Assembly: GCA_902587545.1 (NCBI GenBank)
Contig: CACILL010000001.1
Coordinates: forward strand, 460,022-524,021
Direction of reading: 5' to 3'
DNA: 64,000 bases
Source of the DNA: an uncultured SAR86 cluster bacterium
Lineage (GTDB): Bacteria; Pseudomonadota; Gammaproteobacteria; Magnimaribacterales; AG-339-G14
Shown: one piece after another, positions 1-64,000 of the stretch
How positions within the stretch are numbered: position 1 is the first letter of the stretch
Layout of the letters: each line of letters begins with the position of its first letter
The notes under the pieces: generated by a model
What the model saw: only the letters and a program-made list of their open reading frames with translations
Databases searched by the model: none
What the model was told of the DNA's origin: nothing
Made by a program: the position numbers and the translations under genes

Positions 1-615
<615 letters not shown>

Positions 616-625
616 TCAATAATTT

Positions 626-1486
626 TTATAATGCTGCAGCTCCGCCGACAATTTCAGAAAGTTCCTGAGTAATTGCCGCTTGTCTCGCATTGTTGTAAAT
701 AAGTTGTAATTCGTCGATGAGAGTGCCAGCATTTTCGGTAGCATTTTTCATCGCAATCATTTTTGCCGCTTGCTCGCAGGCTATATTTTCAATCACGGCT
801 TGGTAGACTAAAGATTCGATATAACGCTGCATTAAACCGTCTAACAATTCTTTCGCATCTGGCTCATAGATATAGTCCCATCTGTGTTTCAAGTCGGGCG
901 TGTCTTCTGCTAAGAGCGGCAGAAGTTGTTTGATTTCTGGCTGCTGCGTCATGGTATTAACAAATCTGTTGCTGGCTAAATAAACCTTATCAATTTCTCC
1001 TGCTTCAAATTTTTCCAACAAGATTTTTATCGAGCCAATCAAATCCTCTAAAGCTGGAACATCCCCAAGCTTCTCTGCAGCCGCAACAACGTTGCCCCCA
1101 TAAGAGTTAAAGAATACCTTTGCCTTGGTGCCAACCGAACAAAACTGTTGGCCAATTCCTTGATCAGCCTGTTCCTTTAAAAAGCCGACCAAGTTTCTAA
1201 ATAAGTTTATGTTTAAACCGCCACACAAGCCTTTGTCAGAGCTTACGACAATGATGCCAATGTTCTTGGTTTCTCTTTCTGTCATATACAATGGCTTGTA
1301 TTCAGGATTTGAATTAGCCAAGTGACCAATAACGGAGAGCATGCGATCTGCATAGGGTCTGCCCATTTCCATTCTGTCTTGGGTTTTGCGCATCTTGCTA
1401 GAAGCAACCATTTCCATGGCGCTCGTAATTTTTTGCGTATTTGAAATACTGGAAATTTGTTTTCTTATCTCTTTTGTATTAGCCAT
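626..1486 (-). CDS. atpG: ATP synthase F1 subunit gamma
   Basis: Central rotor shaft of F1, coupling c-ring rotation to catalysis in beta. The 286-residue length is normal for gamma. The family's terminal helices are clear: a start [20 protein letters not shown] with [11 protein letters not shown], and a C-terminal [18 protein letters not shown], which form the coiled coil inside the alpha-beta hexamer. [11 protein letters not shown] near residue 85-95 is also typical. It starts one base after the atpA stop, so translation is probably coupled. Nothing odd is seen. Confidence 0.98.
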
Positions 1487-1487
1487 G

Positions 1488-3032
1488 CTACCAAGTTTGT
1501 GTTGATTTGAATTTTTCTAGCGCTTCTTTGAAGCTACCAAGCACGTCATCGGAATATTCTCCAGTTTCATCTAAGTTAGCCATGAGTTCCTTATATTCAG
1601 ATGCCATAAAAGACAATAAGGCAGACTCAAAATCAGCTACTTTGTTGAGCTCTACATCTTTCATATAGCCTTCGTTAACGGCATAAAGCATTACAGACAT
1701 CTCCCCAACTGACATTGGTGAGTACTGTTTTTGTTTCATAACTTCGGTTACTTTTTGTCCTTGCTCCAACTGCTCTCTAGAAGCGTCATCCAAGTCTGAG
1801 GCAAATTGCGCAAATGCTTCGAGTTCTCTAAATTGGGCCAAAGCTATCCTAACTCCTCCGCCAAGCTTTCTAATTGATGGCAATTGAGCTGCTCCACCTA
1901 CCCTGGATACTGAAATTCCTGGATCCATAGCCGGCAAAATACCTTTGTTGAAATAAGAAGTATCCAAGAAGATTTGTCCGTCAGTAATCGAAATCACGTT
2001 CGTGGGTACGAAAGCCGATACGTCCCCTGCTTGAGTTTCAATTATAGGAAGCGCAGTCAAAGAGCCCGTTTTTCCTTTTACTTTCCCGCCGGTTTCTAGT
2101 TCAACATATTCTTCATTGACTCGTGAGGCTCTTTCGAGCAACCTTGAGTGAAGGTAGAAAATATCGCCTGGGTATGCCTCTCTTCCTGGCGGTCTTTTTA
2201 GTAGCAATGAAATTTGTCTGTAAGCAACTGCTTGTTTAGATAAGTCATCATAAATTATCAAAGCATCTTCGCCTTTGTCTCTAAAATACTCCCCCATAGA
2301 ACAAGCAGAATATGGAGCCAAGAATTGCATTGGTGCTGGGTCTGCAGACGCAGCAGCTACAACTATGGTGTGATCCATTGCGCCAAATTCTTCCAACTTT
2401 CTTACTGTTGCAGCTATTGAGGATTGTTTCTGGCCAACTGCCACATAAATGCAAGTCATGTTCTTGCCTTTTTGATTTATGATCGCATCGATGGCGATAG
2501 CCGTTTTTCCTGTCTGTCTGTCGCCAATAATGAGTTCCCTTTGGCCTCGCCCAATAGGCACCATGCTATCTACCGCTTTTAGTCCGATTTGAACTGGCTG
2601 ATCAACTGGCTTTCTGAACATAACCCCAGGAGCAACTTTCTCAACTGGCGAAGTTAGCTTGGAACCAATATCGCCTTTACCATCGATTGGATTTCCTAAC
2701 GCATCTACTACTCTGCCAACAAGCTCATCGCCGACTGGGACTTCGAGAATTCTGCCAGTACATTTTGCGGTATCTCCTTCAGAGAGCAGCTTGTAATCAC
2801 CAAAAATTACGACTCCCACAGAGTCGCGTTCCAAGTTCAACGCCATGCCAAATACACCGCCGGTGAATTCGATTAGCTCCCCATACATGGCTTCACTGAG
2901 TCCATGAACTCTGGCAATACCGTCAGCAAGAAACACAATCGTACCTTCGTTCGATTCTTCAGCAGACACATCCAACTTATTAATTCGATCTTTTATAATC
3001 TTGCTAATTTCTGATGGGTTTAAATCTTCCAT
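1488..3032 (-). CDS. atpA: ATP synthase F1 subunit alpha
   Basis: Non-catalytic nucleotide-binding subunit of the F1 hexamer. The 514 residues match the family length. The P-loop GDRQTGKT lies at about residue 170, and the alpha-specific arginine-finger region reads [17 protein letters not shown]. It lies between atpH and atpG, in the usual order. ATG at 3032 gives the canonical N-terminus [17 protein letters not shown], the segment that binds delta. No anomalies are seen. Confidence 0.99.
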
Positions 3033-3042
3033 TTGTAACCTC

Positions 3043-3579
3043 TTATGTTCTAAGTTGAGTTTTCAACTTTTCTAGTTTGTTTTTTATCGACAAATCAATT
3101 ACTTGATCGTCATAAGAAATTTTTAGGCCGCCAATAAGACTTTTGTCTATTTCTGTAACAACGCTTACTTCGGCTTTCATTCTTTTCTTTAAAGCTGCTT
3201 CAATTTGCTTTAGTTGTTCTTTGTCAATTCTGTAAGAAGAAGCAACGGTAATGTTCTTTAAATTTTTTTCCTTGGCAACAAGTTCCTTGAAGTTTCTGCT
3301 GATATCAGTCAAAAGCCTCAGTCTATTTGCGCTTCCCGCAACAGAAAGAAAATTTACAAATTTTTCTTGAACTTCGTCTCTAAATAGCTCACAAAAAATA
3401 TTTGTTTTTTCACTTTGTGAAATGCTTGGGGTCTCTACTAGTTGAGATATTTTTTGATCTTCAAGAGCAAGTTCTATCATAGAAAAATCTGCTGTCCACG
3501 CATCTAGAGTGTCATCCGCCAAGGCAACTTCAAAAGCTGCTTCAGCATAAGGTCTAGATTGTGTTCTTATTTCTGACAT
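3043..3579 (-). CDS. atpH: ATP synthase F1 subunit delta
   Basis: Peripheral-stalk subunit linking the top of F1 to the b subunits. At 178 residues it has the usual length. It starts with the helical domain ([13 protein letters not shown]) and ends with the conserved [20 protein letters not shown]. Its start overlaps the atpF stop by one base (TAATG), and it is followed 10 bases later by atpA. The family is poorly conserved, but the position and the C-terminal motif leave little doubt. Confidence 0.96.
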
Positions 3580-4049
3580 TAAATCTTTTTAATCAACGAA
3601 TCGATGATTTCTTTGTTGGCCTTAGCGTTTATCTCTTTGTCTAAAATCTTTTGGGCGCCGGCAATTACCAGAGCAGCGACTTCGTCCCTTAACCCATCCT
3701 TAGCCTTGTTAGCGCTTTGCTCGATATCTGCTTCTGCTGAGAGTTTGATTTTCTTTGCTTCTTCCACGGCTTGTTCTTTAGCCTCATCGACAATTTGATC
3801 TGCTCTGGAGTTTGCTTGATTAATTAGGGAGGAAGCTTCAGCCTTCGCTCCATCTAATATCGTTGCTGACTCCTTGTTTGCTTCTTCAAGTTTTCTTTGA
3901 GATTGACTGGCAGCCTCGAGACCATCAGAAATTTCTTTTCTTCTGTCCTCGAGAAGGTTTTCCATACTAGGCCAAATGTATCTGTAAGTAATGAATACAA
4001 AGATACAAAAAGCAAGAAGCTCTGCAAAAAAAGTAGCGTTTATATTCAT
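3579..4049 (-). CDS. atpF: ATP synthase Fo subunit b
   Basis: Peripheral-stalk stator subunit anchored in the inner membrane. The 156 residues show one N-terminal membrane helix (about 5-25), then a long charged helix rich in Ala, Glu, Lys and Gln with coiled-coil character, as expected for subunit b. Only one b-type gene is present, so the stalk is probably a b2 homodimer. The gene ends in a one-base overlap with atpH and follows atpE by four bases. Confidence 0.96.
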   Translation of the reverse strand: MNINATFFAELLAFCIFVFITYRYIWPSMENLLEDRRKEISDGLEAASQSQRKLEEANKESATILDGAKAEASSLINQANSRADQIVDEAKEQAVEEAKKIKLSAEADIEQSANKAKDGLRDEVAALVIAGAQKILDKEINAKANKEIIDSLIKKI

Positions 4050-4053
4050 GTTT

Positions 4054-4281
4054 TTAGGTGAACAAGAATAGTAGCCCTACAGCCAAAGAAATAATTGGCA
4101 ATGCATCTGTAAGCCCAAGAGCAATCAAAACCTGCGCGAACAATTGGCCTTGAAGCTCGGGCTGTCTGGCCACAGCTTCAATATATTTTGAAGTTAGACT
4201 TCCAATACCTATCCCAGCACCTAAAGCGCCAAGACCGGTAAGCAGTGCTCCTGCTATTAATCTACCTACTTCTACTTCCAT
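4054..4281 (-). CDS. atpE: ATP synthase Fo subunit c
   Basis: Proteolipid that forms the rotating c-ring. The 75 residues form two membrane helices: a glycine-rich first helix (GALGAGIGIGSL), a polar loop with ARQPE, and a second helix carrying the proton-binding carboxylate as Asp in GLTDALP. The Gln and Glu-Ser signature of sodium-translocating c subunits is not seen, so proton coupling is inferred. The sequence resembles the ARQPE-type c subunits of many phyla more than the Escherichia coli one, but the position in the operon is standard. Confidence 0.97.
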   Translation of the reverse strand: MEVEVGRLIAGALLTGLGALGAGIGIGSLTSKYIEAVARQPELQGQLFAQVLIALGLTDALPIISLAVGLLFLFT

Positions 4282-4302
4282 ATTAGTCTCCTAATTTTTT
4301 AG

Positions 4303-5231
<929 letters not shown>

Positions 5232-5255
5232 GGCTTAGATGCAATTTATTTGCCA

Positions 5256-6176
5256 TTATTCTTTTTTAAAGGGCTTGATGATTTGCTCAAGCTGGTCAAG
5301 ATCTTTATAAGAGAAAGAAATTTTTCCGCTACCATTCTTTTTGTGAGAAATTATTACTTGCGAATTAACCGCGTCACTGAGAGAGTTCTCTAGCGCCACA
5401 ATATTCGGATCTTTCGAAGAGCTACGTGCTCTACCGGTTTTTTTGTTTAAGTATGAGCTTGCTAATTTTTCGGCTTGCCTAACAGAAAGACTCGAAGAAA
5501 TTATCTTTTTTCCTATTTGCTCTTGATAAGCTGGGGGGAGCGGCAATAAGGCTCTTGCATGTCCCATGGTTAACTGGCCATCAAAGAGCATCTTTTGAAT
5601 TGGTTTTGAAAGCTGTAAAAGCCTCAAAGAGTTTGCAATAGCCGATCTTGATTTTCCTAATGCCTCTCCCATGGATTGTTGGGTAAGTCCAAATTCCTTT
5701 TGTAGCCTCAAAATTCCTTCTGCCTCTTCAAGCGGGTTCAAATCCTCTCTTTGCAAGTTCTCTATGAGGCCTACAGTCAAAGCAGATTCTTCAGAGTCTT
5801 CTCTTATCAAAACAGGAACAGAATTCAAACCGGCTAGTTTTGATGCTCTAAGCCTTCTTTCTCCAGCAACTAGCTCATAACCCTTAGCAAGCTTTCTGAC
5901 AATTAGGGGTTGAATTACGCCTTGGGCTTTAATTGAGTCGGAGAGCTCTTTGATGCTTTCTGGGGGGATGTTTTTTCTTGCTTGGAACCTGCTTGGTTTA
6001 ATGCTACTAATTTCAGCTTGAGTAATGCCAAGGCTAGGCTTATTGATTGCCTCTGCTTTTTTGGCTGGCAAGGGTTCTTCAGAACCTATAAAAGCGCCCA
6101 TGCCTCTGTTTTTTTTCTTTTCTTGCTCGGGCGACAAAAAAGCTGAAAGCCCTCTTTTCTTTTTTTCAGGCGACAT
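5256..6176 (-). CDS. parB: Chromosome partitioning protein ParB
   Basis: CTP-dependent DNA clamp that loads at parS sites and spreads to organise the origin region for segregation by ParA. The 306 residues show the ParB N-terminal domain with GERRLRASKLAGL (the CTP/arginine box) and a helix-turn-helix region (TQQSMGEALGKSRSAIANSL), then a dimerisation tail. I place the start at ATG 6176 (MSPEKKKRG); a start 12 bases upstream is possible but less like the family. The start overlaps parA by 11 bases. A candidate parS lies inside recF at 16241. Confidence 0.97.
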   Translation of the reverse strand: MSPEKKKRGLSAFLSPEQEKKKNRGMGAFIGSEEPLPAKKAEAINKPSLGITQAEISSIKPSRFQARKNIPPESIKELSDSIKAQGVIQPLIVRKLAKGYELVAGERRLRASKLAGLNSVPVLIREDSEESALTVGLIENLQREDLNPLEEAEGILRLQKEFGLTQQSMGEALGKSRSAIANSLRLLQLSKPIQKMLFDGQLTMGHARALLPLPPAYQEQIGKKIISSSLSVRQAEKLASSYLNKKTGRARSSSKDPNIVALENSLSDAVNSQVIISHKKNGSGKISFSYKDLDQLEQIIKPFKKE

Positions 6177-6942
6177 GTTTATCCTCAAACTTCATTATTA
6201 TCTCACCAGCAAGCGCAAAATATGCCAATGTTCCTTTGGCGTCTGGGTCAATGTACATAATTGGCTTTCCCTCCGAAGGGGCCTCGGCAAGCAGGTCGCA
6301 TCTAGGGATTATGGTACTAAATACCTGCTGAGAAAGAGACTTTTCGAGCTTTTCAGATATTTCTCTAGCCCTCTCTTTTTCTTGATCAAACATAGTTCTT
6401 AAAATTCCATCAATCTTTAGGTTGCTTCCCGTAGCTTCATTTATCTCATTTATTGTCCTCTGCATTGCAGCCAAACCTTCAATTGAAAAGTGCTCACATT
6501 GCAACGGTATGATTATTTTGTCCGCTGCTCTTAAAGCACTAACAGACAGCATGCCTAATGAAGGTGGGCTGTCTATCAAGCAATAATCATATTTGTGTGC
6601 CAATAGGTTTAGCTTTCCTTTCAAAATTGAAGTTGGATCGGGAACCTTTGCCATTTCTAACTCTGCGGATATCAGATCTGGGCTGCCTGGAATTACGTCA
6701 AAATTAAAATCAGGCTTTCTTTGAATTAAGCTCTCTAACGAAGCATCGTCAAGCAGTACGTCTGTGATGGTGGTTTCTTCGTATGTCTTCTTTCCGCCGA
6801 GCCCAGTGGTTAGGTTGGCCTGTGAGTCAATATCCAATAAAAGAATTTTTCTTCCCGCGGCCGCCAAGCTTGCGGCCAGATTTAAAGTTGTAGTGGTTTT
6901 TCCTACGCCCCCCTTTTGGTTTGCTACAACAAGAATTTTCAC
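6166..6942 (-). CDS. parA: Chromosome partitioning ATPase ParA
   Basis: Walker-type ATPase (Soj/ParA) that binds nucleoid DNA and moves ParB-parS complexes. The deviant Walker A motif KGGVGKTTTTLNLA is at residues 11-24, DIDSQANLTTGLG follows near 38, and the Walker B-like DSPPSLG is near 120. The 258-residue length without an N-terminal HTH marks the chromosomal rather than plasmid type. It sits in the conserved order mnmG-rsmG-parA-parB, overlapping parB and starting 18 bases after rsmG. Confidence 0.98.
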   Translation of the reverse strand: MKILVVANQKGGVGKTTTTLNLAASLAAAGRKILLLDIDSQANLTTGLGGKKTYEETTITDVLLDDASLESLIQRKPDFNFDVIPGSPDLISAELEMAKVPDPTSILKGKLNLLAHKYDYCLIDSPPSLGMLSVSALRAADKIIIPLQCEHFSIEGLAAMQRTINEINEATGSNLKIDGILRTMFDQEKERAREISEKLEKSLSQQVFSTIIPRCDLLAEAPSEGKPIMYIDPDAKGTLAYFALAGEIIMKFEDKHVA

Positions 6943-6960
6943 AAGCTTACTATAGCAGTT

Positions 6961-7557
6961 TTAGGACATTTGAATTTCCAAGAAACCTCTTTTTTTTCCA
7001 AGAATTTTAGATGCCTCTGACGCTTTGTAGGCGATATCATAACCTTGAGCAAAAAGGGGTTCCTTCTCAGAAACCATTAAAATTATTTTGTTTTTCTTTG
7101 TGATTTTGTTTTCCAAACTTTTTAACAAGGCATCTGGTTCTTTGAATGCCCTACAAACAATATTTGTTTCATTTATTTGTTCAATTTCCTCCACCCTTGA
7201 ATTCTTTATTGAGACTGAATTCAACCCGAGTTCGTTTTTTATGTGTATTAAAAAGGAAGTTTTTTTTCTGTTTGAATCCACAAGGGTTAGCTCTCTTTTA
7301 GGATCTATAATCCCTAGGCAAATTCCTGGAAAACCTGATCCCGTTCCTAGATCAATTACCGATCCAGGAATAAGATGTTTTTGCAAAACGGCACAGTCCA
7401 GAAAATGCTCTGCTAAATCATTTTTTCTCAAATTTCTGGATACTAAGTTTCGCGTTTTGTTCCATTTCAAAATTTGATTTAAATACTTATCAGCCTGGCT
7501 GACTTGAATATCAGTTAGGTTCAGGCTTGAAGCCGCAATCAGTTCTTTAAGATCCAA
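6961..7557 (-). CDS. rsmG: 16S rRNA (guanine-527-N7)-methyltransferase RsmG
   Basis: SAM-dependent methyltransferase acting on G527 of 16S rRNA; also known as GidB. The 198-residue protein carries the SAM-binding motif [16 protein letters not shown] at about residues 70-85. The N-terminal [12 protein letters not shown] is typical of the family. The start overlaps the end of mnmG by 11 bases, the usual gidA-gidB pairing. Confidence 0.97.
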
Positions 7558-9400
7558 TTTTTTCTTTGAGCAGGCTTTGTTCTTTTTTGATGTGAACTAA
7601 TAAAAGAGATATGGCAGCAGGCGTAATCCCCGGGATTCTCTGAGCGTGAGCTATGGTTTTAGGCAAAACCTTTTCCAGCTTTTGCTTTACCTCATTAGAC
7701 AGTCCTGTTATTTCAGAAAAAATAATTTCTCTTGGAATTTTTGCGTTTTCGTATTTCTTTATTTTTTTTATTTCTTTGTTTTGTCTTTCAATATAACCAG
7801 CATATTTTTTTGTTGTCTCTATATCTAAAAGCACGCCTTTTTCTGGAAGCGGTCTTTTTATTAAGTTGTAAATATCCACCAGCTTTGCTTCTGGCCTTTT
7901 CAAAACGGAAAGAACAGGTTGTTTTGATTTGTTTTTTCCTCCAAATGAAGAAGGATCAATTTTTATTTTTTCAAGCGCTTTTGTTTCGGCGTCTATTTTC
8001 GCCATTTTCTTTTGAAAAGTTTCCCACCTATCGTTGCTTATAATTCCCAAGGAATGTGCATAAGGGGTCATTCTTTGGTCTGCGTTATCTTCTCTGAGAA
8101 GCAACCTGTGCTCTGCTCTGCTTGTAAACATCCTGTAAGGCTCTTTTGTGCCCAAAGTTATTAAATCGTCTATCAAAACTCCTATGTAACTATTTCCTCT
8201 TGACTCTATCCAGGGATCTTTGTCGTCTAAACTCAGCGCAGCGTTTATTCCTGCCACCAACCCTTGCGCTGCTGCCTCTTCATAACCTGTGGTGCCGTTT
8301 ATTTGCCCAGCAAAGTAAAGGTTTTCTATTCTCTTTGTCTCCAAAGTTTGAGAAAGGTTTCTCGGATCGAAAAAATCATATTCAACCGCGTATCCAAATT
8401 GACTGATCTTAGCCTTTTCAAATCCTAAGATACTTTTAACCATTTTTTCTTGAATATCTCTCGGCATGCTTGTTGATATGCCATTTGGATAAACTTCCTC
8501 AGATGTAAGTCCTTCGGGCTCTATAAATATTTGATGAGATTCTTTGTCAGCAAATCTATGAATCTTGTCTTCTATTGAAGGGCAATACCGTGGTCCAACC
8601 CCGTCAATTCTTCCTGAAAACATCGGAGACCTGTCGAGTCCAGATCTTATAAAATCATGAGTTTTTTTGTTCGTTCTTGTGATAAAACAATTCATTTGTT
8701 TGGGGTGTATATCAGGCGAGCCAATGAAAGACATACATGGTCTTGGCGAATCTCCAGGTTGAACTTCTAATACTGAAAAGTCTATTGACGATGTGAGTAT
8801 CCTAGGAGGGGTTCCTGTTTTTAATCTTGCATCCCCTAAGTCTAAAGACCTCAAACAGTTTGCAAGTATCTTTGATGATTTTGACCTTTTTCTTCCTCCT
8901 TCTTCTTCCTCTTCTCCAGTAAACAACTTTCCATTTAAAAAAGTTCCTGCGGTTAAAATAATTTTTTTTGCGCTTATTATTTCTCCGTTTTTTAGCTTTA
9001 CCCCAGTGGCCTTACCATTATTTACTTCTATATCAACCACCTCATCAGATACAGAAGTTAGTAAGTCCTTACTATCAATTAAATACCTGACTGCCTTACT
9101 ATACAAAATCCTATCTGACTGAGATCTGGTGGCCCTAACAGCTGGTCCTTTAGAGGCATTCAAGACCTTGAAGTGAATACCTGCTTTGTCAGCACAAACT
9201 CCCATCAGCCCACCCATAGCATCTATTTCTCGAACAAGATGGCTTTTGCCTAAGCCCCCAATGGCAGGATTACAAGACATTTGTCCTATTGTTGAAACAT
9301 CGTGAGTAACAAGCAAAACTTTCTTTTTAAATCTAGAGGCGGCATAGGCAGCTTCACATCCGGCATGCCCTCCTCCGATTACAATGATATCCACACTCAT
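7547..9400 (-). CDS. mnmG: tRNA uridine-5-carboxymethylaminomethyl modification enzyme MnmG
   Basis: FAD-dependent partner of MnmE that installs the (carboxymethyl)aminomethyl group on U34 of certain tRNAs; also called GidA. The 617 residues have the N-terminal FAD dinucleotide motif [11 protein letters not shown], the conserved [19 protein letters not shown], and the [15 protein letters not shown] motif near residue 430. It lies downstream of the AT-rich mnmG-mnmE gap; in Escherichia coli the origin lies directly upstream of this gene. One copy of the 14-bp palindrome (9060-9073) lies inside it. Confidence 0.98.
9060..9073. repeat. 14-bp palindrome AGTAAG-TC-CTTACT, copy 1
   Basis: Reads AGTAAG, two bases, CTTACT, inside mnmG. 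It is one of four sites in the window matching AGTAAG-NN-CTTACT; the others begin at 12442, 21926 and 23080. Possibly the recognition site of an origin-proximal DNA-binding protein such as SlmA, by analogy to its site GTGAGTACTCAC. Confidence 0.6.
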
Positions 9401-9636
9401 AAATAAATATTATATAAATTATTTATATAAATTAGTTTATATTGTTATTGTTATAGGGCGGCGCATATTCTGTTGATAACCTACCTATGCTAGGAGTTGA
9501 AAGCATTGGAGCCAATGATATCTTCTTAAATAGTCTGTATATATTTTGAGAACAAAACTGTATTACTTGTGAGTAAAGACAAACTTTAAAATTAGCTTCA
9601 AAACTTTTAACAATTTATACACTCTTATCAACAGCA
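9401..9636. other. mnmG-mnmE intergenic region, candidate replication origin
   Basis: A 236-base gap, one of the two longest in the window. Next to mnmG it begins with about 55 bases that are almost pure A and T (9401-9455), suitable as a duplex-unwinding element. Further in are DnaA-box-like 9-mers: TGTTGATAA at 9471-9479, TTATACACT at 9615-9623 and TTATCAACA at 9625-9633, each one mismatch from TTAT(A/C)CACA. The placement upstream of mnmG matches Escherichia coli oriC. The boxes are degenerate, so the rpmH-dnaA gap is a rival candidate. The region must also hold the mnmG promoter. Confidence 0.45.
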
Positions 9637-10938
9637 TTATTTACCAATGCAAAATTTATTAAATATCTTTCCTAGCATATCGTCAGAAGAGATAGGATCA
9701 TATATCTCTCCCAAAAGTTCATCGCAGTTTCTTAAATTTTCAGCCACCAGTTCTAAATTAGAACTAACCAAGCCAGGGGAAATTAAAGCTATATTCTTGT
9801 ATGCCTTTTTTATTAAATTTAAATGTCTAATATTTACTGACAAGAGCTCTTCTTGGTTAAGTTTCAAAAAATTATGAGCAAGGGCTTTTTTAAGTGACTT
9901 AAGGTTTTTTTTCGTTTTTGCTGAAATTGCAAACCCCCCAACAGGAGCCCTTTTATTAGCAAGATCAATCTTGTTCAAAACAAAAATATTTTTTTTATTC
10001 TTTGCAATTGGCAATTTATCAAAATCATTTTCCTTATCAGCTAAGTAAATAACAATGTCAGCGCTTTTAAGTGCTTTTTTGGATAATTCGATGCCTTCTT
10101 TTTCGATTTTGTCTAAAGTTTTTCTAATTCCAGCAGTATCGCTGAAAACAAACCTGATTCCATCAATTAAGCAAGAAGAAGTAACCACATCTCTGGTAGT
10201 TCCTTGTTTTTCATTAACAATAGATACTTTTTTGCCGATTATAGCGTTAATTAGGGTAGATTTTCCTGAATTTGGCGGTCCAATAACAGCAACTTTTACA
10301 TCGTTAGAAATTGAACTATATGCTTTCATATCCTCATTAAATGAAGCGAAAAATAGTTTAAATTCATTAATTTTGTTTATAACCTCTTCGATATAAACAT
10401 TTACATCTTCATCCGTAAAGTCTATTAAAGTTTCAACTAGAACCCGTGTCTCTCTCAATTTATCTTGAATAGCTGATATTTTTACTTTTAGCCCGCCTTC
10501 AAGGCTGTTCTGTGCAGCTTTCAAAGAAGCTTTTGAATTGGCATTTATAATTTCTATTACAGCCTCAGACTGATCTAAAGAAAGCTTATTATTTAAAAAA
10601 GCTCTTAAAGTAAATTCGCCTGGCTTAGCTATTTTTGCTCCTGAATCCAAGCATTTCTTTATTACTTCTTCCACAATATAAGGATTCCCATGGGTTGAAA
10701 TTTCTACAATATCTTCCCCTGTGTAAGAATTTGGAGCCTTAAAGATAGTAAGTACACACTTCTCAATTAAATCAGCATTTAAAGGAAACTTAACCACAGA
10801 TATCTGTTTTTTAAGCTTATTTCTTGTTATTTTTTGAATGATAGAAAAAGCCTTATCGCCCGAAAGCCTTATTACAGAAATAGCACCTCTTCCAGGCGGA
10901 GATGAACAAGCTACTATAGTATCTTTTTCACTAAGCAC
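9637..10938 (-). CDS. mnmE: tRNA modification GTPase MnmE
   Basis: K+-activated GTPase that works with MnmG on U34 of tRNA. The 433 residues include the N-terminal folate-binding domain (DTIVACSSPPGRGAISVIRL), a helical domain, an inserted G domain with GPPNSGKSTLINA near 220, DTAG and NKID, and the invariant C-terminal CIGK. The start is GTG at 10938, chosen because it gives the family N-terminus; it lies 8 bases inside the yidC 3' end. It is about 20 residues shorter than the Escherichia coli protein. Confidence 0.97.
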   Translation of the reverse strand: MLSEKDTIVACSSPPGRGAISVIRLSGDKAFSIIQKITRNKLKKQISVVKFPLNADLIEKCVLTIFKAPNSYTGEDIVEISTHGNPYIVEEVIKKCLDSGAKIAKPGEFTLRAFLNNKLSLDQSEAVIEIINANSKASLKAAQNSLEGGLKVKISAIQDKLRETRVLVETLIDFTDEDVNVYIEEVINKINEFKLFFASFNEDMKAYSSISNDVKVAVIGPPNSGKSTLINAIIGKKVSIVNEKQGTTRDVVTSSCLIDGIRFVFSDTAGIRKTLDKIEKEGIELSKKALKSADIVIYLADKENDFDKLPIAKNKKNIFVLNKIDLANKRAPVGGFAISAKTKKNLKSLKKALAHNFLKLNQEELLSVNIRHLNLIKKAYKNIALISPGLVSSNLELVAENLRNCDELLGEIYDPISSDDMLGKIFNKFCIGK

Positions 10939-12571
10939 TTCTAGGAGAATGCATGAGCATTTGTATTGCAGACACCAAAGAGTTAATGAGCCAATACAGA
11001 ACTAAGCCCGCAGGGAAGAAAGCAAACATAACACCAAATATTAACGGCATAAACTTAAATATCTTTGCTTGCATTGGGTCTATCCCAGCAGGCTGTGGTT
11101 GAAGCATTTGCATAGCCCACATGGCCCCAATATTGAGAATAGGCAATATAAATAGAGGGTCCCTTGATGATAAATCTGTGATCCATATCATAAAAGGAGC
11201 ATATCTTAGCTCAACGGTTTCAATTAAAACCCAATAAAAAGCAAGAAAAAAAGGCATTTGAAGCAACATCGGCAGACACCCAAGGGCCGGATTAACTTTC
11301 TCATCTTTATAAAGCTTCATCATTGCTTGTGACATGGCCTGACGGTCTCCAGAATGTCTTTCCTGTAGATCTTTCAGTTGAGGCTGAATTTGCCTCATTT
11401 TGCCCATAGATTTGTATGAAACGTAAGATAAAGGCCATAAAATCACTTTAATTAGCAAAGTAACTAAAACAATAGCCCACCCCCAATTTCCGACCATATC
11501 ATAGAAGAATTGCATAGCCAGAAACATTGGCTGCCCTATCCAGTATAAAAACCCATAATCTACTGCCAAAGGAAGGTCTTGGTTTGCCTTGGATAACTCT
11601 GACTGAACTTTTGGACCAAAATACAGTGAATAACTAAAGGAAGTCTCTTCAAATGGCTGAATTTTTATTGGCCTTCCGACGACTCCAACCGAAAACTTCT
11701 CGTTTGTCTTGTTTTTTTTCCCAACGAAAACATTTATGTTTTCTTGGTCAGGAATAATAGCAGTTAAGAAATAGTGTTCTAAGAAAGCAGTCCAGCCTTT
11801 TATAGAGTTTTCTTTAAAATCGTTTTCCTCTAGCTCTCCCAGATTAACTTTTTGATAATTATCAGATTCAGTAGAAAAAACCGGACCAAGGTAAGCAAAG
11901 TTTGCTGGGTCTCCAAAAAATGCGCCTTCAGTTCCAGGAGGCTTAAGGGAGTTTCTTTCTATTTTTGAATAAGACGAAGAATTTATAACTTCTGAAGATA
12001 AGTTTCTTATGATGTGCTTAACTTCTACAAAATAATTTTCAGGTTGAAAAGATATAATCTTTGATTCTTTAACAGAAGAAGACTCTCTCACAAATGTGTA
12101 GCTATTTGTATCTGAACTCCTTTTTATGTCTTCAATCTTGAAAGAAGAAAAATCTTGATTAACATTATTTCCAAATACGAACCCAGATAATTGTGAATAT
12201 TCGTTTCTACCACAAGCATCAAACATTAGTTTGTTGTTATTTGAGCCAATTTCGTCTGGATAATTTTTTAATTCAGCTTTTTTTAAGGAACCGTCTGTTA
12301 GGTCAACAGAAATTTTCCAATTATTGGAATCTATTTCGTAGTCTCCGCCTGAGGCACAAGTTGCTGAAACGGAATTTGTAATTAATTCTGCAGGCTCATT
12401 ATTTATGCTTTCATCAATAAAGCCAAAGTCTTCTGTTTGCGAGTAAGTACTTACTTCGGTTTTAACCTCTTGTTTTACTGGTGTATTAGATGGTGGATCC
12501 CATCTAATAATTAGGAAATAGCTCATAATGAATACACAAGCTATTAGAAAATATCTTTGAAAATTTTCCAT
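10931..12571 (-). CDS. yidC: Membrane protein insertase YidC
   Basis: Inner-membrane insertase and chaperone, working alone or with SecYEG. The 546 residues have the Gram-negative layout: an N-terminal membrane helix (about 5-25), a large periplasmic domain, then the conserved five-helix core in the last 200 residues with LQMPFFLAFYWVL and LNIGAMWAMQMLQP. It starts in a one-base overlap with the yidD stop (TAATG) and ends inside mnmE. One copy of the 14-bp palindrome lies near its 5' end at 12442. Confidence 0.98.
   Translation of the reverse strand: MENFQRYFLIACVFIMSYFLIIRWDPPSNTPVKQEVKTEVSTYSQTEDFGFIDESINNEPAELITNSVSATCASGGDYEIDSNNWKISVDLTDGSLKKAELKNYPDEIGSNNNKLMFDACGRNEYSQLSGFVFGNNVNQDFSSFKIEDIKRSSDTNSYTFVRESSSVKESKIISFQPENYFVEVKHIIRNLSSEVINSSSYSKIERNSLKPPGTEGAFFGDPANFAYLGPVFSTESDNYQKVNLGELEENDFKENSIKGWTAFLEHYFLTAIIPDQENINVFVGKKNKTNEKFSVGVVGRPIKIQPFEETSFSYSLYFGPKVQSELSKANQDLPLAVDYGFLYWIGQPMFLAMQFFYDMVGNWGWAIVLVTLLIKVILWPLSYVSYKSMGKMRQIQPQLKDLQERHSGDRQAMSQAMMKLYKDEKVNPALGCLPMLLQMPFFLAFYWVLIETVELRYAPFMIWITDLSSRDPLFILPILNIGAMWAMQMLQPQPAGIDPMQAKIFKFMPLIFGVMFAFFPAGLVLYWLINSLVSAIQMLMHSPRSA
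12442..12455. repeat. 14-bp palindrome AGTAAGTACTTACT, copy 2
   Basis: A perfect palindrome, AGTAAGTACTTACT, inside the yidC coding region. It is identical to copy 3 at 21926 and shares the 12 fixed bases with copies 1 and 4. Confidence 0.65.
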
Positions 12572-12792
12572 TATTCTTCTTTTCCAGGAACCGGATCATA
12601 TCCTTTGGACCCCAAAGGATGACACTTAGAAATTCTTTTAATTCCTAGACTTACCCCCTTTAAAACACCATGAAGGTTTATAGCCTCTATCATGTATTGA
12701 CTGCATGTCGGCTGAAATCTGCAATTTGAACCTAACAAGGGGCTTAATGTAATTTGATAAAATTTAATTAAATATATAATTATTTTTTTCAT
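12571..12792 (-). CDS. yidD: Membrane protein insertion efficiency factor YidD
   Basis: Small membrane-associated protein that helps YidC-dependent insertion. The 73 residues contain the diagnostic [14 protein letters not shown], the region around [14 protein letters not shown], and an amphipathic N-terminus. It overlaps the rnpA 3' end by 29 bases and the yidC start by one base, the standard rnpA-yidD-yidC arrangement. Confidence 0.96.
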
Positions 12793-13120
12793 TCATTTTC
12801 TTAGTTAAATTCAAAAACAGAGTCTTTATTTCTCTTCTTAATTTTTCTTTTTTAAAATCTAAAATTCTTTTTTTTGAAACCACAATCAATGATACTTTAG
12901 ATTCCGCAAAGATATCGATAGATAAATTCCTAATAATTCTCTTTAAATAATTTCTGTGAACCGCAAGTTTAATATTTTTTTTAGGAAGAATCATGCCCAG
13001 CTTAAAATTGTCGTTTGTAATTAGTATCAAAGCTCTAAAATTTTCTGAACTTATATTTTCGCTGGAATTATTGAAGACTTCATCGAAGTCATCCTTTCCC
13101 ACTAAAGGCTTATAAGACAA
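12764..13120 (-). CDS. rnpA: Ribonuclease P protein component
   Basis: Protein subunit of RNase P, which matures tRNA 5' ends with the M1 RNA. The 118 residues carry a diverged form of the RNR signature, [11 protein letters not shown] near residue 55, and a basic C-terminus. The start is TTG at 13120, one base after the rpmH stop; no better ATG exists, and the tight spacing suggests coupling to rpmH. The sequence is more diverged than its neighbours, which is common for this family. Confidence 0.93.
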
Positions 13121-13121
13121 C

Positions 13122-13256
13122 TTAAACTGTGAGAGACTTTCTTCCCTTACTTCTTCTGCTTTTTAAAACCTGTTTTCCTGAAACGCTAGAATTTCTCGCC
13201 CTGAAACCATGAGTTCTTTTTCTTTTTATTTTGCTGGGTTGATACGTTCTTTTCAT
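13122..13256 (-). CDS. rpmH: 50S ribosomal protein L34
   Basis: A 44-residue, very basic ribosomal protein: [18 protein letters not shown] followed by the expected [10 protein letters not shown] end. The true start is ATG at 13256; an open reading frame extends upstream from a GTG at 13364, but those residues are not part of L34. It is the first gene of the rpmH-rnpA-yidD-yidC-mnmE operon and is transcribed divergently from dnaA. Confidence 0.99.
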
Positions 13257-13283
13257 TTTTTTAAGATTTGATTGAGCAAAAGA

Positions 13284-13311
13284 ATAATATAGATTGAAAA
13301 GATAAAAGCAA
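13284..13311 (-). promoter_or_regulatory. Possible promoter of rpmH operon
   Basis: On the minus strand, TTGCTT, 16 bases, then TATTAT, about 30 bases before the rpmH ATG. This is a fair match to a sigma70 promoter in a very AT-rich stretch, so chance matches are likely. Confidence 0.35.
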
Positions 13312-13356
13312 GAAAAAATAAATAGAAATAAATAAAAAAAACTAAGAACTAACAGG

Positions 13357-13405
13357 TTATCCACAGAAAATTAATAGCATATCCTGTGGATAACTTTGTG
13401 TATAA
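13357..13405. promoter_or_regulatory. DnaA-box cluster between rpmH and dnaA
   Basis: Three boxes in 49 bases: TTATCCACA at 13357-13365 (perfect), TGTGGATAA at 13385-13393 (perfect, opposite strand) and TGTGTATAA at 13397-13405 (TTATACACA on the other strand). They lie 24-72 bases before the dnaA ATG. This fits autoregulation of dnaA or a Pseudomonas-type oriC, which also lies in the rpmH-dnaA gap. The non-coding space is only about 170 bases, small for a complete origin. Confidence 0.8.
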
Positions 13406-13428
13406 GGTATATTATCTTTTTATCCGTC

Positions 13429-14760
13429 ATGATGATCAAATCTTGGAAAAAATGTAAAAAAGCTCTTCAAAAGGAAATGTCCCAGGAAGAATTTAACGCC
13501 TGGATTAATCCTTTAGAGTTCTCTGTAAATAAGTCTCCTTCAGGAAGCAAAGATCTTTTTATACTCGCTCCCAACGTTTTCATTAAAGAACATGTGAGAG
13601 AAAATTACGACGAAATCATTAGAAAACACTTATTAAAAGAAGATTTATCTGATATGCCGCTTGTATATGAGCTCATATCTGTGCGTAAGCCATTGATTAA
13701 TAAGGAAAATAATAAAAATTTAAGTCTTTTTCTTAACAAAGAGAACACTCTTAATGATGATTACACTTTCGAAACATTTGTAGAGGGCAAATCTAATAAC
13801 ATAGCACTTGCAGCTGCTAAACAGGTTTCTGAGTCTAAAAATGCAGCTTATAACCCACTGTTCATATATGGGGGGGTTGGACTGGGGAAGACCCATCTAA
13901 TGCATGCTGTCGGAAATAAGCTAAAAGAGCAGGACAAATCCAAAAACATTGTCTATGTACACTCAGAAAGGTTCGTAAGCGACATGGTGAAGTGTTTGCA
14001 GCTAGGATCAATAAACGATTTTAAAAATTTTTATAGATCTGTTGACGCTCTTCTAATCGACGATATTCAATTTTTTGCTGGCAAAGAACAATCTCAGGAA
14101 GAGCTTTTTCACACTTTTAACACTTTATTAGAAGGCGGCCAACAAATGATTCTAACTTGTGACAAATATCCTAAAGAAATAGATGGTTTAGAAGAGAGGC
14201 TAAAATCCAGGCTTGGATGGGGCCTTCCAGTTAGCATAGAGCCGCCTGAATTAGAAACAAGAGTTGCAATTTTGTTAACTAAAGCCTCAGAAATGGAATT
14301 AAACCTGTCAGAAGACTCAGCTTTTTATATTGCAGAAAAAATTAGATCTAATGTTAGAGAGCTTGAAGGGGCATTAAGAAGAGTAGGTGCTAATGCGAAA
14401 TTTACGAATAGAGAAATTGATGTAAATTTGATTAAAGAGTCGCTAAAAGACTTACTTGCTATTCAACAAAGACAAATAAGCATAGAAAACATACAAAAAA
14501 CCGTCTCTGATTACTACAACATAAGGGTTTCTGATCTTTTATCTAGTAAAAGAACGCGCTCTCTAGCAAGGCCCAGACAAGTCTCAATGTGTTTATCAAA
14601 AGAATTAACTAATCACAGTTTGCCAGAAATAGGAGATTCTTTTGGCGGCAGGGATCATACAACTGTATTGCACGCATGTAGACGAATTACAGCCCTTAGA
14701 GAAGAAGATGCTGACATAGCAGAAGATTACACTAAATTAATAAGAACATTGACAGCATGA
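13429..14760 (+). CDS. dnaA: Chromosomal replication initiator protein DnaA
   Basis: AAA+ initiator that binds DnaA boxes and melts the origin. The 443 residues have domain I (MIKSWKKCKKALQKEM), a short linker, an AAA+ core with the P-loop GGVGLGKTHLMHAVG near residue 145 and LLIDDIQF as Walker B, and domain IV with the DNA-binding signature GGRDHTTVLHACR. I choose ATG 13429; the ATG three bases later is equally plausible, while a TTG 33 bases upstream lies in the DnaA boxes and adds non-family residues. It overlaps dnaN by ATGA. Confidence 0.98.
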   Translation: MMIKSWKKCKKALQKEMSQEEFNAWINPLEFSVNKSPSGSKDLFILAPNVFIKEHVRENYDEIIRKHLLKEDLSDMPLVYELISVRKPLINKENNKNLSLFLNKENTLNDDYTFETFVEGKSNNIALAAAKQVSESKNAAYNPLFIYGGVGLGKTHLMHAVGNKLKEQDKSKNIVYVHSERFVSDMVKCLQLGSINDFKNFYRSVDALLIDDIQFFAGKEQSQEELFHTFNTLLEGGQQMILTCDKYPKEIDGLEERLKSRLGWGLPVSIEPPELETRVAILLTKASEMELNLSEDSAFYIAEKIRSNVRELEGALRRVGANAKFTNREIDVNLIKESLKDLLAIQQRQISIENIQKTVSDYYNIRVSDLLSSKRTRSLARPRQVSMCLSKELTNHSLPEIGDSFGGRDHTTVLHACRRITALREEDADIAEDYTKLIRTLTA

Positions 14761-15857
14761 AATTTTCAGCAAAAAAAGAGGCTTTAGCGGATAAACTTTC
14801 ATTATGTTCGTCAATTGCTGAGAAAAGACAAACAATTCCTATACTTTCTAATGTTTTATTAAAGGCAAATAATGAAAATTTAACAATTGTTGCTACTGAT
14901 TTAGAAAGACAGTTATCTCTTATTGTTTCAGATTGCTCGATATCGGATGATGGAGAAACAACTGTATCAGCTAGAAAACTATTTGAACTCATAAGGTCTG
15001 TTCCAGATGATACAGAGTTAAATTTCGAAGTTATTGAAAATCAACTTGAAATTTCAGCATTAAGCTTTCAAGCAGACTTGGCCGTTTTACCTGTTCAGGA
15101 TTTTCCATTCGTGGATCTAGAGGATCATAATTTTAATATTACTTTGGATGGCAGCAAGTTTGGAAAGGTCTTAGAAAGCACTAGTTTTGCTATGGCATCA
15201 GCAGACGTTAGATATTATCTAAATGGATTGTTATTTGAGACTGCTCAAAAGAAAATAAATATGGTTGCTACTGATGGTCACAGACTTGCCTGGGGATCTT
15301 ATTCACATTCTGAAGATTTGGAAGATAAAAAATTAATTATTCCCAGATCTACCGCACTAGAGTTGCAAAGAATTTTAAATTTATTTCCTGAGGAAATTTC
15401 TTTCTCTTCAAACAACTCTCAATTAAAAATTGAATCTGATAATTTTACTTTTATAAGCAAATTAATTGAAGGAGCTTATCCAGATTATAAAAAAGTCTTT
15501 CCTTCGGGGGAGGAACAATCTCTTGCAACTTCTAAGTCTCCCATTCTTACCGCTCTGTCACGATCAGCAGTTCTTTCTAATGAAAAATTTAGAGGCGTTA
15601 AATTTGAACTTAGCAAAGACAAATTAAAAATCCTTGCTAATAATCCAAACAAAGAAAGTGCAGAAGAAGAGTTGGATGTAGATTATTCTGGACAAGATTT
15701 GGAAATAGGCTTCAACATAAATTACGTTCAAGAATCTTTAAATTATCTTCCGGGCGATGATATTGAATTTGTTTTTTTTGGTTCGGAAAATTCCTGCTTA
15801 GTTAAAAATTCTTCCAGTGATGATTTAGTACACGTAATCATGCCGATGAGGTTATGA
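14757..15857 (+). CDS. dnaN: DNA polymerase III sliding clamp, beta subunit
   Basis: Dimeric ring clamp that tethers DNA polymerase III. The 366 residues equal the usual length, with three repeated clamp domains. Recognisable segments are IPILSNVLL near 25, MVATDGHRLAW near 170, and the C-terminal HVIMPMRL with the MPMRL tail. Its ATGA overlap with dnaA and the four-base gap to recF show the classic dnaA-dnaN-recF-gyrB operon. Confidence 0.98.
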   Translation: MKFSAKKEALADKLSLCSSIAEKRQTIPILSNVLLKANNENLTIVATDLERQLSLIVSDCSISDDGETTVSARKLFELIRSVPDDTELNFEVIENQLEISALSFQADLAVLPVQDFPFVDLEDHNFNITLDGSKFGKVLESTSFAMASADVRYYLNGLLFETAQKKINMVATDGHRLAWGSYSHSEDLEDKKLIIPRSTALELQRILNLFPEEISFSSNNSQLKIESDNFTFISKLIEGAYPDYKKVFPSGEEQSLATSKSPILTALSRSAVLSNEKFRGVKFELSKDKLKILANNPNKESAEEELDVDYSGQDLEIGFNINYVQESLNYLPGDDIEFVFFGSENSCLVKNSSSDDLVHVIMPMRL

Positions 15858-15861
15858 TGAA

Positions 15862-16875
15862 ATGCCGCTATCAAAAATCAATTTAAACAATTTCAGATCT
15901 TTTAAAAACTCTTCTTTTGACCTTGCAAAAAAGAATCTAATTCTTGGAAAAAATGGGGCAGGGAAGTCTTCTTTTTTAGAGGCGATTTTTTTCATTCTAT
16001 CTAAAAAGTCTTTCAGAACATCTTCTGCAAATGCAATGATTAATTTTGGATCAAATTTTTTTAAAGTCGATGCGATCTTAAATGGAGAAAAATTTTCTTT
16101 AACAAAGGAATTATCATCCTCAGTAAAATCTAAATCAGTAAATATTCAAAACGACTTTCTGCCTCTGGTGCTAAATAATTTTTCTTTGAGCCTTTTGGAA
16201 GCACCAAAGGAGAACAGAAGGTCATTTATTGATTACCTAATGTTTCACGTGGAACACGAATACAAAATAGATCACTTGAAGTTTAAAAAAGCCCTTGCCC
16301 AAAGAAATAGGGCGCTGAAAAAAAGCTCTTCTTCTGAGCTTAAATCTTGGACAAAAGTCTTCATTGATTTGTCTCAGAAATTAACCAAAAAGAAGCTTCA
16401 GTTTATAGATTCTTTTTTAAAAAGCTTTCCGTCTTTTGTAGATTCCTTGTCTATACCTGAAAATCTAAAAGATAAGTTTAAGGAGATCTCAATTACTTAC
16501 GATAAAGGATGGAAAGATAACTTATTAGAGGAGTTAAGGGAGTCTTTTGTTAAGGATCAGTCAAGGGGATTTACCTCTTTAGGTCCGCAAACTTCTGATT
16601 TAAGCGTTAAAATAAATAAACAAGATTCTGGAAATATTTTATCAAGAGGTGAACAAAAGCTATTGATTTTATTGATTTATTTATTTTTTATAGAAGCTTA
16701 CAACGATCTTAGACCAAACAAAACAATTTTCTTGCTTGACGACTTGCCTTCTGAGCTTGATGACAAAAATTTGGACTTAGCACTAAGTCTTCTCCAAGAT
16801 GCTGATTGTCAATTATTTATAACTTCTTTGGAAAACTTAGAAAAATATGAGTTTGATTTTGTAATTGATTTATAA
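15862..16875 (+). CDS. recF: DNA replication and repair protein RecF
   Basis: SMC-like ATPase that helps load RecA at gaps with RecO and RecR. The 337 residues include Walker A GKNGAGKSSFLEAIFF near residue 30, an ABC signature LSRGEQKLLILL near 270 and Walker B IFLLDDLPSELD near 300. It is about 20 residues shorter than the Escherichia coli protein. A parS-like 16-mer lies in the coding sequence at 16241-16256, encoding part of MFHVEHE. Confidence 0.96.
   Translation: MPLSKINLNNFRSFKNSSFDLAKKNLILGKNGAGKSSFLEAIFFILSKKSFRTSSANAMINFGSNFFKVDAILNGEKFSLTKELSSSVKSKSVNIQNDFLPLVLNNFSLSLLEAPKENRRSFIDYLMFHVEHEYKIDHLKFKKALAQRNRALKKSSSSELKSWTKVFIDLSQKLTKKKLQFIDSFLKSFPSFVDSLSIPENLKDKFKEISITYDKGWKDNLLEELRESFVKDQSRGFTSLGPQTSDLSVKINKQDSGNILSRGEQKLLILLIYLFFIEAYNDLRPNKTIFLLDDLPSELDDKNLDLALSLLQDADCQLFITSLENLEKYEFDFVIDL
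16241..16256. promoter_or_regulatory. parS centromere-like ParB-binding site
   Basis: The 16-mer TGTTTCACGTGGAACA differs by one base from the perfect palindrome TGTTCCACGTGGAACA of Pseudomonas parS and by one base from the Bacillus parS TGTTTCACGTGAAACA. It lies within recF, about 10 kb from parB. It is the only clear match I found in the window. Confidence 0.9.
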
Positions 16876-19296
<2,421 letters not shown>

Positions 19297-19297
19297 T

Positions 19298-20008
19298 TCA
19301 AAAAAGTTCTGAATATTTGTTTTCCGTCCAGTCCCTAACTTTCTTTGTTGTTTCAGAGGAGCTTTCTGATGGCTGAATAGGGTCTCCGATAAAAAAAATT
19401 ACATCACCCGGCCTAATAATAAAATCCCCGCCATACCAAGATTCTCCTGCATTATGTACGATAGGGATAATTTCACTATCTGTTTGCAAAGCTAATTCCG
19501 CTCCTGTTTTTTTGTAAATACCAAGTTCTCCCGGTTTTCTTCTAGTGCCTTCTGGGTAATAGATTAAAGAAAAACCAGAATCTAATAATTCCTTTCCCAT
19601 AGAAAAAATCTTTTTTACAGCCTCCGAGCCCTTGCCTCTATCAATTGGAATTGAACTAAGCAGTCTCAAAGCCCAGCCAATAATCGGCCATGATAATAAA
19701 ACATCTTTCAGGATAGTTGCTGTAGGAACAAATCTTTCGTACAAAACCAAAGTTTCTATAAAACCTTGATGGTTTGGAAAGTAAATTTTTTTTCTTGGCG
19801 AGTTTACGACCTCAACATTTCCCTCAAAAACAATCTTTACTCCGCAACAAATTCTTATCCACCAACGAAAGAAAGCAACCCAGGAAAGAATAATTTTCTG
19901 TCTGAATTTTCTATCAATAAAAATACAAACTGGGAAGGTTAAAGATATGACGATTAAAGAAATTCCTAAAACCAGATAAAAGAGAAAAGATCTTACATAT
20001 GAAATCAT
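19298..20008 (-). CDS. plsC: 1-acyl-sn-glycerol-3-phosphate acyltransferase family protein
   Basis: Membrane-associated acyltransferase making phosphatidic acid from lysophosphatidic acid. The 236 residues begin with a membrane helix (about 5-28). The acyltransferase motifs are NHQGFIE near residue 78 (an HX4E form of the usual HX4D), IPIDRGKG, and YYPEGTRRKPGE. The HX4E variant occurs in many proteobacterial members, so it need not mean loss of activity. The start overlaps the gmhB stop by ATGA. The position between gyrB and gmhB is conserved in Pseudomonas. Its exact acyl acceptor is not provable here. Confidence 0.9.
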   Translation of the reverse strand: MISYVRSFLFYLVLGISLIVISLTFPVCIFIDRKFRQKIILSWVAFFRWWIRICCGVKIVFEGNVEVVNSPRKKIYFPNHQGFIETLVLYERFVPTATILKDVLLSWPIIGWALRLLSSIPIDRGKGSEAVKKIFSMGKELLDSGFSLIYYPEGTRRKPGELGIYKKTGAELALQTDSEIIPIVHNAGESWYGGDFIIRPGDVIFFIGDPIQPSESSSETTKKVRDWTENKYSELF

Positions 20009-20544
20009 TGGCAGATAAATTTTGTTGCTGACAATAGATTTTCAAAAACTTGAGCTTGAGAAGTATCATGATTTTTCAAAGTGATCTCTCCATAACCAGT
20101 TTTAACCAATAAAGGTTTGCATTCATGAGCAAGGGCACATTGAACATCAGAAAATTTATCTCCAACAAAATAACTGCCCTTAAGATTAATATCTAAAGCT
20201 TTCTCTGCTTGGAGCAAAAGGCCGGTTTTTGGTTTTCTGCATTCACAATTATCTTCGGGTCTGTGGGGACAAACTTCTACATGAATAATATCTGATCCGT
20301 GTTCTCTAACTTTTTGTTTCATGTGAGAATTGACGTTGTCTATTTGATCTTTAGAAGCTATGCCGAGACTAATACAGGCCTGATTTGTGGCAACAACAAT
20401 TTTAAAATTATTCTCGGATAATATAGATAATGCTTCAAGGCTTCCATCCTCGAATTTAAAATCTACCGGCTTAGTAACATAATCAAAGAGATCAATGTTA
20501 ATAACGCCATCTCTATCAAGAATAATATACTTCTGGTCTGACAT
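20005..20544 (-). CDS. gmhB: D-glycero-beta-D-manno-heptose 1,7-bisphosphate 7-phosphatase
   Basis: HAD-family phosphatase in ADP-heptose synthesis for the lipopolysaccharide core. The 179 residues show the catalytic LDRDGVIN at residues 9-16, the zinc-binding loop CPHRPEDNCECRKPKTG near 92-108, and GDKFSDVQCA near 137. The zinc loop distinguishes it from histidinol phosphatase. It ends in an ATGA overlap with plsC and starts two bases after the glycyl-tRNA synthetase stop. Confidence 0.95.
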   Translation of the reverse strand: MSDQKYIILDRDGVINIDLFDYVTKPVDFKFEDGSLEALSILSENNFKIVVATNQACISLGIASKDQIDNVNSHMKQKVREHGSDIIHVEVCPHRPEDNCECRKPKTGLLLQAEKALDINLKGSYFVGDKFSDVQCALAHECKPLLVKTGYGEITLKNHDTSQAQVFENLLSATKFICQ

Positions 20545-20546
20545 CC

Positions 20547-21908
20547 TTAGCCCTTAAACAGCTTCAGAATGCTTGTTTCTATGTCTTTTAAGTCGATTAC
20601 TTCTTGCTCCATAGTGTCTCTATCTCTAAAAGTAACTTTGTTCTTTTCTATGGTGTCATAGTCAACTGTTATACAAATTGGGGTGCCAATTTCATCATGT
20701 TTTCGATAACTCTTTCCTATGTTTCCAGTGTTTTCGACTGCAACTCTTCCAATATTCAGCTTTAAAAGCCTGTTTTTTATTTCTAGAGAAGCGCTTACTA
20801 TTGCTTCTACGTTCTTTTTAAGGGGAATTACAGCTATTTTTATAGGAGATAGATGCTTTTTCAAAGACAATACTACCCTTTTCGTATCATTTTCAAGATT
20901 TTCTTCCTTATATGCGTCGTTTAGAATAGCTAAAAATGCCCTTTCAACCCCTGCACTTGGCTCAATAACATAGGGCACAAGCCATTTATTTGATATTTTA
21001 TCCTGGAAAGCAAGTTTAGCTTTTGAAGCCTTATTTTCCTTGGTTTTAGCTTGTATGTTGAATTCTCCTTGAGACTTGGTATGAGATCCTAAATCGAAAT
21101 CTGTTCTATTCGCAATCCCCTCCAGTTCCTCTGTTCCATGAGGAAATTTATACATAATATCTGCCGTTGCTTTGGAGTAATGAGATAATTCATCTTTGGG
21201 GACATTTAAAATCTCTAAATTATCTTCATTCAAGCCCTGATCTAACCACCATTTCATTCTTTCTTTAATCCAATATTCATGAAATTTCTCATCATCTTTC
21301 GGTTCTACAAAATACTCCATTTCCATTTGCTCAAATTCTCTTTTCCTAAAGATAAAATTTCTGGCTGTTATTTCATTTCTAAATGCTTTACCAATTTGGG
21401 CAATTCCAAAAGGCAGTGTTCTAGAAGTACTGTCTAAAACATTCTTAAAATTAATAAAAATATGCTGAGCCGTTTCTGGACGAAGATAGGCAAAGGAAGA
21501 GCCATCGTCTACTGGCCCGATATTAGTTTTAAACATCAGATTGAAATCTCTTGGCTCGGTTAAATTTGTTGACCCACAATTTGGACACTTCATTTCATCT
21601 AGAGTATCTGCTCGCATTCTGAATTTACAGTCCTTGCAATCAATTAAAGGATCGGTGAAAGTATCTTCGTGACCTGACTGAGCAAAGATGTTTTGGCTGC
21701 CCAAAATTGAAGAATCCAAGCCTTCTATATCATCTCTTTGGTAAATCATAGATTCCCACCAAGCCCTTTTAATATTGTTGGCAAGTTCAACGCCGAGCGG
21801 CCCATAATCATAAACGCCCTGCATCCCTCCATATATCTCTGCGGTTTGAAAAATAAAACCCCTTCTCTTACAAAGAGAAACAATTTTATCCATTTTATTT
21901 TCAGCCAT
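20547..21908 (-). CDS. glyS: Glycyl-tRNA synthetase, single-chain (alpha2) type
   Basis: Class II synthetase charging tRNA-Gly. The 453-residue protein is the one-chain homodimeric type seen in archaea, eukaryotes and many Gram-positives: [20 protein letters not shown] near the N-terminus, a CxxC-CPNCGS zinc-like segment near 95-115, PETAQHIF and [20 protein letters not shown] for motif 2, and motif 3 [10 protein letters not shown]. The C-terminal anticodon-binding domain has [12 protein letters not shown]. Most Gammaproteobacteria instead use the unrelated alpha2beta2 GlyQ-GlyS at this position between gmhB and trk, so this looks like an in-place replacement by transfer. Confidence 0.97.
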
Positions 21909-21925
21909 TCTTGTATCTTATTAGA

Positions 21926-21939
21926 AGTAAGTACTTACT
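21926..21939. repeat. 14-bp palindrome AGTAAGTACTTACT, copy 3
   Basis: A perfect palindrome in the 29-base gap between trkH and glyS, overlapping the trkH stop codon. Same sequence as copy 2 in yidC. Here it could also affect glyS or trkH expression. Confidence 0.65.
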
Positions 21940-23389
21940 ATTCTTTCCAGAAGAATGCTGTAAATAATACTAACAAAGTATAGATTTCTAATCTTCCAAG
22001 TATCATTACAAAAGCCAAAAGGACTTTCGTAAACGCATCCATTCCTGCGTAATTATAAGCTACTTCACCTAGTCCTGGACCTAAATTATTTAGACATGCC
22101 GCTATTGCAGAAAAAGCAGTTTCTGTATCTATCCCCTGCCCCATCAAGATAAAAGATCCAACCAAAAAAGTAAGCAAGTAAACTGTTAAAAATCCCCATA
22201 CGGAATCAGCAACTTCACTATTGATTTTCTTTTTGCCAATCTTTAAAGGCAAGACAAGATTAGGGTGTATGAGTTTTTTAAGCTCTCTCCTCGCATGATT
22301 TAAAAGTATTAAGCCTCTTATCGCTTTAAAGCCTCCCGCAGTTGATCCTGCACAAGCACCAATCATCCCAATAAAAATTAGCAGTTGAGGGAGGTAAGTA
22401 GGAAATGCAGTATGATCTAAAACGGTAAATCCTGTAGTTGTCGCAAACGAAGTGACTGTGAATAATGAAGATACTATTAGACTCGAAGAAATCTCAGAAC
22501 TGCTTAACCAGATAGTTATTAAGAACACAACAAAAGCAAGAAAAAGCATTTTCCAATAAAACCCGAATTCAGGATCTTTTACATAGTTGAACAATTTAAA
22601 ATTTGAAAAGGAAAGGTAATGCAGAGAAAAACTTATGCCTGAAATGAACATAAAAACAACAGCCAAAATATAAATTGTGTTGTTGTTGAAGAAGGCGAAA
22701 CTCTCGTTGTAATTAGAAAAGCCTCCAATTGCAATCGTAGTAAAAGAGTGAACTATTGCATCAAAATATTCCATTCCAGCTATGAAGTAGGACAGGAAAC
22801 AAAGCAAAGTTAGAATAAGATAGATGTAGACCAAAACCATAGCAGTCTCAGCAATTTTTGGCCTTAACTTGCTCTGATTAATAGGGCCTTGAGTTTCACC
22901 CCTATATAGCTGCATTCCACCAATCCCTAAAAGCGGCATCAGAGCAATGGCTAATACAATAATACCAAGTCCACCTATCCATTGGAGCAAGCCCCTATAA
23001 AACAGAATAGAGTAATATTCTCCGGATAAATCAGAAAATATCGTTGCACCTGTAGTTGTTAAACCTGAAGTGGCTTCAAAGTAAGCGCTTACTATGGATA
23101 AGTTGCCTTTAGTTCCAAATATAAGTGGTAAAGTTGCAAATATAGTAAAGAATAACCAAAGCAGAACGGTTAACAAAAAACCCTCTTTAACTCTTATGCC
23201 TTCATATTTCTTTTCAAAATTAACCAAATAAAGAAACGAGCCAAATGTAAGGGTAATAAAGAAGGAATAGGCAAAAGCTGCCATATTATCTTCGTTATAG
23301 ATAATTGAAACTATAATTGGTGTTAGTTGTAAAAAAGAAAAGGCGATCAAACCTATTCCCAAAACTCTAGAAATTAACCTAAACTTCAT
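21938..23389 (-). CDS. trkH: Trk potassium uptake system, membrane subunit TrkH
   Basis: K+-translocating subunit of the Trk system in the inner membrane. The 483 residues form about ten membrane helices. The four pore loops with selectivity-filter glycines are visible: TSGLTTTGATIF, TIAIGGFSNYNESF, SFATTTGFTV and CLNNLGPGLG. It is paired with trkA 31 bases upstream. One copy of the 14-bp palindrome lies within it at 23080. Confidence 0.97.
   Translation of the reverse strand: MKFRLISRVLGIGLIAFSFLQLTPIIVSIIYNEDNMAAFAYSFFITLTFGSFLYLVNFEKKYEGIRVKEGFLLTVLLWLFFTIFATLPLIFGTKGNLSIVSAYFEATSGLTTTGATIFSDLSGEYYSILFYRGLLQWIGGLGIIVLAIALMPLLGIGGMQLYRGETQGPINQSKLRPKIAETAMVLVYIYLILTLLCFLSYFIAGMEYFDAIVHSFTTIAIGGFSNYNESFAFFNNNTIYILAVVFMFISGISFSLHYLSFSNFKLFNYVKDPEFGFYWKMLFLAFVVFLITIWLSSSEISSSLIVSSLFTVTSFATTTGFTVLDHTAFPTYLPQLLIFIGMIGACAGSTAGGFKAIRGLILLNHARRELKKLIHPNLVLPLKIGKKKINSEVADSVWGFLTVYLLTFLVGSFILMGQGIDTETAFSAIAACLNNLGPGLGEVAYNYAGMDAFTKVLLAFVMILGRLEIYTLLVLFTAFFWKE
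23080..23093. repeat. 14-bp palindrome AGTAAGCGCTTACT, copy 4
   Basis: A perfect palindrome inside trkH that differs from copies 2 and 3 only in the two central bases. A partial copy (GAGAAG-CG-CTTACT) lies near 20790 inside the glycyl-tRNA synthetase gene. Confidence 0.6.
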
Positions 23390-23420
23390 TTAAAATTCTT
23401 AAAAAGCATCCAATGTCTTC

Positions 23421-24785
23421 TTAACTCATTAAACTTGTTTCTAGAGCTGGAAATAGTTTTTTATCCGATAAGAAGATAATTATATGGTCATCTTCGTGAA
23501 TTTTAACATCATGATGAGCGATTTTAACTTCTTTACCACGTATTACAGCACTTATAGTGCAACCATTTGGTAGCTTAATATCATCTATTTCCTGACCTAT
23601 GATCCTAGGAGTTGTTTCGGGGCTGGCTATTAGCTCCAAAGCTTCAGATTTACCTTTCTTAAAGGTATGGGCTCTTTCAATCTTTGCTTTAGTTATGTTT
23701 TTCAGAACAACCCCAATTGTAATCTCATTTGGAATTACAGTAATGTCTACTTCACCTTGATGAATCAAGTCTAAAAAAGATTGTTTATTCATTAAGGAAA
23801 GCACTTTTTTTGCTCCAAGTTTTTTTGCCAACAAGGAAGACATAACATTAGCTTCATCACTATCAGTGACTGCGCAGAACATATCAATCGACTCTATGCC
23901 TTCTTCAATTAATAAGTCTTCATCTGTTGAATCGCCATTTAGGACTAAAGCAGAATCTAAATTTTCAGATAAGTAATCTCCTCTTTTTCTACTTTTTTCA
24001 ATAATCTTTACAACGCTAAATTTATCTTCAAGGATCTTTGCTAATCTTCTCCCAATCTTTCCGCCACCAGCAATCATTATATTTTTGTACTTAGAATCTC
24101 TTGGTCTAATTTCGGACATTACTTTCTTTATATTTCCTTTAGCAGAGATAAAGAAAACTTCATCGCCATCTTTTATGTAATCCTCTCCACTTGGAATAAT
24201 AATCTCTTCTTCTCGATAGATAGCGGCAACTCTAGTGTCTGCATTAGGAATGTGCTCTCTTAGTTCTGAAACTTTATGACCAGTAATTGGGGCTCCTTCG
24301 ACAGCTTTTACACTCACCATCGAAGCTCGTCCATCACCAAAATCTAAAACCTGAAGAGCTCCTGGAAGCTGAACCAATTTTGAAATGTATTCAGTGATAA
24401 GAGTCTCTGGAGAAATTAAAACGTCAATCGAATATTCTCCATTTTCAAAAATCTGACTACCCTTGCCCTTAAGATATTCTCTAGCTCGAATTCGAGCCAT
24501 TGTTCTAGTTTTCTTATTGAGATGTTTAATCATCTGACAAGCAACCAAATTAACTTCATCATATTCGGTCATGGCAATAGCCAACTCTGTATCTTGAATA
24601 TTTGCGTCTTCGAGAGTTTGTGGATAGCAACAATTACCACACACAATTTTTATATCGTGTTGTTCCGACTCTTTTTCGAGTTTTTCTTCTTTAAGATCGA
24701 CGAGGGTTATGCTGTGACCATCTTCGGATAGAATTTCAGTTAATTCTGATCCTACCTGGCCGGCACCTAAAATTAAGATGTTCAA
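23421..24785 (-). CDS. trkA: Trk potassium uptake regulatory protein TrkA
   Basis: Cytoplasmic NAD(H)/nucleotide-binding gating subunit of Trk. The 454 residues contain two Rossmann (RCK N) domains, starting with LGAGQVGSEL at residue 6 and AGGGKIGRRL near 232, each followed by an RCK C domain. This is the duplicated proteobacterial form. Upstream is fmt; rsmB, usually between fmt and trkA in Gammaproteobacteria, is absent here. Confidence 0.97.
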   Translation of the reverse strand: MNILILGAGQVGSELTEILSEDGHSITLVDLKEEKLEKESEQHDIKIVCGNCCYPQTLEDANIQDTELAIAMTEYDEVNLVACQMIKHLNKKTRTMARIRAREYLKGKGSQIFENGEYSIDVLISPETLITEYISKLVQLPGALQVLDFGDGRASMVSVKAVEGAPITGHKVSELREHIPNADTRVAAIYREEEIIIPSGEDYIKDGDEVFFISAKGNIKKVMSEIRPRDSKYKNIMIAGGGKIGRRLAKILEDKFSVVKIIEKSRKRGDYLSENLDSALVLNGDSTDEDLLIEEGIESIDMFCAVTDSDEANVMSSLLAKKLGAKKVLSLMNKQSFLDLIHQGEVDITVIPNEITIGVVLKNITKAKIERAHTFKKGKSEALELIASPETTPRIIGQEIDDIKLPNGCTISAVIRGKEVKIAHHDVKIHEDDHIIIFLSDKKLFPALETSLMS

Positions 24786-24843
24786 TTATTACTCCAATAA
24801 AAATTATACTCTCAGAAAAATAATATTGTGAATTTGATTATCA

Positions 24844-25776
24844 CTATTTAAAGCTTTCATCGGAGTTAAAAAAATCTTTTGATCCATTGTAGAAACTTTT
24901 GTATTCCATTCTTTTTTTATTCTGCCTGGCAAGCTCTTTAATTTCGACACACTGATCTATTCCAGAGACTAAAAATTCTTTTTTATCAGCCTTAATAACT
25001 TTTCCAGGATCCGAAGCGGGTAGGGCATTTATTTTTGCACGGTGAATGATAATTCTTTCATTTTTATATTCTGAAAATGCACAAGGATTAGGACAAAGAC
25101 CGTTAATTTTGCCAACTATTTCTTCCGCTGATTTTGTCCAATCTATTCTAGCTTCATCTTTGGTTACTTTAGGAGCATAAGAAGATTCATTTTCATTTTG
25201 TTCTGTAAGTGAAAATGTATTTTCCTCAATAGAATCAATTACTTGTATAATATTTCTAGACGAAATATCGCTCATAATTTCTTCTAAATCTTCGGTATTC
25301 TTTCCTTCCTCAATAGGAAATTTTACGCTGGTTACAATTGGACCCGTATCTAGACCAGCATCCATTTTCATGAATGTAATTCCTGTTTCTCGGTCGCAGT
25401 TAATTATGCTTCTTTGAATTGGAGCTGCACCTCTGTACTTAGGCAATAAAGAAGTATGAATGTTAAAGCTTCCATGTTTTGCCACATTCAAAAGTTCTTC
25501 ACTAATGATGTGTCCAAAAGCAAAGACAAGAAGAAGATCAATATCGAGTTTTTCCAAGGTAGGTCTGAACTTTTTATCTTTGATTTCATCATATGAAAAA
25601 ATTTTAATTTTTTTCTCTTCCGCAAAAACTCTAATTGGACTTTTAACAAATTTTAAACCTCTACCCGAACGTTTTTCTTCTGCACAAATTACTCCAACTA
25701 AATCGTGTTCAGATTCGTAGAGCGTTTCTAAAGTTTTAAGAGCAATTTTTGGCGTAGCAGCAAATAGGATTTTCAT
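24844..25776 (-). CDS. fmt: Methionyl-tRNA formyltransferase
   Basis: Transfers a formyl group from 10-formyl-tetrahydrofolate to initiator Met-tRNA. The 310 residues carry the folate-binding SLLPKYRGAAPIQ near residue 110 and the family start MKILFAATPKIALKTLE. The C-terminal tRNA-binding domain is present and of normal length. Its ATG overlaps the def stop by one base, the conserved def-fmt pair. Confidence 0.98.
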   Translation of the reverse strand: MKILFAATPKIALKTLETLYESEHDLVGVICAEEKRSGRGLKFVKSPIRVFAEEKKIKIFSYDEIKDKKFRPTLEKLDIDLLLVFAFGHIISEELLNVAKHGSFNIHTSLLPKYRGAAPIQRSIINCDRETGITFMKMDAGLDTGPIVTSVKFPIEEGKNTEDLEEIMSDISSRNIIQVIDSIEENTFSLTEQNENESSYAPKVTKDEARIDWTKSAEEIVGKINGLCPNPCAFSEYKNERIIIHRAKINALPASDPGKVIKADKKEFLVSGIDQCVEIKELARQNKKRMEYKSFYNGSKDFFNSDESFK

Positions 25777-26273
25777 TATTTCTGTTTGACAATTTTATTT
25801 CGGATTCTTCTTCTTTTCAGTTCAGAAATATGATCAACGAATAGCCGACCATTGAGGTGATCAAGTTCATGCTGGACAACTTTGGTCAATAGTCCTTCGG
25901 GTTTAATCTCTTGTTTTTTTCCATTTAGGTCTTGATAGGTGAGCTTAATATCTGATGGTCTAGAAATTTTCTCAAAAAAACCCGGAACACTTAAACAGCC
26001 TTCATCGTAATCCTCAGTTTTAGAAGGATCCAAAATTTGGATTGCAGGATTGACGATTACTAAAGGTTCATTTTTTTCTGGACTGATGTCGATGACTGCT
26101 ACTTGTTTAGCAACACCAATTTGAGTTGCAGCCAGACCAATGCCATTTACAGAGTGCATGGTTTCGAACATATCGTCCGTTAAAGTTTTCAACTCGTCAT
26201 CAAAACTTTCGACAGGCTTTGCTTTAATACGCAAATCTTGATCAGGAAATTTTAAAATTTTTCTAATTGCCAC
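25776..26273 (-). CDS. def: Peptide deformylase
   Basis: Metalloenzyme removing the formyl group from nascent proteins. The 165 residues contain all three motifs: GIGLAATQIG near 45-54, EGCLSVPG near 92 with the metal-binding Cys, and QHELDHLNG near 134 with the two His ligands and catalytic Glu. It is divergent from purE across a 61-base gap that must hold both promoters. Confidence 0.98.
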   Translation of the reverse strand: MAIRKILKFPDQDLRIKAKPVESFDDELKTLTDDMFETMHSVNGIGLAATQIGVAKQVAVIDISPEKNEPLVIVNPAIQILDPSKTEDYDEGCLSVPGFFEKISRPSDIKLTYQDLNGKKQEIKPEGLLTKVVQHELDHLNGRLFVDHISELKRRRIRNKIVKQK

Positions 26274-26334
26274 GATTGTTATTCAATTTATTTTTATCAT
26301 CTGTAAAATAACATTTTAGTTAAGGAGATCAAAA

Positions 26335-26820
26335 ATGAAAGTTTCAATTGTCATGGGTTCAAAATCAGATTTAGATTTAGCAAAAGCTGCTGGAGAAATT
26401 CTCGATACGCTCGACGTTCCATACACAATAAATATTTTAAGCGCGCACAGAACACCAGAGTTATTGCATGCCCACATAGATGAGGCAATAGCAGATGGAG
26501 TCAGAGTTTTTATTGGCATTGCAGGTTTGGCCGCTCACTTGGCAGGAAATGTTGCTTCCAAAACCACTTTACCAGTAATAGGCGTGCCTGGAGACGGCGG
26601 ACCTTTGAACGGATTTGATGCTCTTTTATCTACTGTGCAAATGCCTAAGGGCGTGCCAGTTGCAACGGTTGCTATTGGTAAAGCTGGGGCAATAAATGCA
26701 GGATATTTAGCTGCTCAAATGTTATCCACAGGGAACGAGGAACTCGCTGAAAAGGTAAAAAACCTCAGAGAAGAGCAAAAAGAGGCTTTAAAAAAGGAAA
26801 ACGAGGAGCTTCAAAGCTAA
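26335..26820 (+). CDS. purE: N5-carboxyaminoimidazole ribonucleotide mutase PurE
   Basis: Class I PurE, converting N5-CAIR to CAIR in purine synthesis. The 161 residues include GSKSDLD near the N-terminus, SAHRTPE near 42-48 and GIAGLAAHLAG near 63. The purK partner is not adjacent. A good ribosome-binding site (AAGGAG) precedes ATG at 26335. A perfect DnaA-box 9-mer at 26722 inside the gene is probably chance. Confidence 0.97.
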   Translation: MKVSIVMGSKSDLDLAKAAGEILDTLDVPYTINILSAHRTPELLHAHIDEAIADGVRVFIGIAGLAAHLAGNVASKTTLPVIGVPGDGGPLNGFDALLSTVQMPKGVPVATVAIGKAGAINAGYLAAQMLSTGNEELAEKVKNLREEQKEALKKENEELQS

Positions 26821-26833
26821 ATTATTAAGGAAA

Positions 26834-27337
26834 ATGATTTACGCATACCCAACTGAGGGAGTTTGGGGCTTAGGTTGTCTGCCTGATTCAGAAGAAGATG
26901 TAAAAAAAATTTGTTTCCTTAAACAAAGAACCTTAGACAAAGGGTTAATTTTAGTTTCAGGACATTTTTCCCATTTTGATGCTTACCTATCACATTTGTC
27001 TGAAGATTTGATAAACAAAACGAAAAGTAAGTGGCCTGGAGCTCATACTTGGTTGGTTCCAGCAAACGATAATGTTCCCTCTTGGATAAAAGGCGATAGC
27101 GACTTTGTGGCTTTGAGGCAAAGCGTTCATCCTTCAATTATTGAACTCTCTGAAAAGTTAAATAGCGTTATCACATCTACTTCAGCGAATATTTCATCAG
27201 AACCTCCAGCAAAAAATGCTGATGAAGTTAGAAACTTATTTGGAGATGAGGTATCTATATTGGAAGGAGAGCTTGGCGGAGCAGATAAACCTACTCCAAT
27301 ACAAAATTTAATAACTGATGAATGGATAAGAAATTGA
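26834..27337 (+). CDS. tsaC: L-threonylcarbamoyladenylate synthase TsaC
   Basis: Makes threonylcarbamoyl-AMP for the t6A modification of tRNAs reading ANN codons (YrdC/Sua5 family). The 167 residues include YPTEGVWGLGCLP at the very N-terminus, LKQRTLDKGLILV and TSTSANISSEPPA. It is about 20 residues shorter than the Escherichia coli protein, missing most of the helix before YPTE. AAGGA just before ATG 26834 supports this start. It overlaps aroE by 16 bases. Confidence 0.93.
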   Translation: MIYAYPTEGVWGLGCLPDSEEDVKKICFLKQRTLDKGLILVSGHFSHFDAYLSHLSEDLINKTKSKWPGAHTWLVPANDNVPSWIKGDSDFVALRQSVHPSIIELSEKLNSVITSTSANISSEPPAKNADEVRNLFGDEVSILEGELGGADKPTPIQNLITDEWIRN

Positions 27338-28170
27338 AACTCGCCGTTATAGGCAAGCCAATTAGTCACTCAAAGTCTCCTGAGATTCATCAAGACTTTG
27401 CCAGTCAATTTGATACGAAAATTGAATTCAAAAAAGACGAAGTTACACCAGAAACTTTAGAAACATGGCTTGCCGACTTTTTTAAGGATGCCGGTAAAGG
27501 GGTTTCCATAACACTGCCTCTTAAAGAAGCGGCTCTAAATTACGCAGATGAAATTTCTGATCGAGCCAGGCTCGCTTCAGCGTGCAATGTCATTTACTCG
27601 AAAGACGAAAAGATATTTGCAGACTGTACCGATGGTTTTGGTCTAATCAAAGATCTAGAAGAAAATTTAAAAGTTTCTTTAGAGGATAAGAAAATATTGA
27701 TTTTGGGAGCTGGAGGAGCTGCTCGTGGAATTATTCCTTCCATCATCGAAAAAAAACCAGCGAAGCTGAAAGTGGCTAATAGAACTGAAAGCAAAGCTCT
27801 TTTATTAAGAGAAGACTTAGAAGCAAAGGTTAATCTAAAAGAAAAGAACACAATATTTGAAGCTGGAGACCTTTCGGATGACTTTTTGTTGGATGATTCC
27901 TATGATCTTGTTATCAACTCAACTTCAATTTCAACGCAAGCTGGAGAATCCTTAGGGCTTCCGAAAGACTTATTTACAGGGACAAAGCTAGCATACGATC
28001 TCTTTTATTCTGCTAAAAAGACAGCCTTTATGCAGGATGCCTTAGCAGCTGGAGCTGAAAAAGTATCGGATGGATGGGGCATGCTGGTTGAGCAGGGCGC
28101 AGAGTCATTTAGATTATGGACTAATCTTATTCCAGATACTTCTAGATTGCTGGAAAAGCCTATTGATTAA
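27322..28170 (+). CDS. aroE: Shikimate dehydrogenase (NADP+)
   Basis: Reduces 3-dehydroshikimate in aromatic amino acid synthesis. The 282 residues show the substrate-binding start VIGKPISHSKSPEIHQDF, the catalytic lysine in ITLPLKEAA near 70, DCTDGFGL near 105 and the NADP motif LGAGGAARGI near 132. The residue before TDG is Cys rather than the common Asn. The order tsaC-aroE is conserved near the origin in related bacteria. Confidence 0.97.
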   Translation: MDKKLKLAVIGKPISHSKSPEIHQDFASQFDTKIEFKKDEVTPETLETWLADFFKDAGKGVSITLPLKEAALNYADEISDRARLASACNVIYSKDEKIFADCTDGFGLIKDLEENLKVSLEDKKILILGAGGAARGIIPSIIEKKPAKLKVANRTESKALLLREDLEAKVNLKEKNTIFEAGDLSDDFLLDDSYDLVINSTSISTQAGESLGLPKDLFTGTKLAYDLFYSAKKTAFMQDALAAGAEKVSDGWGMLVEQGAESFRLWTNLIPDTSRLLEKPID

Positions 28171-28223
28171 GGCTTATTCATATATAATTCTTGCACGTAA
28201 CGCCCACAAAAAAACTTTTTGAG

Positions 28224-29357
28224 ATGTATTTGAAAAAACTTATTATGTGCCTCACGGCATTGTTCTTAGCGCCTCTGTCTTTTTCGGCCTGGGACGACAT
28301 CAATATGACCCCTGGCGTTAACGCCATTGCCCAAGAAATCTTTGGTTTACACATGACGATTTTTTGGATTTGTGTCGTCATTGGTGCATTGGTTTTGGGC
28401 TTCATGGTTTTCCTTATTATCAAGTATCGTAAGAAAGAAGGCGTTGAACCTGCCGATTTTGATGATAACCCAAAATTAGAACTTACTTGGACAATATTGT
28501 TTGCGGTCATTTTGGTTGGTATGGCAATTCCTGCTACTACCACCATGATCAAGGCTTACGATGACGAAGAGGGTGACATCAACATTCTGATCACCGGCCA
28601 TCAGTGGAAGTGGCAGTATGAATATATGGAAGATGAGGTGAGTTTTTTCAGTAACCTCCTGACTTCTCTCGATGCAAGAAACAACATCGCGCCCAAAACG
28701 GAAAACTATCTTTTGGAGGTCGATGAGCCTTTGGTTATTCCGGTCAACAAAAGAGTAAGATTTTTAATCACTGCTAACGACGTAATCCATTCTTGGTGGG
28801 TTCCAGATTTTGCCGTGAAGCAAGATGCCATTCCTGGATTTATTAATACCGCTTGGACTTATGTTGATGAGCCTGGCGTATATCGTGGACAATGTACCGA
28901 GCTATGTGGGGTTTACCATGGGTATATGCCGATTGTAGTCAAAGCAGTGTCGGATTCTGAATACAAAGATTTTATTCAAGGAAAAAGAGATTTGAAAGCC
29001 CAACAAGCTCTTCTCACAGAAAAACTCTGGGAAACAGATGAGCTATTTGCGATTGGCGAAGAAGTCTATTTAAAAAATTGTGTGGCTTGTCACCAAGTTA
29101 ACGGTGCAGGTATTCCGCCAGTTTTCCCTGCTTTAGCTGGCAGTGAAATTGTCATGAACGATAAAGGCAGACAAGTAGAGATTTTAATGGAAGGTGTTCA
29201 AGGTGCAGCGATGCAATCTTATGCAGAACAACTTACCGAAGTAGAAATTGCAGCAGTGATTACTTACACCCGAAAGGCATGGGGTAATGACGCTGGAGGC
29301 GACGGCGAAATTGTCGTGCCAAAAGAAATTTTAGATTATAAAAACAACAAACTATAA
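28224..29357 (+). CDS. coxB: Cytochrome c oxidase subunit II with fused cytochrome c domain
   Basis: Electron-entry subunit of an aa3-type terminal oxidase. The 377 residues start with a signal peptide ending in LSFSA, then two membrane helices (about 45-65 and 85-105). The CuA domain has HSWW near residue 188 and CTELCGVYHGYM near 223-234. A C-terminal cytochrome c domain has CVACH near 286 and an axial Met in GAAMQSY, so this is a caa3-like subunit. I start at ATG 28224; a TTG 33 bases upstream adds residues that spoil the signal peptide. It is the first gene of the cox cluster. Confidence 0.97.
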   Translation: MYLKKLIMCLTALFLAPLSFSAWDDINMTPGVNAIAQEIFGLHMTIFWICVVIGALVLGFMVFLIIKYRKKEGVEPADFDDNPKLELTWTILFAVILVGMAIPATTTMIKAYDDEEGDINILITGHQWKWQYEYMEDEVSFFSNLLTSLDARNNIAPKTENYLLEVDEPLVIPVNKRVRFLITANDVIHSWWVPDFAVKQDAIPGFINTAWTYVDEPGVYRGQCTELCGVYHGYMPIVVKAVSDSEYKDFIQGKRDLKAQQALLTEKLWETDELFAIGEEVYLKNCVACHQVNGAGIPPVFPALAGSEIVMNDKGRQVEILMEGVQGAAMQSYAEQLTEVEIAAVITYTRKAWGNDAGGDGEIVVPKEILDYKNNKL

Positions 29358-29373
29358 AAAGGAGCTTTAAGAA

Positions 29374-30975
29374 ATGAGCGCAGTAATAGAAGGACATCAC
29401 GACGATCATCATCATGGTCCGGCCAAGGGCATAACCCGTTGGCTTTACACCACTAACCATAAGGACATTGGTTCACTATATTTATGGTTTAGTTTCATCA
29501 TGCTTTTCATTGGTGGAGCAATGGCTATGGTCATTAGGGCTGAGCTTTTTGAGCCTGGAAGTCAGATTGTTTCTCCAGAATTTTACAACCAAATGGTAAC
29601 AAACCATGGATTGATCATGGTATTTGGTGTAATCATGCCTGCTTTTGTTGGTCTGGCTAATTGGCTAATCCCAATGCAAATTGGTGCGCCGGACATGGCT
29701 TTGCCAAGATTGAATAACCTAAGCTTTTGGATTTTACCTGCTGCTTTTGGAGTTTTACTTGCTACTTTCTTTATGGAAGGTGGAGCGCCAAATTTTGGTT
29801 GGACTTTTTATGCGCCTTTATCAACTGAATATGCACCACCTACAGTAACTTACTTTATCTTTGCAGTACACATTATGGGAGCCTCTTCTATCATGGGCTC
29901 AATCAATGTCATAACCACAATTTTGAACATGAGAGCACCGGGCATGACTCTTATGAAAATGCCTCTATTTGTATGGTCTTGGTTAATTACTGCTTACTTA
30001 TTAATAGCAGTGATGCCGGTTCTAGCTGGGGCAGTGACAATGATGTTAATGGACATCCATTTTGGCACCAGTTTCTTTAAAGCCGGCGGTGGAGGAGATC
30101 CAGTTTTATTTCAACACATATTCTGGTTCTTTGGTCACCCTGAGGTCTACATCATGATCTTGCCAGCCTTTGGAATTGTGTCTCATATTATTGAAACTTT
30201 TTCTAGAAAGCCTATTTTTGGATACGACTCCATGGTCTATGCGATAGCCTCAATTGCGCTACTATCTTTTGTAGTTTGGGCGCATCATATGTTCACGGTT
30301 GGAATGCCAATAGCTGGAGAACTATTCTTTATGTACTCCACCATGCTAATTGCGATCCCAACTGGAGTGAAAGTTTTCAACTGGCTTTCTACTATGTTCA
30401 AAGGTTCGCTAACTTTTGAAACACCAATGCTTTTTGCAATCGCATTTGTGGCATTGTTTACCATTGGTGGCTTATCAGGTTTGATGTTGGCAATTGCTCC
30501 AGCAGATTTTCAATACCATGATACTTATTTTGTTGTCGCTCACTTCCATTATGTATTGGTCCCAGGAGCGTTATTCTCAATCATTGCTGCTGTATATTAT
30601 TGGCTTCCGAAATGGACCGGTTACATGTATGACGAATTTATGGGCAAAACTCATTTTTGGTTATCTTTTGTCTCAGTAAATTTAACTTTCTTCCCGATGC
30701 ATTTTGTAGGCCTTGCCGGCATGCCAAGAAGAATTCCAGATTATGCTATGCAATTTGCTGACTACAACATGATAGTTAGTGTTGGAGCGTTTTTGTTTGG
30801 ATTATCACAGCTACTCTTCTTATATGTAGTTCTGAAAGCAATCTTTTACGGTAAAAAAGCTACCGGTCAAGTATGGGAAGGCGCACAAGGTCTTGAGTGG
30901 ACTCTAAATTCACCGCCTGCTTACCATACCTTTGAAACTCCTCCTAACTTAGAGGCTGGAGAAGCTAAAGGCTAA
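29374..30975 (+). CDS. coxA: Cytochrome c oxidase subunit I
   Basis: Catalytic subunit with heme a and the heme a3-CuB centre, about 12 membrane helices, 533 residues. Ligands visible: TNHGLIMVFG (heme a), FGHPEVYIMILP (CuB His, cross-linked Tyr and the Glu of the D-channel), WAHHMF (CuB) and VAHFHYVLVPG (hemes a3 and a). The Glu marks an A1-type proton-pumping oxidase. An AAGGAG ribosome-binding site precedes the start. The N-terminus is histidine-rich (GHHDDHHHG), perhaps binding metal (inference). Confidence 0.99.
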   Translation: MSAVIEGHHDDHHHGPAKGITRWLYTTNHKDIGSLYLWFSFIMLFIGGAMAMVIRAELFEPGSQIVSPEFYNQMVTNHGLIMVFGVIMPAFVGLANWLIPMQIGAPDMALPRLNNLSFWILPAAFGVLLATFFMEGGAPNFGWTFYAPLSTEYAPPTVTYFIFAVHIMGASSIMGSINVITTILNMRAPGMTLMKMPLFVWSWLITAYLLIAVMPVLAGAVTMMLMDIHFGTSFFKAGGGGDPVLFQHIFWFFGHPEVYIMILPAFGIVSHIIETFSRKPIFGYDSMVYAIASIALLSFVVWAHHMFTVGMPIAGELFFMYSTMLIAIPTGVKVFNWLSTMFKGSLTFETPMLFAIAFVALFTIGGLSGLMLAIAPADFQYHDTYFVVAHFHYVLVPGALFSIIAAVYYWLPKWTGYMYDEFMGKTHFWLSFVSVNLTFFPMHFVGLAGMPRRIPDYAMQFADYNMIVSVGAFLFGLSQLLFLYVVLKAIFYGKKATGQVWEGAQGLEWTLNSPPAYHTFETPPNLEAGEAKG

Positions 30976-30976
30976 A

Positions 30977-31513
30977 ATGAGCAGTATTAAAAAAAGCGTT
31001 TCGAAACTTTTTTTAGCAACTGTTGGAATGTTTTTATTTGGTTTTGCCTTAGTACCAATTTATGACGTGTTCTGTGAAATCACAGGACTGAATGGAAAAG
31101 TTACTGGACCTACTTTTTCCGAGTATGAGGATATTGGTAACCGTGAAATAAAAATCACTTTTACCACTACCAACAACAATGACATGCCATGGTTTTTTGA
31201 TTCAGACAGATCTCAAATGAAAGTAAAGACTGGCGAGCAAAATTTAATGTCCTATGTTTTTACCAACACCACTGATAAGCCAATGATTGCTCAAGCAATT
31301 CCCAGTGTTTCTCCAGGTAAGGGGGCGCAATATTTTCACAAAACAGAGTGTTTCTGTTTTGAGCAACAATACCTTGAGCCCGGTGAGAGCATTTCGATCC
31401 CTTTGAAATTTGTCATCGATCCCGATTTGCCAGCAGATATTTCTTCTTTGGCTTTGGGGTATACTTTATTTGATATCACAAAAGATCAAATGACGAAACA
31501 AGCGAGTAACTAA
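30977..31513 (+). CDS. ctaG: Cytochrome c oxidase assembly protein CtaG/Cox11
   Basis: Membrane-anchored copper chaperone that delivers CuB to CoxA. The 178 residues have one N-terminal membrane helix (about 8-28) and a periplasmic domain with the copper-binding ECFCFEQQYL and PGES motifs. It lies between coxA and coxC with one-base gaps, as in most proteobacterial cox operons. Confidence 0.97.
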   Translation: MSSIKKSVSKLFLATVGMFLFGFALVPIYDVFCEITGLNGKVTGPTFSEYEDIGNREIKITFTTTNNNDMPWFFDSDRSQMKVKTGEQNLMSYVFTNTTDKPMIAQAIPSVSPGKGAQYFHKTECFCFEQQYLEPGESISIPLKFVIDPDLPADISSLALGYTLFDITKDQMTKQASN

Positions 31514-31514
31514 T

Positions 31515-32417
31515 ATGAGTTCAGATTCTTCTTATTACGTACCTGAAAGTAGCAAGCTGCCAATATTCATGGCTTTTGGCTTGCTTCTTTTCGTATTGGG
31601 CGCGGGTAGCACGATAAATGATTTGGGCAAAGAAAGTTCGAATTCTTACATCCTTCTTATGACCTCGTTTGCTGTTATTTGGGGAGTAATGTTTGTTTGG
31701 TTCAGTAATGTAATTAATGAAAACAACAAAGGAATGTATAGCGATCAGCTCAACCAATCTTTTGTTTGGGGTATGGCTTGGTTTATTTTTTCTGAAGTCA
31801 TGTTTTTCTTTGCATTTTTCCTAGCACTTGGCTATGTCAGAATGTTTTCTGTGCCATGGCTAGGCGGGGAAGGTGAAAAAGCGATAACGAATATTTTGTG
31901 GCCAGCTTTCGAAGCAACTTGGCCGGTCATGGTAACTCCTGACAATGAACTTTTTCCTGGAGCTGAAAAAAACATGAACATGCCAGGGATTACCAAATTG
32001 CATACTTGGTTGCCTTTCTGGAATACCTTGTGTTTGGTGACTTCAAGCGGAACCATTGCCTTAGCTGAGGCAGCTCTTAAAAAAGGCAAACGAGCAGCTT
32101 TTAAAAGCTGGATGGTGGTAACCATTTCTCTAGGTTTTATTTTTGTCTTTTTGCAAGGCTTGGAGTACTACGAAGCATACGCGCACATGGGTTTAACCTT
32201 AGGCGCCGGTATTTATGGCACAACGTTCTTTTTGCTTACCGGATTTCACGGCTTTCACGTTTGCTTAGGAGCAATCATCCTAACAATCATGACCATACGT
32301 GGCTTTGGTGGTGCTTTTTCTGAACACGATCACTTTGGCTTAGCCGCCGGATCTTGGTATTGGCATTTTGTGGATGTTGTTTGGATCTTATTGGTACTAG
32401 TAGTTTATGTGTTTTAA
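31515..32417 (+). CDS. coxC: Cytochrome c oxidase subunit III
   Basis: Seven-helix structural subunit of the aa3 oxidase, 300 residues. Family features include FFLLTGFHGFHVCLGAI and the C-terminal WYWHFVDVVWILLV. Its 3' end overlaps the convergent DUF2909 gene by four bases. No anomaly is seen. Confidence 0.98.
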   Translation: MSSDSSYYVPESSKLPIFMAFGLLLFVLGAGSTINDLGKESSNSYILLMTSFAVIWGVMFVWFSNVINENNKGMYSDQLNQSFVWGMAWFIFSEVMFFFAFFLALGYVRMFSVPWLGGEGEKAITNILWPAFEATWPVMVTPDNELFPGAEKNMNMPGITKLHTWLPFWNTLCLVTSSGTIALAEAALKKGKRAAFKSWMVVTISLGFIFVFLQGLEYYEAYAHMGLTLGAGIYGTTFFLLTGFHGFHVCLGAIILTIMTIRGFGGAFSEHDHFGLAAGSWYWHFVDVVWILLVLVVYVF

Positions 32418-32620
32418 CCCCAAGGGGAGTTAAGACCAAGTTGACCTGTGTATAGACCGTATCCAATAGTTAATAAAAGCAGCATCGCTATAGTAACTCT
32501 TACTCTTAAAGTATAAATCGCCCTAGAGGTATTGCCTTTGTCTTTCAAAAGAAAAAACGCACTTGAAAAAAGGCTTACCAGCATGGCAAGGGCGAGGACT
32601 GCGATTATGAATTTAAGCAT
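32414..32620 (-). CDS. Twin transmembrane protein (DUF2909 family)
   Basis: A 68-residue protein with two hydrophobic helices (about 2-24 and 42-62) linked by a basic loop containing TLRVRVT. Small twin-helix proteins of this family lie inside cox clusters of many Gammaproteobacteria, on the opposite strand to coxC as here; their role is not established. The start codon is only five bases from the divergent SURF1 start, so its promoter must lie within SURF1. Confidence 0.85.
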   Translation of the reverse strand: MLKFIIAVLALAMLVSLFSSAFFLLKDKGNTSRAIYTLRVRVTIAMLLLLTIGYGLYTGQLGLNSPWG

Positions 32621-32625
32621 TGGTT

Positions 32626-33312
32626 ATGAAAGTTTCTGAATATTTGATTTTGTTGATTTTTCTCGTTGTTTTTATAGGATCATTATCTCTTGGTATTTGG
32701 CAAATAGACAGAGGCTATGACAAAAAGGCATTAGAAAATACTTTTTCTCAGAGACAATCTTTGCCAGTCGAGACAAACCCAGGCGAGCTCAATCAAAATT
32801 TATATTATAGGAATATACAAATTTCTGGGATTTTCGATAAAAAAAATTTTTTTGTGGATAATAAAACATTTAACGGCAAAGCTGGATATGTGGTTTTTTC
32901 GTCATTTACTTTAGCTGACAGTAAAAAAATACTCGTTTCTAGAGGCTGGATTGAATCTGATCAAAGAGATTCTTTACCAGAGCTTTCTTTGCCTCAAACA
33001 AATTTAAAATTAGACGGAATGATAAGACCTTTTTCAAAAGACTTTGTATTAGAAGATCAGGCAAAGCAAATTGCAGACAACTTTATTATTCAAGGATTGG
33101 ATAAAGAATTGATGGAAGATTTAAGTGGGTATAAGTTTTTACCTTATGTATTTGAACTTTCTGCCTTATCGAATTTAAGTTTGGAGCCTATTTGGCGACC
33201 AACCTCATTGAAATCAACTAGGCATTTTGGTTACGCCATCCAGTGGTTCGCCCTAGCTCTAGTAGTTTTATTCGGTGGTTATTATTTATTTAGAAAAAAG
33301 CAGGTGACATGA
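32626..33312 (+). CDS. SURF1 family cytochrome oxidase assembly protein
   Basis: Inner-membrane protein that helps insert heme a into CoxA. The 228 residues have an N-terminal helix (about 5-23) with LGIWQIDRGYDKK and a C-terminal helix containing RHFGYAIQWFALA, the usual two-helix layout around a periplasmic domain. ATG 32626 is chosen over TTG 32620. It overlaps the next gene by four bases. Confidence 0.94.
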   Translation: MKVSEYLILLIFLVVFIGSLSLGIWQIDRGYDKKALENTFSQRQSLPVETNPGELNQNLYYRNIQISGIFDKKNFFVDNKTFNGKAGYVVFSSFTLADSKKILVSRGWIESDQRDSLPELSLPQTNLKLDGMIRPFSKDFVLEDQAKQIADNFIIQGLDKELMEDLSGYKFLPYVFELSALSNLSLEPIWRPTSLKSTRHFGYAIQWFALALVVLFGGYYLFRKKQVT

Positions 33313-33890
33313 AAAACAAAGGCTTTCTTATAGCAATGATAATCTTTGGGACGCCATTTTTGGTTATCTCTTTGTCTACATTTTGGTATTACGCTGGCCT
33401 TGGACCCAAGGCGACGGTTAATTATGGAACCATGATAAATCCACCGGTTGACCTTGGCAGCTTGGAACTTGAATTGGATTATCAACCGCTAAATATAGAT
33501 TCGATGGAAAGAAAGTGGATGATCATCCACTTCATAGATGATCGTTGTAATGAAGCTTGCTTGGAAGCTTTTTATTTTTCCAGACAAATAAATACTGCAA
33601 TCGGCAGAGAAAAAGATAGGGTGAAGCGTTTTTATGTTGCTTCATCAAAAACAAACGAAAAGATAAAAAAACTTTTTCAAGACGAAACCAACTTAACTCC
33701 CATATCTGCAAAGAATTTAGATCTCTTAAAACAAAAAATGATTGAAGCTGGCATAAACCCATTCGTTCAACCTGGTTTTTTCTTAGCCGATCCTCTAGGA
33801 AATATTATTTTGTCCTATCAAGGAGACATTGATCCAAAAAAAATCTTATCTGATATTAAGAAATTATTGAGAGCATCAAAAATTGGCTAA
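33309..33890 (+). CDS. Membrane-anchored thioredoxin-fold protein of the cox cluster
   Basis: A 193-residue protein with an N-terminal membrane helix (about 7-28) and a periplasmic domain. It contains DDRCNEACLEAF, a CxxxC arrangement like the copper site of Sco proteins, and a C-terminal LADPLGNIILSYQGDIDP segment typical of a thioredoxin-like strand-turn-strand. Proteins of this kind lie between SURF1 and ctaA in many gammaproteobacterial cox operons. A role in redox or copper handling for CuA is inferred. Its 3' end overlaps ctaA by 8 bases. Confidence 0.8.
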   Translation: MKNKGFLIAMIIFGTPFLVISLSTFWYYAGLGPKATVNYGTMINPPVDLGSLELELDYQPLNIDSMERKWMIIHFIDDRCNEACLEAFYFSRQINTAIGREKDRVKRFYVASSKTNEKIKKLFQDETNLTPISAKNLDLLKQKMIEAGINPFVQPGFFLADPLGNIILSYQGDIDPKKILSDIKKLLRASKIG

Positions 33891-34878
33891 TTTAAAAAGA
33901 ATACAATTAATTGCTTTGCTTGGCATTTTTCTGGCTTTCACTGTAGTGGGGCTTGGAGCTTGGACGAGACTAGTCGACGCCGGATTGGGCTGCCCAGACT
34001 GGCCGGGCTGTTATGGTTTTGCCATTTGGCCTATGTCAGAAACGGAAATATCTTTAGCCAACGAACTTTATCCAGAAAGAAAATTTGAAATTGAAAAAGC
34101 AGTGCCGGAAGTAGTGCATAGATATTTTGCTGGTTCTTTAGGCCTTTTGATAATTGGACTTTTTCTTTATGCGGTTTTTTCCAAGCCGAGAAACTCTTTC
34201 ATCGTGAAAATAACCTCAACGATGACAGCACTGGTTTTATTCCAATCGTTGCTTGGTTATTTCACAGTAAGCTTAAAATTATGGCCTCAGGTCGTTACTG
34301 CACATTTGCTTGGAGGCTTTGCGACCACGACCTTACTCTTTTTAACTTATTTGAAATTAAAAGAAATAAATTTAGGCAACATCAATTATTTTTCTGTATC
34401 TAAAAGCACTCTTAAGATTCTTAACATAGCTTTTCCCATCTTGATTGTTCAAATAATCCTGGGAGTTTGGCTTAGCTCTAATTATGCAGCTTTGGCTTGT
34501 TCAGATTTTCCACTTTGCAAAGGACAAATTTTGCCTGATGCAGATTATGTCAAAGGCCTAAATTTCGCTCAAAGAATAGGCCCTGATTATTTAGGTGGGC
34601 AGCTGGACCACCAATCAAGGGTGGCAATTCATCTGGTACATAGATTTGGTGCCTTAATTGTGACTTTGTATTTTTTATTTTTGGCATATTTATTCGCAAA
34701 AGAAAAAAACTATTTTGTTTCTGGCCTAATTGGGGGCTTACTTTTTCTTCAACTTGCCTTAGGTATCTCGAACATAATTTATAGACTTCCGCTTTACGTT
34801 GCTATTGCACACAACCTTGGAGCTCTTTTCCTATTGTTGGGATTGTCGTATGCTAGGTTAAGGTCTCGTGAATACTGA
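33883..34878 (+). CDS. ctaA: Heme A synthase
   Basis: Eight-helix membrane enzyme that oxidises the C8 methyl of heme O to make heme A. The 331 residues contain GAWTRLVDAGLGCPDWPGCYG near residue 25, AVPEVVHRYFAGSLG with an axial His, and a second half-repeat with HLVHRFGAL. The second cysteine pair is in ACSDFPLCKG. The start is TTG 33883, overlapping the previous stop; no ATG gives a complete first helix. Confidence 0.95.
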   Translation: MANLKRIQLIALLGIFLAFTVVGLGAWTRLVDAGLGCPDWPGCYGFAIWPMSETEISLANELYPERKFEIEKAVPEVVHRYFAGSLGLLIIGLFLYAVFSKPRNSFIVKITSTMTALVLFQSLLGYFTVSLKLWPQVVTAHLLGGFATTTLLFLTYLKLKEINLGNINYFSVSKSTLKILNIAFPILIVQIILGVWLSSNYAALACSDFPLCKGQILPDADYVKGLNFAQRIGPDYLGGQLDHQSRVAIHLVHRFGALIVTLYFLFLAYLFAKEKNYFVSGLIGGLLFLQLALGISNIIYRLPLYVAIAHNLGALFLLLGLSYARLRSREY

Positions 34879-35767
34879 AGCAATTTCTCAATCTCAAAAG
34901 TTTCCAATATCTGGATACTTAAAGCTTACAAAACCCTCCATAATTTATTTGTTGGTTTTAACTGCTGCCACAGCAATGTTTTTGGCAGATGGGTTCGCCG
35001 GAGACTTATCCAGAGTTGTCTTTGGTCTTTTTGGAATAGCCTTAATCGCCTCATCCAGTGCAGTTATCAACCAAATTTTAGACGTTGAAATTGATAGCAA
35101 GATGGCAAGAACCAAGAATAGACCTTTAGTAAAAGGAGAAATTTCAGTTACCAACGCAAAAGTATTTTCTGGAATTTTGTTAGCCTCTGGAACGATACTC
35201 TTATTAATATTTAATAATATTTTGACTCTCTCATTGACTTTGCTTACTTGGGCTTTTTATTCTTTTTTTTATACGAAAATTCTTAAGTTTGCTGGTACGC
35301 AGAATATAGTTATTGGCGGTATCGCTGGTGCAATGCCTCCACTTCTTGGATGGACGGCAATTACTAATTCTATAGATGCTCTCCCTTTGTTGATGGTCTT
35401 AATTATTTTTATCTGGACGCCGCCTCACTTTTGGGCTTTATCCATTAATAGAAAAGAAGACTACATTGCAGCAAAGATTCCAATGATGCCAGTTATTAAA
35501 GGAACCGAGTATACAAAATTACAAATTGCACTTTACTCAGTTTTATTAGCTGTGATTTCGATATTTCCTTTTGCAACTGGTTATCTTGGTGGATTTTATT
35601 TCATAAGCGCAACAGTCTTAAATGCTGCCTTCATTGGTCTCGCAGTAGCGCTGATTTTTGACAAAAGCAACAGATTAGCTTTGCCTTTATTTCTTTACTC
35701 TATTGTTTTTTTAACAATATTGTTTATTTGTATGGCCCTTGATAAATTAATCCCAATTCAACTATGA
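34868..35767 (+). CDS. ctaB: Protoheme IX farnesyltransferase (heme O synthase)
   Basis: UbiA-type prenyltransferase that adds farnesyl to heme B. The 299 residues have the first Asp-rich motif NQILDVEIDSKMARTKNRPL near residue 70 and about nine membrane helices, with PPHFWALSI between two of them. The start is GTG at 34868, 11 bases inside ctaA. It is followed by the sco gene with an ATGA overlap. Confidence 0.96.
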   Translation: MNTEAISQSQKFPISGYLKLTKPSIIYLLVLTAATAMFLADGFAGDLSRVVFGLFGIALIASSSAVINQILDVEIDSKMARTKNRPLVKGEISVTNAKVFSGILLASGTILLLIFNNILTLSLTLLTWAFYSFFYTKILKFAGTQNIVIGGIAGAMPPLLGWTAITNSIDALPLLMVLIIFIWTPPHFWALSINRKEDYIAAKIPMMPVIKGTEYTKLQIALYSVLLAVISIFPFATGYLGGFYFISATVLNAAFIGLAVALIFDKSNRLALPLFLYSIVFLTILFICMALDKLIPIQL

Positions 35768-36402
35768 GCAATAATAAATCCATAAGAATAACCGTAGCTT
35801 CCTGCCTCCTTATCGTGTCGATGGTTGCAGGTCTTTTCGTTTACTCAACTATTGCGCCGAAAGAACTTACTGCAGAAGAATACAAACAAATAGGATTTTA
35901 TAAATTAGTCAGAACCAGACAAATTAATAGTTTTACACTCAATGAAGGAGATGCTGAGTTTTCAAATAATGATTTAATTGGCGCTTGGGACGTATTATTT
36001 TTAGGCTTTGCATCTTGCCCTGACATGTGCCCCATGACGATGAAAAAAATGGCAATGGCCAATAACAATTTATCAGAAGAAGTATCTTCAAAAGTAAACT
36101 TCAGAATGATTTCTGTTGATCCAGATCGCGACACTCCAGAAAAGATGCAGAAATATGCTGCGGCTTTTAATCCCGATTTCAAAGGAATTACTGGAGATAT
36201 TGAAGTTATTTATAGGCTCGCCACAGATTTAACCCTGCCTTTTGTTCCAGTAGTAGGATCTGATAACTCTAATTATGATATGGATCACAGTATGAATCTT
36301 GCCGTTATTGATCCGAATGGTAATTATTTTGGATTCTTTAAGTCGCCACATGCTCCAGAGAAGATGGCAGAAGTTCTTGAAAGCATTGTTACTTTCAACT
36401 GA
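35764..36402 (+). CDS. SCO1/SenC family copper chaperone
   Basis: Thioredoxin-fold protein that delivers copper to the CuA site of CoxB. The 212 residues have an N-terminal membrane anchor (about 8-28), the copper-binding FASCPDMCPM near 82-91 and the third ligand His in DMDHSMNL near 177. It closes the cox assembly operon. No terminator hairpin is visible before the following gene set. Confidence 0.95.
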   Translation: MSNNKSIRITVASCLLIVSMVAGLFVYSTIAPKELTAEEYKQIGFYKLVRTRQINSFTLNEGDAEFSNNDLIGAWDVLFLGFASCPDMCPMTMKKMAMANNNLSEEVSSKVNFRMISVDPDRDTPEKMQKYAAAFNPDFKGITGDIEVIYRLATDLTLPFVPVVGSDNSNYDMDHSMNLAVIDPNGNYFGFFKSPHAPEKMAEVLESIVTFN

Positions 36403-36448
36403 AGTTTTTCTTTCTGGTTCTCAAAAATAGAAAAATAATATATATTTA

Positions 36449-36467
36449 AATAAGAATAATTCTTATT
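36449..36467. promoter_or_regulatory. 19-bp palindrome resembling a Fur box
   Basis: The sequence AATAAGAATAATTCTTATT is a perfect inverted repeat of two 9-base arms around one base, ending 22 bases before the first ATG of the small membrane protein cluster. It matches the 19-base Fur consensus (GATAATGATAATCATTATC) at 13 positions. Iron regulation is inference; A/T richness makes weak matches easier, but the exact symmetry with internal G and C is less expected. Confidence 0.5.
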
Positions 36468-36489
36468 AAATTTTTTGGGAGAAAAAATC

Positions 36490-36885
36490 ATGGAAGAATA
36501 TCAAATATGGACTTTGTGGAGTTCTAATAGGATAGCTGATGGCTTAAACTTTGTTGCGACAGTTCTTTTAATTTGGCTTGCGATCAGAGTAGCTGCCGCT
36601 ACCAGAGCATCAGACGAGACTAATCTCTTTGGGAAGCTCGTCTCATCTGCTTTTGGGCTTGCTGTTTTAGGAGGTACTTTTATGCAATGGTCAAATGCTG
36701 TAACAAACTGGATCGTCACTGCAAGAAGTTTAGATGCTTTGGAAGACAAGTCTGAAACTGCACAAGGTTTTATCGATTTTGTTGGCACAACCGTTCCCAC
36801 AAACACACCAACTACTGGCGCTATGGTCTTATTAGTAATAGTAGCAATTATAATTTTAGGCAACATTTGGCTGCCAAAAAAATAA
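36490..36885 (+). CDS. Small triple-span membrane protein, paralogue A of three (unknown function)
   Basis: A 131-residue protein that I do not recognise. It begins MEEYQIWTLW, has hydrophobic segments at about 18-38, 50-72 and 109-128, and a polar loop between the second and third segments. ATG 36490 is preferred because GGGAG lies 9-10 bases upstream; an upstream TTG frame start lies in that ribosome-binding site. It is similar to the genes at 36909 and 37388, most clearly to the latter (MDEYQIW start, same spacing of helices). The product is probably in the inner membrane. No cofactor-binding motif is obvious. Confidence 0.88.
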   Translation: MEEYQIWTLWSSNRIADGLNFVATVLLIWLAIRVAAATRASDETNLFGKLVSSAFGLAVLGGTFMQWSNAVTNWIVTARSLDALEDKSETAQGFIDFVGTTVPTNTPTTGAMVLLVIVAIIILGNIWLPKK

Positions 36886-36908
36886 TATCTAACAACTAGG
36901 AGAAAATC

Positions 36909-37328
36909 ATGGAACAAATAGCATTCATAAATCAAAGTTTTATAGGCTTAATGCAACTTAGTGGCTTATTTTTAATTGCATACTTCATCCTCTTATGGAT
37001 GATGTTTAGAGGCGTATCTAATGCACATATTTATGGAGTAAATACTTTTGGGAAAGTCTTGCATACAGTTATTTCACTGTGTGTAGTTTCTTTTGTATCT
37101 GGTACTTATTCTTTTATCGCTTCATTGCTTAATAATTGGGCCTTATCTCTTTCTGAGTCAGGAGAAGAACTGAACGGAAGTTTACAAAATTTCGTAGATG
37201 TAACAGGAGCTACTCAATATATATCTCCAGGTTTAATACCTGCTGATCCTGTTGGAATAGTATTCATCTTAGCAATTTTAGTCGGCCTAATTGGTGGCAT
37301 GTGGACTGCCCCTGGACCTAAAGAATAA
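36909..37328 (+). CDS. Small triple-span membrane protein, paralogue B of three (unknown function)
   Basis: A 139-residue membrane protein of the same layout as its neighbours: helices at about 14-34, 48-70 and 112-132, and a polar loop containing NFVDVTGATQ that aligns with FVD in the other two. The first helix ends with WMMFRG, matching WVAFRA in paralogue C. A strong AGGAG site is 8 bases before ATG. It lies 23 bases after paralogue A with no hairpin between, so A and B are probably co-transcribed. It is followed by a strong terminator-like hairpin. Confidence 0.87.
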   Translation: MEQIAFINQSFIGLMQLSGLFLIAYFILLWMMFRGVSNAHIYGVNTFGKVLHTVISLCVVSFVSGTYSFIASLLNNWALSLSESGEELNGSLQNFVDVTGATQYISPGLIPADPVGIVFILAILVGLIGGMWTAPGPKE

Positions 37329-37337
37329 ATAATCACA

Positions 37338-37364
37338 GAGGGAGGCATTTGCCTCCCTTTTTTT
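37338..37364 (+). terminator. Terminator-like hairpin between paralogues B and C
   Basis: Stem GGGAGGC, loop ATTT, stem GCCTCCC, then seven T in a row (37340-37364). Only 23 bases separate it from the ATG of paralogue C, leaving no room for a promoter after the hairpin. It may act as a partial terminator or a transcript-stabilising end. Confidence 0.85.
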
Positions 37365-37387
37365 AATAAACAATTAAGGAGAAAAAA

Positions 37388-37792
37388 ATGGATGAATATC
37401 AAATATGGTCAAATATGAATAGCGGCCTTATTTCCAATGCAATATATTTTGCAGGAATAGCTTTTTTATTATGGGTTGCTTTTAGAGCCGCAAACCAAAT
37501 GAGAGCAGAGGATGCTGGAGTATTGAACAAAACTCTTGTGTCCTTATTTTCATTGGGGATTATTTTTAATGGTCTTTTTACAGGAGCTATTGCTTTTCAA
37601 ATTATAGAGGGAACTGCTTATAGTCTTTCACAGCTTGAATCAATGAGCGCCTATTCACAAGCTTTTGTTGATGCTTATGACGCAACTCCACCAGAAGCCG
37701 GGACGAATGTTTTTACTGCTAATCCAATTAATACAGGATGGTGGCTTGTCATCACAGTAATGATTTTTGGTAGGATTTGGACTAAAGCCTAA
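37388..37792 (+). CDS. Small triple-span membrane protein, paralogue C of three (unknown function)
   Basis: A 134-residue protein starting MDEYQIWSNMNSG, closely matching the start of paralogue A. Helices lie at about 16-34, 48-70 and 115-132, with LLWVAFRAANQM after the first. The polar loop contains SQAFVDAYDATPPEAG. The ribosome-binding site AAGGAG is 8 bases before ATG. Its expression must come from read-through of the preceding hairpin or from a promoter inside paralogue B. The gene ends at a second hairpin almost identical to the first. Confidence 0.88.
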   Translation: MDEYQIWSNMNSGLISNAIYFAGIAFLLWVAFRAANQMRAEDAGVLNKTLVSLFSLGIIFNGLFTGAIAFQIIEGTAYSLSQLESMSAYSQAFVDAYDATPPEAGTNVFTANPINTGWWLVITVMIFGRIWTKA

Positions 37793-37802
37793 AAGCAGAC
37801 CT

Positions 37803-37835
37803 AAAAAAAGGGGAGGCTTTGCCTCCCTTTTTTTT
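37803..37835. terminator. Bidirectional terminator between paralogue C and quinone oxidoreductase
   Basis: Stem GGGAGGC, loop TTT, stem GCCTCCC (37811-37827), flanked by seven A on the left and eight T on the right, so it can end transcripts from both sides of this convergent gene pair. The stem is identical to that of the hairpin at 37340. Confidence 0.92.
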
Positions 37836-38805
37836 ATATCTCAATTACAACTTTTCCAGTAGCAGTTCTATCCTCTAAAGATTTTATTGCCTCAACAGCT
37901 TGGTCCAAAGAGTAGCTTTTGGTAATTTCTGGTTTTAATTTGCCTTCACTATGCAAAGCAAATAATTCTTCGAAGTTTTTGGCATTTTCTTCAGGTTCTC
38001 TGCCGGTAAAGCTTCCCCAGAAAACACCAACTATTGAGCACCCTTTTAAAAGAGCTAGATTTGTTGGAACTTTAGGAATTCCTGCAGGGAAACCGATAAC
38101 CAATACTCTGCCTTTCCAGTTTACACATCTCATGCATTGTAAAAAGATATCTCCACCGACAGCATCATAAATAACGTCTGCTCCTAAGCCATCAGTTAAT
38201 TCTTTCACCTTCTCTTTTAGTTCGCCATCGCCATAGTTCACTAACTCGTCAGCACCTAATCTTTTTGCAATATCTAATTTTTCTTGGTTACTAGCAGCAG
38301 CTATAACTCTAGCACCCATTGCCTTACCAATTTCTATAGCAGTTGTTCCAACTCCGCCTCCTGCTCCAGTTACTAATAGTGTTTCGCCTTTCTTTAATTC
38401 TCCCCTTTGCTTCAAAGCATAGTAAGTCGTTCCATAATTTAAAGGAAAAGCAGCGCCATCTTTAAAATCCATTGACTCAGGTAACGGCATTAAAGTAGCT
38501 GCATAAGCAGATGTTTTTTCTGCTATCCCGCCATTACCGACCATTGCAATCACTCGGTCTCCTTCTTTCCAATCAGCTACACCTTCGCCTACCTCAGAAA
38601 TTACTCCAGCAATCTCACCTCCTGGAGAGAAAGGAAAGGGCGGCTGAAACTGATACTTTCCTTGTACGATTAAGACATCTGGAAAACTTACCCCAGCAGC
38701 TTTGACATCAATCACAACCATTCCTGGTTCTGCTCTGGGATCTTCTATTTCTTCTACTTTATGTGAATCTACGGGACCAAATTCTCTACAGACGTATGCT
38801 TTCAT
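37834..38805 (-). CDS. NADPH:quinone oxidoreductase family protein (zinc-less MDR)
   Basis: A 323-residue medium-chain dehydrogenase/reductase without the catalytic zinc ligands, as in quinone oxidoreductases and related enoyl reductases. The cofactor motif is GAGGGVGTTAIEIGKAMGA near residue 147, with DAVGGDIF near 215. The N-terminal GroES-like domain includes FPFSPGGEIAGVI. The likely role is NADPH-dependent reduction of quinones or activated alkenes; the substrate cannot be told. It stands alone, downstream of gshA on the same strand. Confidence 0.93.
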   Translation of the reverse strand: MKAYVCREFGPVDSHKVEEIEDPRAEPGMVVIDVKAAGVSFPDVLIVQGKYQFQPPFPFSPGGEIAGVISEVGEGVADWKEGDRVIAMVGNGGIAEKTSAYAATLMPLPESMDFKDGAAFPLNYGTTYYALKQRGELKKGETLLVTGAGGGVGTTAIEIGKAMGARVIAAASNQEKLDIAKRLGADELVNYGDGELKEKVKELTDGLGADVIYDAVGGDIFLQCMRCVNWKGRVLVIGFPAGIPKVPTNLALLKGCSIVGVFWGSFTGREPEENAKNFEELFALHSEGKLKPEITKSYSLDQAVEAIKSLEDRTATGKVVIEI

Positions 38806-38850
38806 ATTTCTCCTAATACCGATTTAATTATTTTTAAATAGACACAAACC

Positions 38851-40401
38851 TTATATATCGTTTACGAATTTATCAAGATAAACCTCAAACTCTTCTTCTT
38901 GATGATTTTCTAACTTTTTGAATTTTTCCAATGAACTTTTAGCTTCTTCAGAAAGATAATTTAAGTCCTTTTCTAAGCTGTTAAGAGAGTTAAAATGCTC
39001 CTTCGCTAGCTCTAAATTTAATTCTTCCCAAGTTTTATTGCTATTTTTTAATTGATCAACAATGAGCCCGGAGGGCGTAAGTGAGGCATCGTTTAGTTTT
39101 CCTTCTTGCTTATCCAAAGATTTCATAACCTTTTCTACATAGTCACTCATTTCAGGGGGCATCTGTTCAAAAATGTCTCTTAAAGAATCAACTACTTTCA
39201 TTCCCGAATCTTTGACAGTTATTTTTTCTTTATTTTTTAAAAGTTTAAGCCCAGGGTTTCTTCCTTCTTTTACAACATTTTCCCAATTGACTAAGAGTTC
39301 TTTAATTTCATCCTGAGTAGACTTTTTATCTTCACCAAAAAAACAACCAATTAAGTAGGCTTCTAAAAAATAACTGGTATCTTCATCGATACCGCTTGGT
39401 AAGAAAGTATTATTATCCAATGCTCGAATCTCTACATAATCTATACCTTCATTTCTTAAAACATTAATAGGCCTTTCACCTGGCGGAGTAACTCTCTTTG
39501 GTCTAATTGAGCTGTAATATTCATTTTCAATTTGAATAATGGAAGTATTTATTTGTATTCTTTTGCCGTCTTTAATCACGCCAACTTCACCATATCTTTT
39601 GTGTTCTTTGGTTAAAGCATTTTTTAAATCTTTCAAATACTCGTCAATATTGTTGTAAGCAATGAAGAGATTATCTTGCGCCTTGGACATGTAGCCCAAT
39701 TCACTCATTCTTAGACAAGTTGCATATTCTAAAAATAAATCTTCTTTATTTAATTCTTGGAGGAAATTTTTTCTATCAGTGATAAAAGTTTTCGGCACTA
39801 CTGGGCTTGATCCAAACAGATAAAGGATCATCCAAGCATTACGTCTAAAATTTCTTATTAGACTTAGATAAGATTTATTTTTGAAAGTCTGGAGATCTTC
39901 TTCACCTCTTAAGTTTTCAAAGAACGCATCGCTAAAAGAAAAATTATAGTGAATGCCAGATACCGTTTGCATCATCGAACCGTATCGATAGCTCAATCCT
40001 GATCTATACAATGTTTTAAGAAGGCCAGAATTTGAAGTCCCATAATCAGCGAGTCTAATGGAATCTTCGTTCTCTATCTTGCACGGAATACTGCTTGGCC
40101 AAATGGTTTCAGGAGTTTCTTCAACAACAAATTTACAGATTTCATCTAGATTTTTAAGGACATCTTCTATCGAGGAATGAGTAGGCGTTATTAGTTCCAA
40201 TAAGGCCTCAGAAAAATCAGTCGTAATGTATTTGTTTGTGAGAGCCGAACCCAATGAGGAAGGGTGATCAGCACTTGAAATGGTTTTATCTTTTGAAACC
40301 CTAAGCGATTCTTTTTCAATTCCTCGAGAAATTGAATTTTCTAGGTTTATATCACCCTTATCGGCCAGAAGCGATAAGGCCTCTCCCAAAGACCTTGTCA
40401 T
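38851..40401 (-). CDS. gshA: Glutamate-cysteine ligase
   Basis: First enzyme of glutathione synthesis, joining Glu and Cys with ATP. The 516 residues match the gammaproteobacterial type: SRGIEKESLRVSKD near residue 24, TDFSEALLELITPTH near 56-70, SGIHYNFSFSD and YVEIRALDNNTFLPSGID near 330. It begins seven bases after the pckA stop, so the two are probably co-transcribed. gshB is not in this window. Confidence 0.97.
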   Translation of the reverse strand: MTRSLGEALSLLADKGDINLENSISRGIEKESLRVSKDKTISSADHPSSLGSALTNKYITTDFSEALLELITPTHSSIEDVLKNLDEICKFVVEETPETIWPSSIPCKIENEDSIRLADYGTSNSGLLKTLYRSGLSYRYGSMMQTVSGIHYNFSFSDAFFENLRGEEDLQTFKNKSYLSLIRNFRRNAWMILYLFGSSPVVPKTFITDRKNFLQELNKEDLFLEYATCLRMSELGYMSKAQDNLFIAYNNIDEYLKDLKNALTKEHKRYGEVGVIKDGKRIQINTSIIQIENEYYSSIRPKRVTPPGERPINVLRNEGIDYVEIRALDNNTFLPSGIDEDTSYFLEAYLIGCFFGEDKKSTQDEIKELLVNWENVVKEGRNPGLKLLKNKEKITVKDSGMKVVDSLRDIFEQMPPEMSDYVEKVMKSLDKQEGKLNDASLTPSGLIVDQLKNSNKTWEELNLELAKEHFNSLNSLEKDLNYLSEEAKSSLEKFKKLENHQEEEFEVYLDKFVNDI

Positions 40402-40408
40402 AAATTTT

Positions 40409-41932
40409 TTAGATAATTGGCCCAGCTTGTCTAATTGCGTCTGGGATATCGAACTTATCTATGTTTTCCTTAAATTTAGCTGCTAATTCTTTAGCAGCGT
40501 TGTCATAATCATCCTTACTAGACCATGTTTCAGCTGGATTTAAAAGCTTCGTATCGACACCATTAAGCTTTGTAGGTACTTTTACATTCATTATTTCAAG
40601 TTTTTCAGTTTCAGCATCATTAATAGAGCCATCTTGTATGGCTTTAATAACGGCTCTAGTTACAGGAATATCAAAGCGCTTGCCAACTCCATAAGGACCA
40701 CCAGTCCAGCCAGAATTAACGATAAAAACCTTGCTACCAAATTCTTCTATCCTTTTTATAAGTAACTCTGCATAAACTTTAGCGGGCCTTGGAAAAAAAG
40801 GGGCGCCGTAACAGTTTGAAAAAGTGGAGTCGATATCAGATGATGAACCCAACTCTGTCGAACCTACTTTAGCTGTATAACCACTAAGGAAATGATAAGC
40901 AGCAGCCTCTTTAGATAAAATCGAAACTGGCGGCATGACGCCAGTTAAATCGCACGTAAGAAAAATTATGTTTTGAGGTTCACCGCCATAATTTTTTTCT
41001 AGGTGTTGCTCAACATGACTTAAAGGGTAAACCGCTCGAGTATTTTCAGTGAGAGTTTGATCAGTGTAGTCAATTTCCAAAGTAGAAGGATTAAAGATGA
41101 CATTTTCAACCACTGAACCATGTTTTATGGCATTCCATATGACGGGTTCATTTTTTTGAGATAAATCAACCGTCTTAGCATAGCAGCCGCCTTCAATATT
41201 AAAGACGATTCCATTTCCCCAGCCATGTTCATCATCTCCGATGAGCCATCTTTCTGGATCAGCAGAAAGAGTAGTTTTGCCTGTGCCCGATAAACCAAAA
41301 AATAAAGATACATCTCCATCTGCTCCAGCATTGGCAGCACAATGCATAGGCAATACATCTGCATCTGGCAATATAAAATTCATAACCCCAAACATAGACT
41401 TTTTCATTTCTCCGGCATATGCGATTCCAAGAATCAGAACTTTCTTCTCACTGAAATTGACCATGATAGCGCCATCCGAGTTTGTGCCATGAAGCTCAGG
41501 CTTACACTCAAAGTTTGGAAGAGATCTCAAAGTCCATACATCTTTTTCAGCAGGATTAAATGAGCTTGGTTTTATAAATAAGCTTTGACAAAAAACATTA
41601 TGCCAAGCCAATTCGTTTTCAACATGAACCGGCTGGTAATGTTCATCACTTGCGCCAACATGCATGTCGGCTGTAAAAATATTTTTATCTTCAATGTAAT
41701 CTTCAGATTCTTGCCATAGCTTAGAAAACTTTTCAGGTTCTATTGGTTGGCTGTCAGAGTTCCAATTTACCGAATCATGGGTAATTTCGTCATCGACTAT
41801 GAACTTATCTGCTGGACTTCTACCTGTCCTTTTGCCTGTGGTAACTACTAGCGCACCATTGCTCGCAATGACACCTTCTTTGTTATCAACTGCAATTTTT
41901 ATGAGGTCGTCAATTGGTAGGTTAGAATTCAA
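40409..41932 (-). CDS. pckA: Phosphoenolpyruvate carboxykinase (ATP)
   Basis: Converts oxaloacetate and ATP to phosphoenolpyruvate, the first committed step of gluconeogenesis. The 507 residues include [15 protein letters not shown] near 32, the P-loop [14 protein letters not shown] near 220 and the metal-binding IGDDEHGW just after, and GSTELGSS downstream. The gene suggests growth on organic acids or amino acids. It starts divergently from the dienelactone-hydrolase-like gene across 98 bases. Confidence 0.98.
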
Positions 41933-42030
41933 GATTATTCAAGATATAAAAATTAGTTAAAAAAGGTAGATTATTATGCCAAACTTCTTAAACACTTCTC
42001 AAGAGAGATGGGAATTGTTCTTATTTTATA

Positions 42031-42981
42031 ATGAATGAAACTATAGAATTAAAAAGTGGTCAACAAGGATATCTAGAATACAAATCTTCTAATCCTTTTG
42101 AGTTTTATCATATTTTAAATGAGCTAGATAAAGCTCCCCAAATAGACGCACAAGGCTGGTTGATATTTCCGGAAAAGGGTAATGGCCCGTTTCCAGTTAT
42201 ATTTTGTGTGCATGGAAGCGACAACTGGGCAGGGCACCATCATGAGCACATATTAAATTTTTTAGAAGCAGGATTTGCGATTTTCAGGGTGCATAGCTTT
42301 GACTCGCGAGGCGTAGCATCAACTGTTGAAGATCAGATGTCTGTTACTGCAGCCATGATGATGGTAGATACTTTCGAGGCCCTTAAAATTATATCCAGAC
42401 ACCCTGATATCGACTCTTCAAGAATTGGCATTACCGGTTGGAGCCTCGGTGGAACAGTGAGTTTCTATTCATTTTGGGAGCCCTTAGCTGAAAAATTAGC
42501 TCCCAATGGCGAAAGATTTAAATGTTGTTTGCCATTTTATCCAGCAACTTACATTAAGCCTGAGGAAAACAGGTGGAATTCTGGACCGATCTTAAACCTT
42601 GTTGGTGAAAGCGATAATTACACTCCAGCAGCCTTAGTGCATCAAATGTCAGATATAGTTAATGCTTCTGGAGGTAATAGTTCAGTGATTTCTTATCCCG
42701 GGGGAGAACATAGTTTTGATTCCATCAATCCTGTTACACATTGGCCTGATGCTATAGCTGTTTCAGAAAAATTCTGTACCGTTGCTAAAGATGGAAATAT
42801 GACTTACGAAACGGACTCTGGAGAAAAATTAGGAATGAACCAACCTGAAGATAGATTAAAAATTTTTGAATCTGGAGAAATCCACTTTGGGGCCAGTACT
42901 GGAGGCGATTGGTCAATCAGACGCCAATGTCAAAAAGATGCTTTAGAATTTTTCAACAAGCATCTGAAAAGCAATAATTAA
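42031..42981 (+). CDS. Dienelactone hydrolase family protein
   Basis: A 316-residue alpha/beta hydrolase without signal peptide. The nucleophile elbow is GITGWSLGG near residue 138, the probable acid is Asp in GESDNYTP near 195, and the histidine is in PGGEHSFDS near 224. An unusual His-rich stretch, GHHHEH, follows the oxyanion-side VHGSDNWA near 67. The substrate is unknown; carboxylic esters or lactones are likely for the family. Its stop overlaps the convergent carboxylesterase by four bases. Confidence 0.88.
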   Translation: MNETIELKSGQQGYLEYKSSNPFEFYHILNELDKAPQIDAQGWLIFPEKGNGPFPVIFCVHGSDNWAGHHHEHILNFLEAGFAIFRVHSFDSRGVASTVEDQMSVTAAMMMVDTFEALKIISRHPDIDSSRIGITGWSLGGTVSFYSFWEPLAEKLAPNGERFKCCLPFYPATYIKPEENRWNSGPILNLVGESDNYTPAALVHQMSDIVNASGGNSSVISYPGGEHSFDSINPVTHWPDAIAVSEKFCTVAKDGNMTYETDSGEKLGMNQPEDRLKIFESGEIHFGASTGGDWSIRRQCQKDALEFFNKHLKSNN

Positions 42982-44636
42982 AATTTATTAAAATAGTCAG
43001 CTAAAGCTTCGAAGACTTTATAGTCTTTTAATTTACTTTCGTAAACACTGTCTCCGTAAATCCTTGCAGTTGGTTCTTGAGAAGAAAATTCAGGCCAAGA
43101 GTCATTGGGAACTCCAGTCTTAGCAAATTCAGTCCAATCATTGAGCATAATTTCGCTCAGTTCTTCGTCCCAATCATCTCGTGCTACGAAAGGGAAGAAG
43201 CTTCCAAAAATATATGCCAGCTCTAGTGCATGAGTTGCACCAATGGTCTGTTTTTCCGATGGAACCGCTCTTTCAAAAAAATACAAATAGGTCTTTAAAC
43301 CATCATCACTTCTTTTTTGAGCAGAATAATAAGCGGGCCCACCAAACCAAATGTCTCCCCAAACCTGAGCAGCAGCGTCATAATCACTTCCTTCCATTGA
43401 GTTTACATAAGCAGTGACTGATTCAGGCACTTCCCCTGAAAAGCCATCTAATAATATTTCCCAAAACTCATCTAACCAATCTTCTCCGCTGAATGATGCT
43501 TCAAAAATCGGCTCTGGAAATATTAGCGGAACCAATGTTGTGCCCTCATTAGCATTAAAACCTGTGATGTATGGCACATTGTGAGTTGCCCCATTCCGAT
43601 AGGCTTCGTTGAACATATAAGGAAAAACATATCCATCAACTATCTGAGTTACATTACTAATTAAGTTAGCGTCTTTTTCAGAATCAGAAATTTGTATGAA
43701 TTCTTCAGCTGGAATCTTTCTAAGATTCTCTAGAGCTTTTTCATCGTTATCAACTCCAAAATGTTCCGCGAGCTCCAAGCCTATATCTTCTGCAGATCGG
43801 TTTCTTGAATTATCTCTCAAGGAGCGAGTACCCAAAATACCAGAGCCACTTTGAGAAATTGCTTTGTGGAATAATCCTTTAGAAAGCGGGCTAGATAAAA
43901 GAGTTCCCACTGCCTGACCGCCTGCTGATTCTCCAAAAATAGTTACATTATTGGGATCACCACCAAAATTTGAAATATTATTTTTTACCCAATTTAATGC
44001 CATTATTTGATCTAAAGACGCATAATTTCCTGATACTCCAGCTTCTGATTCAGCTGATAATGCTGGATGAGCAAACCAGCCAAGTGATCCCAAACGATAA
44101 TTAATGGTTACAAGAATTACATCTTTTTTAGCAAACTTTGAAGTAAGATATATAGCATCTCCTCCTGATCCAAATCTTCCAGCGCCACCATGAATCCAAA
44201 ACATCACCGGTAGATTTTCAGCATTTTCAGGCGCAATAACATTTAAAAATAGACAGTCTTCTGAAAAATCACCAGTTGATAGTGTTGGGGCAAAAAAAGA
44301 CAGACTTTTAATTATCAGCTTTTGATACCAAGCCAAACCATAACCATCTAGCATTAAATCCAAGAAGGCAGAGTTTCCTATGTTAGTTGGCTGCATGCAT
44401 GCAGAACCCAAACTATCTGCTTTTTTAATTCCTTCCCAAGACTTTATGGGTTTGGGTGTTTGCCATCTCAAGTCTCCCAAAGGTGCTTCTGCATAAGGGA
44501 TACCTAAAAAGAAGTTAACTTGATTTTCTTCATAACCTTGAAGTTTTCCTTTTGAGGTTTCTATTACTTTGGATGGAGATGATGAAGAACAGCTAACAAA
44601 AAAAACTATTAAGATAAGAAAAGATAAAACTTTCAT
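42978..44636 (-). CDS. Type B carboxylesterase, lipoprotein
   Basis: A 552-residue esterase/lipase with an N-terminal lipoprotein signal: ATG 44636 gives MKVLSFLILIVFFVSCSSS with the lipobox Cys near residue 16. An upstream start exists but would bury the signal. The nucleophile is in FGESAGGQAVG near 220, with FWIHGGAGRFGSG for the oxyanion hole, the acid in NANEGTTLV and His in GATHALELAYIFG. Likely periplasmic or outer-membrane hydrolysis of esters. The start overlaps the DUF4345-like stop by one base. Confidence 0.92.
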   Translation of the reverse strand: MKVLSFLILIVFFVSCSSSSPSKVIETSKGKLQGYEENQVNFFLGIPYAEAPLGDLRWQTPKPIKSWEGIKKADSLGSACMQPTNIGNSAFLDLMLDGYGLAWYQKLIIKSLSFFAPTLSTGDFSEDCLFLNVIAPENAENLPVMFWIHGGAGRFGSGGDAIYLTSKFAKKDVILVTINYRLGSLGWFAHPALSAESEAGVSGNYASLDQIMALNWVKNNISNFGGDPNNVTIFGESAGGQAVGTLLSSPLSKGLFHKAISQSGSGILGTRSLRDNSRNRSAEDIGLELAEHFGVDNDEKALENLRKIPAEEFIQISDSEKDANLISNVTQIVDGYVFPYMFNEAYRNGATHNVPYITGFNANEGTTLVPLIFPEPIFEASFSGEDWLDEFWEILLDGFSGEVPESVTAYVNSMEGSDYDAAAQVWGDIWFGGPAYYSAQKRSDDGLKTYLYFFERAVPSEKQTIGATHALELAYIFGSFFPFVARDDWDEELSEIMLNDWTEFAKTGVPNDSWPEFSSQEPTARIYGDSVYESKLKDYKVFEALADYFNKF

Positions 44637-45016
44637 TAAAAAATAAAGTCTCTTTTCGTATAACGCCAATAGGAAATTACGAAAACAATAAGCTCATTTG
44701 CAAAAGCAATTGCAGTGCCTGTACCAAAACTATTATCTAGAAAAAAACTTAATGTTCTTCCAATTAGAAAGCTACCCATCAAAATACCAAAAGTTAAATA
44801 AACTTTTTTTCTAAGCCTAACTCGATAGACACTTATCAAAGACATTAATCCCAGAATCGTAAAAAAAGAATACCAAGCCCTGGTTTCGCTTAAAAAGAAA
44901 TCAGAGGTTTCATAGATACCAATCATATCGGAAATAAGTCCCGGGAAGAAAAGCCCTAAAACTCCAAAGCCGAACCATTCGATCCCAAATATAAATAGAA
45001 AAACTTTATCTAACAT
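44636..45016 (-). CDS. DUF4345-like four-helix membrane protein
   Basis: A 126-residue protein with four predicted membrane helices: N-terminal FGIEWFGFGVLGLFFPG, ARAWYSFFTILGLMS-like segments, a basic loop RVRLRKKVY, and two more helices before a short basic tail. It looks like the DUF4345 family. It overlaps the carboxylesterase start by one base (TAATG), so the two are likely co-expressed. Function unknown. Confidence 0.75.
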   Translation of the reverse strand: MLDKVFLFIFGIEWFGFGVLGLFFPGLISDMIGIYETSDFFLSETRAWYSFFTILGLMSLISVYRVRLRKKVYLTFGILMGSFLIGRTLSFFLDNSFGTGTAIAFANELIVFVISYWRYTKRDFIF

Positions 45017-45071
45017 GAACTTTTAATTTTTTTGATAGCATATATATTTATTTAAGCATATAAACAGCAGC

Positions 45072-45863
45072 ATGACTAAAAGAGGTTCTTTTTACGTAAT
45101 CGGTATCTTATTTATTCTTATCTTGGGAGGCTGGTTTGCATATGAAAAATATTGGGAGTATCGAGTTAAAGAAGGCGCTAAAGCTCTTGGATATGAACTC
45201 AATGACGAAGAAGTTAAATACTGGGTTAACAGAATAAGAAGTTACAACAAGATTGACGGCTTTGATGAAGATATTGAAGAATTTGTTGAGCAAGATAAGA
45301 TTGCTATGCCTCCGACTGATGGCTTTTTATTTATAGGAAGTTCTTCAATCAGATTATGGCAGTCTTTGGAAGTTGATATGAGTCCGCTTAAGGTCATTAA
45401 CAGAGGCTTCGGAGGAGCACACACCAAACATATAAACCGCCATAAAGATAAGATCGTTTTTCCATACAAACCAAAGGCAATAGTATTTTTCTGCGGTACA
45501 AACGATATCAATGGTTGGAATTCCCCTGAAGATGTTTTTGCTGAATTTGAATCCTTCTATAATTCTGTAAAAGAAAAGCTTCCAAAAACAATGGTTTTTG
45601 CTATCAGCATTCAGCCTTCTCCTAGTCGATTTGACCAAAGACCCAGACAGCAAAAATGGAATGAATCGGTCAGAAATTTGGCTGGGACGGAGTCCAGCCT
45701 AATTTTTGTTGACGTCTCACCACCAATGTTATCCGATGACAATAAGCCTAGACCCGAACTTTATACAGAAGACTTACTTCACATGAATCAAGAGGGCTAT
45801 AAAATTTGGACTAAATTGCTAAGGAAAAATTTGAAAGAATATTTCCCAGATGATTTTCTATGA
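45072..45863 (+). CDS. Membrane-anchored GDSL/SGNH esterase-like protein
   Basis: A 263-residue protein with an N-terminal anchor helix (about 6-24) and a periplasmic SGNH hydrolase domain. Block I is FIGSSSIRLW near residue 75, block II NRGFGGAH near 103, block III FFCGTNDIN near 137 and the catalytic Asp-His pair DLLHMN near 236. The substrate is not predictable, esters or acetylated polysaccharide being usual. It overlaps the next gene by ATGA. Confidence 0.88.
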   Translation: MTKRGSFYVIGILFILILGGWFAYEKYWEYRVKEGAKALGYELNDEEVKYWVNRIRSYNKIDGFDEDIEEFVEQDKIAMPPTDGFLFIGSSSIRLWQSLEVDMSPLKVINRGFGGAHTKHINRHKDKIVFPYKPKAIVFFCGTNDINGWNSPEDVFAEFESFYNSVKEKLPKTMVFAISIQPSPSRFDQRPRQQKWNESVRNLAGTESSLIFVDVSPPMLSDDNKPRPELYTEDLLHMNQEGYKIWTKLLRKNLKEYFPDDFL

Positions 45864-46717
45864 AATTAAAGTTGTATCATGCTAAGTGGTCTTTGTGTAG
45901 TCAAATGGTTCGTGTTGCTATGGAAGAAAAAGGGCTTTCTTATGAAAGCAACCTGATAAAACTTTGCGATCAATATCCAGAGGCAGAGAATCTTTCAACG
46001 GAATATCTCGCAATAAATCCAAAAGGTATTGTGCCTACATTAGACTTTAATGGAGAAATAGTTACGGAAAGCACGAACATTATTAAAAAATTAAATTCTT
46101 TTTCTGGTGAAATAGACATAGATTTGTGGCCAGAAGACGTAGACCAAGAGAAACTTAATACCTGGGTAGAAGATACCACTCTGACTGATGGCGTTCCTTT
46201 AGGGAAAACTTTAGGTACCGCAATACCACCTTTCTCGATAATTCTTATAAATTTCATGGTCAAAAAATATTTATCTATTTTTCAAGCCATTAAAATCTTT
46301 TGGAAACATCCTTTGAGAGAAAGAGGACGCTTTTTCTTAGTTATGAAATTTTTCAATATCCAAAAGCCAGTTGCAGAGAGATGCTACAAAGTACTGGCAA
46401 AAAGTCTGCTTGATATTGAAAAAAATTTAGAAAACTCTGGCCCTTACTTTCTAGGCAAATTTTCACACATAGATATAAATTTAATGTGCTGCTTGCACAG
46501 ACTAACAGACGTAAGACTTGAAAAGATTCTGGAGTCAAAAGAACTGCCAAACGTAAAAAATTATTGGGAACTTTTAAAAAGTAGAAAAAGTTATCAAAAA
46601 TGTATTTTAGATTTCTATGGAGAAAAGGAAAACGGAGATATTGAAGAGGTGTTTGGACCACATGACTCCATGCATTTAGAGCCTCTTATGAGTATGATTA
46701 AAAAATATAAAACTTAA
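45860..46717 (+). CDS. Glutathione S-transferase family protein
   Basis: A 285-residue cytosolic protein with a thioredoxin-fold N-terminal domain (KLYHAKWSLCSQMVRVAMEE, then NPKGIVPTLDFNG and the ESTNI glutathione-binding segment near 70) and an extended helical C-terminal domain. The second domain is longer than in classic transferases, resembling ganglioside-induced or GDAP1-like members. Glutathione is made here by gshA at 38851. The substrate is unknown. Translation is coupled to the GDSL gene by ATGA. Confidence 0.88.
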   Translation: MKLKLYHAKWSLCSQMVRVAMEEKGLSYESNLIKLCDQYPEAENLSTEYLAINPKGIVPTLDFNGEIVTESTNIIKKLNSFSGEIDIDLWPEDVDQEKLNTWVEDTTLTDGVPLGKTLGTAIPPFSIILINFMVKKYLSIFQAIKIFWKHPLRERGRFFLVMKFFNIQKPVAERCYKVLAKSLLDIEKNLENSGPYFLGKFSHIDINLMCCLHRLTDVRLEKILESKELPNVKNYWELLKSRKSYQKCILDFYGEKENGDIEEVFGPHDSMHLEPLMSMIKKYKT

Positions 46718-46729
46718 AACTTTAGCTAT

Positions 46730-46891
46730 TTAGTAAACTAAAGGATGTTTTATATGAAACTTTCTTTTTTTTTGTCTCAATCTGTCAAGATGGGCATATA
46801 AATTATTGCTTCTTTGCAAGAGCGTTTTCTTCAAACGAGCCCTTCTTCGTCTTGCATGGATTGATCGGCTTAACCGTTCGTTTCTATCCAT
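46730..46891 (-). CDS. Small arginine-rich basic protein (53 aa, unknown)
   Basis: A minus-strand reading frame of 53 codons that fills the gap between the glutathione transferase and the 102-residue gene. It starts MDRNERLSRSIHARRRRARL and contains DRLRQKKRKFHIKH; about 40% of the residues are Arg, Lys or His and only three are acidic. Its stop lies 12 bases from the convergent transferase stop, a fit typical of this compact genome. A nucleic-acid-binding role is inferred from charge only. No clear ribosome-binding site is seen. Confidence 0.5.
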   Translation of the reverse strand: MDRNERLSRSIHARRRRARLKKTLLQRSNNLYAHLDRLRQKKRKFHIKHPLVY

Positions 46892-46965
46892 ATATTTTAG
46901 ATTAGCTATTCTTGACTGATATATCCACTAATTTAAAATTATTAAAAAAATTTTGGTGATAATTA

Positions 46966-47274
46966 ATGTTTATTAAAAAAGTTATTTTTCTATCTGTTCT
47001 TTTCTTTAATTATTCTCTTTTAATCGCAGAAGAAAAGAATTCTAAGCCACCTGTTGTAGAAACAATTAAATTCAAGGAATTAACAGAGTTTGATGCTTGT
47101 TTTCTTATCTATAGGTCAGCCATAAGCTTTAATATGAAAGATATGCTTAAAGATTATATGAGATTTAGAGAATTTGAATGTTCAAAATATGAAGAAATTC
47201 TAAAACGAGCGTCTATTGTCAAAGGGTCTCTTCCAAAAAAATCTAAAGCTTACAAGATTAATAAAAAGAAATAA
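46966..47274 (+). CDS. Exported small protein of unknown function
   Basis: A 102-residue protein with a plausible signal peptide (FIKKVIFLSVLFFNYSLLIA) and a mature, basic domain containing two Cys, in FDACFLIYRS and FRECS-like FREFECSKY, which could form a disulfide. The tail is lysine-rich. I do not recognise the family. It lies 34 bases before the copper amine oxidase, on the same strand. Confidence 0.65.
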   Translation: MFIKKVIFLSVLFFNYSLLIAEEKNSKPPVVETIKFKELTEFDACFLIYRSAISFNMKDMLKDYMRFREFECSKYEEILKRASIVKGSLPKKSKAYKINKKK

Positions 47275-47308
47275 TTTTTAACTTTTAATCTTATATACTC
47301 TTTTTATT

Positions 47309-49201
47309 ATGAAAAATAATCATCCTCTTAATGCCTTGACTGCATCCGAGATAAATGAGGCTGTTTCCATTCTAAAACGATCTAGTAACAGCCATGAAAA
47401 CTCTTCTTTTAGCTATATTTCTATAGAGGAGCCAGACAAAAAAAAGCTAAAAAAAAGCACTAACTTAGAAAGAGTCGTAAAAATAGTTGGCGTTGACAGA
47501 AAATCTAATGGTTTTGAGGCAGAAATAAATCTATCAAAAAAAGAACTTTTAAAAGAAGAAAAAATATCTAATAACGCGGGACCTACTTATACCTTGGCTG
47601 AAATCTTTAAGGCTATTGAGCTAACTATGGGTGATGAGAATTATCAAAAGGCCTTGGAAAAAAGAGGTATAAAAGATTTGAGTCTCATTCAAATAGATCC
47701 TTGGCCTGGAGGAGGATTCGTAAATAAGAATATTAAAAATGGCAACAGAGCACTCAAAGCAATATCCTTTTTAAAAGATAGTGAAAAAGACAATGCTTAC
47801 GCTCGACCTATTCAGGGCTTGATTGCGCATATTGATCTTACTGAAAATAAGGTTGTGGAAATTGAAGATCATGGTGTCGTTGGAGTTCCTAAAGCTCACG
47901 CTAGATATGATAAAGACGGCCAAGAGTCTTTGAGAGAAAATCCAAAGGAAATCGCCATAACTCAACCTTACGGAGTAGGATTCTCTGTTGAAGATAACTT
48001 GATTTCGTGGGAGGGTTGGAAACTAAGAGCTTCTATTGATCCTATTGAAGGCTTAGCCTTACATCAAGTTTCTTTAAATGATAGGCCAATTTTCTACCGA
48101 GCAGGATTATCGGATATGGTAGTGCCTTATGGCTCATCTGATCCAATGCATTGGTGGAAGGCAGTTCACGATGGCACAGAATATGGATTTGGAACAATGA
48201 CAAATTCTTTAACCTTGGGATGTGATTGTCTTGGGGAAATTTACTACTTAGATGCACACAAATTAGCTTTTGATGGTTCTGTCGAAACAATTGAAAACGC
48301 AATATGTATTCATGAAGAAGATTTTGGCGTTCAGTGGAAACATAATGATTCCACTAAAATGGGATACAACGAAGTAAGACGATCACGTCGTCTTGTAGTA
48401 AGTTCTTTTGCAACTATAGGTAACTACGATTATGGCATATTTTGGTACTTATATTTAGATGGCACGATACAATTAGAGATAAAACTTACTGGTGTAGTTG
48501 GCATAAGCGCGTTCCATGAAGATATCCATAAACCAGGACAAGATTTTAAAATTTCTCCAGAATTAGCTTCACCTATTCATCAACACCTTTTTAACGTAAG
48601 AATTGATTGGGATTTGGATGATGGTGACAATCAGTTATATGAAACAAATGTTGAGCCCCTACCTATCAATAACACGAACCCAGAAGGTACTCAATTTCAA
48701 GCTGTTTCATCTCATTTAACAAAGGAGAGTGAAGCACAAAGGAATATTGCTCCAGAAAAAAGTCGTTCATGGAAAATCGTAAATCCCAAAAAACTAAATA
48801 AAGTTGGCTTGCCAACAGCCTACAAGATACTTTATGGAAATACACCAACCCTGCTATCAAATCCTGATTCTCCCCCAGGAAAAAGAGCTGCATTTGCAAA
48901 ACACAACATTTGGGCAACTCCGTTTCAGAACGAAGAAAGATCTGGGGGTGGCAGACATACAGTTATGCATTCTGGAGAGGGCGGTTTAGAAGAGATTACC
49001 GCTAAAGACAGGAACATAAGCGAATGCGATTTGGTTACATGGCTTACTTTTGGAGTAACACATTTACCACGTCCGGAAGACTGGCCTGTAATGCCAGTAG
49101 AGTATTGCGGAGTACACTTAATTCCGGTCGGTTTTTTTGATCAAAATCCTACAATCAATCTTCCTCCAAGTTGTTCCTCCAAGTCAAAAAGTAATAAGTA
49201 G
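47309..49201 (+). CDS. Copper amine oxidase (primary-amine oxidase)
   Basis: Oxidises primary amines to aldehydes with release of ammonia and H2O2, using copper and a self-made topaquinone. The 630 residues match bacterial enzymes such as that of Arthrobacter. The topaquinone precursor tyrosine is in TIGNYDYGIFW near residue 370. Copper ligands are in HQHLF near 430 and GVTHLPRPEDWPVMP near 600; the base region is VHDGTEYGFG near 287. There is no signal peptide, so it appears cytoplasmic, unlike the periplasmic Escherichia coli enzyme. It is followed 12 bases later by the alkylsulfatase-like gene. Confidence 0.95.
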   Translation: MKNNHPLNALTASEINEAVSILKRSSNSHENSSFSYISIEEPDKKKLKKSTNLERVVKIVGVDRKSNGFEAEINLSKKELLKEEKISNNAGPTYTLAEIFKAIELTMGDENYQKALEKRGIKDLSLIQIDPWPGGGFVNKNIKNGNRALKAISFLKDSEKDNAYARPIQGLIAHIDLTENKVVEIEDHGVVGVPKAHARYDKDGQESLRENPKEIAITQPYGVGFSVEDNLISWEGWKLRASIDPIEGLALHQVSLNDRPIFYRAGLSDMVVPYGSSDPMHWWKAVHDGTEYGFGTMTNSLTLGCDCLGEIYYLDAHKLAFDGSVETIENAICIHEEDFGVQWKHNDSTKMGYNEVRRSRRLVVSSFATIGNYDYGIFWYLYLDGTIQLEIKLTGVVGISAFHEDIHKPGQDFKISPELASPIHQHLFNVRIDWDLDDGDNQLYETNVEPLPINNTNPEGTQFQAVSSHLTKESEAQRNIAPEKSRSWKIVNPKKLNKVGLPTAYKILYGNTPTLLSNPDSPPGKRAAFAKHNIWATPFQNEERSGGGRHTVMHSGEGGLEEITAKDRNISECDLVTWLTFGVTHLPRPEDWPVMPVEYCGVHLIPVGFFDQNPTINLPPSCSSKSKSNK

Positions 49202-49213
49202 TTTGGGCTTGTA

Positions 49214-50932
49214 ATGAGTGTAGAAGATTCTTTCAAGCCAGGAGTTACGCAAACAGGCCCCAAGGGGCAACTGGCTCATCCTACAACTTTGGAACACAGT
49301 AAGCGTTTAGAAAAAAAGCTTTATAAAGTTGGTGAAAATTCTTGGTCTTTAATTGGAAATGGTCTTTCCAACCAATCTTTTGTAGAGGGACCCGAAGGTT
49401 TGATTTGTATCGACACTGGAGAAAGCAATCAGGAAATGGCCGCAGCTTTGAAGGAAGTAAGAAAGGAGACCCAAGCTCCAGTTGTAGCATGCATCTACAC
49501 GCATTTTCATTATGTTGGCGGTACGCAAACACTCATCGATGAAAACAACAAGCTAGCTATTTGGGGACATGACGGTATTCAAGCTAATTTAGATAGATTT
49601 GGCGGAGAGGTAGCACCCAGAGTAACGAGAGGATTGGCTCATCAGTTCGCGACTTCCATGCCCCAAGAAGGACCTGATGGTGTTGTCAATTTGGGGCTTG
49701 GAAATTTTTTTCGTAACCCTGAGCATGCTCCTTTCACCAATGGTTACATTCCACCGAAACACACATTTATTGAGCCAACAAAAGCAAAAATTGCTGGCTT
49801 AAAAGTAGAGTTTTTTCCTGCTCCATCCGATGCAACCGATTCCATTACGATATGGTTTCCCGATTTAAAGCTCGCTATCAACAACCTTTTGTGGCCAGTT
49901 TTATTCAATGTATTTGCCATTAGAGGAGAAGAATATCGAGATCCTAGAATTATGATGAAAGGCTTGGATCAACTATCAGAACTTGAAGCTGAAAATTTGA
50001 TTGGCGCTCACGGTCCTCCGTTTTCAGGGCAAGAAGAAATAAAAAAAATAATTATAAATTATCGAGATACTCTGCAATTTTTATGGGATCAAACTGTTAG
50101 ATGCGCTAATAAGGGACTGACTCTAAATGAGGCTATTAGCACGATTAAACTTCCGACCCACTTTCAAGAGCATTACACTACGCAACAGTTATACGGTGTC
50201 GTAGAGCATCATGTAAGACAAATTTACTCTGGTCTTTTTGGATGGTTTGATGAGGATGAAGCGAATCTTTTTCCAGTACCCTCCCCAGAAAGGGCCGTTC
50301 GATTTATAGAAGGCTTTGGTGGAATTGAAAAGGTGAGAGAAATTATTGATTCGTCTTTGGAAAAAGAAGATTTCCGATGGGCTATAGAACTTTCTTCATG
50401 GTTGGTGCGCTCAAATTTGAACTCTCAAGGAATAGCAGATGCAGGAGAACCTCAAGATCGTAAACGTTTAGCTGCTGCTCTTAGAGGAGTAGCTTATACA
50501 ACCTCAGCTGCAAATATAAGGAACTGGTGCATTACCCGGGCTCTTGAGCTGGATGAGTCTTTAAATTTAAGTCGTTTCAGAAAGCACCGTTTCAATAAAA
50601 GAGAACTGTCCAGGCGAACTCCTATTGATTCATTAAAGCTATTAAGGGTTCTATTGCTTCCTGAAAAAGCAGATGCTTATGCGGAGACATTACAATTTAA
50701 TTTTTCTGATGATGAAAAAATTTTTTATTCTATTAGAAACTCTGTAGCAGTTATTGATAAAACATCTGAGTGTAGTCTTTCTATAACTTTATCTTCTGAT
50801 ACTTGGTATGATCTTTTGAGTATGAAAAAAACTCTTTCAGAAGCTGAAGAAGAAGCTTTAGTGGAAATGAACAATTCTGAGGAGATAAGAAAATTCTTTT
50901 CTTGTTTTGACCTTGAATCTTTAAATAGCTGA
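49214..50932 (+). CDS. Alkylsulfatase-like metallo-beta-lactamase-fold protein
   Basis: A 572-residue protein laid out like secondary and primary alkylsulfatases: metallo-beta-lactamase domain (about 40-290), helical dimerisation domain with FGWFDEDEANLFP (about 330-450) and a C-terminal SCP2-like domain. The metal motif, normally THxHxDHxGG, reads THFHYVGG here, lacking the Asp-His pair, so the metal site differs. NLIGAHGPPFSG keeps a later conserved His. No signal peptide is seen. It sits directly after the amine oxidase; a shared substrate is possible but unproven. Confidence 0.85.
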   Translation: MSVEDSFKPGVTQTGPKGQLAHPTTLEHSKRLEKKLYKVGENSWSLIGNGLSNQSFVEGPEGLICIDTGESNQEMAAALKEVRKETQAPVVACIYTHFHYVGGTQTLIDENNKLAIWGHDGIQANLDRFGGEVAPRVTRGLAHQFATSMPQEGPDGVVNLGLGNFFRNPEHAPFTNGYIPPKHTFIEPTKAKIAGLKVEFFPAPSDATDSITIWFPDLKLAINNLLWPVLFNVFAIRGEEYRDPRIMMKGLDQLSELEAENLIGAHGPPFSGQEEIKKIIINYRDTLQFLWDQTVRCANKGLTLNEAISTIKLPTHFQEHYTTQQLYGVVEHHVRQIYSGLFGWFDEDEANLFPVPSPERAVRFIEGFGGIEKVREIIDSSLEKEDFRWAIELSSWLVRSNLNSQGIADAGEPQDRKRLAAALRGVAYTTSAANIRNWCITRALELDESLNLSRFRKHRFNKRELSRRTPIDSLKLLRVLLLPEKADAYAETLQFNFSDDEKIFYSIRNSVAVIDKTSECSLSITLSSDTWYDLLSMKKTLSEAEEEALVEMNNSEEIRKFFSCFDLESLNS

Positions 50933-50942
50933 TAGTACTTTT

Positions 50943-51122
50943 GTGAAGAGAATAAATCCTGACACAGGCAAGCCTTTTGAAATTGGCGACCCTAGACCCA
51001 AGTCTGATATTCAAGATGGAAAGGTCTTTGGAGGATATTACACTTCTCTTTATAAGGAACGTCCTCAATCTGGAGAATACTTTGAAGAATTTTGGGTATT
51101 GGAAAGTTCTTTAAATTCTTAG
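50943..51122 (+). CDS. Small conserved-looking protein (59 aa, unknown)
   Basis: A 59-codon frame from GTG 50943, ten bases after the alkylsulfatase-like gene. It begins with a short ordered motif, INPDTGKPFEIGDPRPKSD, followed by VFGGYYTSLYKERP and GEYFEEFWV. The pattern NPxTGKPF followed by GD resembles short single-domain proteins common in marine bacteria, but I cannot name the family. Its stop overlaps the convergent epimerase stop by four bases, which supports a real gene. Confidence 0.65.
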   Translation: MKRINPDTGKPFEIGDPRPKSDIQDGKVFGGYYTSLYKERPQSGEYFEEFWVLESSLNS

Positions 51123-52162
51123 TCTTCTATCAGGCCAAATTCTTTGGCGCTCTCGGCAGCAGACTTTACAGCTTCTTTGGCTGATCTAGGGTTCCAGCCT
51201 AATAAATCTCTTGCCTGTGATGAATCCATACTTCTTTCTTTACCTAAGCCTTCAGCAATCATTTTCAAAGCGGGCAAGAAAAGAGCTAGAAACTTTATAA
51301 GCCAATTAGGCGCTACTCTTTTTGGAATCTTGGAAGCAGATTCTGGAAAAAGTTCTGAGAGATACTCATTTTGATCTTTCATAAACATATTTTCTGCTGA
51401 GCAAACAAATCTTTTGCCCGCCGCCTCTGGCTTGGTCATCGCCAATAATTCAAGTGAAGCAACATCTCTTACATCGACAACACCCATATCCCAATTGGGA
51501 ACAATTGGATATTTTCCATTCATCATATCTAGAATTGCACCCACACTAACGCCAAAATCTTCCTCTAAAATAGGGCCGAAAACCATTGCAGGCAAAACTG
51601 TAGAGAGTTCCATGCCAGAAGTATCTTGTTTCATGAAATCCCAAGCAGCTCGTTCAGCTAAAGTTTTTGATTTTGCATATACGTTGGTTGTCTTGCTTTT
51701 TGGATTGGTCCAATCTTCTTCATTAAAAACACCTTGTTTATCGGTACCGTACATAATTGCAGCTACAGAAGAGGTGATGACAACTCTTTTAACACCAGCT
51801 TTTGAAGCAGCTTTTAAAACTCGCAGCGTTCCTTCTACTGCAGGCTTAACCATTTCATCTTCGTTCTTTGGTAATTGCATAGTAATCGGTGATGCCACGT
51901 GAAGAACATAATCACATCCTTCCATGGCTTCATCCCAGCCTTCATCAGAAGATAGATTAGTTACTTGCCAATCAACCGAAAGATCTGATTTCCCTTCATA
52001 TTTTTTCAAGCCATTTAGAAGGGTTTGATTGAGTTTATTGGTTCTGGATAAGTCTCTTACTGTAGCTTTGACTTGATAACCTGCTGCAGCAAGCTGAATA
52101 ATACAATGCGATGCAATAAATCCTGATCCACCTGTTACTAAAACTTTTTCTTTGTTTTCCAT
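51119..52162 (-). CDS. NAD(P)-dependent epimerase/reductase (dihydroflavonol-reductase-like SDR)
   Basis: An extended short-chain dehydrogenase of 347 residues. The cofactor motif TGGSGFIASHCIIQL is at about 10-25, the catalytic YAKSK near 162, and VTSSVAAIMYG precedes it with the catalytic Ser. It resembles dihydroflavonol-4-reductase or cinnamoyl-CoA-reductase-like proteins, a broad group; the substrate is open. It is divergent from the symporter operon. Confidence 0.9.
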   Translation of the reverse strand: MENKEKVLVTGGSGFIASHCIIQLAAAGYQVKATVRDLSRTNKLNQTLLNGLKKYEGKSDLSVDWQVTNLSSDEGWDEAMEGCDYVLHVASPITMQLPKNEDEMVKPAVEGTLRVLKAASKAGVKRVVITSSVAAIMYGTDKQGVFNEEDWTNPKSKTTNVYAKSKTLAERAAWDFMKQDTSGMELSTVLPAMVFGPILEEDFGVSVGAILDMMNGKYPIVPNWDMGVVDVRDVASLELLAMTKPEAAGKRFVCSAENMFMKDQNEYLSELFPESASKIPKRVAPNWLIKFLALFLPALKMIAEGLGKERSMDSSQARDLLGWNPRSAKEAVKSAAESAKEFGLIED

Positions 52163-52226
52163 AATTGACCTTTGGTAAAGTTTAACTAATTCATCTTATA
52201 ATAATTTTTTTAAAACTATCAAAATA

Positions 52227-52484
52227 ATGTCACCGCAAGATTACTGGAAGGCAAATTTAAAACTTCTCGCAAGTCTCCTCTTTACTTGGTTTGTTATCTC
52301 TTTTGGTTTCGGCATCATTCTTTCGGATTTTTTAGACCAATTTTCTTTAGGCGGCTTTAAGTTAGGATTCTGGTTTGCTCAACAAGGTAGCATTTATGGC
52401 TTTGTCATTCTCATCTTTGTTTATGTTTTTGCCATGCATCGTTTAGAAAAGAAAATGAAAAACCGAGAAGAGGAAAATGAGTAG
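52227..52484 (+). CDS. DUF4212 symporter small subunit
   Basis: An 85-residue protein with two membrane helices (about 14-38 and 47-68) and a charged tail. The DUF4212 family occurs next to a particular class of sodium:solute symporters and is thought to be their small subunit. Here it overlaps the symporter by eight bases, consistent with that. Confidence 0.9.
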   Translation: MSPQDYWKANLKLLASLLFTWFVISFGFGIILSDFLDQFSLGGFKLGFWFAQQGSIYGFVILIFVYVFAMHRLEKKMKNREEENE

Positions 52485-54225
52485 TCAACTTCTAACCTAT
52501 ATTTTTGTTGGCCTATCTTTTGCTTTGTACATTGGTATTGCTATTTGGTCACGAGCCAGTTCTACAAATGAATTTTATGTAGCAGGTAAGGGAGTAAATC
52601 CAGTAGCAAATGGCATGGCAACTGCCGCAGACTGGATGTCCGCTGCATCTTTCATTTCAATGGCAGGACTCATTTCTTTCTTAGGAAAGGATGGCGCTGT
52701 TTATCTCATGGGTTGGACAGGTGGATACGTTCTGCTTGCGTTGCTTTTAGCTCCATATTTAAGAAAATTTGGTCAATACACCGTTCCTGATTTTATTGGT
52801 ACAAGATATTATTCAAAAACAGCACGGCTGGTCGCTGTTTTATGTCTGATTTTTATTTCATTTACTTATGTTGCAGGCCAGATGCGAGGGGTAGGTATCG
52901 TTTTTTCAAGATTTTTAGAAGTTGAAATAAACGTTGGTGTCATCATTGGAATGATAGTTGTCTTCTTTTATGCAGTTTTGGGAGGCATGAAAGGTATCAC
53001 TTATACTCAAGTTGCTCAATATTGCGTAATGATATTTGCTTACCTCGTTCCTGCAATTTTTATTTCTATATTGATTACTGGAAATCCCGTTCCGCAATTG
53101 GGATTTGGCGATACTTTAGTGAATAGCTCAACTTATCTTTTAGACAAGCTTGATCAACTTTCCATTGATTTAGGTTTTAACGCTTATACGGAAAATACCA
53201 AATCAAATATTGATATTTTTTGCATCACTGCAGCTTTGATGTTTGGTACAGCTGGCCTACCTCATGTCATAGTAAGATTTTTCACGGTGCCTAAAGTAAG
53301 TGATGCCAGAAAATCAGCTGGCTATGCCTTGGTCTTCATAGCTTTGCTTTATACAACCGCTCCTGCGGTTGCAGCCTTTTCAAGGGTAAATTTCATAGAG
53401 TCAATTCAAGAGAAAAGCTATATCGATTCACCTGGTTGGTTTAAGAATTGGGAGAATATAGGCTTAATTGCTTGGCAGGACAAAAATGAGGATGGCTTAA
53501 TAAATTATTCTGCCGGCAAACCTTTCGAAGGAAGTAGGCCAATTTTCTCAGATGGTACTGGTTCTCAAGGAGAACGAGAAATAGTAAATACCCCCATCAA
53601 TGATAATGCGAATGAAGTATATATCGATCGAGATATTATGGTTTTAGCTAATCCTGAAATAGCTAAGCTGCCAGCATGGGTTATGGCTTTGGTTGCAGCA
53701 GGGGGATTAGCTGCAGCACTCTCAACAGCAGCAGGACTTCTTTTAGTCATTTCTTCTTCCATATCTCACGATTTGCTTAAAAAAACTTTTATGCCAAAAA
53801 TAAATGAAAGACAAGAATTATTTTATGCTAGATGCTCGGCTGCGATTGCAATTCTTATCGCAGGACTTTTCGGAATCTATCCCCCGGCTTTTGTAGCACA
53901 AGTTGTTGCTTTTGCTTTTGGCTTAGCTGCTTCAACAATTTTTCCAGCCCTCCTTTTAGGAATATTTTCTAAAAGATTGAATAAGGAAGGTGCAATAGCA
54001 GGTATGCTAGCAGGATTAGTGTTTACCGCTAGCTACATTATTTATTTTAAATTTCTATTCAGTGAGCTTGATATAAGTTCAAATTGGCTGTTGGGTATTT
54101 CCCCAGAAGGAATAGGCTTTTTAGGCATGATTATTAATTTTGCAGTTGCAATATCGGTTTCATCGTTTTCAACCAAACCTCCAATTGAAGTAGGGCAGAT
54201 GGTTGATAAAATAAGATTGCCATGA
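52477..54225 (+). CDS. Sodium:solute symporter (acetate-permease-like SSS family)
   Basis: A 582-residue transporter of the SSS family with about 13 membrane helices. STNEFYVAGKGVNP near residue 30 and AADWMSAASFISMAGL near 50 match the acetate/pyruvate symporter type. A large insertion (about 308-382) contains a hydrophilic loop with DKNEDGLINYSAG, which resembles a calcium-binding EF-hand-like sequence. The substrate is not certain; acetate or other short acids are known for relatives. It overlaps the dipeptidase by four bases (ATGA). Confidence 0.92.
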   Translation: MSSQLLTYIFVGLSFALYIGIAIWSRASSTNEFYVAGKGVNPVANGMATAADWMSAASFISMAGLISFLGKDGAVYLMGWTGGYVLLALLLAPYLRKFGQYTVPDFIGTRYYSKTARLVAVLCLIFISFTYVAGQMRGVGIVFSRFLEVEINVGVIIGMIVVFFYAVLGGMKGITYTQVAQYCVMIFAYLVPAIFISILITGNPVPQLGFGDTLVNSSTYLLDKLDQLSIDLGFNAYTENTKSNIDIFCITAALMFGTAGLPHVIVRFFTVPKVSDARKSAGYALVFIALLYTTAPAVAAFSRVNFIESIQEKSYIDSPGWFKNWENIGLIAWQDKNEDGLINYSAGKPFEGSRPIFSDGTGSQGEREIVNTPINDNANEVYIDRDIMVLANPEIAKLPAWVMALVAAGGLAAALSTAAGLLLVISSSISHDLLKKTFMPKINERQELFYARCSAAIAILIAGLFGIYPPAFVAQVVAFAFGLAASTIFPALLLGIFSKRLNKEGAIAGMLAGLVFTASYIIYFKFLFSELDISSNWLLGISPEGIGFLGMIINFAVAISVSSFSTKPPIEVGQMVDKIRLP

Positions 54226-55394
54226 CAATTATAAAATTTTTAGCTCTAATATCTTTCTTACTTATTTCTCCATTAGCTTTTTCTGAAAGTCAGGATAAAA
54301 ATTATCAAGCACGCCTTCAAGATGTCATGAAGGCTAGAAAGCTAATGGATAAAAAAAGAGAAAGAGATGAGATCAAAGATCTTGCTCAAGATCTAGCACA
54401 AGAAATCTTAATTATTGATACCCATCTTGATACTCCCATTCAACTTTATATGCAGCAGGATAAAAACGGAACATACGAAGACATCACAAAGGCTTCTTCC
54501 TTGCACTTTGATTATGATCGAGCTGTAAATGGAGGACTAAATGTACCTTTTTTTGTTATTTTCACTCCGCCATCTGCAGAAGAAAAAGGTACAGCCTTTG
54601 AAATGGCTGAAGAACTCATTCAGATTCTTGAAGATATTATGGAAAAAAATCCCAATAAATTTAAATTGGTGAAGTCTCCAGAAGAAATAACAAACGATAA
54701 AGATATTATGCAAGTTGTTTATGGCATGGAAAATGGTGCTCCAATCGAAAACAAGCTTTCAAACATAAAATTATTTTCCGATATGGGCATTAACTACATT
54801 ACTTTGGCACATTCGAAAAGCAATCATATTTCAGATTCATCTTATGATGAAAATAAAAATTGGGGCGGTTTAAGTCCTTTCGGAAGAGAAGTAGTCGCTG
54901 AAATGAATAAACAAGGGGTAATGATTGACATAAGTCACGTATCTGATGCAGCCTTTTACGAAGTTCTCCGTTTAACTAAAACACCTGTTATTGCCTCTCA
55001 CAGCTCATTAAGGTATTTCGTTCCTGGATTTGAAAGAAACGTTTCAGATGACATGTTGCGAGAATTAGCAAAGAACGAAGGCGTCATTCAAATTTGTTTT
55101 GGTTCTGAATTCATTGCCGAAAAGAAAAAATACCCAAAACTTGTTGTCACCGTTAAAGATGTTGCAGATCATATAGATCGAGTAAAAAATCTAGTTGGTG
55201 TTGATCACGTTGGAATAGGCTCCGATTACGATGGTTGGCGAAATTTTCCTGTAGGGTTAGAGGATACTTCTACTTACCCAAATCTAATTGAAGAGCTCTT
55301 AAAAAGGAATTATTCAAAAGAGGAAATCAAACAGATCTTTGGGGGAAATTTATTAAGGGTTTGGCGAGAAGTAAAAAAATTCTCAGAGTCTTGA
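54222..55394 (+). CDS. Exported membrane dipeptidase (peptidase family M19)
   Basis: A 390-residue zinc dipeptidase with a signal peptide (IIKFLALISFLLISPLAFSES). Metal and active-site motifs are IIDTHLDTPIQL near 70, YGMENGAP near 168, LAHSKSN near 196, ISHVSDAAF near 235 and HVGIGSDYDG near 330. It hydrolyses dipeptides, in some members with D-residues at the second position. Its tight coupling to the symporter suggests the two act together on a released product (inference). Confidence 0.93.
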   Translation: MTIIKFLALISFLLISPLAFSESQDKNYQARLQDVMKARKLMDKKRERDEIKDLAQDLAQEILIIDTHLDTPIQLYMQQDKNGTYEDITKASSLHFDYDRAVNGGLNVPFFVIFTPPSAEEKGTAFEMAEELIQILEDIMEKNPNKFKLVKSPEEITNDKDIMQVVYGMENGAPIENKLSNIKLFSDMGINYITLAHSKSNHISDSSYDENKNWGGLSPFGREVVAEMNKQGVMIDISHVSDAAFYEVLRLTKTPVIASHSSLRYFVPGFERNVSDDMLRELAKNEGVIQICFGSEFIAEKKKYPKLVVTVKDVADHIDRVKNLVGVDHVGIGSDYDGWRNFPVGLEDTSTYPNLIEELLKRNYSKEEIKQIFGGNLLRVWREVKKFSES

Positions 55395-55453
55395 TAGAAA
55401 AAACTCATTTGCTATATTAAATCTCCAAAATATTTTTTTAAGGAGAGAAAAAA

Positions 55454-56140
55454 ATGAAAAAACTTTTAATTTTAATTGTAACTTTTGTTGCAAGTGTTGC
55501 TTATGCAGCTCCGGCAATGAATGTGTTTACAATAAATACATCTGACCCTATGGGTTACATGGAGTGGGCCAGAAAAAGCGCTCCTATTACCAGTCCTTCA
55601 TCAAATGCAACAACTGCCGGAGTATGTCTTCCAAGTTATGGCGCTGAGGAATTTGGTGACATGTACTATTTTAATTTATTCGACAGTCATGCAGATTCAG
55701 TTTCTGGAAATTACTATGATCCTGTAGTTGCAGCAGAAATTGCAAAAATTGCTAATAAGAGGACCGTGAGAATGATAGATCATTACACACCTATGAGCCC
55801 TGTCGGAGAAGGCTTTGAAGTTGGCATGACGTATTCAAATTATAATTTGAATGTCTATACTAAAAATCCTCAAGCTTATATGGAAGCTTTAGCAGAATAT
55901 CAAGCTGCTGCCCAAGCCAACGGATTCGAAGATGTTACTTTAAGTGCGTTTCAAGTAAACACTGGGGATTACACTGGACAGATTATGGTTGTAACTCAAG
56001 CACCAAATTCTCAAAGATTAGGAGAATTCATTGATGCTAGAGGTGAAGACTGGTCTACCTCTTTTGGAAATAAATTCCCAAAATTAAGAAAACTCAAAAG
56101 AGGCTTTATCATGAATTGTGAAGTCGTATACGCTAAATAA
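55454..56140 (+). CDS. Exported two-domain ferredoxin-like (ABM-like) protein 1, unknown
   Basis: A 228-residue protein with signal peptide (KKLLILIVTFVASVAYA) and two similar halves of about 100 residues. Each half begins with a strand (MNVFTINTSDPMGYMEWA; NLNVYTKNPQAYMEALAEY) followed by helix and strands, a pattern of dimeric alpha-beta barrel (ABM) proteins. I recognise no catalytic residues. An AAGGAG site and a leader sequence shared with the gene at 60519 precede it. It is followed 11 bases later by a related protein. Confidence 0.75.
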   Translation: MKKLLILIVTFVASVAYAAPAMNVFTINTSDPMGYMEWARKSAPITSPSSNATTAGVCLPSYGAEEFGDMYYFNLFDSHADSVSGNYYDPVVAAEIAKIANKRTVRMIDHYTPMSPVGEGFEVGMTYSNYNLNVYTKNPQAYMEALAEYQAAAQANGFEDVTLSAFQVNTGDYTGQIMVVTQAPNSQRLGEFIDARGEDWSTSFGNKFPKLRKLKRGFIMNCEVVYAK

Positions 56141-56151
56141 ATGGAGGAAAA

Positions 56152-56892
56152 ATGAAAATCTTTAAATTATTTTTATTATCTTTAACTTTAATAGGCACTA
56201 GTGCATTTGCACAACAGTTTGCGTCATCTGGGATGCAAGTTTCTTTTAATATTACTTCTATAAACCCAGCTGCAACTTTCGCCAACGTCAATAAATACAT
56301 GAACTCTGGCGATTTCAAAAAGTTAGGAATATCTGCAGGTCTTTATGCTTTTAACGCAAACGGTGATGATCCTACAACTCATGTAATTGATTTTTATTAC
56401 ACTGATATAGATTCTTATCAAAAAGCAATTGAAGTAGCTGCTACTTCGGCTGCGGTTTTAGAATTACAAACGACTGGTTTAAAAAATGGAACCGTTAATA
56501 CTTCGGAAACTGTTTATATGAATGTAAGAGAAAAAATTACTCCTCAAGATGTAGAAAAAAATAAGGCTTTTTATATCTGGAGAGTACATACATCTGATTT
56601 GCCAAGGTACATGGCAGCATGGGATAAAATGGTTTCAGAAATAGAAGAGCTCGGCATTGGAAGTGATTCATATGGAATGAAAGTCGCATTTGCAGGAGCA
56701 GTCAAAGGAGAAACACTCTTTGTTTGGGCTGGCTATGAGGATCATAAGCAAATGATGGAGCAGCTTGCTGTATTTAATGCTTCTGAAACTTTAGCTAATT
56801 TTAATAGAGCAACACAATCTTTCTCAGAAGTTGTTTCAAACGAAATTTCTTCACAATTATCTTTGTGGAATGGGGAGCTTTATACTCAATAA
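56152..56892 (+). CDS. Exported two-domain ferredoxin-like (ABM-like) protein 2, unknown
   Basis: A 246-residue exported protein (signal ends near SAFAQQ) of the same two-half layout. NPAATFANVNKYMNSGDFKK in the first half matches NPQNAAKIVAATDKFMSSDF in the gene at 60519, and GETLFVWAGYEDHKQMMEQL in the second half matches its YESLAEMEQWE region. It ends at a bidirectional terminator. Likely periplasmic; ligand unknown. Confidence 0.75.
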   Translation: MKIFKLFLLSLTLIGTSAFAQQFASSGMQVSFNITSINPAATFANVNKYMNSGDFKKLGISAGLYAFNANGDDPTTHVIDFYYTDIDSYQKAIEVAATSAAVLELQTTGLKNGTVNTSETVYMNVREKITPQDVEKNKAFYIWRVHTSDLPRYMAAWDKMVSEIEELGIGSDSYGMKVAFAGAVKGETLFVWAGYEDHKQMMEQLAVFNASETLANFNRATQSFSEVVSNEISSQLSLWNGELYTQ

Positions 56893-56894
56893 AC

Positions 56895-56924
56895 AAAAAA
56901 AGGCGGGGCACACCCGCCTTTTTT
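56895..56924. terminator. Bidirectional terminator
   Basis: GGCGGG and CCCGCC form a stem around a five-base loop (56902-56918), flanked by seven A before and six T after. It separates the convergent exported-protein gene and the glycoside hydrolase gene and can serve both. Confidence 0.93.
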
Positions 56925-57969
56925 AGCTTCCTAAAAATTTTTTCATAAATTTAATTTCTTCCATATTAAATGGAGTGCCATCTATTCTGTAAATATCGTG
57001 AAACCACTCTTCGGGCTCCGGCAATTCGTCTCCTTCATTTATAAATTCACCTTTCTTCTTTTTTTCTTGAAGCTCTAAAATTGTGGACCAGCCAAAATGA
57101 GTTTGGCTTTTTCCTGCGACAAAACCCCAATTGTAACAACCGACATTTTCTTTTTTAAAGATGGGAAGTGAGAATTCAAAAGTAGTACCAAATTCCCTTG
57201 CCATATACTCGGTACATAACAATGGTCTTCCAAATTCTTTAAGTCTTTCAATGGTTGGTTCCAATTTTTCTGCTTCATAAGTATGAAAGCTTATTACATC
57301 TGAATTTTCACCATTGAGTTTTAAGATCTCATCACCGATGGAGCCATCTAAACAAGCAGTTAGAGGTTGAGAAGGTCTGACTTCGTAGGCCCATTCCCAA
57401 GTATATTTAAGTAATTTTAGAGCTTTATCACCAATCCCAAATTGACCCGGTTCGTTATAAATATCCCACATCAAAATTCTTTCGTCATTTGAATAGTCTC
57501 GGAGGACGCCTTTGACAAATTCTTTTAATCTATTTAATTCTTTTGCATCAATTTTTTCCTCATCAACTTGATTGACTAATTCCATCCCAGGACTTTGCTT
57601 CCAACCAGAGTTGTGAACACCTTTAACTGGCAAGGGTTGCATACCTAATTTCGGATAGGGCCGGTGACAATCGTCAAAAAGGACAATAATTGGTTTGATT
57701 TTTCTTTTTTCACAAATATCTAAAAATCTATCAAAAGTTTTTTTGAACTTATCTTTCTCTGACCAAAGCAAATCATGCAAGTAAACTCTTAAAGAATTGA
57801 AGCCAAGATCTTTTGCCCAATCCAATTCTCTTTCAATTGTTTCTTCATCAAAGGTATCTTCTTGAAACATTTCTAGTTGATTGATTGCTGAACTTGGTAA
57901 AAAGTTGCAACCAATAAGCCATGGTTGTTCTTCATACCAACTATTTGCTTCTTCTTTTGACCACTTCAT
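56923..57969 (-). CDS. Glycoside hydrolase, clan A (GH5-like), cytoplasmic
   Basis: A 348-residue TIM-barrel glycosidase. The acid/base Glu is in WDIYNEPGQFG near residue 172 (the NEP motif of clan A), the nucleophile Glu in LLCTEYMAREFG near 255, and the barrel start is NSLRVYLHDLLW near 60. No signal peptide is visible, so it probably acts inside the cell on short imported saccharides (inference). Xylosidase, mannosidase or glucosidase activity cannot be told apart here. Confidence 0.85.
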   Translation of the reverse strand: MKWSKEEANSWYEEQPWLIGCNFLPSSAINQLEMFQEDTFDEETIERELDWAKDLGFNSLRVYLHDLLWSEKDKFKKTFDRFLDICEKRKIKPIIVLFDDCHRPYPKLGMQPLPVKGVHNSGWKQSPGMELVNQVDEEKIDAKELNRLKEFVKGVLRDYSNDERILMWDIYNEPGQFGIGDKALKLLKYTWEWAYEVRPSQPLTACLDGSIGDEILKLNGENSDVISFHTYEAEKLEPTIERLKEFGRPLLCTEYMAREFGTTFEFSLPIFKKENVGCYNWGFVAGKSQTHFGWSTILELQEKKKKGEFINEGDELPEPEEWFHDIYRIDGTPFNMEEIKFMKKFLGS

Positions 57970-57978
57970 ATTTATAGT

Positions 57979-58395
57979 TTAATAAATCAGAATGACAATA
58001 GAAAACATATAACAGCCACAAACTCCTGAAGTAAGGTTTTTTCTCAGCTTTAGGTAGTCAGGATTAGTAAATTGAGGATTGACCTTTGACTCTAAAAGAA
58101 AGAAAAGAAAAAATAAGAAAAACAGCAAAGTCATCGCATAAATGAGGTTTATCCAAGCTAATAGAATTGCTCCAAATCCCATAAGAGAAAAGATAATGGC
58201 TAGAATAAGATTTTTTCGATTTGTTGAATCAATACCCCAAATAATTCCTGATAAAAAAGAGATTATTATTCCCCCATATACTACTAATAATTGAAAAGAA
58301 ATTTCTTCGTAAGTTTCTCCAAGAACCCAAGGCAGTATTGTGAGAGCTGCAAAAGGAAGAAAGCCTAAATAACCTAGAGTAATTTTAGTTTGCAT
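57979..58395 (-). CDS. DUF3429 family membrane protein
   Basis: A 138-residue protein with about four to five hydrophobic helices; the family start LGYLGFLPFAALTILPW and the SGIIWGIDST segment resemble DUF3429. Function unknown. It starts directly after the stop of the upstream 74-residue gene with no gap. Confidence 0.8.
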   Translation of the reverse strand: MQTKITLGYLGFLPFAALTILPWVLGETYEEISFQLLVVYGGIIISFLSGIIWGIDSTNRKNLILAIIFSLMGFGAILLAWINLIYAMTLLFFLFFLFFLLESKVNPQFTNPDYLKLRKNLTSGVCGCYMFSIVILIY

Positions 58396-58620
58396 TTATC
58401 CATGAGCCATTTTGAGTAGAGTCATGAAAATTATACCTGTTCCAATAACACCAGCGATTAGTATTATTAGATCAACAACAAATACCTGAAAAAGCTTCAA
58501 CCAAGATCTCTCTTTGCCTTCTTTGATATCTTGCAATAGATACATAAAAGCACTTATCTTAAAAAGCACAAAAGCTGTTAAAAAGGTTATCCCGCCAAGA
58601 ATGAAAATCCCAGAGTTCAT
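58396..58620 (-). CDS. Small two-helix membrane protein, unknown
   Basis: A 74-residue protein with two strongly hydrophobic segments (about 5-28 and 45-68) separated by a charged loop with DIKEGKERSW. It lies between amt and the DUF3429 gene on the same strand, with tight spacing, and is probably co-expressed with them. I do not recognise the family. Confidence 0.7.
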   Translation of the reverse strand: MNSGIFILGGITFLTAFVLFKISAFMYLLQDIKEGKERSWLKLFQVFVVDLIILIAGVIGTGIIFMTLLKMAHG

Positions 58621-58636
58621 CTTAGATTATTTTCAT

Positions 58637-59848
58637 TTAAAGTTTGTAACCTGACTGGCCGTGTTCAGCAACATCTAGACCTTCTTCCTGAGAATCATCT
58701 GATACTCTCAATCCAAATATAGATCTTGTGATAAGCAATAAAATGACTGAGCCTACCAAAGTAAATAAGCCAACACTAACCGCACCAATAACTTGTGTAG
58801 TCATTAAATCACTAAAGCTCGAACCTTCGTCGTATCCAATTCCACCATAACTTTCTGCAGTCAAAAATGGGATAAGCAAAATTCCTAATAATCCACCAAT
58901 TCCGTGAACAGCAAAAACATCCAGTGAATCGTCTATATTGAAAGTTTCTTTAACAACATTGACCATGTAGTAACAAACGCCACCGGAGATCAAACCTATG
59001 ATCAAGCCACCCATTGGGCCTACTGATCCACTTGCTGGAGTAATGGAGGCTAGACCTGCAATACAACCTGTAACAGCTCCAACCAAAGAAGATTTACCAA
59101 ACTTAACTTTTTCGATAATTATCCAGACAATTGTTGCTGTAGCTGCTGAAATGTGAGTTACCAGAATTGCCATACCAGCATCACTATTTGCAGCCAATGC
59201 GCTACCGCCATTAAAGCCAAACCAACCTACCCATAACATACAAGCACCCATCATCGTAAGTCCAGGGTTATGAGGAGGTTGAACAGAATTTGGGAAACCG
59301 TCTCTTGGACCCAAGAAGAAAGCTATCACTAAGGCAGTTATTCCTGCAGTCAGATGAACTACCAATCCACCGGCAAAATCTCTGACTCCCATTTCGTAAA
59401 GCCAGCCACCTTCTGCCCAAATCCAATGCACGACTGGGGCATAAATTAAAATCACCCACAATAATGAAAAGACAGCTACAAAACTAAATCTGATTCTTTC
59501 TGGATAAGCACCGACTATCAATGCGGGAGTTATGATGGCAAATGTCATTTGAAACATGAAAAACACACTTTCTGGAATATCTCCAGCCATGCTGTCTCTT
59601 GAAAGATTAGCCAAAAAGAGATTATCTAAATCTCCAACGTATGCACCATTCCCACTGAAAGCAATACTATAGGCAATTACTAACCAAGCAATCGAGCTGA
59701 TGCATGCAATGGTGAAACAATGCATTAAAACCGAAAGAATGTTACTTGCTCTTACAAGACCAGCATAAAAAAGTGCCAGCCCCGGTAAAGTCATAAATAA
59801 AACTAAAGCTGTGGACGTTAAGATCCACGCGGTATTACCAGTGTCCAT
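58637..59848 (-). CDS. amt: Ammonium transporter
   Basis: AmtB-type ammonium channel with 11 membrane helices, 403 residues, no signal peptide. Conserved segments include PGLALFYAGLVR near 24, and the twin pore histidines in VVHLTAGITAL near 168 and FAVHGIGGLLG near 300. A glnK/PII gene, often adjacent, is not found here. AAGGGG precedes ATG 59848. An NtrC-like site lies about 80 bases upstream. Confidence 0.97.
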   Translation of the reverse strand: MDTGNTAWILTSTALVLFMTLPGLALFYAGLVRASNILSVLMHCFTIACISSIAWLVIAYSIAFSGNGAYVGDLDNLFLANLSRDSMAGDIPESVFFMFQMTFAIITPALIVGAYPERIRFSFVAVFSLLWVILIYAPVVHWIWAEGGWLYEMGVRDFAGGLVVHLTAGITALVIAFFLGPRDGFPNSVQPPHNPGLTMMGACMLWVGWFGFNGGSALAANSDAGMAILVTHISAATATIVWIIIEKVKFGKSSLVGAVTGCIAGLASITPASGSVGPMGGLIIGLISGGVCYYMVNVVKETFNIDDSLDVFAVHGIGGLLGILLIPFLTAESYGGIGYDEGSSFSDLMTTQVIGAVSVGLFTLVGSVILLLITRSIFGLRVSDDSQEEGLDVAEHGQSGYKL

Positions 59849-59913
59849 AAAATATTCCCCTTAATAATGTACAAAAGAAACTTTAACAAAAAGTTTTTTC
59901 TGGAATATGTCTA

Positions 59914-59945
59914 AATTAGTGCAGACGTTGCACTAACTAAGTGCA
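59914..59945. promoter_or_regulatory. NtrC-like inverted repeats upstream of amt
   Basis: The 17-mer TGCACTAACTAAGTGCA (59929-59945) matches the Escherichia coli NtrC consensus TGCACTAAAATGGTGCA at 13 positions. It overlaps a second perfect inverted repeat, TTAGTGCA-N5-TGCACTAA (59916-59936), giving three half-sites. It lies 66-98 bases before the amt start. I see no sigma54 -24/-12 promoter, so mechanism is open. Confidence 0.55.
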
Positions 59946-59947
59946 AA

Positions 59948-60469
59948 TTATGAATTTGTTGGGTATTTTGAAAGAATTTGTGAAACTATTTCGTTCGCCA
60001 AATCTTGATCATCAAGTGAAGAAGTATTGATTCTCATATTTGCATACCAAACAACTCTATCTAACTCTTCATCAAAAAATTTTACTGATAAGTAGTTTAA
60101 AGGAGGAAAGTCATTGGCATAAAACCTGTGAGAAAAAGGATAATTTCTGTAACCATAAAAGAAATGTGACGAGTTAATTTGCCTGTTTCTTTCTTTTTCT
60201 TTTACCGAAAAACTTATTTTCAAAGGTGATTGATCATTTTGGTTCAATCCGAGTTGCACTAAAGAAGAAGATAATGCTCTTGCAATTCTGTTTATTCTTA
60301 TGGGGTTTTCTTCTTCATCAGATTCAACTCTGAAAGGATCGGGTTTAAAAATTTTGAAGTCTTTGTATTTAGCGGCGGAAAAGCCTTCGTCAGAATCAAC
60401 TTTGACAACGAAGCCAGAAGCACAAGATGTGAGCAAAACTAAAATGATTAACCTGGCTAACACTTTCAT
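59948..60469 (-). CDS. DUF4136-like lipoprotein
   Basis: A 173-residue lipoprotein: signal MKVLARLIILVLLTSC with the lipobox Cys at 16. The mature part has the DUF4136-type FKIFKPDPFRVE segment and IRINRIARALSSSLVQLGL. Probably anchored in the outer membrane; function unknown. It is divergent from the exported protein gene at 60519 and lies 99 bases before amt on the same strand. Confidence 0.8.
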   Translation of the reverse strand: MKVLARLIILVLLTSCASGFVVKVDSDEGFSAAKYKDFKIFKPDPFRVESDEEENPIRINRIARALSSSLVQLGLNQNDQSPLKISFSVKEKERNRQINSSHFFYGYRNYPFSHRFYANDFPPLNYLSVKFFDEELDRVVWYANMRINTSSLDDQDLANEIVSQILSKYPTNS

Positions 60470-60471
60470 AG

Positions 60472-60486
60472 TATAACTTTGTTATA
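60472..60486. promoter_or_regulatory. Short inverted repeat in a divergent promoter gap
   Basis: TATAAC-TTT-GTTATA lies in the 49-base gap between the DUF4136 lipoprotein and the exported protein gene at 60519. It could be an operator or paired -10 elements; the short, AT-rich arms make chance possible. Confidence 0.3.
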
Positions 60487-60518
60487 GTAACTGAAGAAAA
60501 TTTTTTAAGGAGAGAAAA

Positions 60519-61256
60519 ATGAAAAAAATTATATATATAGCGATGTTTTTCGCTTCCTCGTTAAGTTTTACATCACCCACTTGGATTGAATATCTCATAA
60601 AAGTAGATAATCCACAAAATGCAGCAAAAATTGTAGCTGCTACAGATAAATTCATGTCGTCTGACTTTGTAAAAAATAATTTTAAAGGTTCGTTGCACTT
60701 AAACGCATATATCGCTGGAGGAAAGGTAGAAGAAACTCATTCCTTTGCGCTTCTTCAACCAAGCCTGGCCGAGCATGAGATTTGGCTTGCTAAAGTAAGC
60801 GACCCAAACAATGAAGAAGTAAGAAAATTTGGCTCTGTTCTTAATGCAAACTCAGAAGGCGTTGGCTCAAGAATAAACGTATTCATTCAAACTTATGGAT
60901 CACCTTCCAACAAAGATACTGTTTGGGCAATTTATCCCTTCCGAACAAAAGCTTCAAATGTAGAAGACATAGTTGAAGCAACTGAAGATTTGAATGAGGC
61001 AATTAAAGATTCCTTTCCAGGGCAGTTTGGTCTTTCAGAAAGAATGGCTGGCGGTGGAATGCAGACCCATTTGTACACGGTTGGTTATGAATCTTTAGCT
61101 GAAATGGAGCAATGGGAAGATTCTGCTTCAAGAGATGCTGGTGTTTCTCCTTTTGATAAAGAAATGGATAAGCTAGTAGAGTGGCACGAAAGAGAAATAG
61201 TAAGAAACATAAGAGTTTATGATTCTGCTATGACTCTGCAAGATTTTGTAGAATAA
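60519..61256 (+). CDS. Exported two-domain ferredoxin-like (ABM-like) protein 3, unknown
   Basis: A 245-residue exported protein, signal KKIIYIAMFFASSLSFTS, with two similar halves. It is the closest relative in the window of the protein at 56152 (shared NP..AA....KFMSSDF region and a TH... strand in each half). An AAGGAG site and the leader TTTTTTAAGGAGAGAAAAA match those of the gene at 55454. It is followed one base later by the lipoprotein gene, so the two are probably co-expressed. Confidence 0.75.
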   Translation: MKKIIYIAMFFASSLSFTSPTWIEYLIKVDNPQNAAKIVAATDKFMSSDFVKNNFKGSLHLNAYIAGGKVEETHSFALLQPSLAEHEIWLAKVSDPNNEEVRKFGSVLNANSEGVGSRINVFIQTYGSPSNKDTVWAIYPFRTKASNVEDIVEATEDLNEAIKDSFPGQFGLSERMAGGGMQTHLYTVGYESLAEMEQWEDSASRDAGVSPFDKEMDKLVEWHEREIVRNIRVYDSAMTLQDFVE

Positions 61257-61257
61257 A

Positions 61258-62058
61258 ATGAAAAGCTTTGCACTAACTTTATCCGCTCTTTTTTTTGTTT
61301 TTGCTTGTAGTTCAGCTGTAGATGAAATGGATGTTTCATTTTCCAATCTTGGTTCGGATGAATACCCGCAAATGTTTTATATGGAGTATGTCCCTTGTCA
61401 AGAAGGCGTTTATTACACTGCAGAAAATTTCAGAAACGAAGTTTTGCCTGAATGGCAAGATTTATTGGTAGAGGTTAATTCACCTTTGGTATCCGCTTAC
61501 GGTATTCAACATGTTGAAAGATTATCTTCCGACAATGAAGACGGTTTTTGGCAGTTGATATGGAATACTAAAGCTGAGGCTGAAGCCGCATGGGAAACAT
61601 GGAACTCGAATGAAAATGTAGCAGCCTGGACAGAAGATACGGCTGAGATTCTTTCTTGTGATGGTGAAAACAAATTTTCGTTTGACGCTTACATAGCAAG
61701 AGCAAATGATACTTTTGGGGAGTTTGAAACTACCAGCTTTACCTCTGAATATTTTCAGTGCTTGTACAAAGAAGGCAAAGATGGAGCGGATCTTAGAGAG
61801 GTAATTGGTCAGCTTGAAGAGTTTTTGACTAATGCAAACTCACTCCCTGGACCATTCAGTTATGTAATTTTGGGCCCTGATTATGAAACGGATGAAGTAG
61901 ACTTTTTTTGGGGAAACTTTTATCAAACTGAAGAGGCCAGACAGGCTTTTGATTCTGAGTGGCAAAAGCTTGATCCAGATGTGGAAGATAATTGGAATAC
62001 GGTTTCAGACTGCCAAGAGCCAAGATATTATAATTCTGCTGAGGTACCTACCAGTTAA
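61258..62058 (+). CDS. Two-domain ABM-like lipoprotein 4, unknown
   Basis: A 266-residue lipoprotein: signal ALTLSALFFVFACSS with the lipobox Cys near residue 17. Two halves of about 115 residues repeat the pattern of a Cys near the start (MEYVPCQEG; SEYFQCLYKEG), a WQLIWNTKAEAEAAW-like strand and helix, and a second Cys (LSCDGE; SDCQEP), suggesting one disulfide in each half (inference). Related in layout to the proteins at 55454, 56152 and 60519. The stop is four bases from the convergent glucokinase stop. Confidence 0.75.
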   Translation: MKSFALTLSALFFVFACSSAVDEMDVSFSNLGSDEYPQMFYMEYVPCQEGVYYTAENFRNEVLPEWQDLLVEVNSPLVSAYGIQHVERLSSDNEDGFWQLIWNTKAEAEAAWETWNSNENVAAWTEDTAEILSCDGENKFSFDAYIARANDTFGEFETTSFTSEYFQCLYKEGKDGADLREVIGQLEEFLTNANSLPGPFSYVILGPDYETDEVDFFWGNFYQTEEARQAFDSEWQKLDPDVEDNWNTVSDCQEPRYYNSAEVPTS

Positions 62059-62061
62059 AAA

Positions 62062-62958
62062 TTATTTAGTTTTCAAAAAAGCTAAACAACCATAAATACC
62101 AGGTTCGTCCTCCAGAAGGAGGTCAACCTGGACTTCTTCTATCAGCTGAGAATATTTAGGATTTATTCTTGAGGGGAAGTAATTAAGTATCTTTTCTGAA
62201 GTCAAAATTGATTTGAGGCTATTTAAAATAGCTCCTCCTAAAATTACTCTTTTACACGTGAAGGACAAGACTAGATCACCAACAATTGTAATTAGGGTTT
62301 TCAAAAAATTATTTACTATAAAGAGCGCATCTTCATTCCTTTCAAGAGCTAAAGTAATAATTTTTTCAGAGGAAAGTTTTTTTCCAAACTTCTCCTCATA
62401 AAGCATTTCTATTCCTGGTCCGCTTAAAATATTTTCAAGTGAAAGGAATTTCTCACTAATTTCTATGCCAAAAATTTCCACCATGCTTTTGGTTGCACTA
62501 AGGACATTTCCAAATTCCGTAGGAATAATTTGATCATGAATAATTAGTGTTACACCAAGACCCGTTCCAGGACCAATTAATAGAGTATTCTTATTCGTGG
62601 GAACATTACCTTTAATTGATAAAAAAGATTTTTTTTTCATTTCACTGAGAGAAAAAGCTACCGCCTCCCAATCATTTAAAAGTAAACATTTTTTTAAGTT
62701 GAGAGAGGCTTCTAGTTCTCTAGAATTAATTAGCAAATTTCTATTCGTAAGATTTATAAAGCTTTGATTATTTGGACCTGCTGCAGCAATAACCAAATAT
62801 TCAATTTTACTTTTTGCCCCGTTCAGTAATTTTGTGATGAAGGGGATAAATTCTTTATCAGAGATTTTTTCTTTTGAAATTTTAGATAAGACATTATTAA
62901 TAAAAAACGCATGCCTGACGTTTGTTCCACCAAGATCGATTAAAAGAGCGTTTTTCAT
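62062..62958 (-). CDS. glk: Glucokinase
   Basis: Phosphorylates glucose with ATP. The 298 residues show the phosphate-1 motif LIDLGGTNVRHAFF near the start and the GPGTGLG segment near 135, and GGAILNSL near 265, as in the Escherichia coli Glk family rather than the ROK family. It fits the glycoside hydrolase in the region, which could supply hexose. The start overlaps the stop of a small upstream frame by ATGA. Confidence 0.92.
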   Translation of the reverse strand: MKNALLIDLGGTNVRHAFFINNVLSKISKEKISDKEFIPFITKLLNGAKSKIEYLVIAAAGPNNQSFINLTNRNLLINSRELEASLNLKKCLLLNDWEAVAFSLSEMKKKSFLSIKGNVPTNKNTLLIGPGTGLGVTLIIHDQIIPTEFGNVLSATKSMVEIFGIEISEKFLSLENILSGPGIEMLYEEKFGKKLSSEKIITLALERNEDALFIVNNFLKTLITIVGDLVLSFTCKRVILGGAILNSLKSILTSEKILNYFPSRINPKYSQLIEEVQVDLLLEDEPGIYGCLAFLKTK

Positions 62959-63071
62959 TTTCTATCTTTGTAATACCTTCGGAACATATGACTACCGACG
63001 GCTACAAAGATAAACCACACAAATGAGAACGTAAAGAAGAATACGTTAGCTAGAAAAGTAGGATTTTCCAT
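62955..63071 (-). CDS. Small single-helix membrane protein (38 aa, unknown)
   Basis: A 38-codon frame starting MENPTFLANVFFF and running through one strongly hydrophobic helix (about 6-28) to a basic tail, MFRRYYKDRK. Its TGA stop overlaps the glucokinase ATG (ATGA), the usual sign of coupled genes in this genome. No clear ribosome-binding site is seen. Function unknown. Confidence 0.5.
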   Translation of the reverse strand: MENPTFLANVFFFTFSFVWFIFVAVGSHMFRRYYKDRK

Positions 63072-63152
63072 AAGAGGAAGGTATTTACTCAAATTAAATT
63101 AAGCTTATAAAGAGGGTAGTGATTTAAATTCTATTAATATTACAATGTATAG

Positions 63153-63590
63153 ATGAAATTTTACCCACCACATTATTTACTGGTTCTTTCACTATGCATG
63201 CTCGCCACTTGGTATTTCGGAAAGTCTTCTTCACAGGCCTTGCCTCTTATCTTAGTTGGACTTGGCCTCATTGGATTAGGATTTTTATTAGCTTTCAATT
63301 CAATTGCAAGATTTATAAAAGCAAAGACCGGTGTTGTGCCATTTAGTGAGTCTACTACTTTGATTACAGAGGGTTTTTACAAATACTCAAGAAACCCAAT
63401 GTATGTTGGTATGAATTCTTTTTTATTAGGATTATTGGTCATCCTAAATAATCCGATTAATTTTATCTTTTTAATTATTTTCTTTTTTATCGTAAGAAAT
63501 TTGTTTGTCATTAAAGAAGAGGTACAGATGGAAGAGACTTTCGGAGAAGATTATTTAACTTATAAAGGAAAGGTAAGACGCTGGTTGTAA
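63153..63590 (+). CDS. Isoprenylcysteine carboxyl methyltransferase-like membrane protein
   Basis: A 145-residue protein with about four membrane helices. The C-terminal part carries the SAM-binding pattern FYKYSRNPMYVGMNSFLLG near 80 and EVQMEETFGEDYLTYKGKVR near 125-145, as in the ICMT/PEMT family. The substrate in bacteria is not established; such proteins may methylate lipids or other small molecules. Confidence 0.88.
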   Translation: MKFYPPHYLLVLSLCMLATWYFGKSSSQALPLILVGLGLIGLGFLLAFNSIARFIKAKTGVVPFSESTTLITEGFYKYSRNPMYVGMNSFLLGLLVILNNPINFIFLIIFFFIVRNLFVIKEEVQMEETFGEDYLTYKGKVRRWL

Positions 63591-63594
63591 AAAT

Positions 63595-64000
63595 CTAGTT
63601 GACTGTTTCTTGAGTTACTATTGTCTTAATTTGAGCACCATCTCCCAGAAAACCACTTAATTCATCAAAGAAGTTATCTGGATCTAGTCCGCATGCCTCA
63701 GGAGCTAATACTCCAAATTTAGTAATCTTTTTCTCAAGTAACAATTTCAATCCGCACGCCAGAGGATAGCCAGTTGCTGCACCCATAGACATGCTATCTT
63801 CAAAACCGTCTAGCGTAACAGCAACAATAGTTTCAGTTTCGTTTTTCAAACCCTGAGCCAGTCCATAAACCTCAGGCAGGGAATTTAAAATATCCTTGGG
63901 CTTACTTGTATTATTTCTTTCAAGTCTTTCCAATATATTTGCTGCTTGACTCTTTGTGAGCAGCTTTATTTCGATGAAGAATCTAATCATTTTGAAGACA
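63595..64000 (-). CDS. Saccharopine dehydrogenase-like protein (partial, 5' end outside window)
   Basis: C-terminal 134 codons of a gene that enters from the right edge; the frame is open through the edge (VFKMIRFF before the first ATG). The segment GFEDSMSMGAATGYPLACGL matches the C-terminal domain of saccharopine dehydrogenase or lysine 6-dehydrogenase family proteins, and PEACGLDPDNFF follows. The N-terminal Rossmann domain is outside the window, so the exact enzyme is open. The stop is four bases from the convergent ICMT-like gene. Confidence 0.85.
   Translation of the reverse strand, partial: VFKMIRFFIEIKLLTKSQAANILERLERNNTSKPKDILNSLPEVYGLAQGLKNETETIVAVTLDGFEDSMSMGAATGYPLACGLKLLLEKKITKFGVLAPEACGLDPDNFFDELSGFLGDGAQIKTIVTQETVN

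Follow-up and report, generated by a model that had tools for sequence, protein, structure and literature searches.

The replication origin of Pseudomonas lies between rpmH and dnaA. In P. aeruginosa the gene synteny at the origin and five DnaA boxes have been described (PMC4285127), and in E. coli, whose oriC (NC_000913.3, 3925744-3925975) lies beside mnmG, the TTGT and TTATT motifs are required for ssDUE binding (PMC5742627). Autoregulation of dnaA is known from E. coli and a number of other species, and in P. putida overproduced DnaA gave no repression of dnaA (both in PMC8203912). SAR86 bacteria are among the most abundant in the surface ocean. Their first isolate was described in 2024 (PMC11582366), in a paper that reports a closed genome of Magnimaribacter mokuoloeensis HIMB1674 and whose main text contains neither the word "replication" nor the word "skew". 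Among the open-access papers listed for SAR86 combined with origin, oriC or GC skew, no title or abstract opening was about a SAR86 origin.

The 64-kb stretch of SAR86 DNA analysed here (the window) carries the order parB-parA-rsmG-mnmG-mnmE-yidC-dnaA-dnaN-recF-gyrB, which is common to the loci we compared wherever the fetched stretch reaches, with rnpA undetected in several order loci. Window genes were named by NCBIfam, with yidD recognized by eye, and the DnaA of the window matches that of the closest twelve loci at 93-100%. The original prediction had pointed to two opposite perfect DnaA boxes and a near-match within some 170 bases before dnaA as a candidate origin, and the features of this region are as follows.

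13257-13428, gap between rpmH and dnaA, 172 bp, 23% GC
13122-13256, minus strand, a gene we take to be rpmH from its translation
13429-14760, plus strand, dnaA (TIGR00362, 566 bits), with its ATG at 13429
13357-13365, plus strand, DnaA box 1, TTATCCACA, the outer half of an inverted pair that is conserved
13385-13393, minus strand, DnaA box 2, TTATCCACA, overlapping the predicted dnaA -35 hexamer at 13387-13392
13397-13405, minus strand, DnaA box 3, TTATACACA, 12 bp from box 2
13387-13415, plus strand, predicted dnaA promoter TGGATA-17-TATTAT, a consensus match only

Boxes 1 and 2 form an inverted pair, 28 bp from start to start, a conserved spacing on which the original prediction was silent. 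Coordinates and simulation both bear out the arrangement that had been described, as first-order Markov simulation gives an expectation of 0.001-0.002 perfect boxes per 172 bp, and under neither of two models (the composition of the gap or that of the window) did any of 40,000 simulated gaps contain two perfect boxes. Nine perfect boxes are present in the whole 1,133,074-bp assembly. The total of TTWTNCACA boxes in the 64-kb window is at chance level (11 vs. 10.0 expected), and apart from the rpmH-dnaA cluster no neighbouring boxes of this class lie 172 bp or less apart there. The cluster is real, and it is conserved.

Conservation was examined in 81 loci (80 and the window), from 79 of which the rpmH-dnaA gap was obtained. 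Of these 79 SAR86 gaps, 77 contain one or more perfect boxes ahead of dnaA. Thirteen of the 14 genus loci, counting our own, have the perfect pair 28 bp apart together with the third box TTATACACA, and the remaining one (L013) has variant boxes at the same places. In the rest of the family two TTWTNCACA-class boxes stand 28 bp apart in 14/16 loci, and box 3 is at its place in genus loci only. Over all 79 gaps the perfect pair is found at 28 bp in 12 and at 29 bp in 7, leaving 60 without one. Outside SAR86, a perfect box lies 63-172 bp ahead of dnaA in 12 of the 20 class loci, and an inverted perfect pair with 10-40 bp between the boxes occurs in 11/140 class genomes, own included; among the matches listed, the 28-bp step is found in our genome only. 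One family member (L016) has an extra TTATCCACA about 160-50 bp before the dnaA match, in a stretch that occurs twice, so that the outer box region is duplicated.

The rpmH-dnaA stretch holds five promoter-like sites compared to 1.6 in shuffles. In the one predicted for dnaA by consensus match, box 2 overlaps the -35 hexamer and box 3 falls inside the spacer, placing DnaA boxes at the predicted promoter itself. The E. coli dnaA gene likewise has one perfect TTATCCACA upstream, in the orientation of box 2; unlike E. coli, the window's SAR86 family adds an inverted box 28 bp out and the window's genus a third box. Based on the promoter-like overlap of boxes 2 and 3, and on the perfect box upstream of dnaA in SAR86 and class loci, we read the cluster as a probable site of dnaA autoregulation, which is the best supported of the options that had been put forward for it. 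From the boxes, their conservation and the promoter overlap we infer binding by DnaA, which would occupy box 2 on the -35 region with boxes 1 and 3 joining, and the bound DnaA would then repress transcription of dnaA.

A second interval, between mnmG and mnmE, had been placed about 4 kb away, which is right, as its near end at 9636 is 3.6 kb from the cluster. Its features are listed below.

7547-9400, minus strand, mnmG (NCBIfam), left flank of the proposed oriC
9401-9636, mnmG-mnmE gap, 236 bp, proposed E. coli-type oriC
9396-9455, proposed DUE beside mnmG, the least stable 60-bp stretch of the 64-kb window
9442-9454, plus strand, T-rich repeat TTGTTATTGTTAT containing TTGT and TTATT motifs
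9471-9479, minus strand, R1-like box TTATCAACA
9625-9633, plus strand, end box TTATCAACA, in opposite orientation at an R4-like position
9637-13120, minus strand, mnmE, yidC, a yidD-like stretch (by eye) and rnpA, lying between the two gaps

The gap is 236 bp long in the window and in all ten genus loci measured, 231-267 bp in nine family loci and 193-253 bp in 15 order loci. At position 80 of the gap the genus has a box that reads TTATCAACA in the window and 9/10 loci, and the end box has this sequence in the window and eight of the ten. By our end criteria the gap could be obtained in 57 of the 81 loci, and these hold 45 copies of TTATCAACA in 28 gaps (0.2 in shuffles), 25 copies of TTWTNCACA in 21 gaps and four copies of perfect TTATCCACA in four gaps. 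It speaks against an origin here that the boxes of the proposed oriC are mostly TTATCAACA or TTATTAACA, outside the TTATNCACA class, and that the perfect boxes sit at dnaA. Within the first 90 bp of the 57 gaps, the T-rich strand has 230 copies of TT[AG]TT compared to 81 in single-base shuffles (maximum 107), and the other strand is enriched as well (90 vs. 38). Both TTGT and TTATT are found on the T-rich strand in 53 of the 57, against a shuffle mean of 20.5. A predicted DUE linked to mnmG and on the mnmG side, with TTGT and TTATT on its T-rich strand, is the arrangement of an E. coli-type origin.

The likeness to E. coli oriC extends to the location beside mnmG, the T-rich repeats followed by an R1-type box in the same orientation, and the opposite box at the far end. 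In E. coli TTATTAG is followed after 13 nt by TGTGGATAA, and the window has TTGTTATTGTTATAG, then 14 nt after its TTATAG, then TGTTGATAA at 9471-9479. Boxes are at the places expected for R1 and R4, but unlike those of E. coli their sequence is TTATCAACA, and the neighbour is mnmE instead of mioC. Despite the E. coli-like layout, SeqA gave no match in any of the 31 SAR86 genomes searched (own included, 59-97% complete). Among class loci, mnmG is beside mnmE in seven, of which five have a gap of 9-68 bp without boxes (up to one mismatch allowed), one a 561-bp gap without boxes and one a 525-bp gap with four. The four DnaA boxes in the gap of the last locus (L248) comprise two perfect ones and two with a single mismatch, and a perfect box before its dnaA makes it another possible two-site case.

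We place oriC at mnmG on account of this layout, the constant length in the measured genus loci and the change in strand asymmetry between the flanking genes, and the mnmG-mnmE gap is the most likely location judging from sequence. A proposed AT-rich unwinding element with TTGT/TTATT repeats adjoining mnmG is followed by the R1-like box, weaker box-like sites inward and the opposite end box, and replication would start within the gap. Taken together, it is probable that the boxes at 13357-13405 are a DnaA-binding control element of the dnaA promoter and not an origin, with replication most likely starting in the mnmG-mnmE gap. If this is true, contigs rotated to begin at dnaA, including several of those used here, misplace the origin by about 4 kb.

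GC skew had been suggested as a check, and plain cumulative skew turned out to be uninformative in the window. Its minimum at 25704 follows gene orientation, and we rejected it as an origin locator. Skew sampled in two single-contig relatives (G016 and G041) was also set aside, since the raw values follow gene orientation, the third-position values are near zero and neither gives fine localisation. Per-gene third-position counts change sign from mnmG to mnmE in five sets, namely the genus, the family and three further families of the order. The per-gene values that follow are corrected for amino-acid content and expressed as TA or GC excess per codon. Across SAR86 the background consisted of dnaA, dnaN, recF and gyrB of the same locus, whose own near-zero values carry no weight, and dnaA was checked separately against the other three.

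Enough background was available for both mnmG and mnmE in 68 SAR86 loci, and mnmE exceeds mnmG in all 68 for TA excess and in 66 for GC. These loci are related and are not independent events. TA excess is negative in mnmG (68/68), rsmG (57/57) and parA (28/30) and positive in mnmE (68/69) and yidC (66/70). When the genus, family and order sets are taken apart, the means are likewise negative for parB, parA, rsmG and mnmG and positive for mnmE and yidC. To the right, the minus-strand genes plsC, glyS and trkH have positive mean TA excess in the genus and order sets, and the family set has a positive glyS and a negative trkH. When scored against genome background, every minus-strand ORF on the right side is TA-positive in our own window, but signs vary in G016 and G041. 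Between yidC and rpmH the ORFs are at +0.070, and the first 150 dnaA codons are at +0.012. The average flip does not fall exactly in the gap but on its DUE side, about 100 codons into mnmG. The sign change of minus-strand genes is therefore located at mnmG-mnmE; the strength of the asymmetry falls at rpmH-dnaA, where a second sign change is not consistent.

Single genomes differ in how strongly they display this. The null for G041, whose genes were assigned by ORF order and size, was 114 ORFs from sampled genome stretches, including one running rightward from dnaA. Its parA, rsmG and mnmG have TA excesses of -0.13 to -0.21, mnmE +0.17 and yidC +0.18, each beyond all 114 null ORFs. GC excess agrees beyond the null for parA, rsmG, mnmG and mnmE but not for yidC (10/114 null ORFs as high), and an atpF-sized ORF is likewise beyond the null for TA. 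In G016 mnmG is the lowest of 110 for TA, and mnmE and yidC are at background. The effect is weak in our own genome, with values of -0.07, +0.04 and -0.01 for mnmG, mnmE and yidC against locus background, and against 46 null ORFs mnmG stands at -0.071 with 45 of them as high or higher.

An island of asymmetry can thus be outlined around the mnmG-mnmE gap, at 6166-12571 of the window and in the homologous SAR86 loci. It is strongest in family f3 and weak in the window's genus, and in G041 it is far stronger than the rest of the sampled genome, with a right edge between yidC and dnaA. Since genome-wide asymmetry is tiny in the sampled G041 (leading TA -0.006, lagging +0.015) and weak in G016, we regard the island as a local effect. 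Around E. coli oriC, with the same 27 genes serving as background, TA excess stays within 0.072 of zero in every gene and no comparable island is seen, so an island of this kind is not a proven origin marker. The seven class loci with mnmG beside mnmE have no flip either (TA of mnmE minus mnmG, -0.07 to +0.03); they belong to a class set of 20 loci, many of them GC-rich, picked for contig position and family spread from 135 genomes with a DnaA match.

By the usual rule the leading strand is G/T-rich. For forks leaving the mnmG gap, the leading strand would instead be rich in C and A, and the island poses a puzzle about events at the origin. It may come from longer single-strandedness of leading-strand templates near oriC. 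One version of this, which we consider quite unlikely, is that around the SAR86 origin kilobases of the leading-strand template remain single-stranded until synthesis of the leading strand begins, and that the conserved dnaA-proximal boxes help to end the open zone. This would account for the extent of about 6-7 kb and for a C/A-rich leading strand to either side of the mnmG gap. If an mnmG origin is true, the island could locate the origin on SAR86 contigs with no need of coverage data.

In a Pseudomonas-type origin replication would start between rpmH and dnaA, where DnaA would assemble on boxes 1-3 and the A-rich stretch 13265-13350 would be the DUE. The usual rule would make mnmE-yidC leading from an origin at dnaA, which counts in favour of this location and would explain mnmE-yidC, but not mnmG-parA. 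The perfect boxes here are conserved, the neighbourhood and the TTATCCACA boxes are those of Pseudomonas, and the gap is AT-rich and unstable, ranking sixth among the separate least stable places of the window. TT[AG]TT also counts in its favour, with a slight excess at most: 123 vs. 96.5 on one strand (shuffle maximum 117) and 188 vs. 169.7 on the other (maximum 199). There are only three R-class boxes compared to five or more in Pseudomonas going by the published counts in PMC4285127 and PMC8203912, and the 60 SAR86 gaps without a perfect pair also speak against an assembly site. There is no clear asymmetry switch at this gap, as signs on the right side are mixed in G016, in G041 and in the family set, and in the genus and order sets mnmE and yidC share their sign with minus-strand genes lying to the right of both gaps. 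The conserved mnmG-mnmE gap would also remain without explanation if the origin were at dnaA. This part of the original prediction therefore fared poorly, and we judge it unlikely.

The two sites could also cooperate as a bipartite origin, with DnaA at the rpmH-dnaA boxes and the mnmG gap, looping over the 3.6 kb between them and unwinding at mnmG only. As in B. subtilis and H. pylori there are two clusters of DnaA boxes, one of them with a proposed DUE; both sets are conserved in SAR86 within the same gene order, and asymmetry is strong over mnmE-yidC, weaker from yidC to rpmH and at background level in dnaA. However, the spacer here contains several genes instead of dnaA, whereas the bipartite origins described in PMC4285127 extend over about 2 kb and have a single gene, usually dnaA, as spacer. 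Two of the 12 class loci with a perfect dnaA-proximal box have an mnmG-mnmE gap of just 22-33 bp without boxes, and nothing positive argues for cooperation, which the sequence tests made here do not separate from coincidence. We regard a bipartite origin as very unlikely. The idea that the rpmH-dnaA cluster titrates DnaA or reactivates it in the manner of DARS is highly improbable in our view, even though boxes 2 and 3 match boxes II and III of E. coli DARS1 in orientation and in their 12-bp step, CCTGTGGATAACnnTGTGTATnAG is common to the cluster and DARS1, and box 1 is opposite to the other two, an arrangement that PMC5742627 gives for the DARS core. Box 1 is at 28 bp and not 14, so that the spacing of 13357-13405 is 28-12 and we rejected it as a DARS core (I-14-II-12-III, I opposite II/III). 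In addition, box 3 is confined to genus loci, and the full 14-12 geometry is present at another site in the genome.

That site lies outside the window (G000:C2:113406-113440, L031:5407-5441) and consists of the triplet TTATCCACA-14-TTATCCACA(-)-12-TTATCCAAA(-), whose steps equal those of E. coli DARS1. It is flanked by a gene of the uracil-DNA-glycosylase superfamily (PF03167) and an Oxidored_FMN gene. A second DnaA-like protein of the same genome (C3:46330-46980) was considered as Hda and, at 98.9 bits against a cut-off of 194.8, was not called so. Sequences similar to the DARS1-like site have already been reported in many proteobacteria (PMC10380432). Its box I-II pattern was found in 12/16 genus, 129/151 order and 117/275 class genomes, and a reversed control of the pattern had no match among the matches listed. 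Box III is present with up to two mismatches in 48 of 51 loci, and all 31 SAR86 loci among those 51, all of family f1, have a match to the PF03167 glycosylase.

Follow-up and report, generated by a model that had tools for sequence, protein, structure and literature searches.

Orphan immunity arrays such as the AID-1 and rAID loci of Bacteroidales are runs of co-oriented short genes whose content varies through gain and loss between relatives and beside which no cognate toxin is recognised, and an excess of amino-acid change has been reported for the rAID immunity genes (PMC12247911). The immunity proteins of class II microcins are small inner-membrane proteins with few helices and a median length of 82 aa (PMC10233263), while the iron-stress genes of Fur regulons are marked by a palindromic Fur box at their promoter, with the motif AATGAgAATcATTctCATT in Xanthomonas (PMC1790865) and, in Acinetobacter, a set of boxes that includes forms close to the one considered here (PMC3055841).

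The locus that we compare with these systems lies in a 64,000-nucleotide stretch of DNA (the window) from a SAR86 genome available as 11 contigs (G000, 1.13 Mb, 85% complete), and is best explained as a site, repressed by Fur, at which genes for small and interchangeable inner-membrane proteins are exchanged. Few bacterial groups are as common in the surface ocean as SAR86. The array holds three genes, named A, B and C, whose positions are given in Table 1 with those of the neighbouring features.

Table 1. Features of the array and of its borders, in window positions.
Feature	Position	Strand	Description
SCO1-like oxidase assembly gene	35764-36402	+	left border
-10-like hexamer TATATT	36441-36446	+	weak consensus match, not above chance alone
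Candidate Fur box AATAAGAATAATTCTTATT	36449-36467	.	core TAAGAATAATTCTTA at 36451-36465
Gene A	36490-36885	+	131 aa, three-helix membrane protein, subfamily c10
Gene B	36909-37328	+	139 aa, three-helix membrane protein, subfamily c0
Terminator-like hairpin between B and C	37337-37360	+	stem GGAGGC...GCCTCC at 37341-37356
Gene C	37388-37792	+	134 aa, three-helix membrane protein, subfamily c2
Terminator-like hairpin common to C and the convergent QOR	37811-37827	.	stem GGAGGC...GCCTCC at 37812-37826
Quinone-oxidoreductase-family gene (QOR)	37834-38805	-	right border, convergent to the array

The three proteins had been taken for paralogues with a common three-helix layout in a preliminary description of this DNA, and both points hold: BLASTP links A to C (33% identity, E 5e-16), B to C (28%, E 2e-7) and A to B (24%, E 3e-7), and AlphaFold2 models C with a mean pLDDT of 92.3 (helices at residues 3-40, 45-81, 88-97 and 113-131) and A with the same layout and a mean pLDDT of 95.2. 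The short motifs listed in that description are likewise present, with FID in A and FVD in B and C, the starts MEEYQIW in A and MDEYQIW in C, and the W..FR pattern as WMMFR in B and WVAFR in C (WLAIR in A). Few positions are conserved across an alignment of 35 sequences, in which M1, K48 and W131 (numbering of C) never vary and W29, R33 and F93 hardly do, and the helices of family members contain no conserved His, Cys or charged residue. The loop between helices 2 and 3 is acidic, with on average 5.1 D+E for 0.8 K+R. Judged from these charges, the short interfaces around R33 and K48 would be cytoplasmic and the acidic loop outside, which would put both the N-terminus and the loop on the periplasmic side of the membrane and the C-terminus on the cytoplasmic side.

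Family members were detected in 40/40 genomes of the same GTDB family with a single-sequence query, and in 143 of the 199 genomes of the order with a profile search. Four of the 369 genomes of a class-wide sample were positive, all of them from the SAR86 order, and a sample of 399 genomes of the phylum returned two, namely the genome of origin and one weak 60-residue match no larger than chance alone should yield across that number of genomes; the family was thus found here only in the SAR86 order. Profiles of Pfam and NCBIfam gave no family match above cut-off, in agreement with the preliminary remark that the proteins match no known oxidase subunit. PADLOC defence models matched none of 41 members, a sequence search of the PDB gave no accepted match, and nothing was found at E <= 0.001 by fold, either in the PDB (queries C and A) or in a viral fold library (query C), these fold searches covering the PDB and one viral library. 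Two stray PHROG matches (E near 0.005-0.01) concern one member each, and open-access papers yielded no description of the family.

Three candidate identities were set aside. The likeness to CvpA, the Colicin V production protein (PF02674), is faint: it appears in 6 of the 41 members at 13.6-19.5 bits, below the gathering cut-off of 29.3, the matched stretch of the profile differs from one member to another and the registers disagree, so that the SAR86 proteins are not members of that family. A cytochrome oxidase subunit was rejected on the same Pfam and NCBIfam searches, linkage to oxidase genes being restricted to one SAR86 family. As for phage cargo, C (tblastn) was unmatched in phage records, and B and C were unmatched on the viral contigs scanned.

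The placement of the array after oxidase-assembly genes, already pointed out in the preliminary description, is a fixed property of the window's SAR86 family: SCO1 lies upstream wherever the contig extends that far, the convergent QOR comes next after the array in all 40 genomes, and gshA is mostly found beyond it. In one genus (g3), SCO1 and the array are often separated by an unrelated ORF; in several genomes of that genus (L114:1840-2994 and relatives), a 384-aa ORF of unknown function occupies this gap. Between the SCO1 and QOR borders, content varies widely. Arrays comprise one to four genes drawn from about 13 subfamilies (clusters at 55% identity), of which none is universal among the 40 genomes. 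The c10-c0-c2 combination of the window recurs in a single other genome (G025, hence 2/40), other genomes carrying c7-c3, c0-c3, c8-c2, c9-c2-c8, c10-c0-c3-c4 and further sets, and two genomes keep one gene within intact borders (c3 in G029, c0 in G030). Where present, c1 and c10 (the type of gene A) always come first. The fixed three-gene complex initially envisaged is not supported: the single-gene arrays and the lack of a universal subfamily speak against a hetero-complex of obligate partners and favour variants that can function independently of one another. Absence from related genomes had been named as what would count against that idea, and it applies to the A-B-C set, missing from most relatives, but not to the family, present in all of them.

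Outside the window's SAR86 family, members occupy other, unrelated loci, which leaves a functional tie to the oxidase unsupported. A fourth, diverged member is present in the window genome itself (L074:6315-6758; contig C2, 61329-61730); an alpha/beta-hydrolase-like gene follows it immediately on the same strand, and it has no Fur box. In another SAR86 family (f2; L155, L157, L159 and L160), a second variable site with one to three, sometimes divergent, genes adjoins glutathione-S-transferase-like and quinone-oxidoreductase-like genes, and Fur-like boxes are present there. In G010, one frame (L115:2951-4351) begins as the GshA-like protein and continues as a c5 member, of which the last two thirds are present; it corresponds to a deletion or an assembly chimera. 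No recombinase is encoded in the arrays of genera g1, g2 and g4, where every ORF of at least 120 aa lying from SCO1 to QOR either belongs to the family or is an antisense overlap, and no toxin was recognised by eye near the copies at the loci read.

How this variation arises can be read from pairs of genomes in which cassettes and flanks have different ages. In G026 and G034, the array DNA is 93-100% identical, against 60-87% for both flanks, and dS is 0.08 for the cassette against at least 1.5 for flank genes; two cassettes shared by G009 and G011 similarly show a dS of 0.04-0.09 against 1.1-2.9. The reverse situation is found in the near-identical pair G008/G013, in which one gene is 69-76% identical within surroundings at 94-100%. 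Overall, a young cassette in old flanks was found in 6 comparisons and a diverged cassette in young flanks in 16, these comparisons not being mutually independent. Within subfamilies, the median pN/pS is 0.067, and each subfamily is under purifying selection. Because this value falls inside the range of the flank genes (0.03-0.11), variation arises by replacement and not by fast point change. The anatomy of the array and the exchange of its cassettes are the part of this work in which we have the greatest confidence. Such exchange proceeds between species through recombination in the flanks, and the borders of the moved cassettes are sharp. At the border itself, the QOR of G023 and G033 is 94% identical between genera, versus 52-61% for other flank genes, as if it were travelling with the cassettes.

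The two hairpins with GGAGGC...GCCTCC stems noticed earlier after B and C are indeed present, each stem pattern occurring exactly once in the window (chance 0.04-0.05). They may reflect the duplication of a gene-plus-terminator unit, as first suggested, but similar GGAGGC-type, G-rich stems follow most genes of the locus in other genomes, and they are better seen as the usual ending of a gene than as proof of a recent duplication. These stems may tune read-through to the later genes. Ribosome-binding sites (GGGAG/AGGAG) precede all three genes, as reported. Codon use gives a mixed picture of the high expression suggested on that account, adaptation towards ribosomal genes placing C at the 92nd, B at the 82nd and A at the 36th percentile of the window ORFs.

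The box AATAAGAATAATTCTTATT at the array promoter is a perfect 9-1-9 palindrome directly 3' of the TATATT hexamer, and a TATA.T hexamer is found 5' of the box in many relatives. The Fur-like character attributed to it from one sequence becomes far stronger by comparison, as the window copy is a weaker version (2 mismatches) of a palindrome of the order, TGAGAATNATTCTCA, located 35-49 bases upstream of where translation of the first gene starts in genera g1, g2 and g4. Allowing up to two mismatches to TGAGAATNATTCTCA, a level that shuffled promoters reach in about 0.1% of cases, the box is present at the array promoter in 30 of the 31 genomes of these three genera (29 by script, plus G019, whose copy TGAGAATTAATCTTA counts once a start codon set too far upstream is corrected). 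It has been lost in G025, the near relative of the window genome, and is found in 0/9 genomes of genus g3.

The same motif was searched for across eight genomes with one mismatch allowed. Away from the array, three genomes have a site flanked by the genes of an FTR1-type permease and a TonB receptor, two have one upstream of a ferritin-like gene, and one has a site flanked by an iron-binding-protein-like gene and a TonB-receptor gene. A few further sites lie within or next to unrelated genes; the reversed pattern, used as a control, gave no hit. These iron genes were named from their sequences, FTR1 being confirmed by Pfam in G000 and G006. One Fur protein is encoded, and the published Xanthomonas box is the same motif as the SAR86 palindrome. 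On these sequence grounds the array is very probably under Fur control: when iron is sufficient, Fe-Fur would sit at the transcription start and keep the array off, and iron starvation would turn it on. Such control is not universal, the box being missing from g3 arrays and from many of the copies in other SAR86 families; in two of these families, Fur-like boxes accompany several members at their separate loci.

What might such a locus do? The scheme that we put forward, tentatively, is a protective role during iron starvation in which specificity changes from one cassette to the next. The proteins would act singly or as homo-oligomers, all variants doing the same basic job with different recognition targets, and a cassette swap would amount to a specificity swap. 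That job may be to shield the inner membrane from toxins or phages entering by the siderophore/TonB route once iron starvation has opened it, much as immunity proteins do. SAR86 bacteria have many siderophore-type TonB receptors, and the receptor FepA also serves as a route for colicins (PMC11582366). The acidic loop and the ligand-free helices suit recognition better than metal transport, and the single-gene arrays of G029 and G030 indicate that one gene can suffice. Several observations go against protection: no toxin is recognised beside the array, the C39 microcin exporter (PF03412) is found in 0/40 genomes, and the defence library matched none of the 41 members searched with PADLOC; purifying selection prevails and no excess of amino-acid change is seen such as has been reported for rAID immunity genes, immunity genes are not usually carried by all genomes of a family, and the boxless copies of g3 and of other SAR86 families would escape the coupling to iron.

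A close rival, which we consider somewhat unlikely, holds that the proteins are an inner-membrane step, or a partner, of iron or siderophore uptake in starvation, with variants matched to iron sources. The Fur box at the array promoter and the wealth of siderophore receptors in SAR86 (PMC11582366) would both fit, as would the fact that any one variant suffices. Within the window's family, the siderophore permease FecCD is rare (5/40) and FTR1 is found in 19/40, although siderophore-type TonB receptors are common. The array, in contrast, is present in 40/40, and two near-complete genomes (G027 and G034) show neither transporter; many of the genomes are incomplete, and these counts cover FecCD and FTR1. 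No step need be missing, however, as FbpA-like iron transport occurs in some genomes, and against uptake speak helices devoid of any conserved metal ligand or charged residue and the lack of Fur control in genus g3 and in many copies elsewhere in the order. Quite improbable, in our view, is that these are housekeeping membrane proteins used as a docking site by phages or toxins, cassette exchange being the means of escape. At least one copy is always present and any variant suffices, each variant is conserved and replacement is frequent, all as expected of such a target, but there is no known phage or toxin partner, scans of viral contigs with B and C turned up no relatives, and the idea leaves the maintenance of several variants together in one genome unexplained. 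Least probable of all would be accessory subunits or membrane partners of cytochrome oxidase or of another respiratory complex, adjusted when iron is scarce. The fixed site after the coxB-to-SCO1 genes speaks for this in one SAR86 family, and Fur control would be appropriate for an iron-rich enzyme. Against it, members lie at unrelated loci outside that family, the fourth copy of the window genome is located elsewhere, the array has its own promoter and Fur box, cassette turnover is unlike that of oxidase genes, and haem or copper ligands are lacking.

It is conceivable, though we would stop short of expecting it, that these proteins represent an undescribed, SAR86-restricted class of three-helix proteins carried by iron-repressed, swapped cassettes, and constitute either a new iron or siderophore importer replacing the mostly missing FecCD, or an iron-coupled immunity guarding the TonB route. 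If the variants were immunity or target alleles, the locus could readily serve to mark antagonism that goes unseen in the open ocean, and if uptake were true, a new type of transporter would operate in a group that mostly lacks the usual siderophore permease. Both readings are testable, as a SAR86 isolate now exists (PMC11582366); the isolate HIMB1674 is from a SAR86 family other than that of the window, in which the box-bearing array genomes lie.

Compared with known systems, the SAR86 array shares with Fur-regulon iron-stress genes a palindromic box at its promoter, and these organisms carry the same motif at FTR1, TonB-receptor and ferritin-like genes, but it differs from them in that the function of the encoded family is unknown and its variation comes from cassette exchange. 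Its members recall class II microcin immunity proteins in being small inner-membrane proteins with few helices; they are usually longer, at about 126-150 aa against the median of 82 aa (PMC10233263), no adjacent microcin gene is recognised and no C39 exporter accompanies them, and different paralogues stand side by side. With AID-1 and rAID it has in common the co-orientation of short genes, a variable content gained and lost between relatives, and the lack of a recognised cognate toxin nearby. Unlike them, it is built from a single membrane-protein family with no recombinase in the array, occupies one fixed chromosomal site in 40/40 genomes of a SAR86 family, and combines probable Fur control with purifying selection. 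Although some of its defining features are thus not found here, the orphan immunity array (PMC12247911) is the nearest known pattern, and the one whose form the SAR86 locus most resembles.
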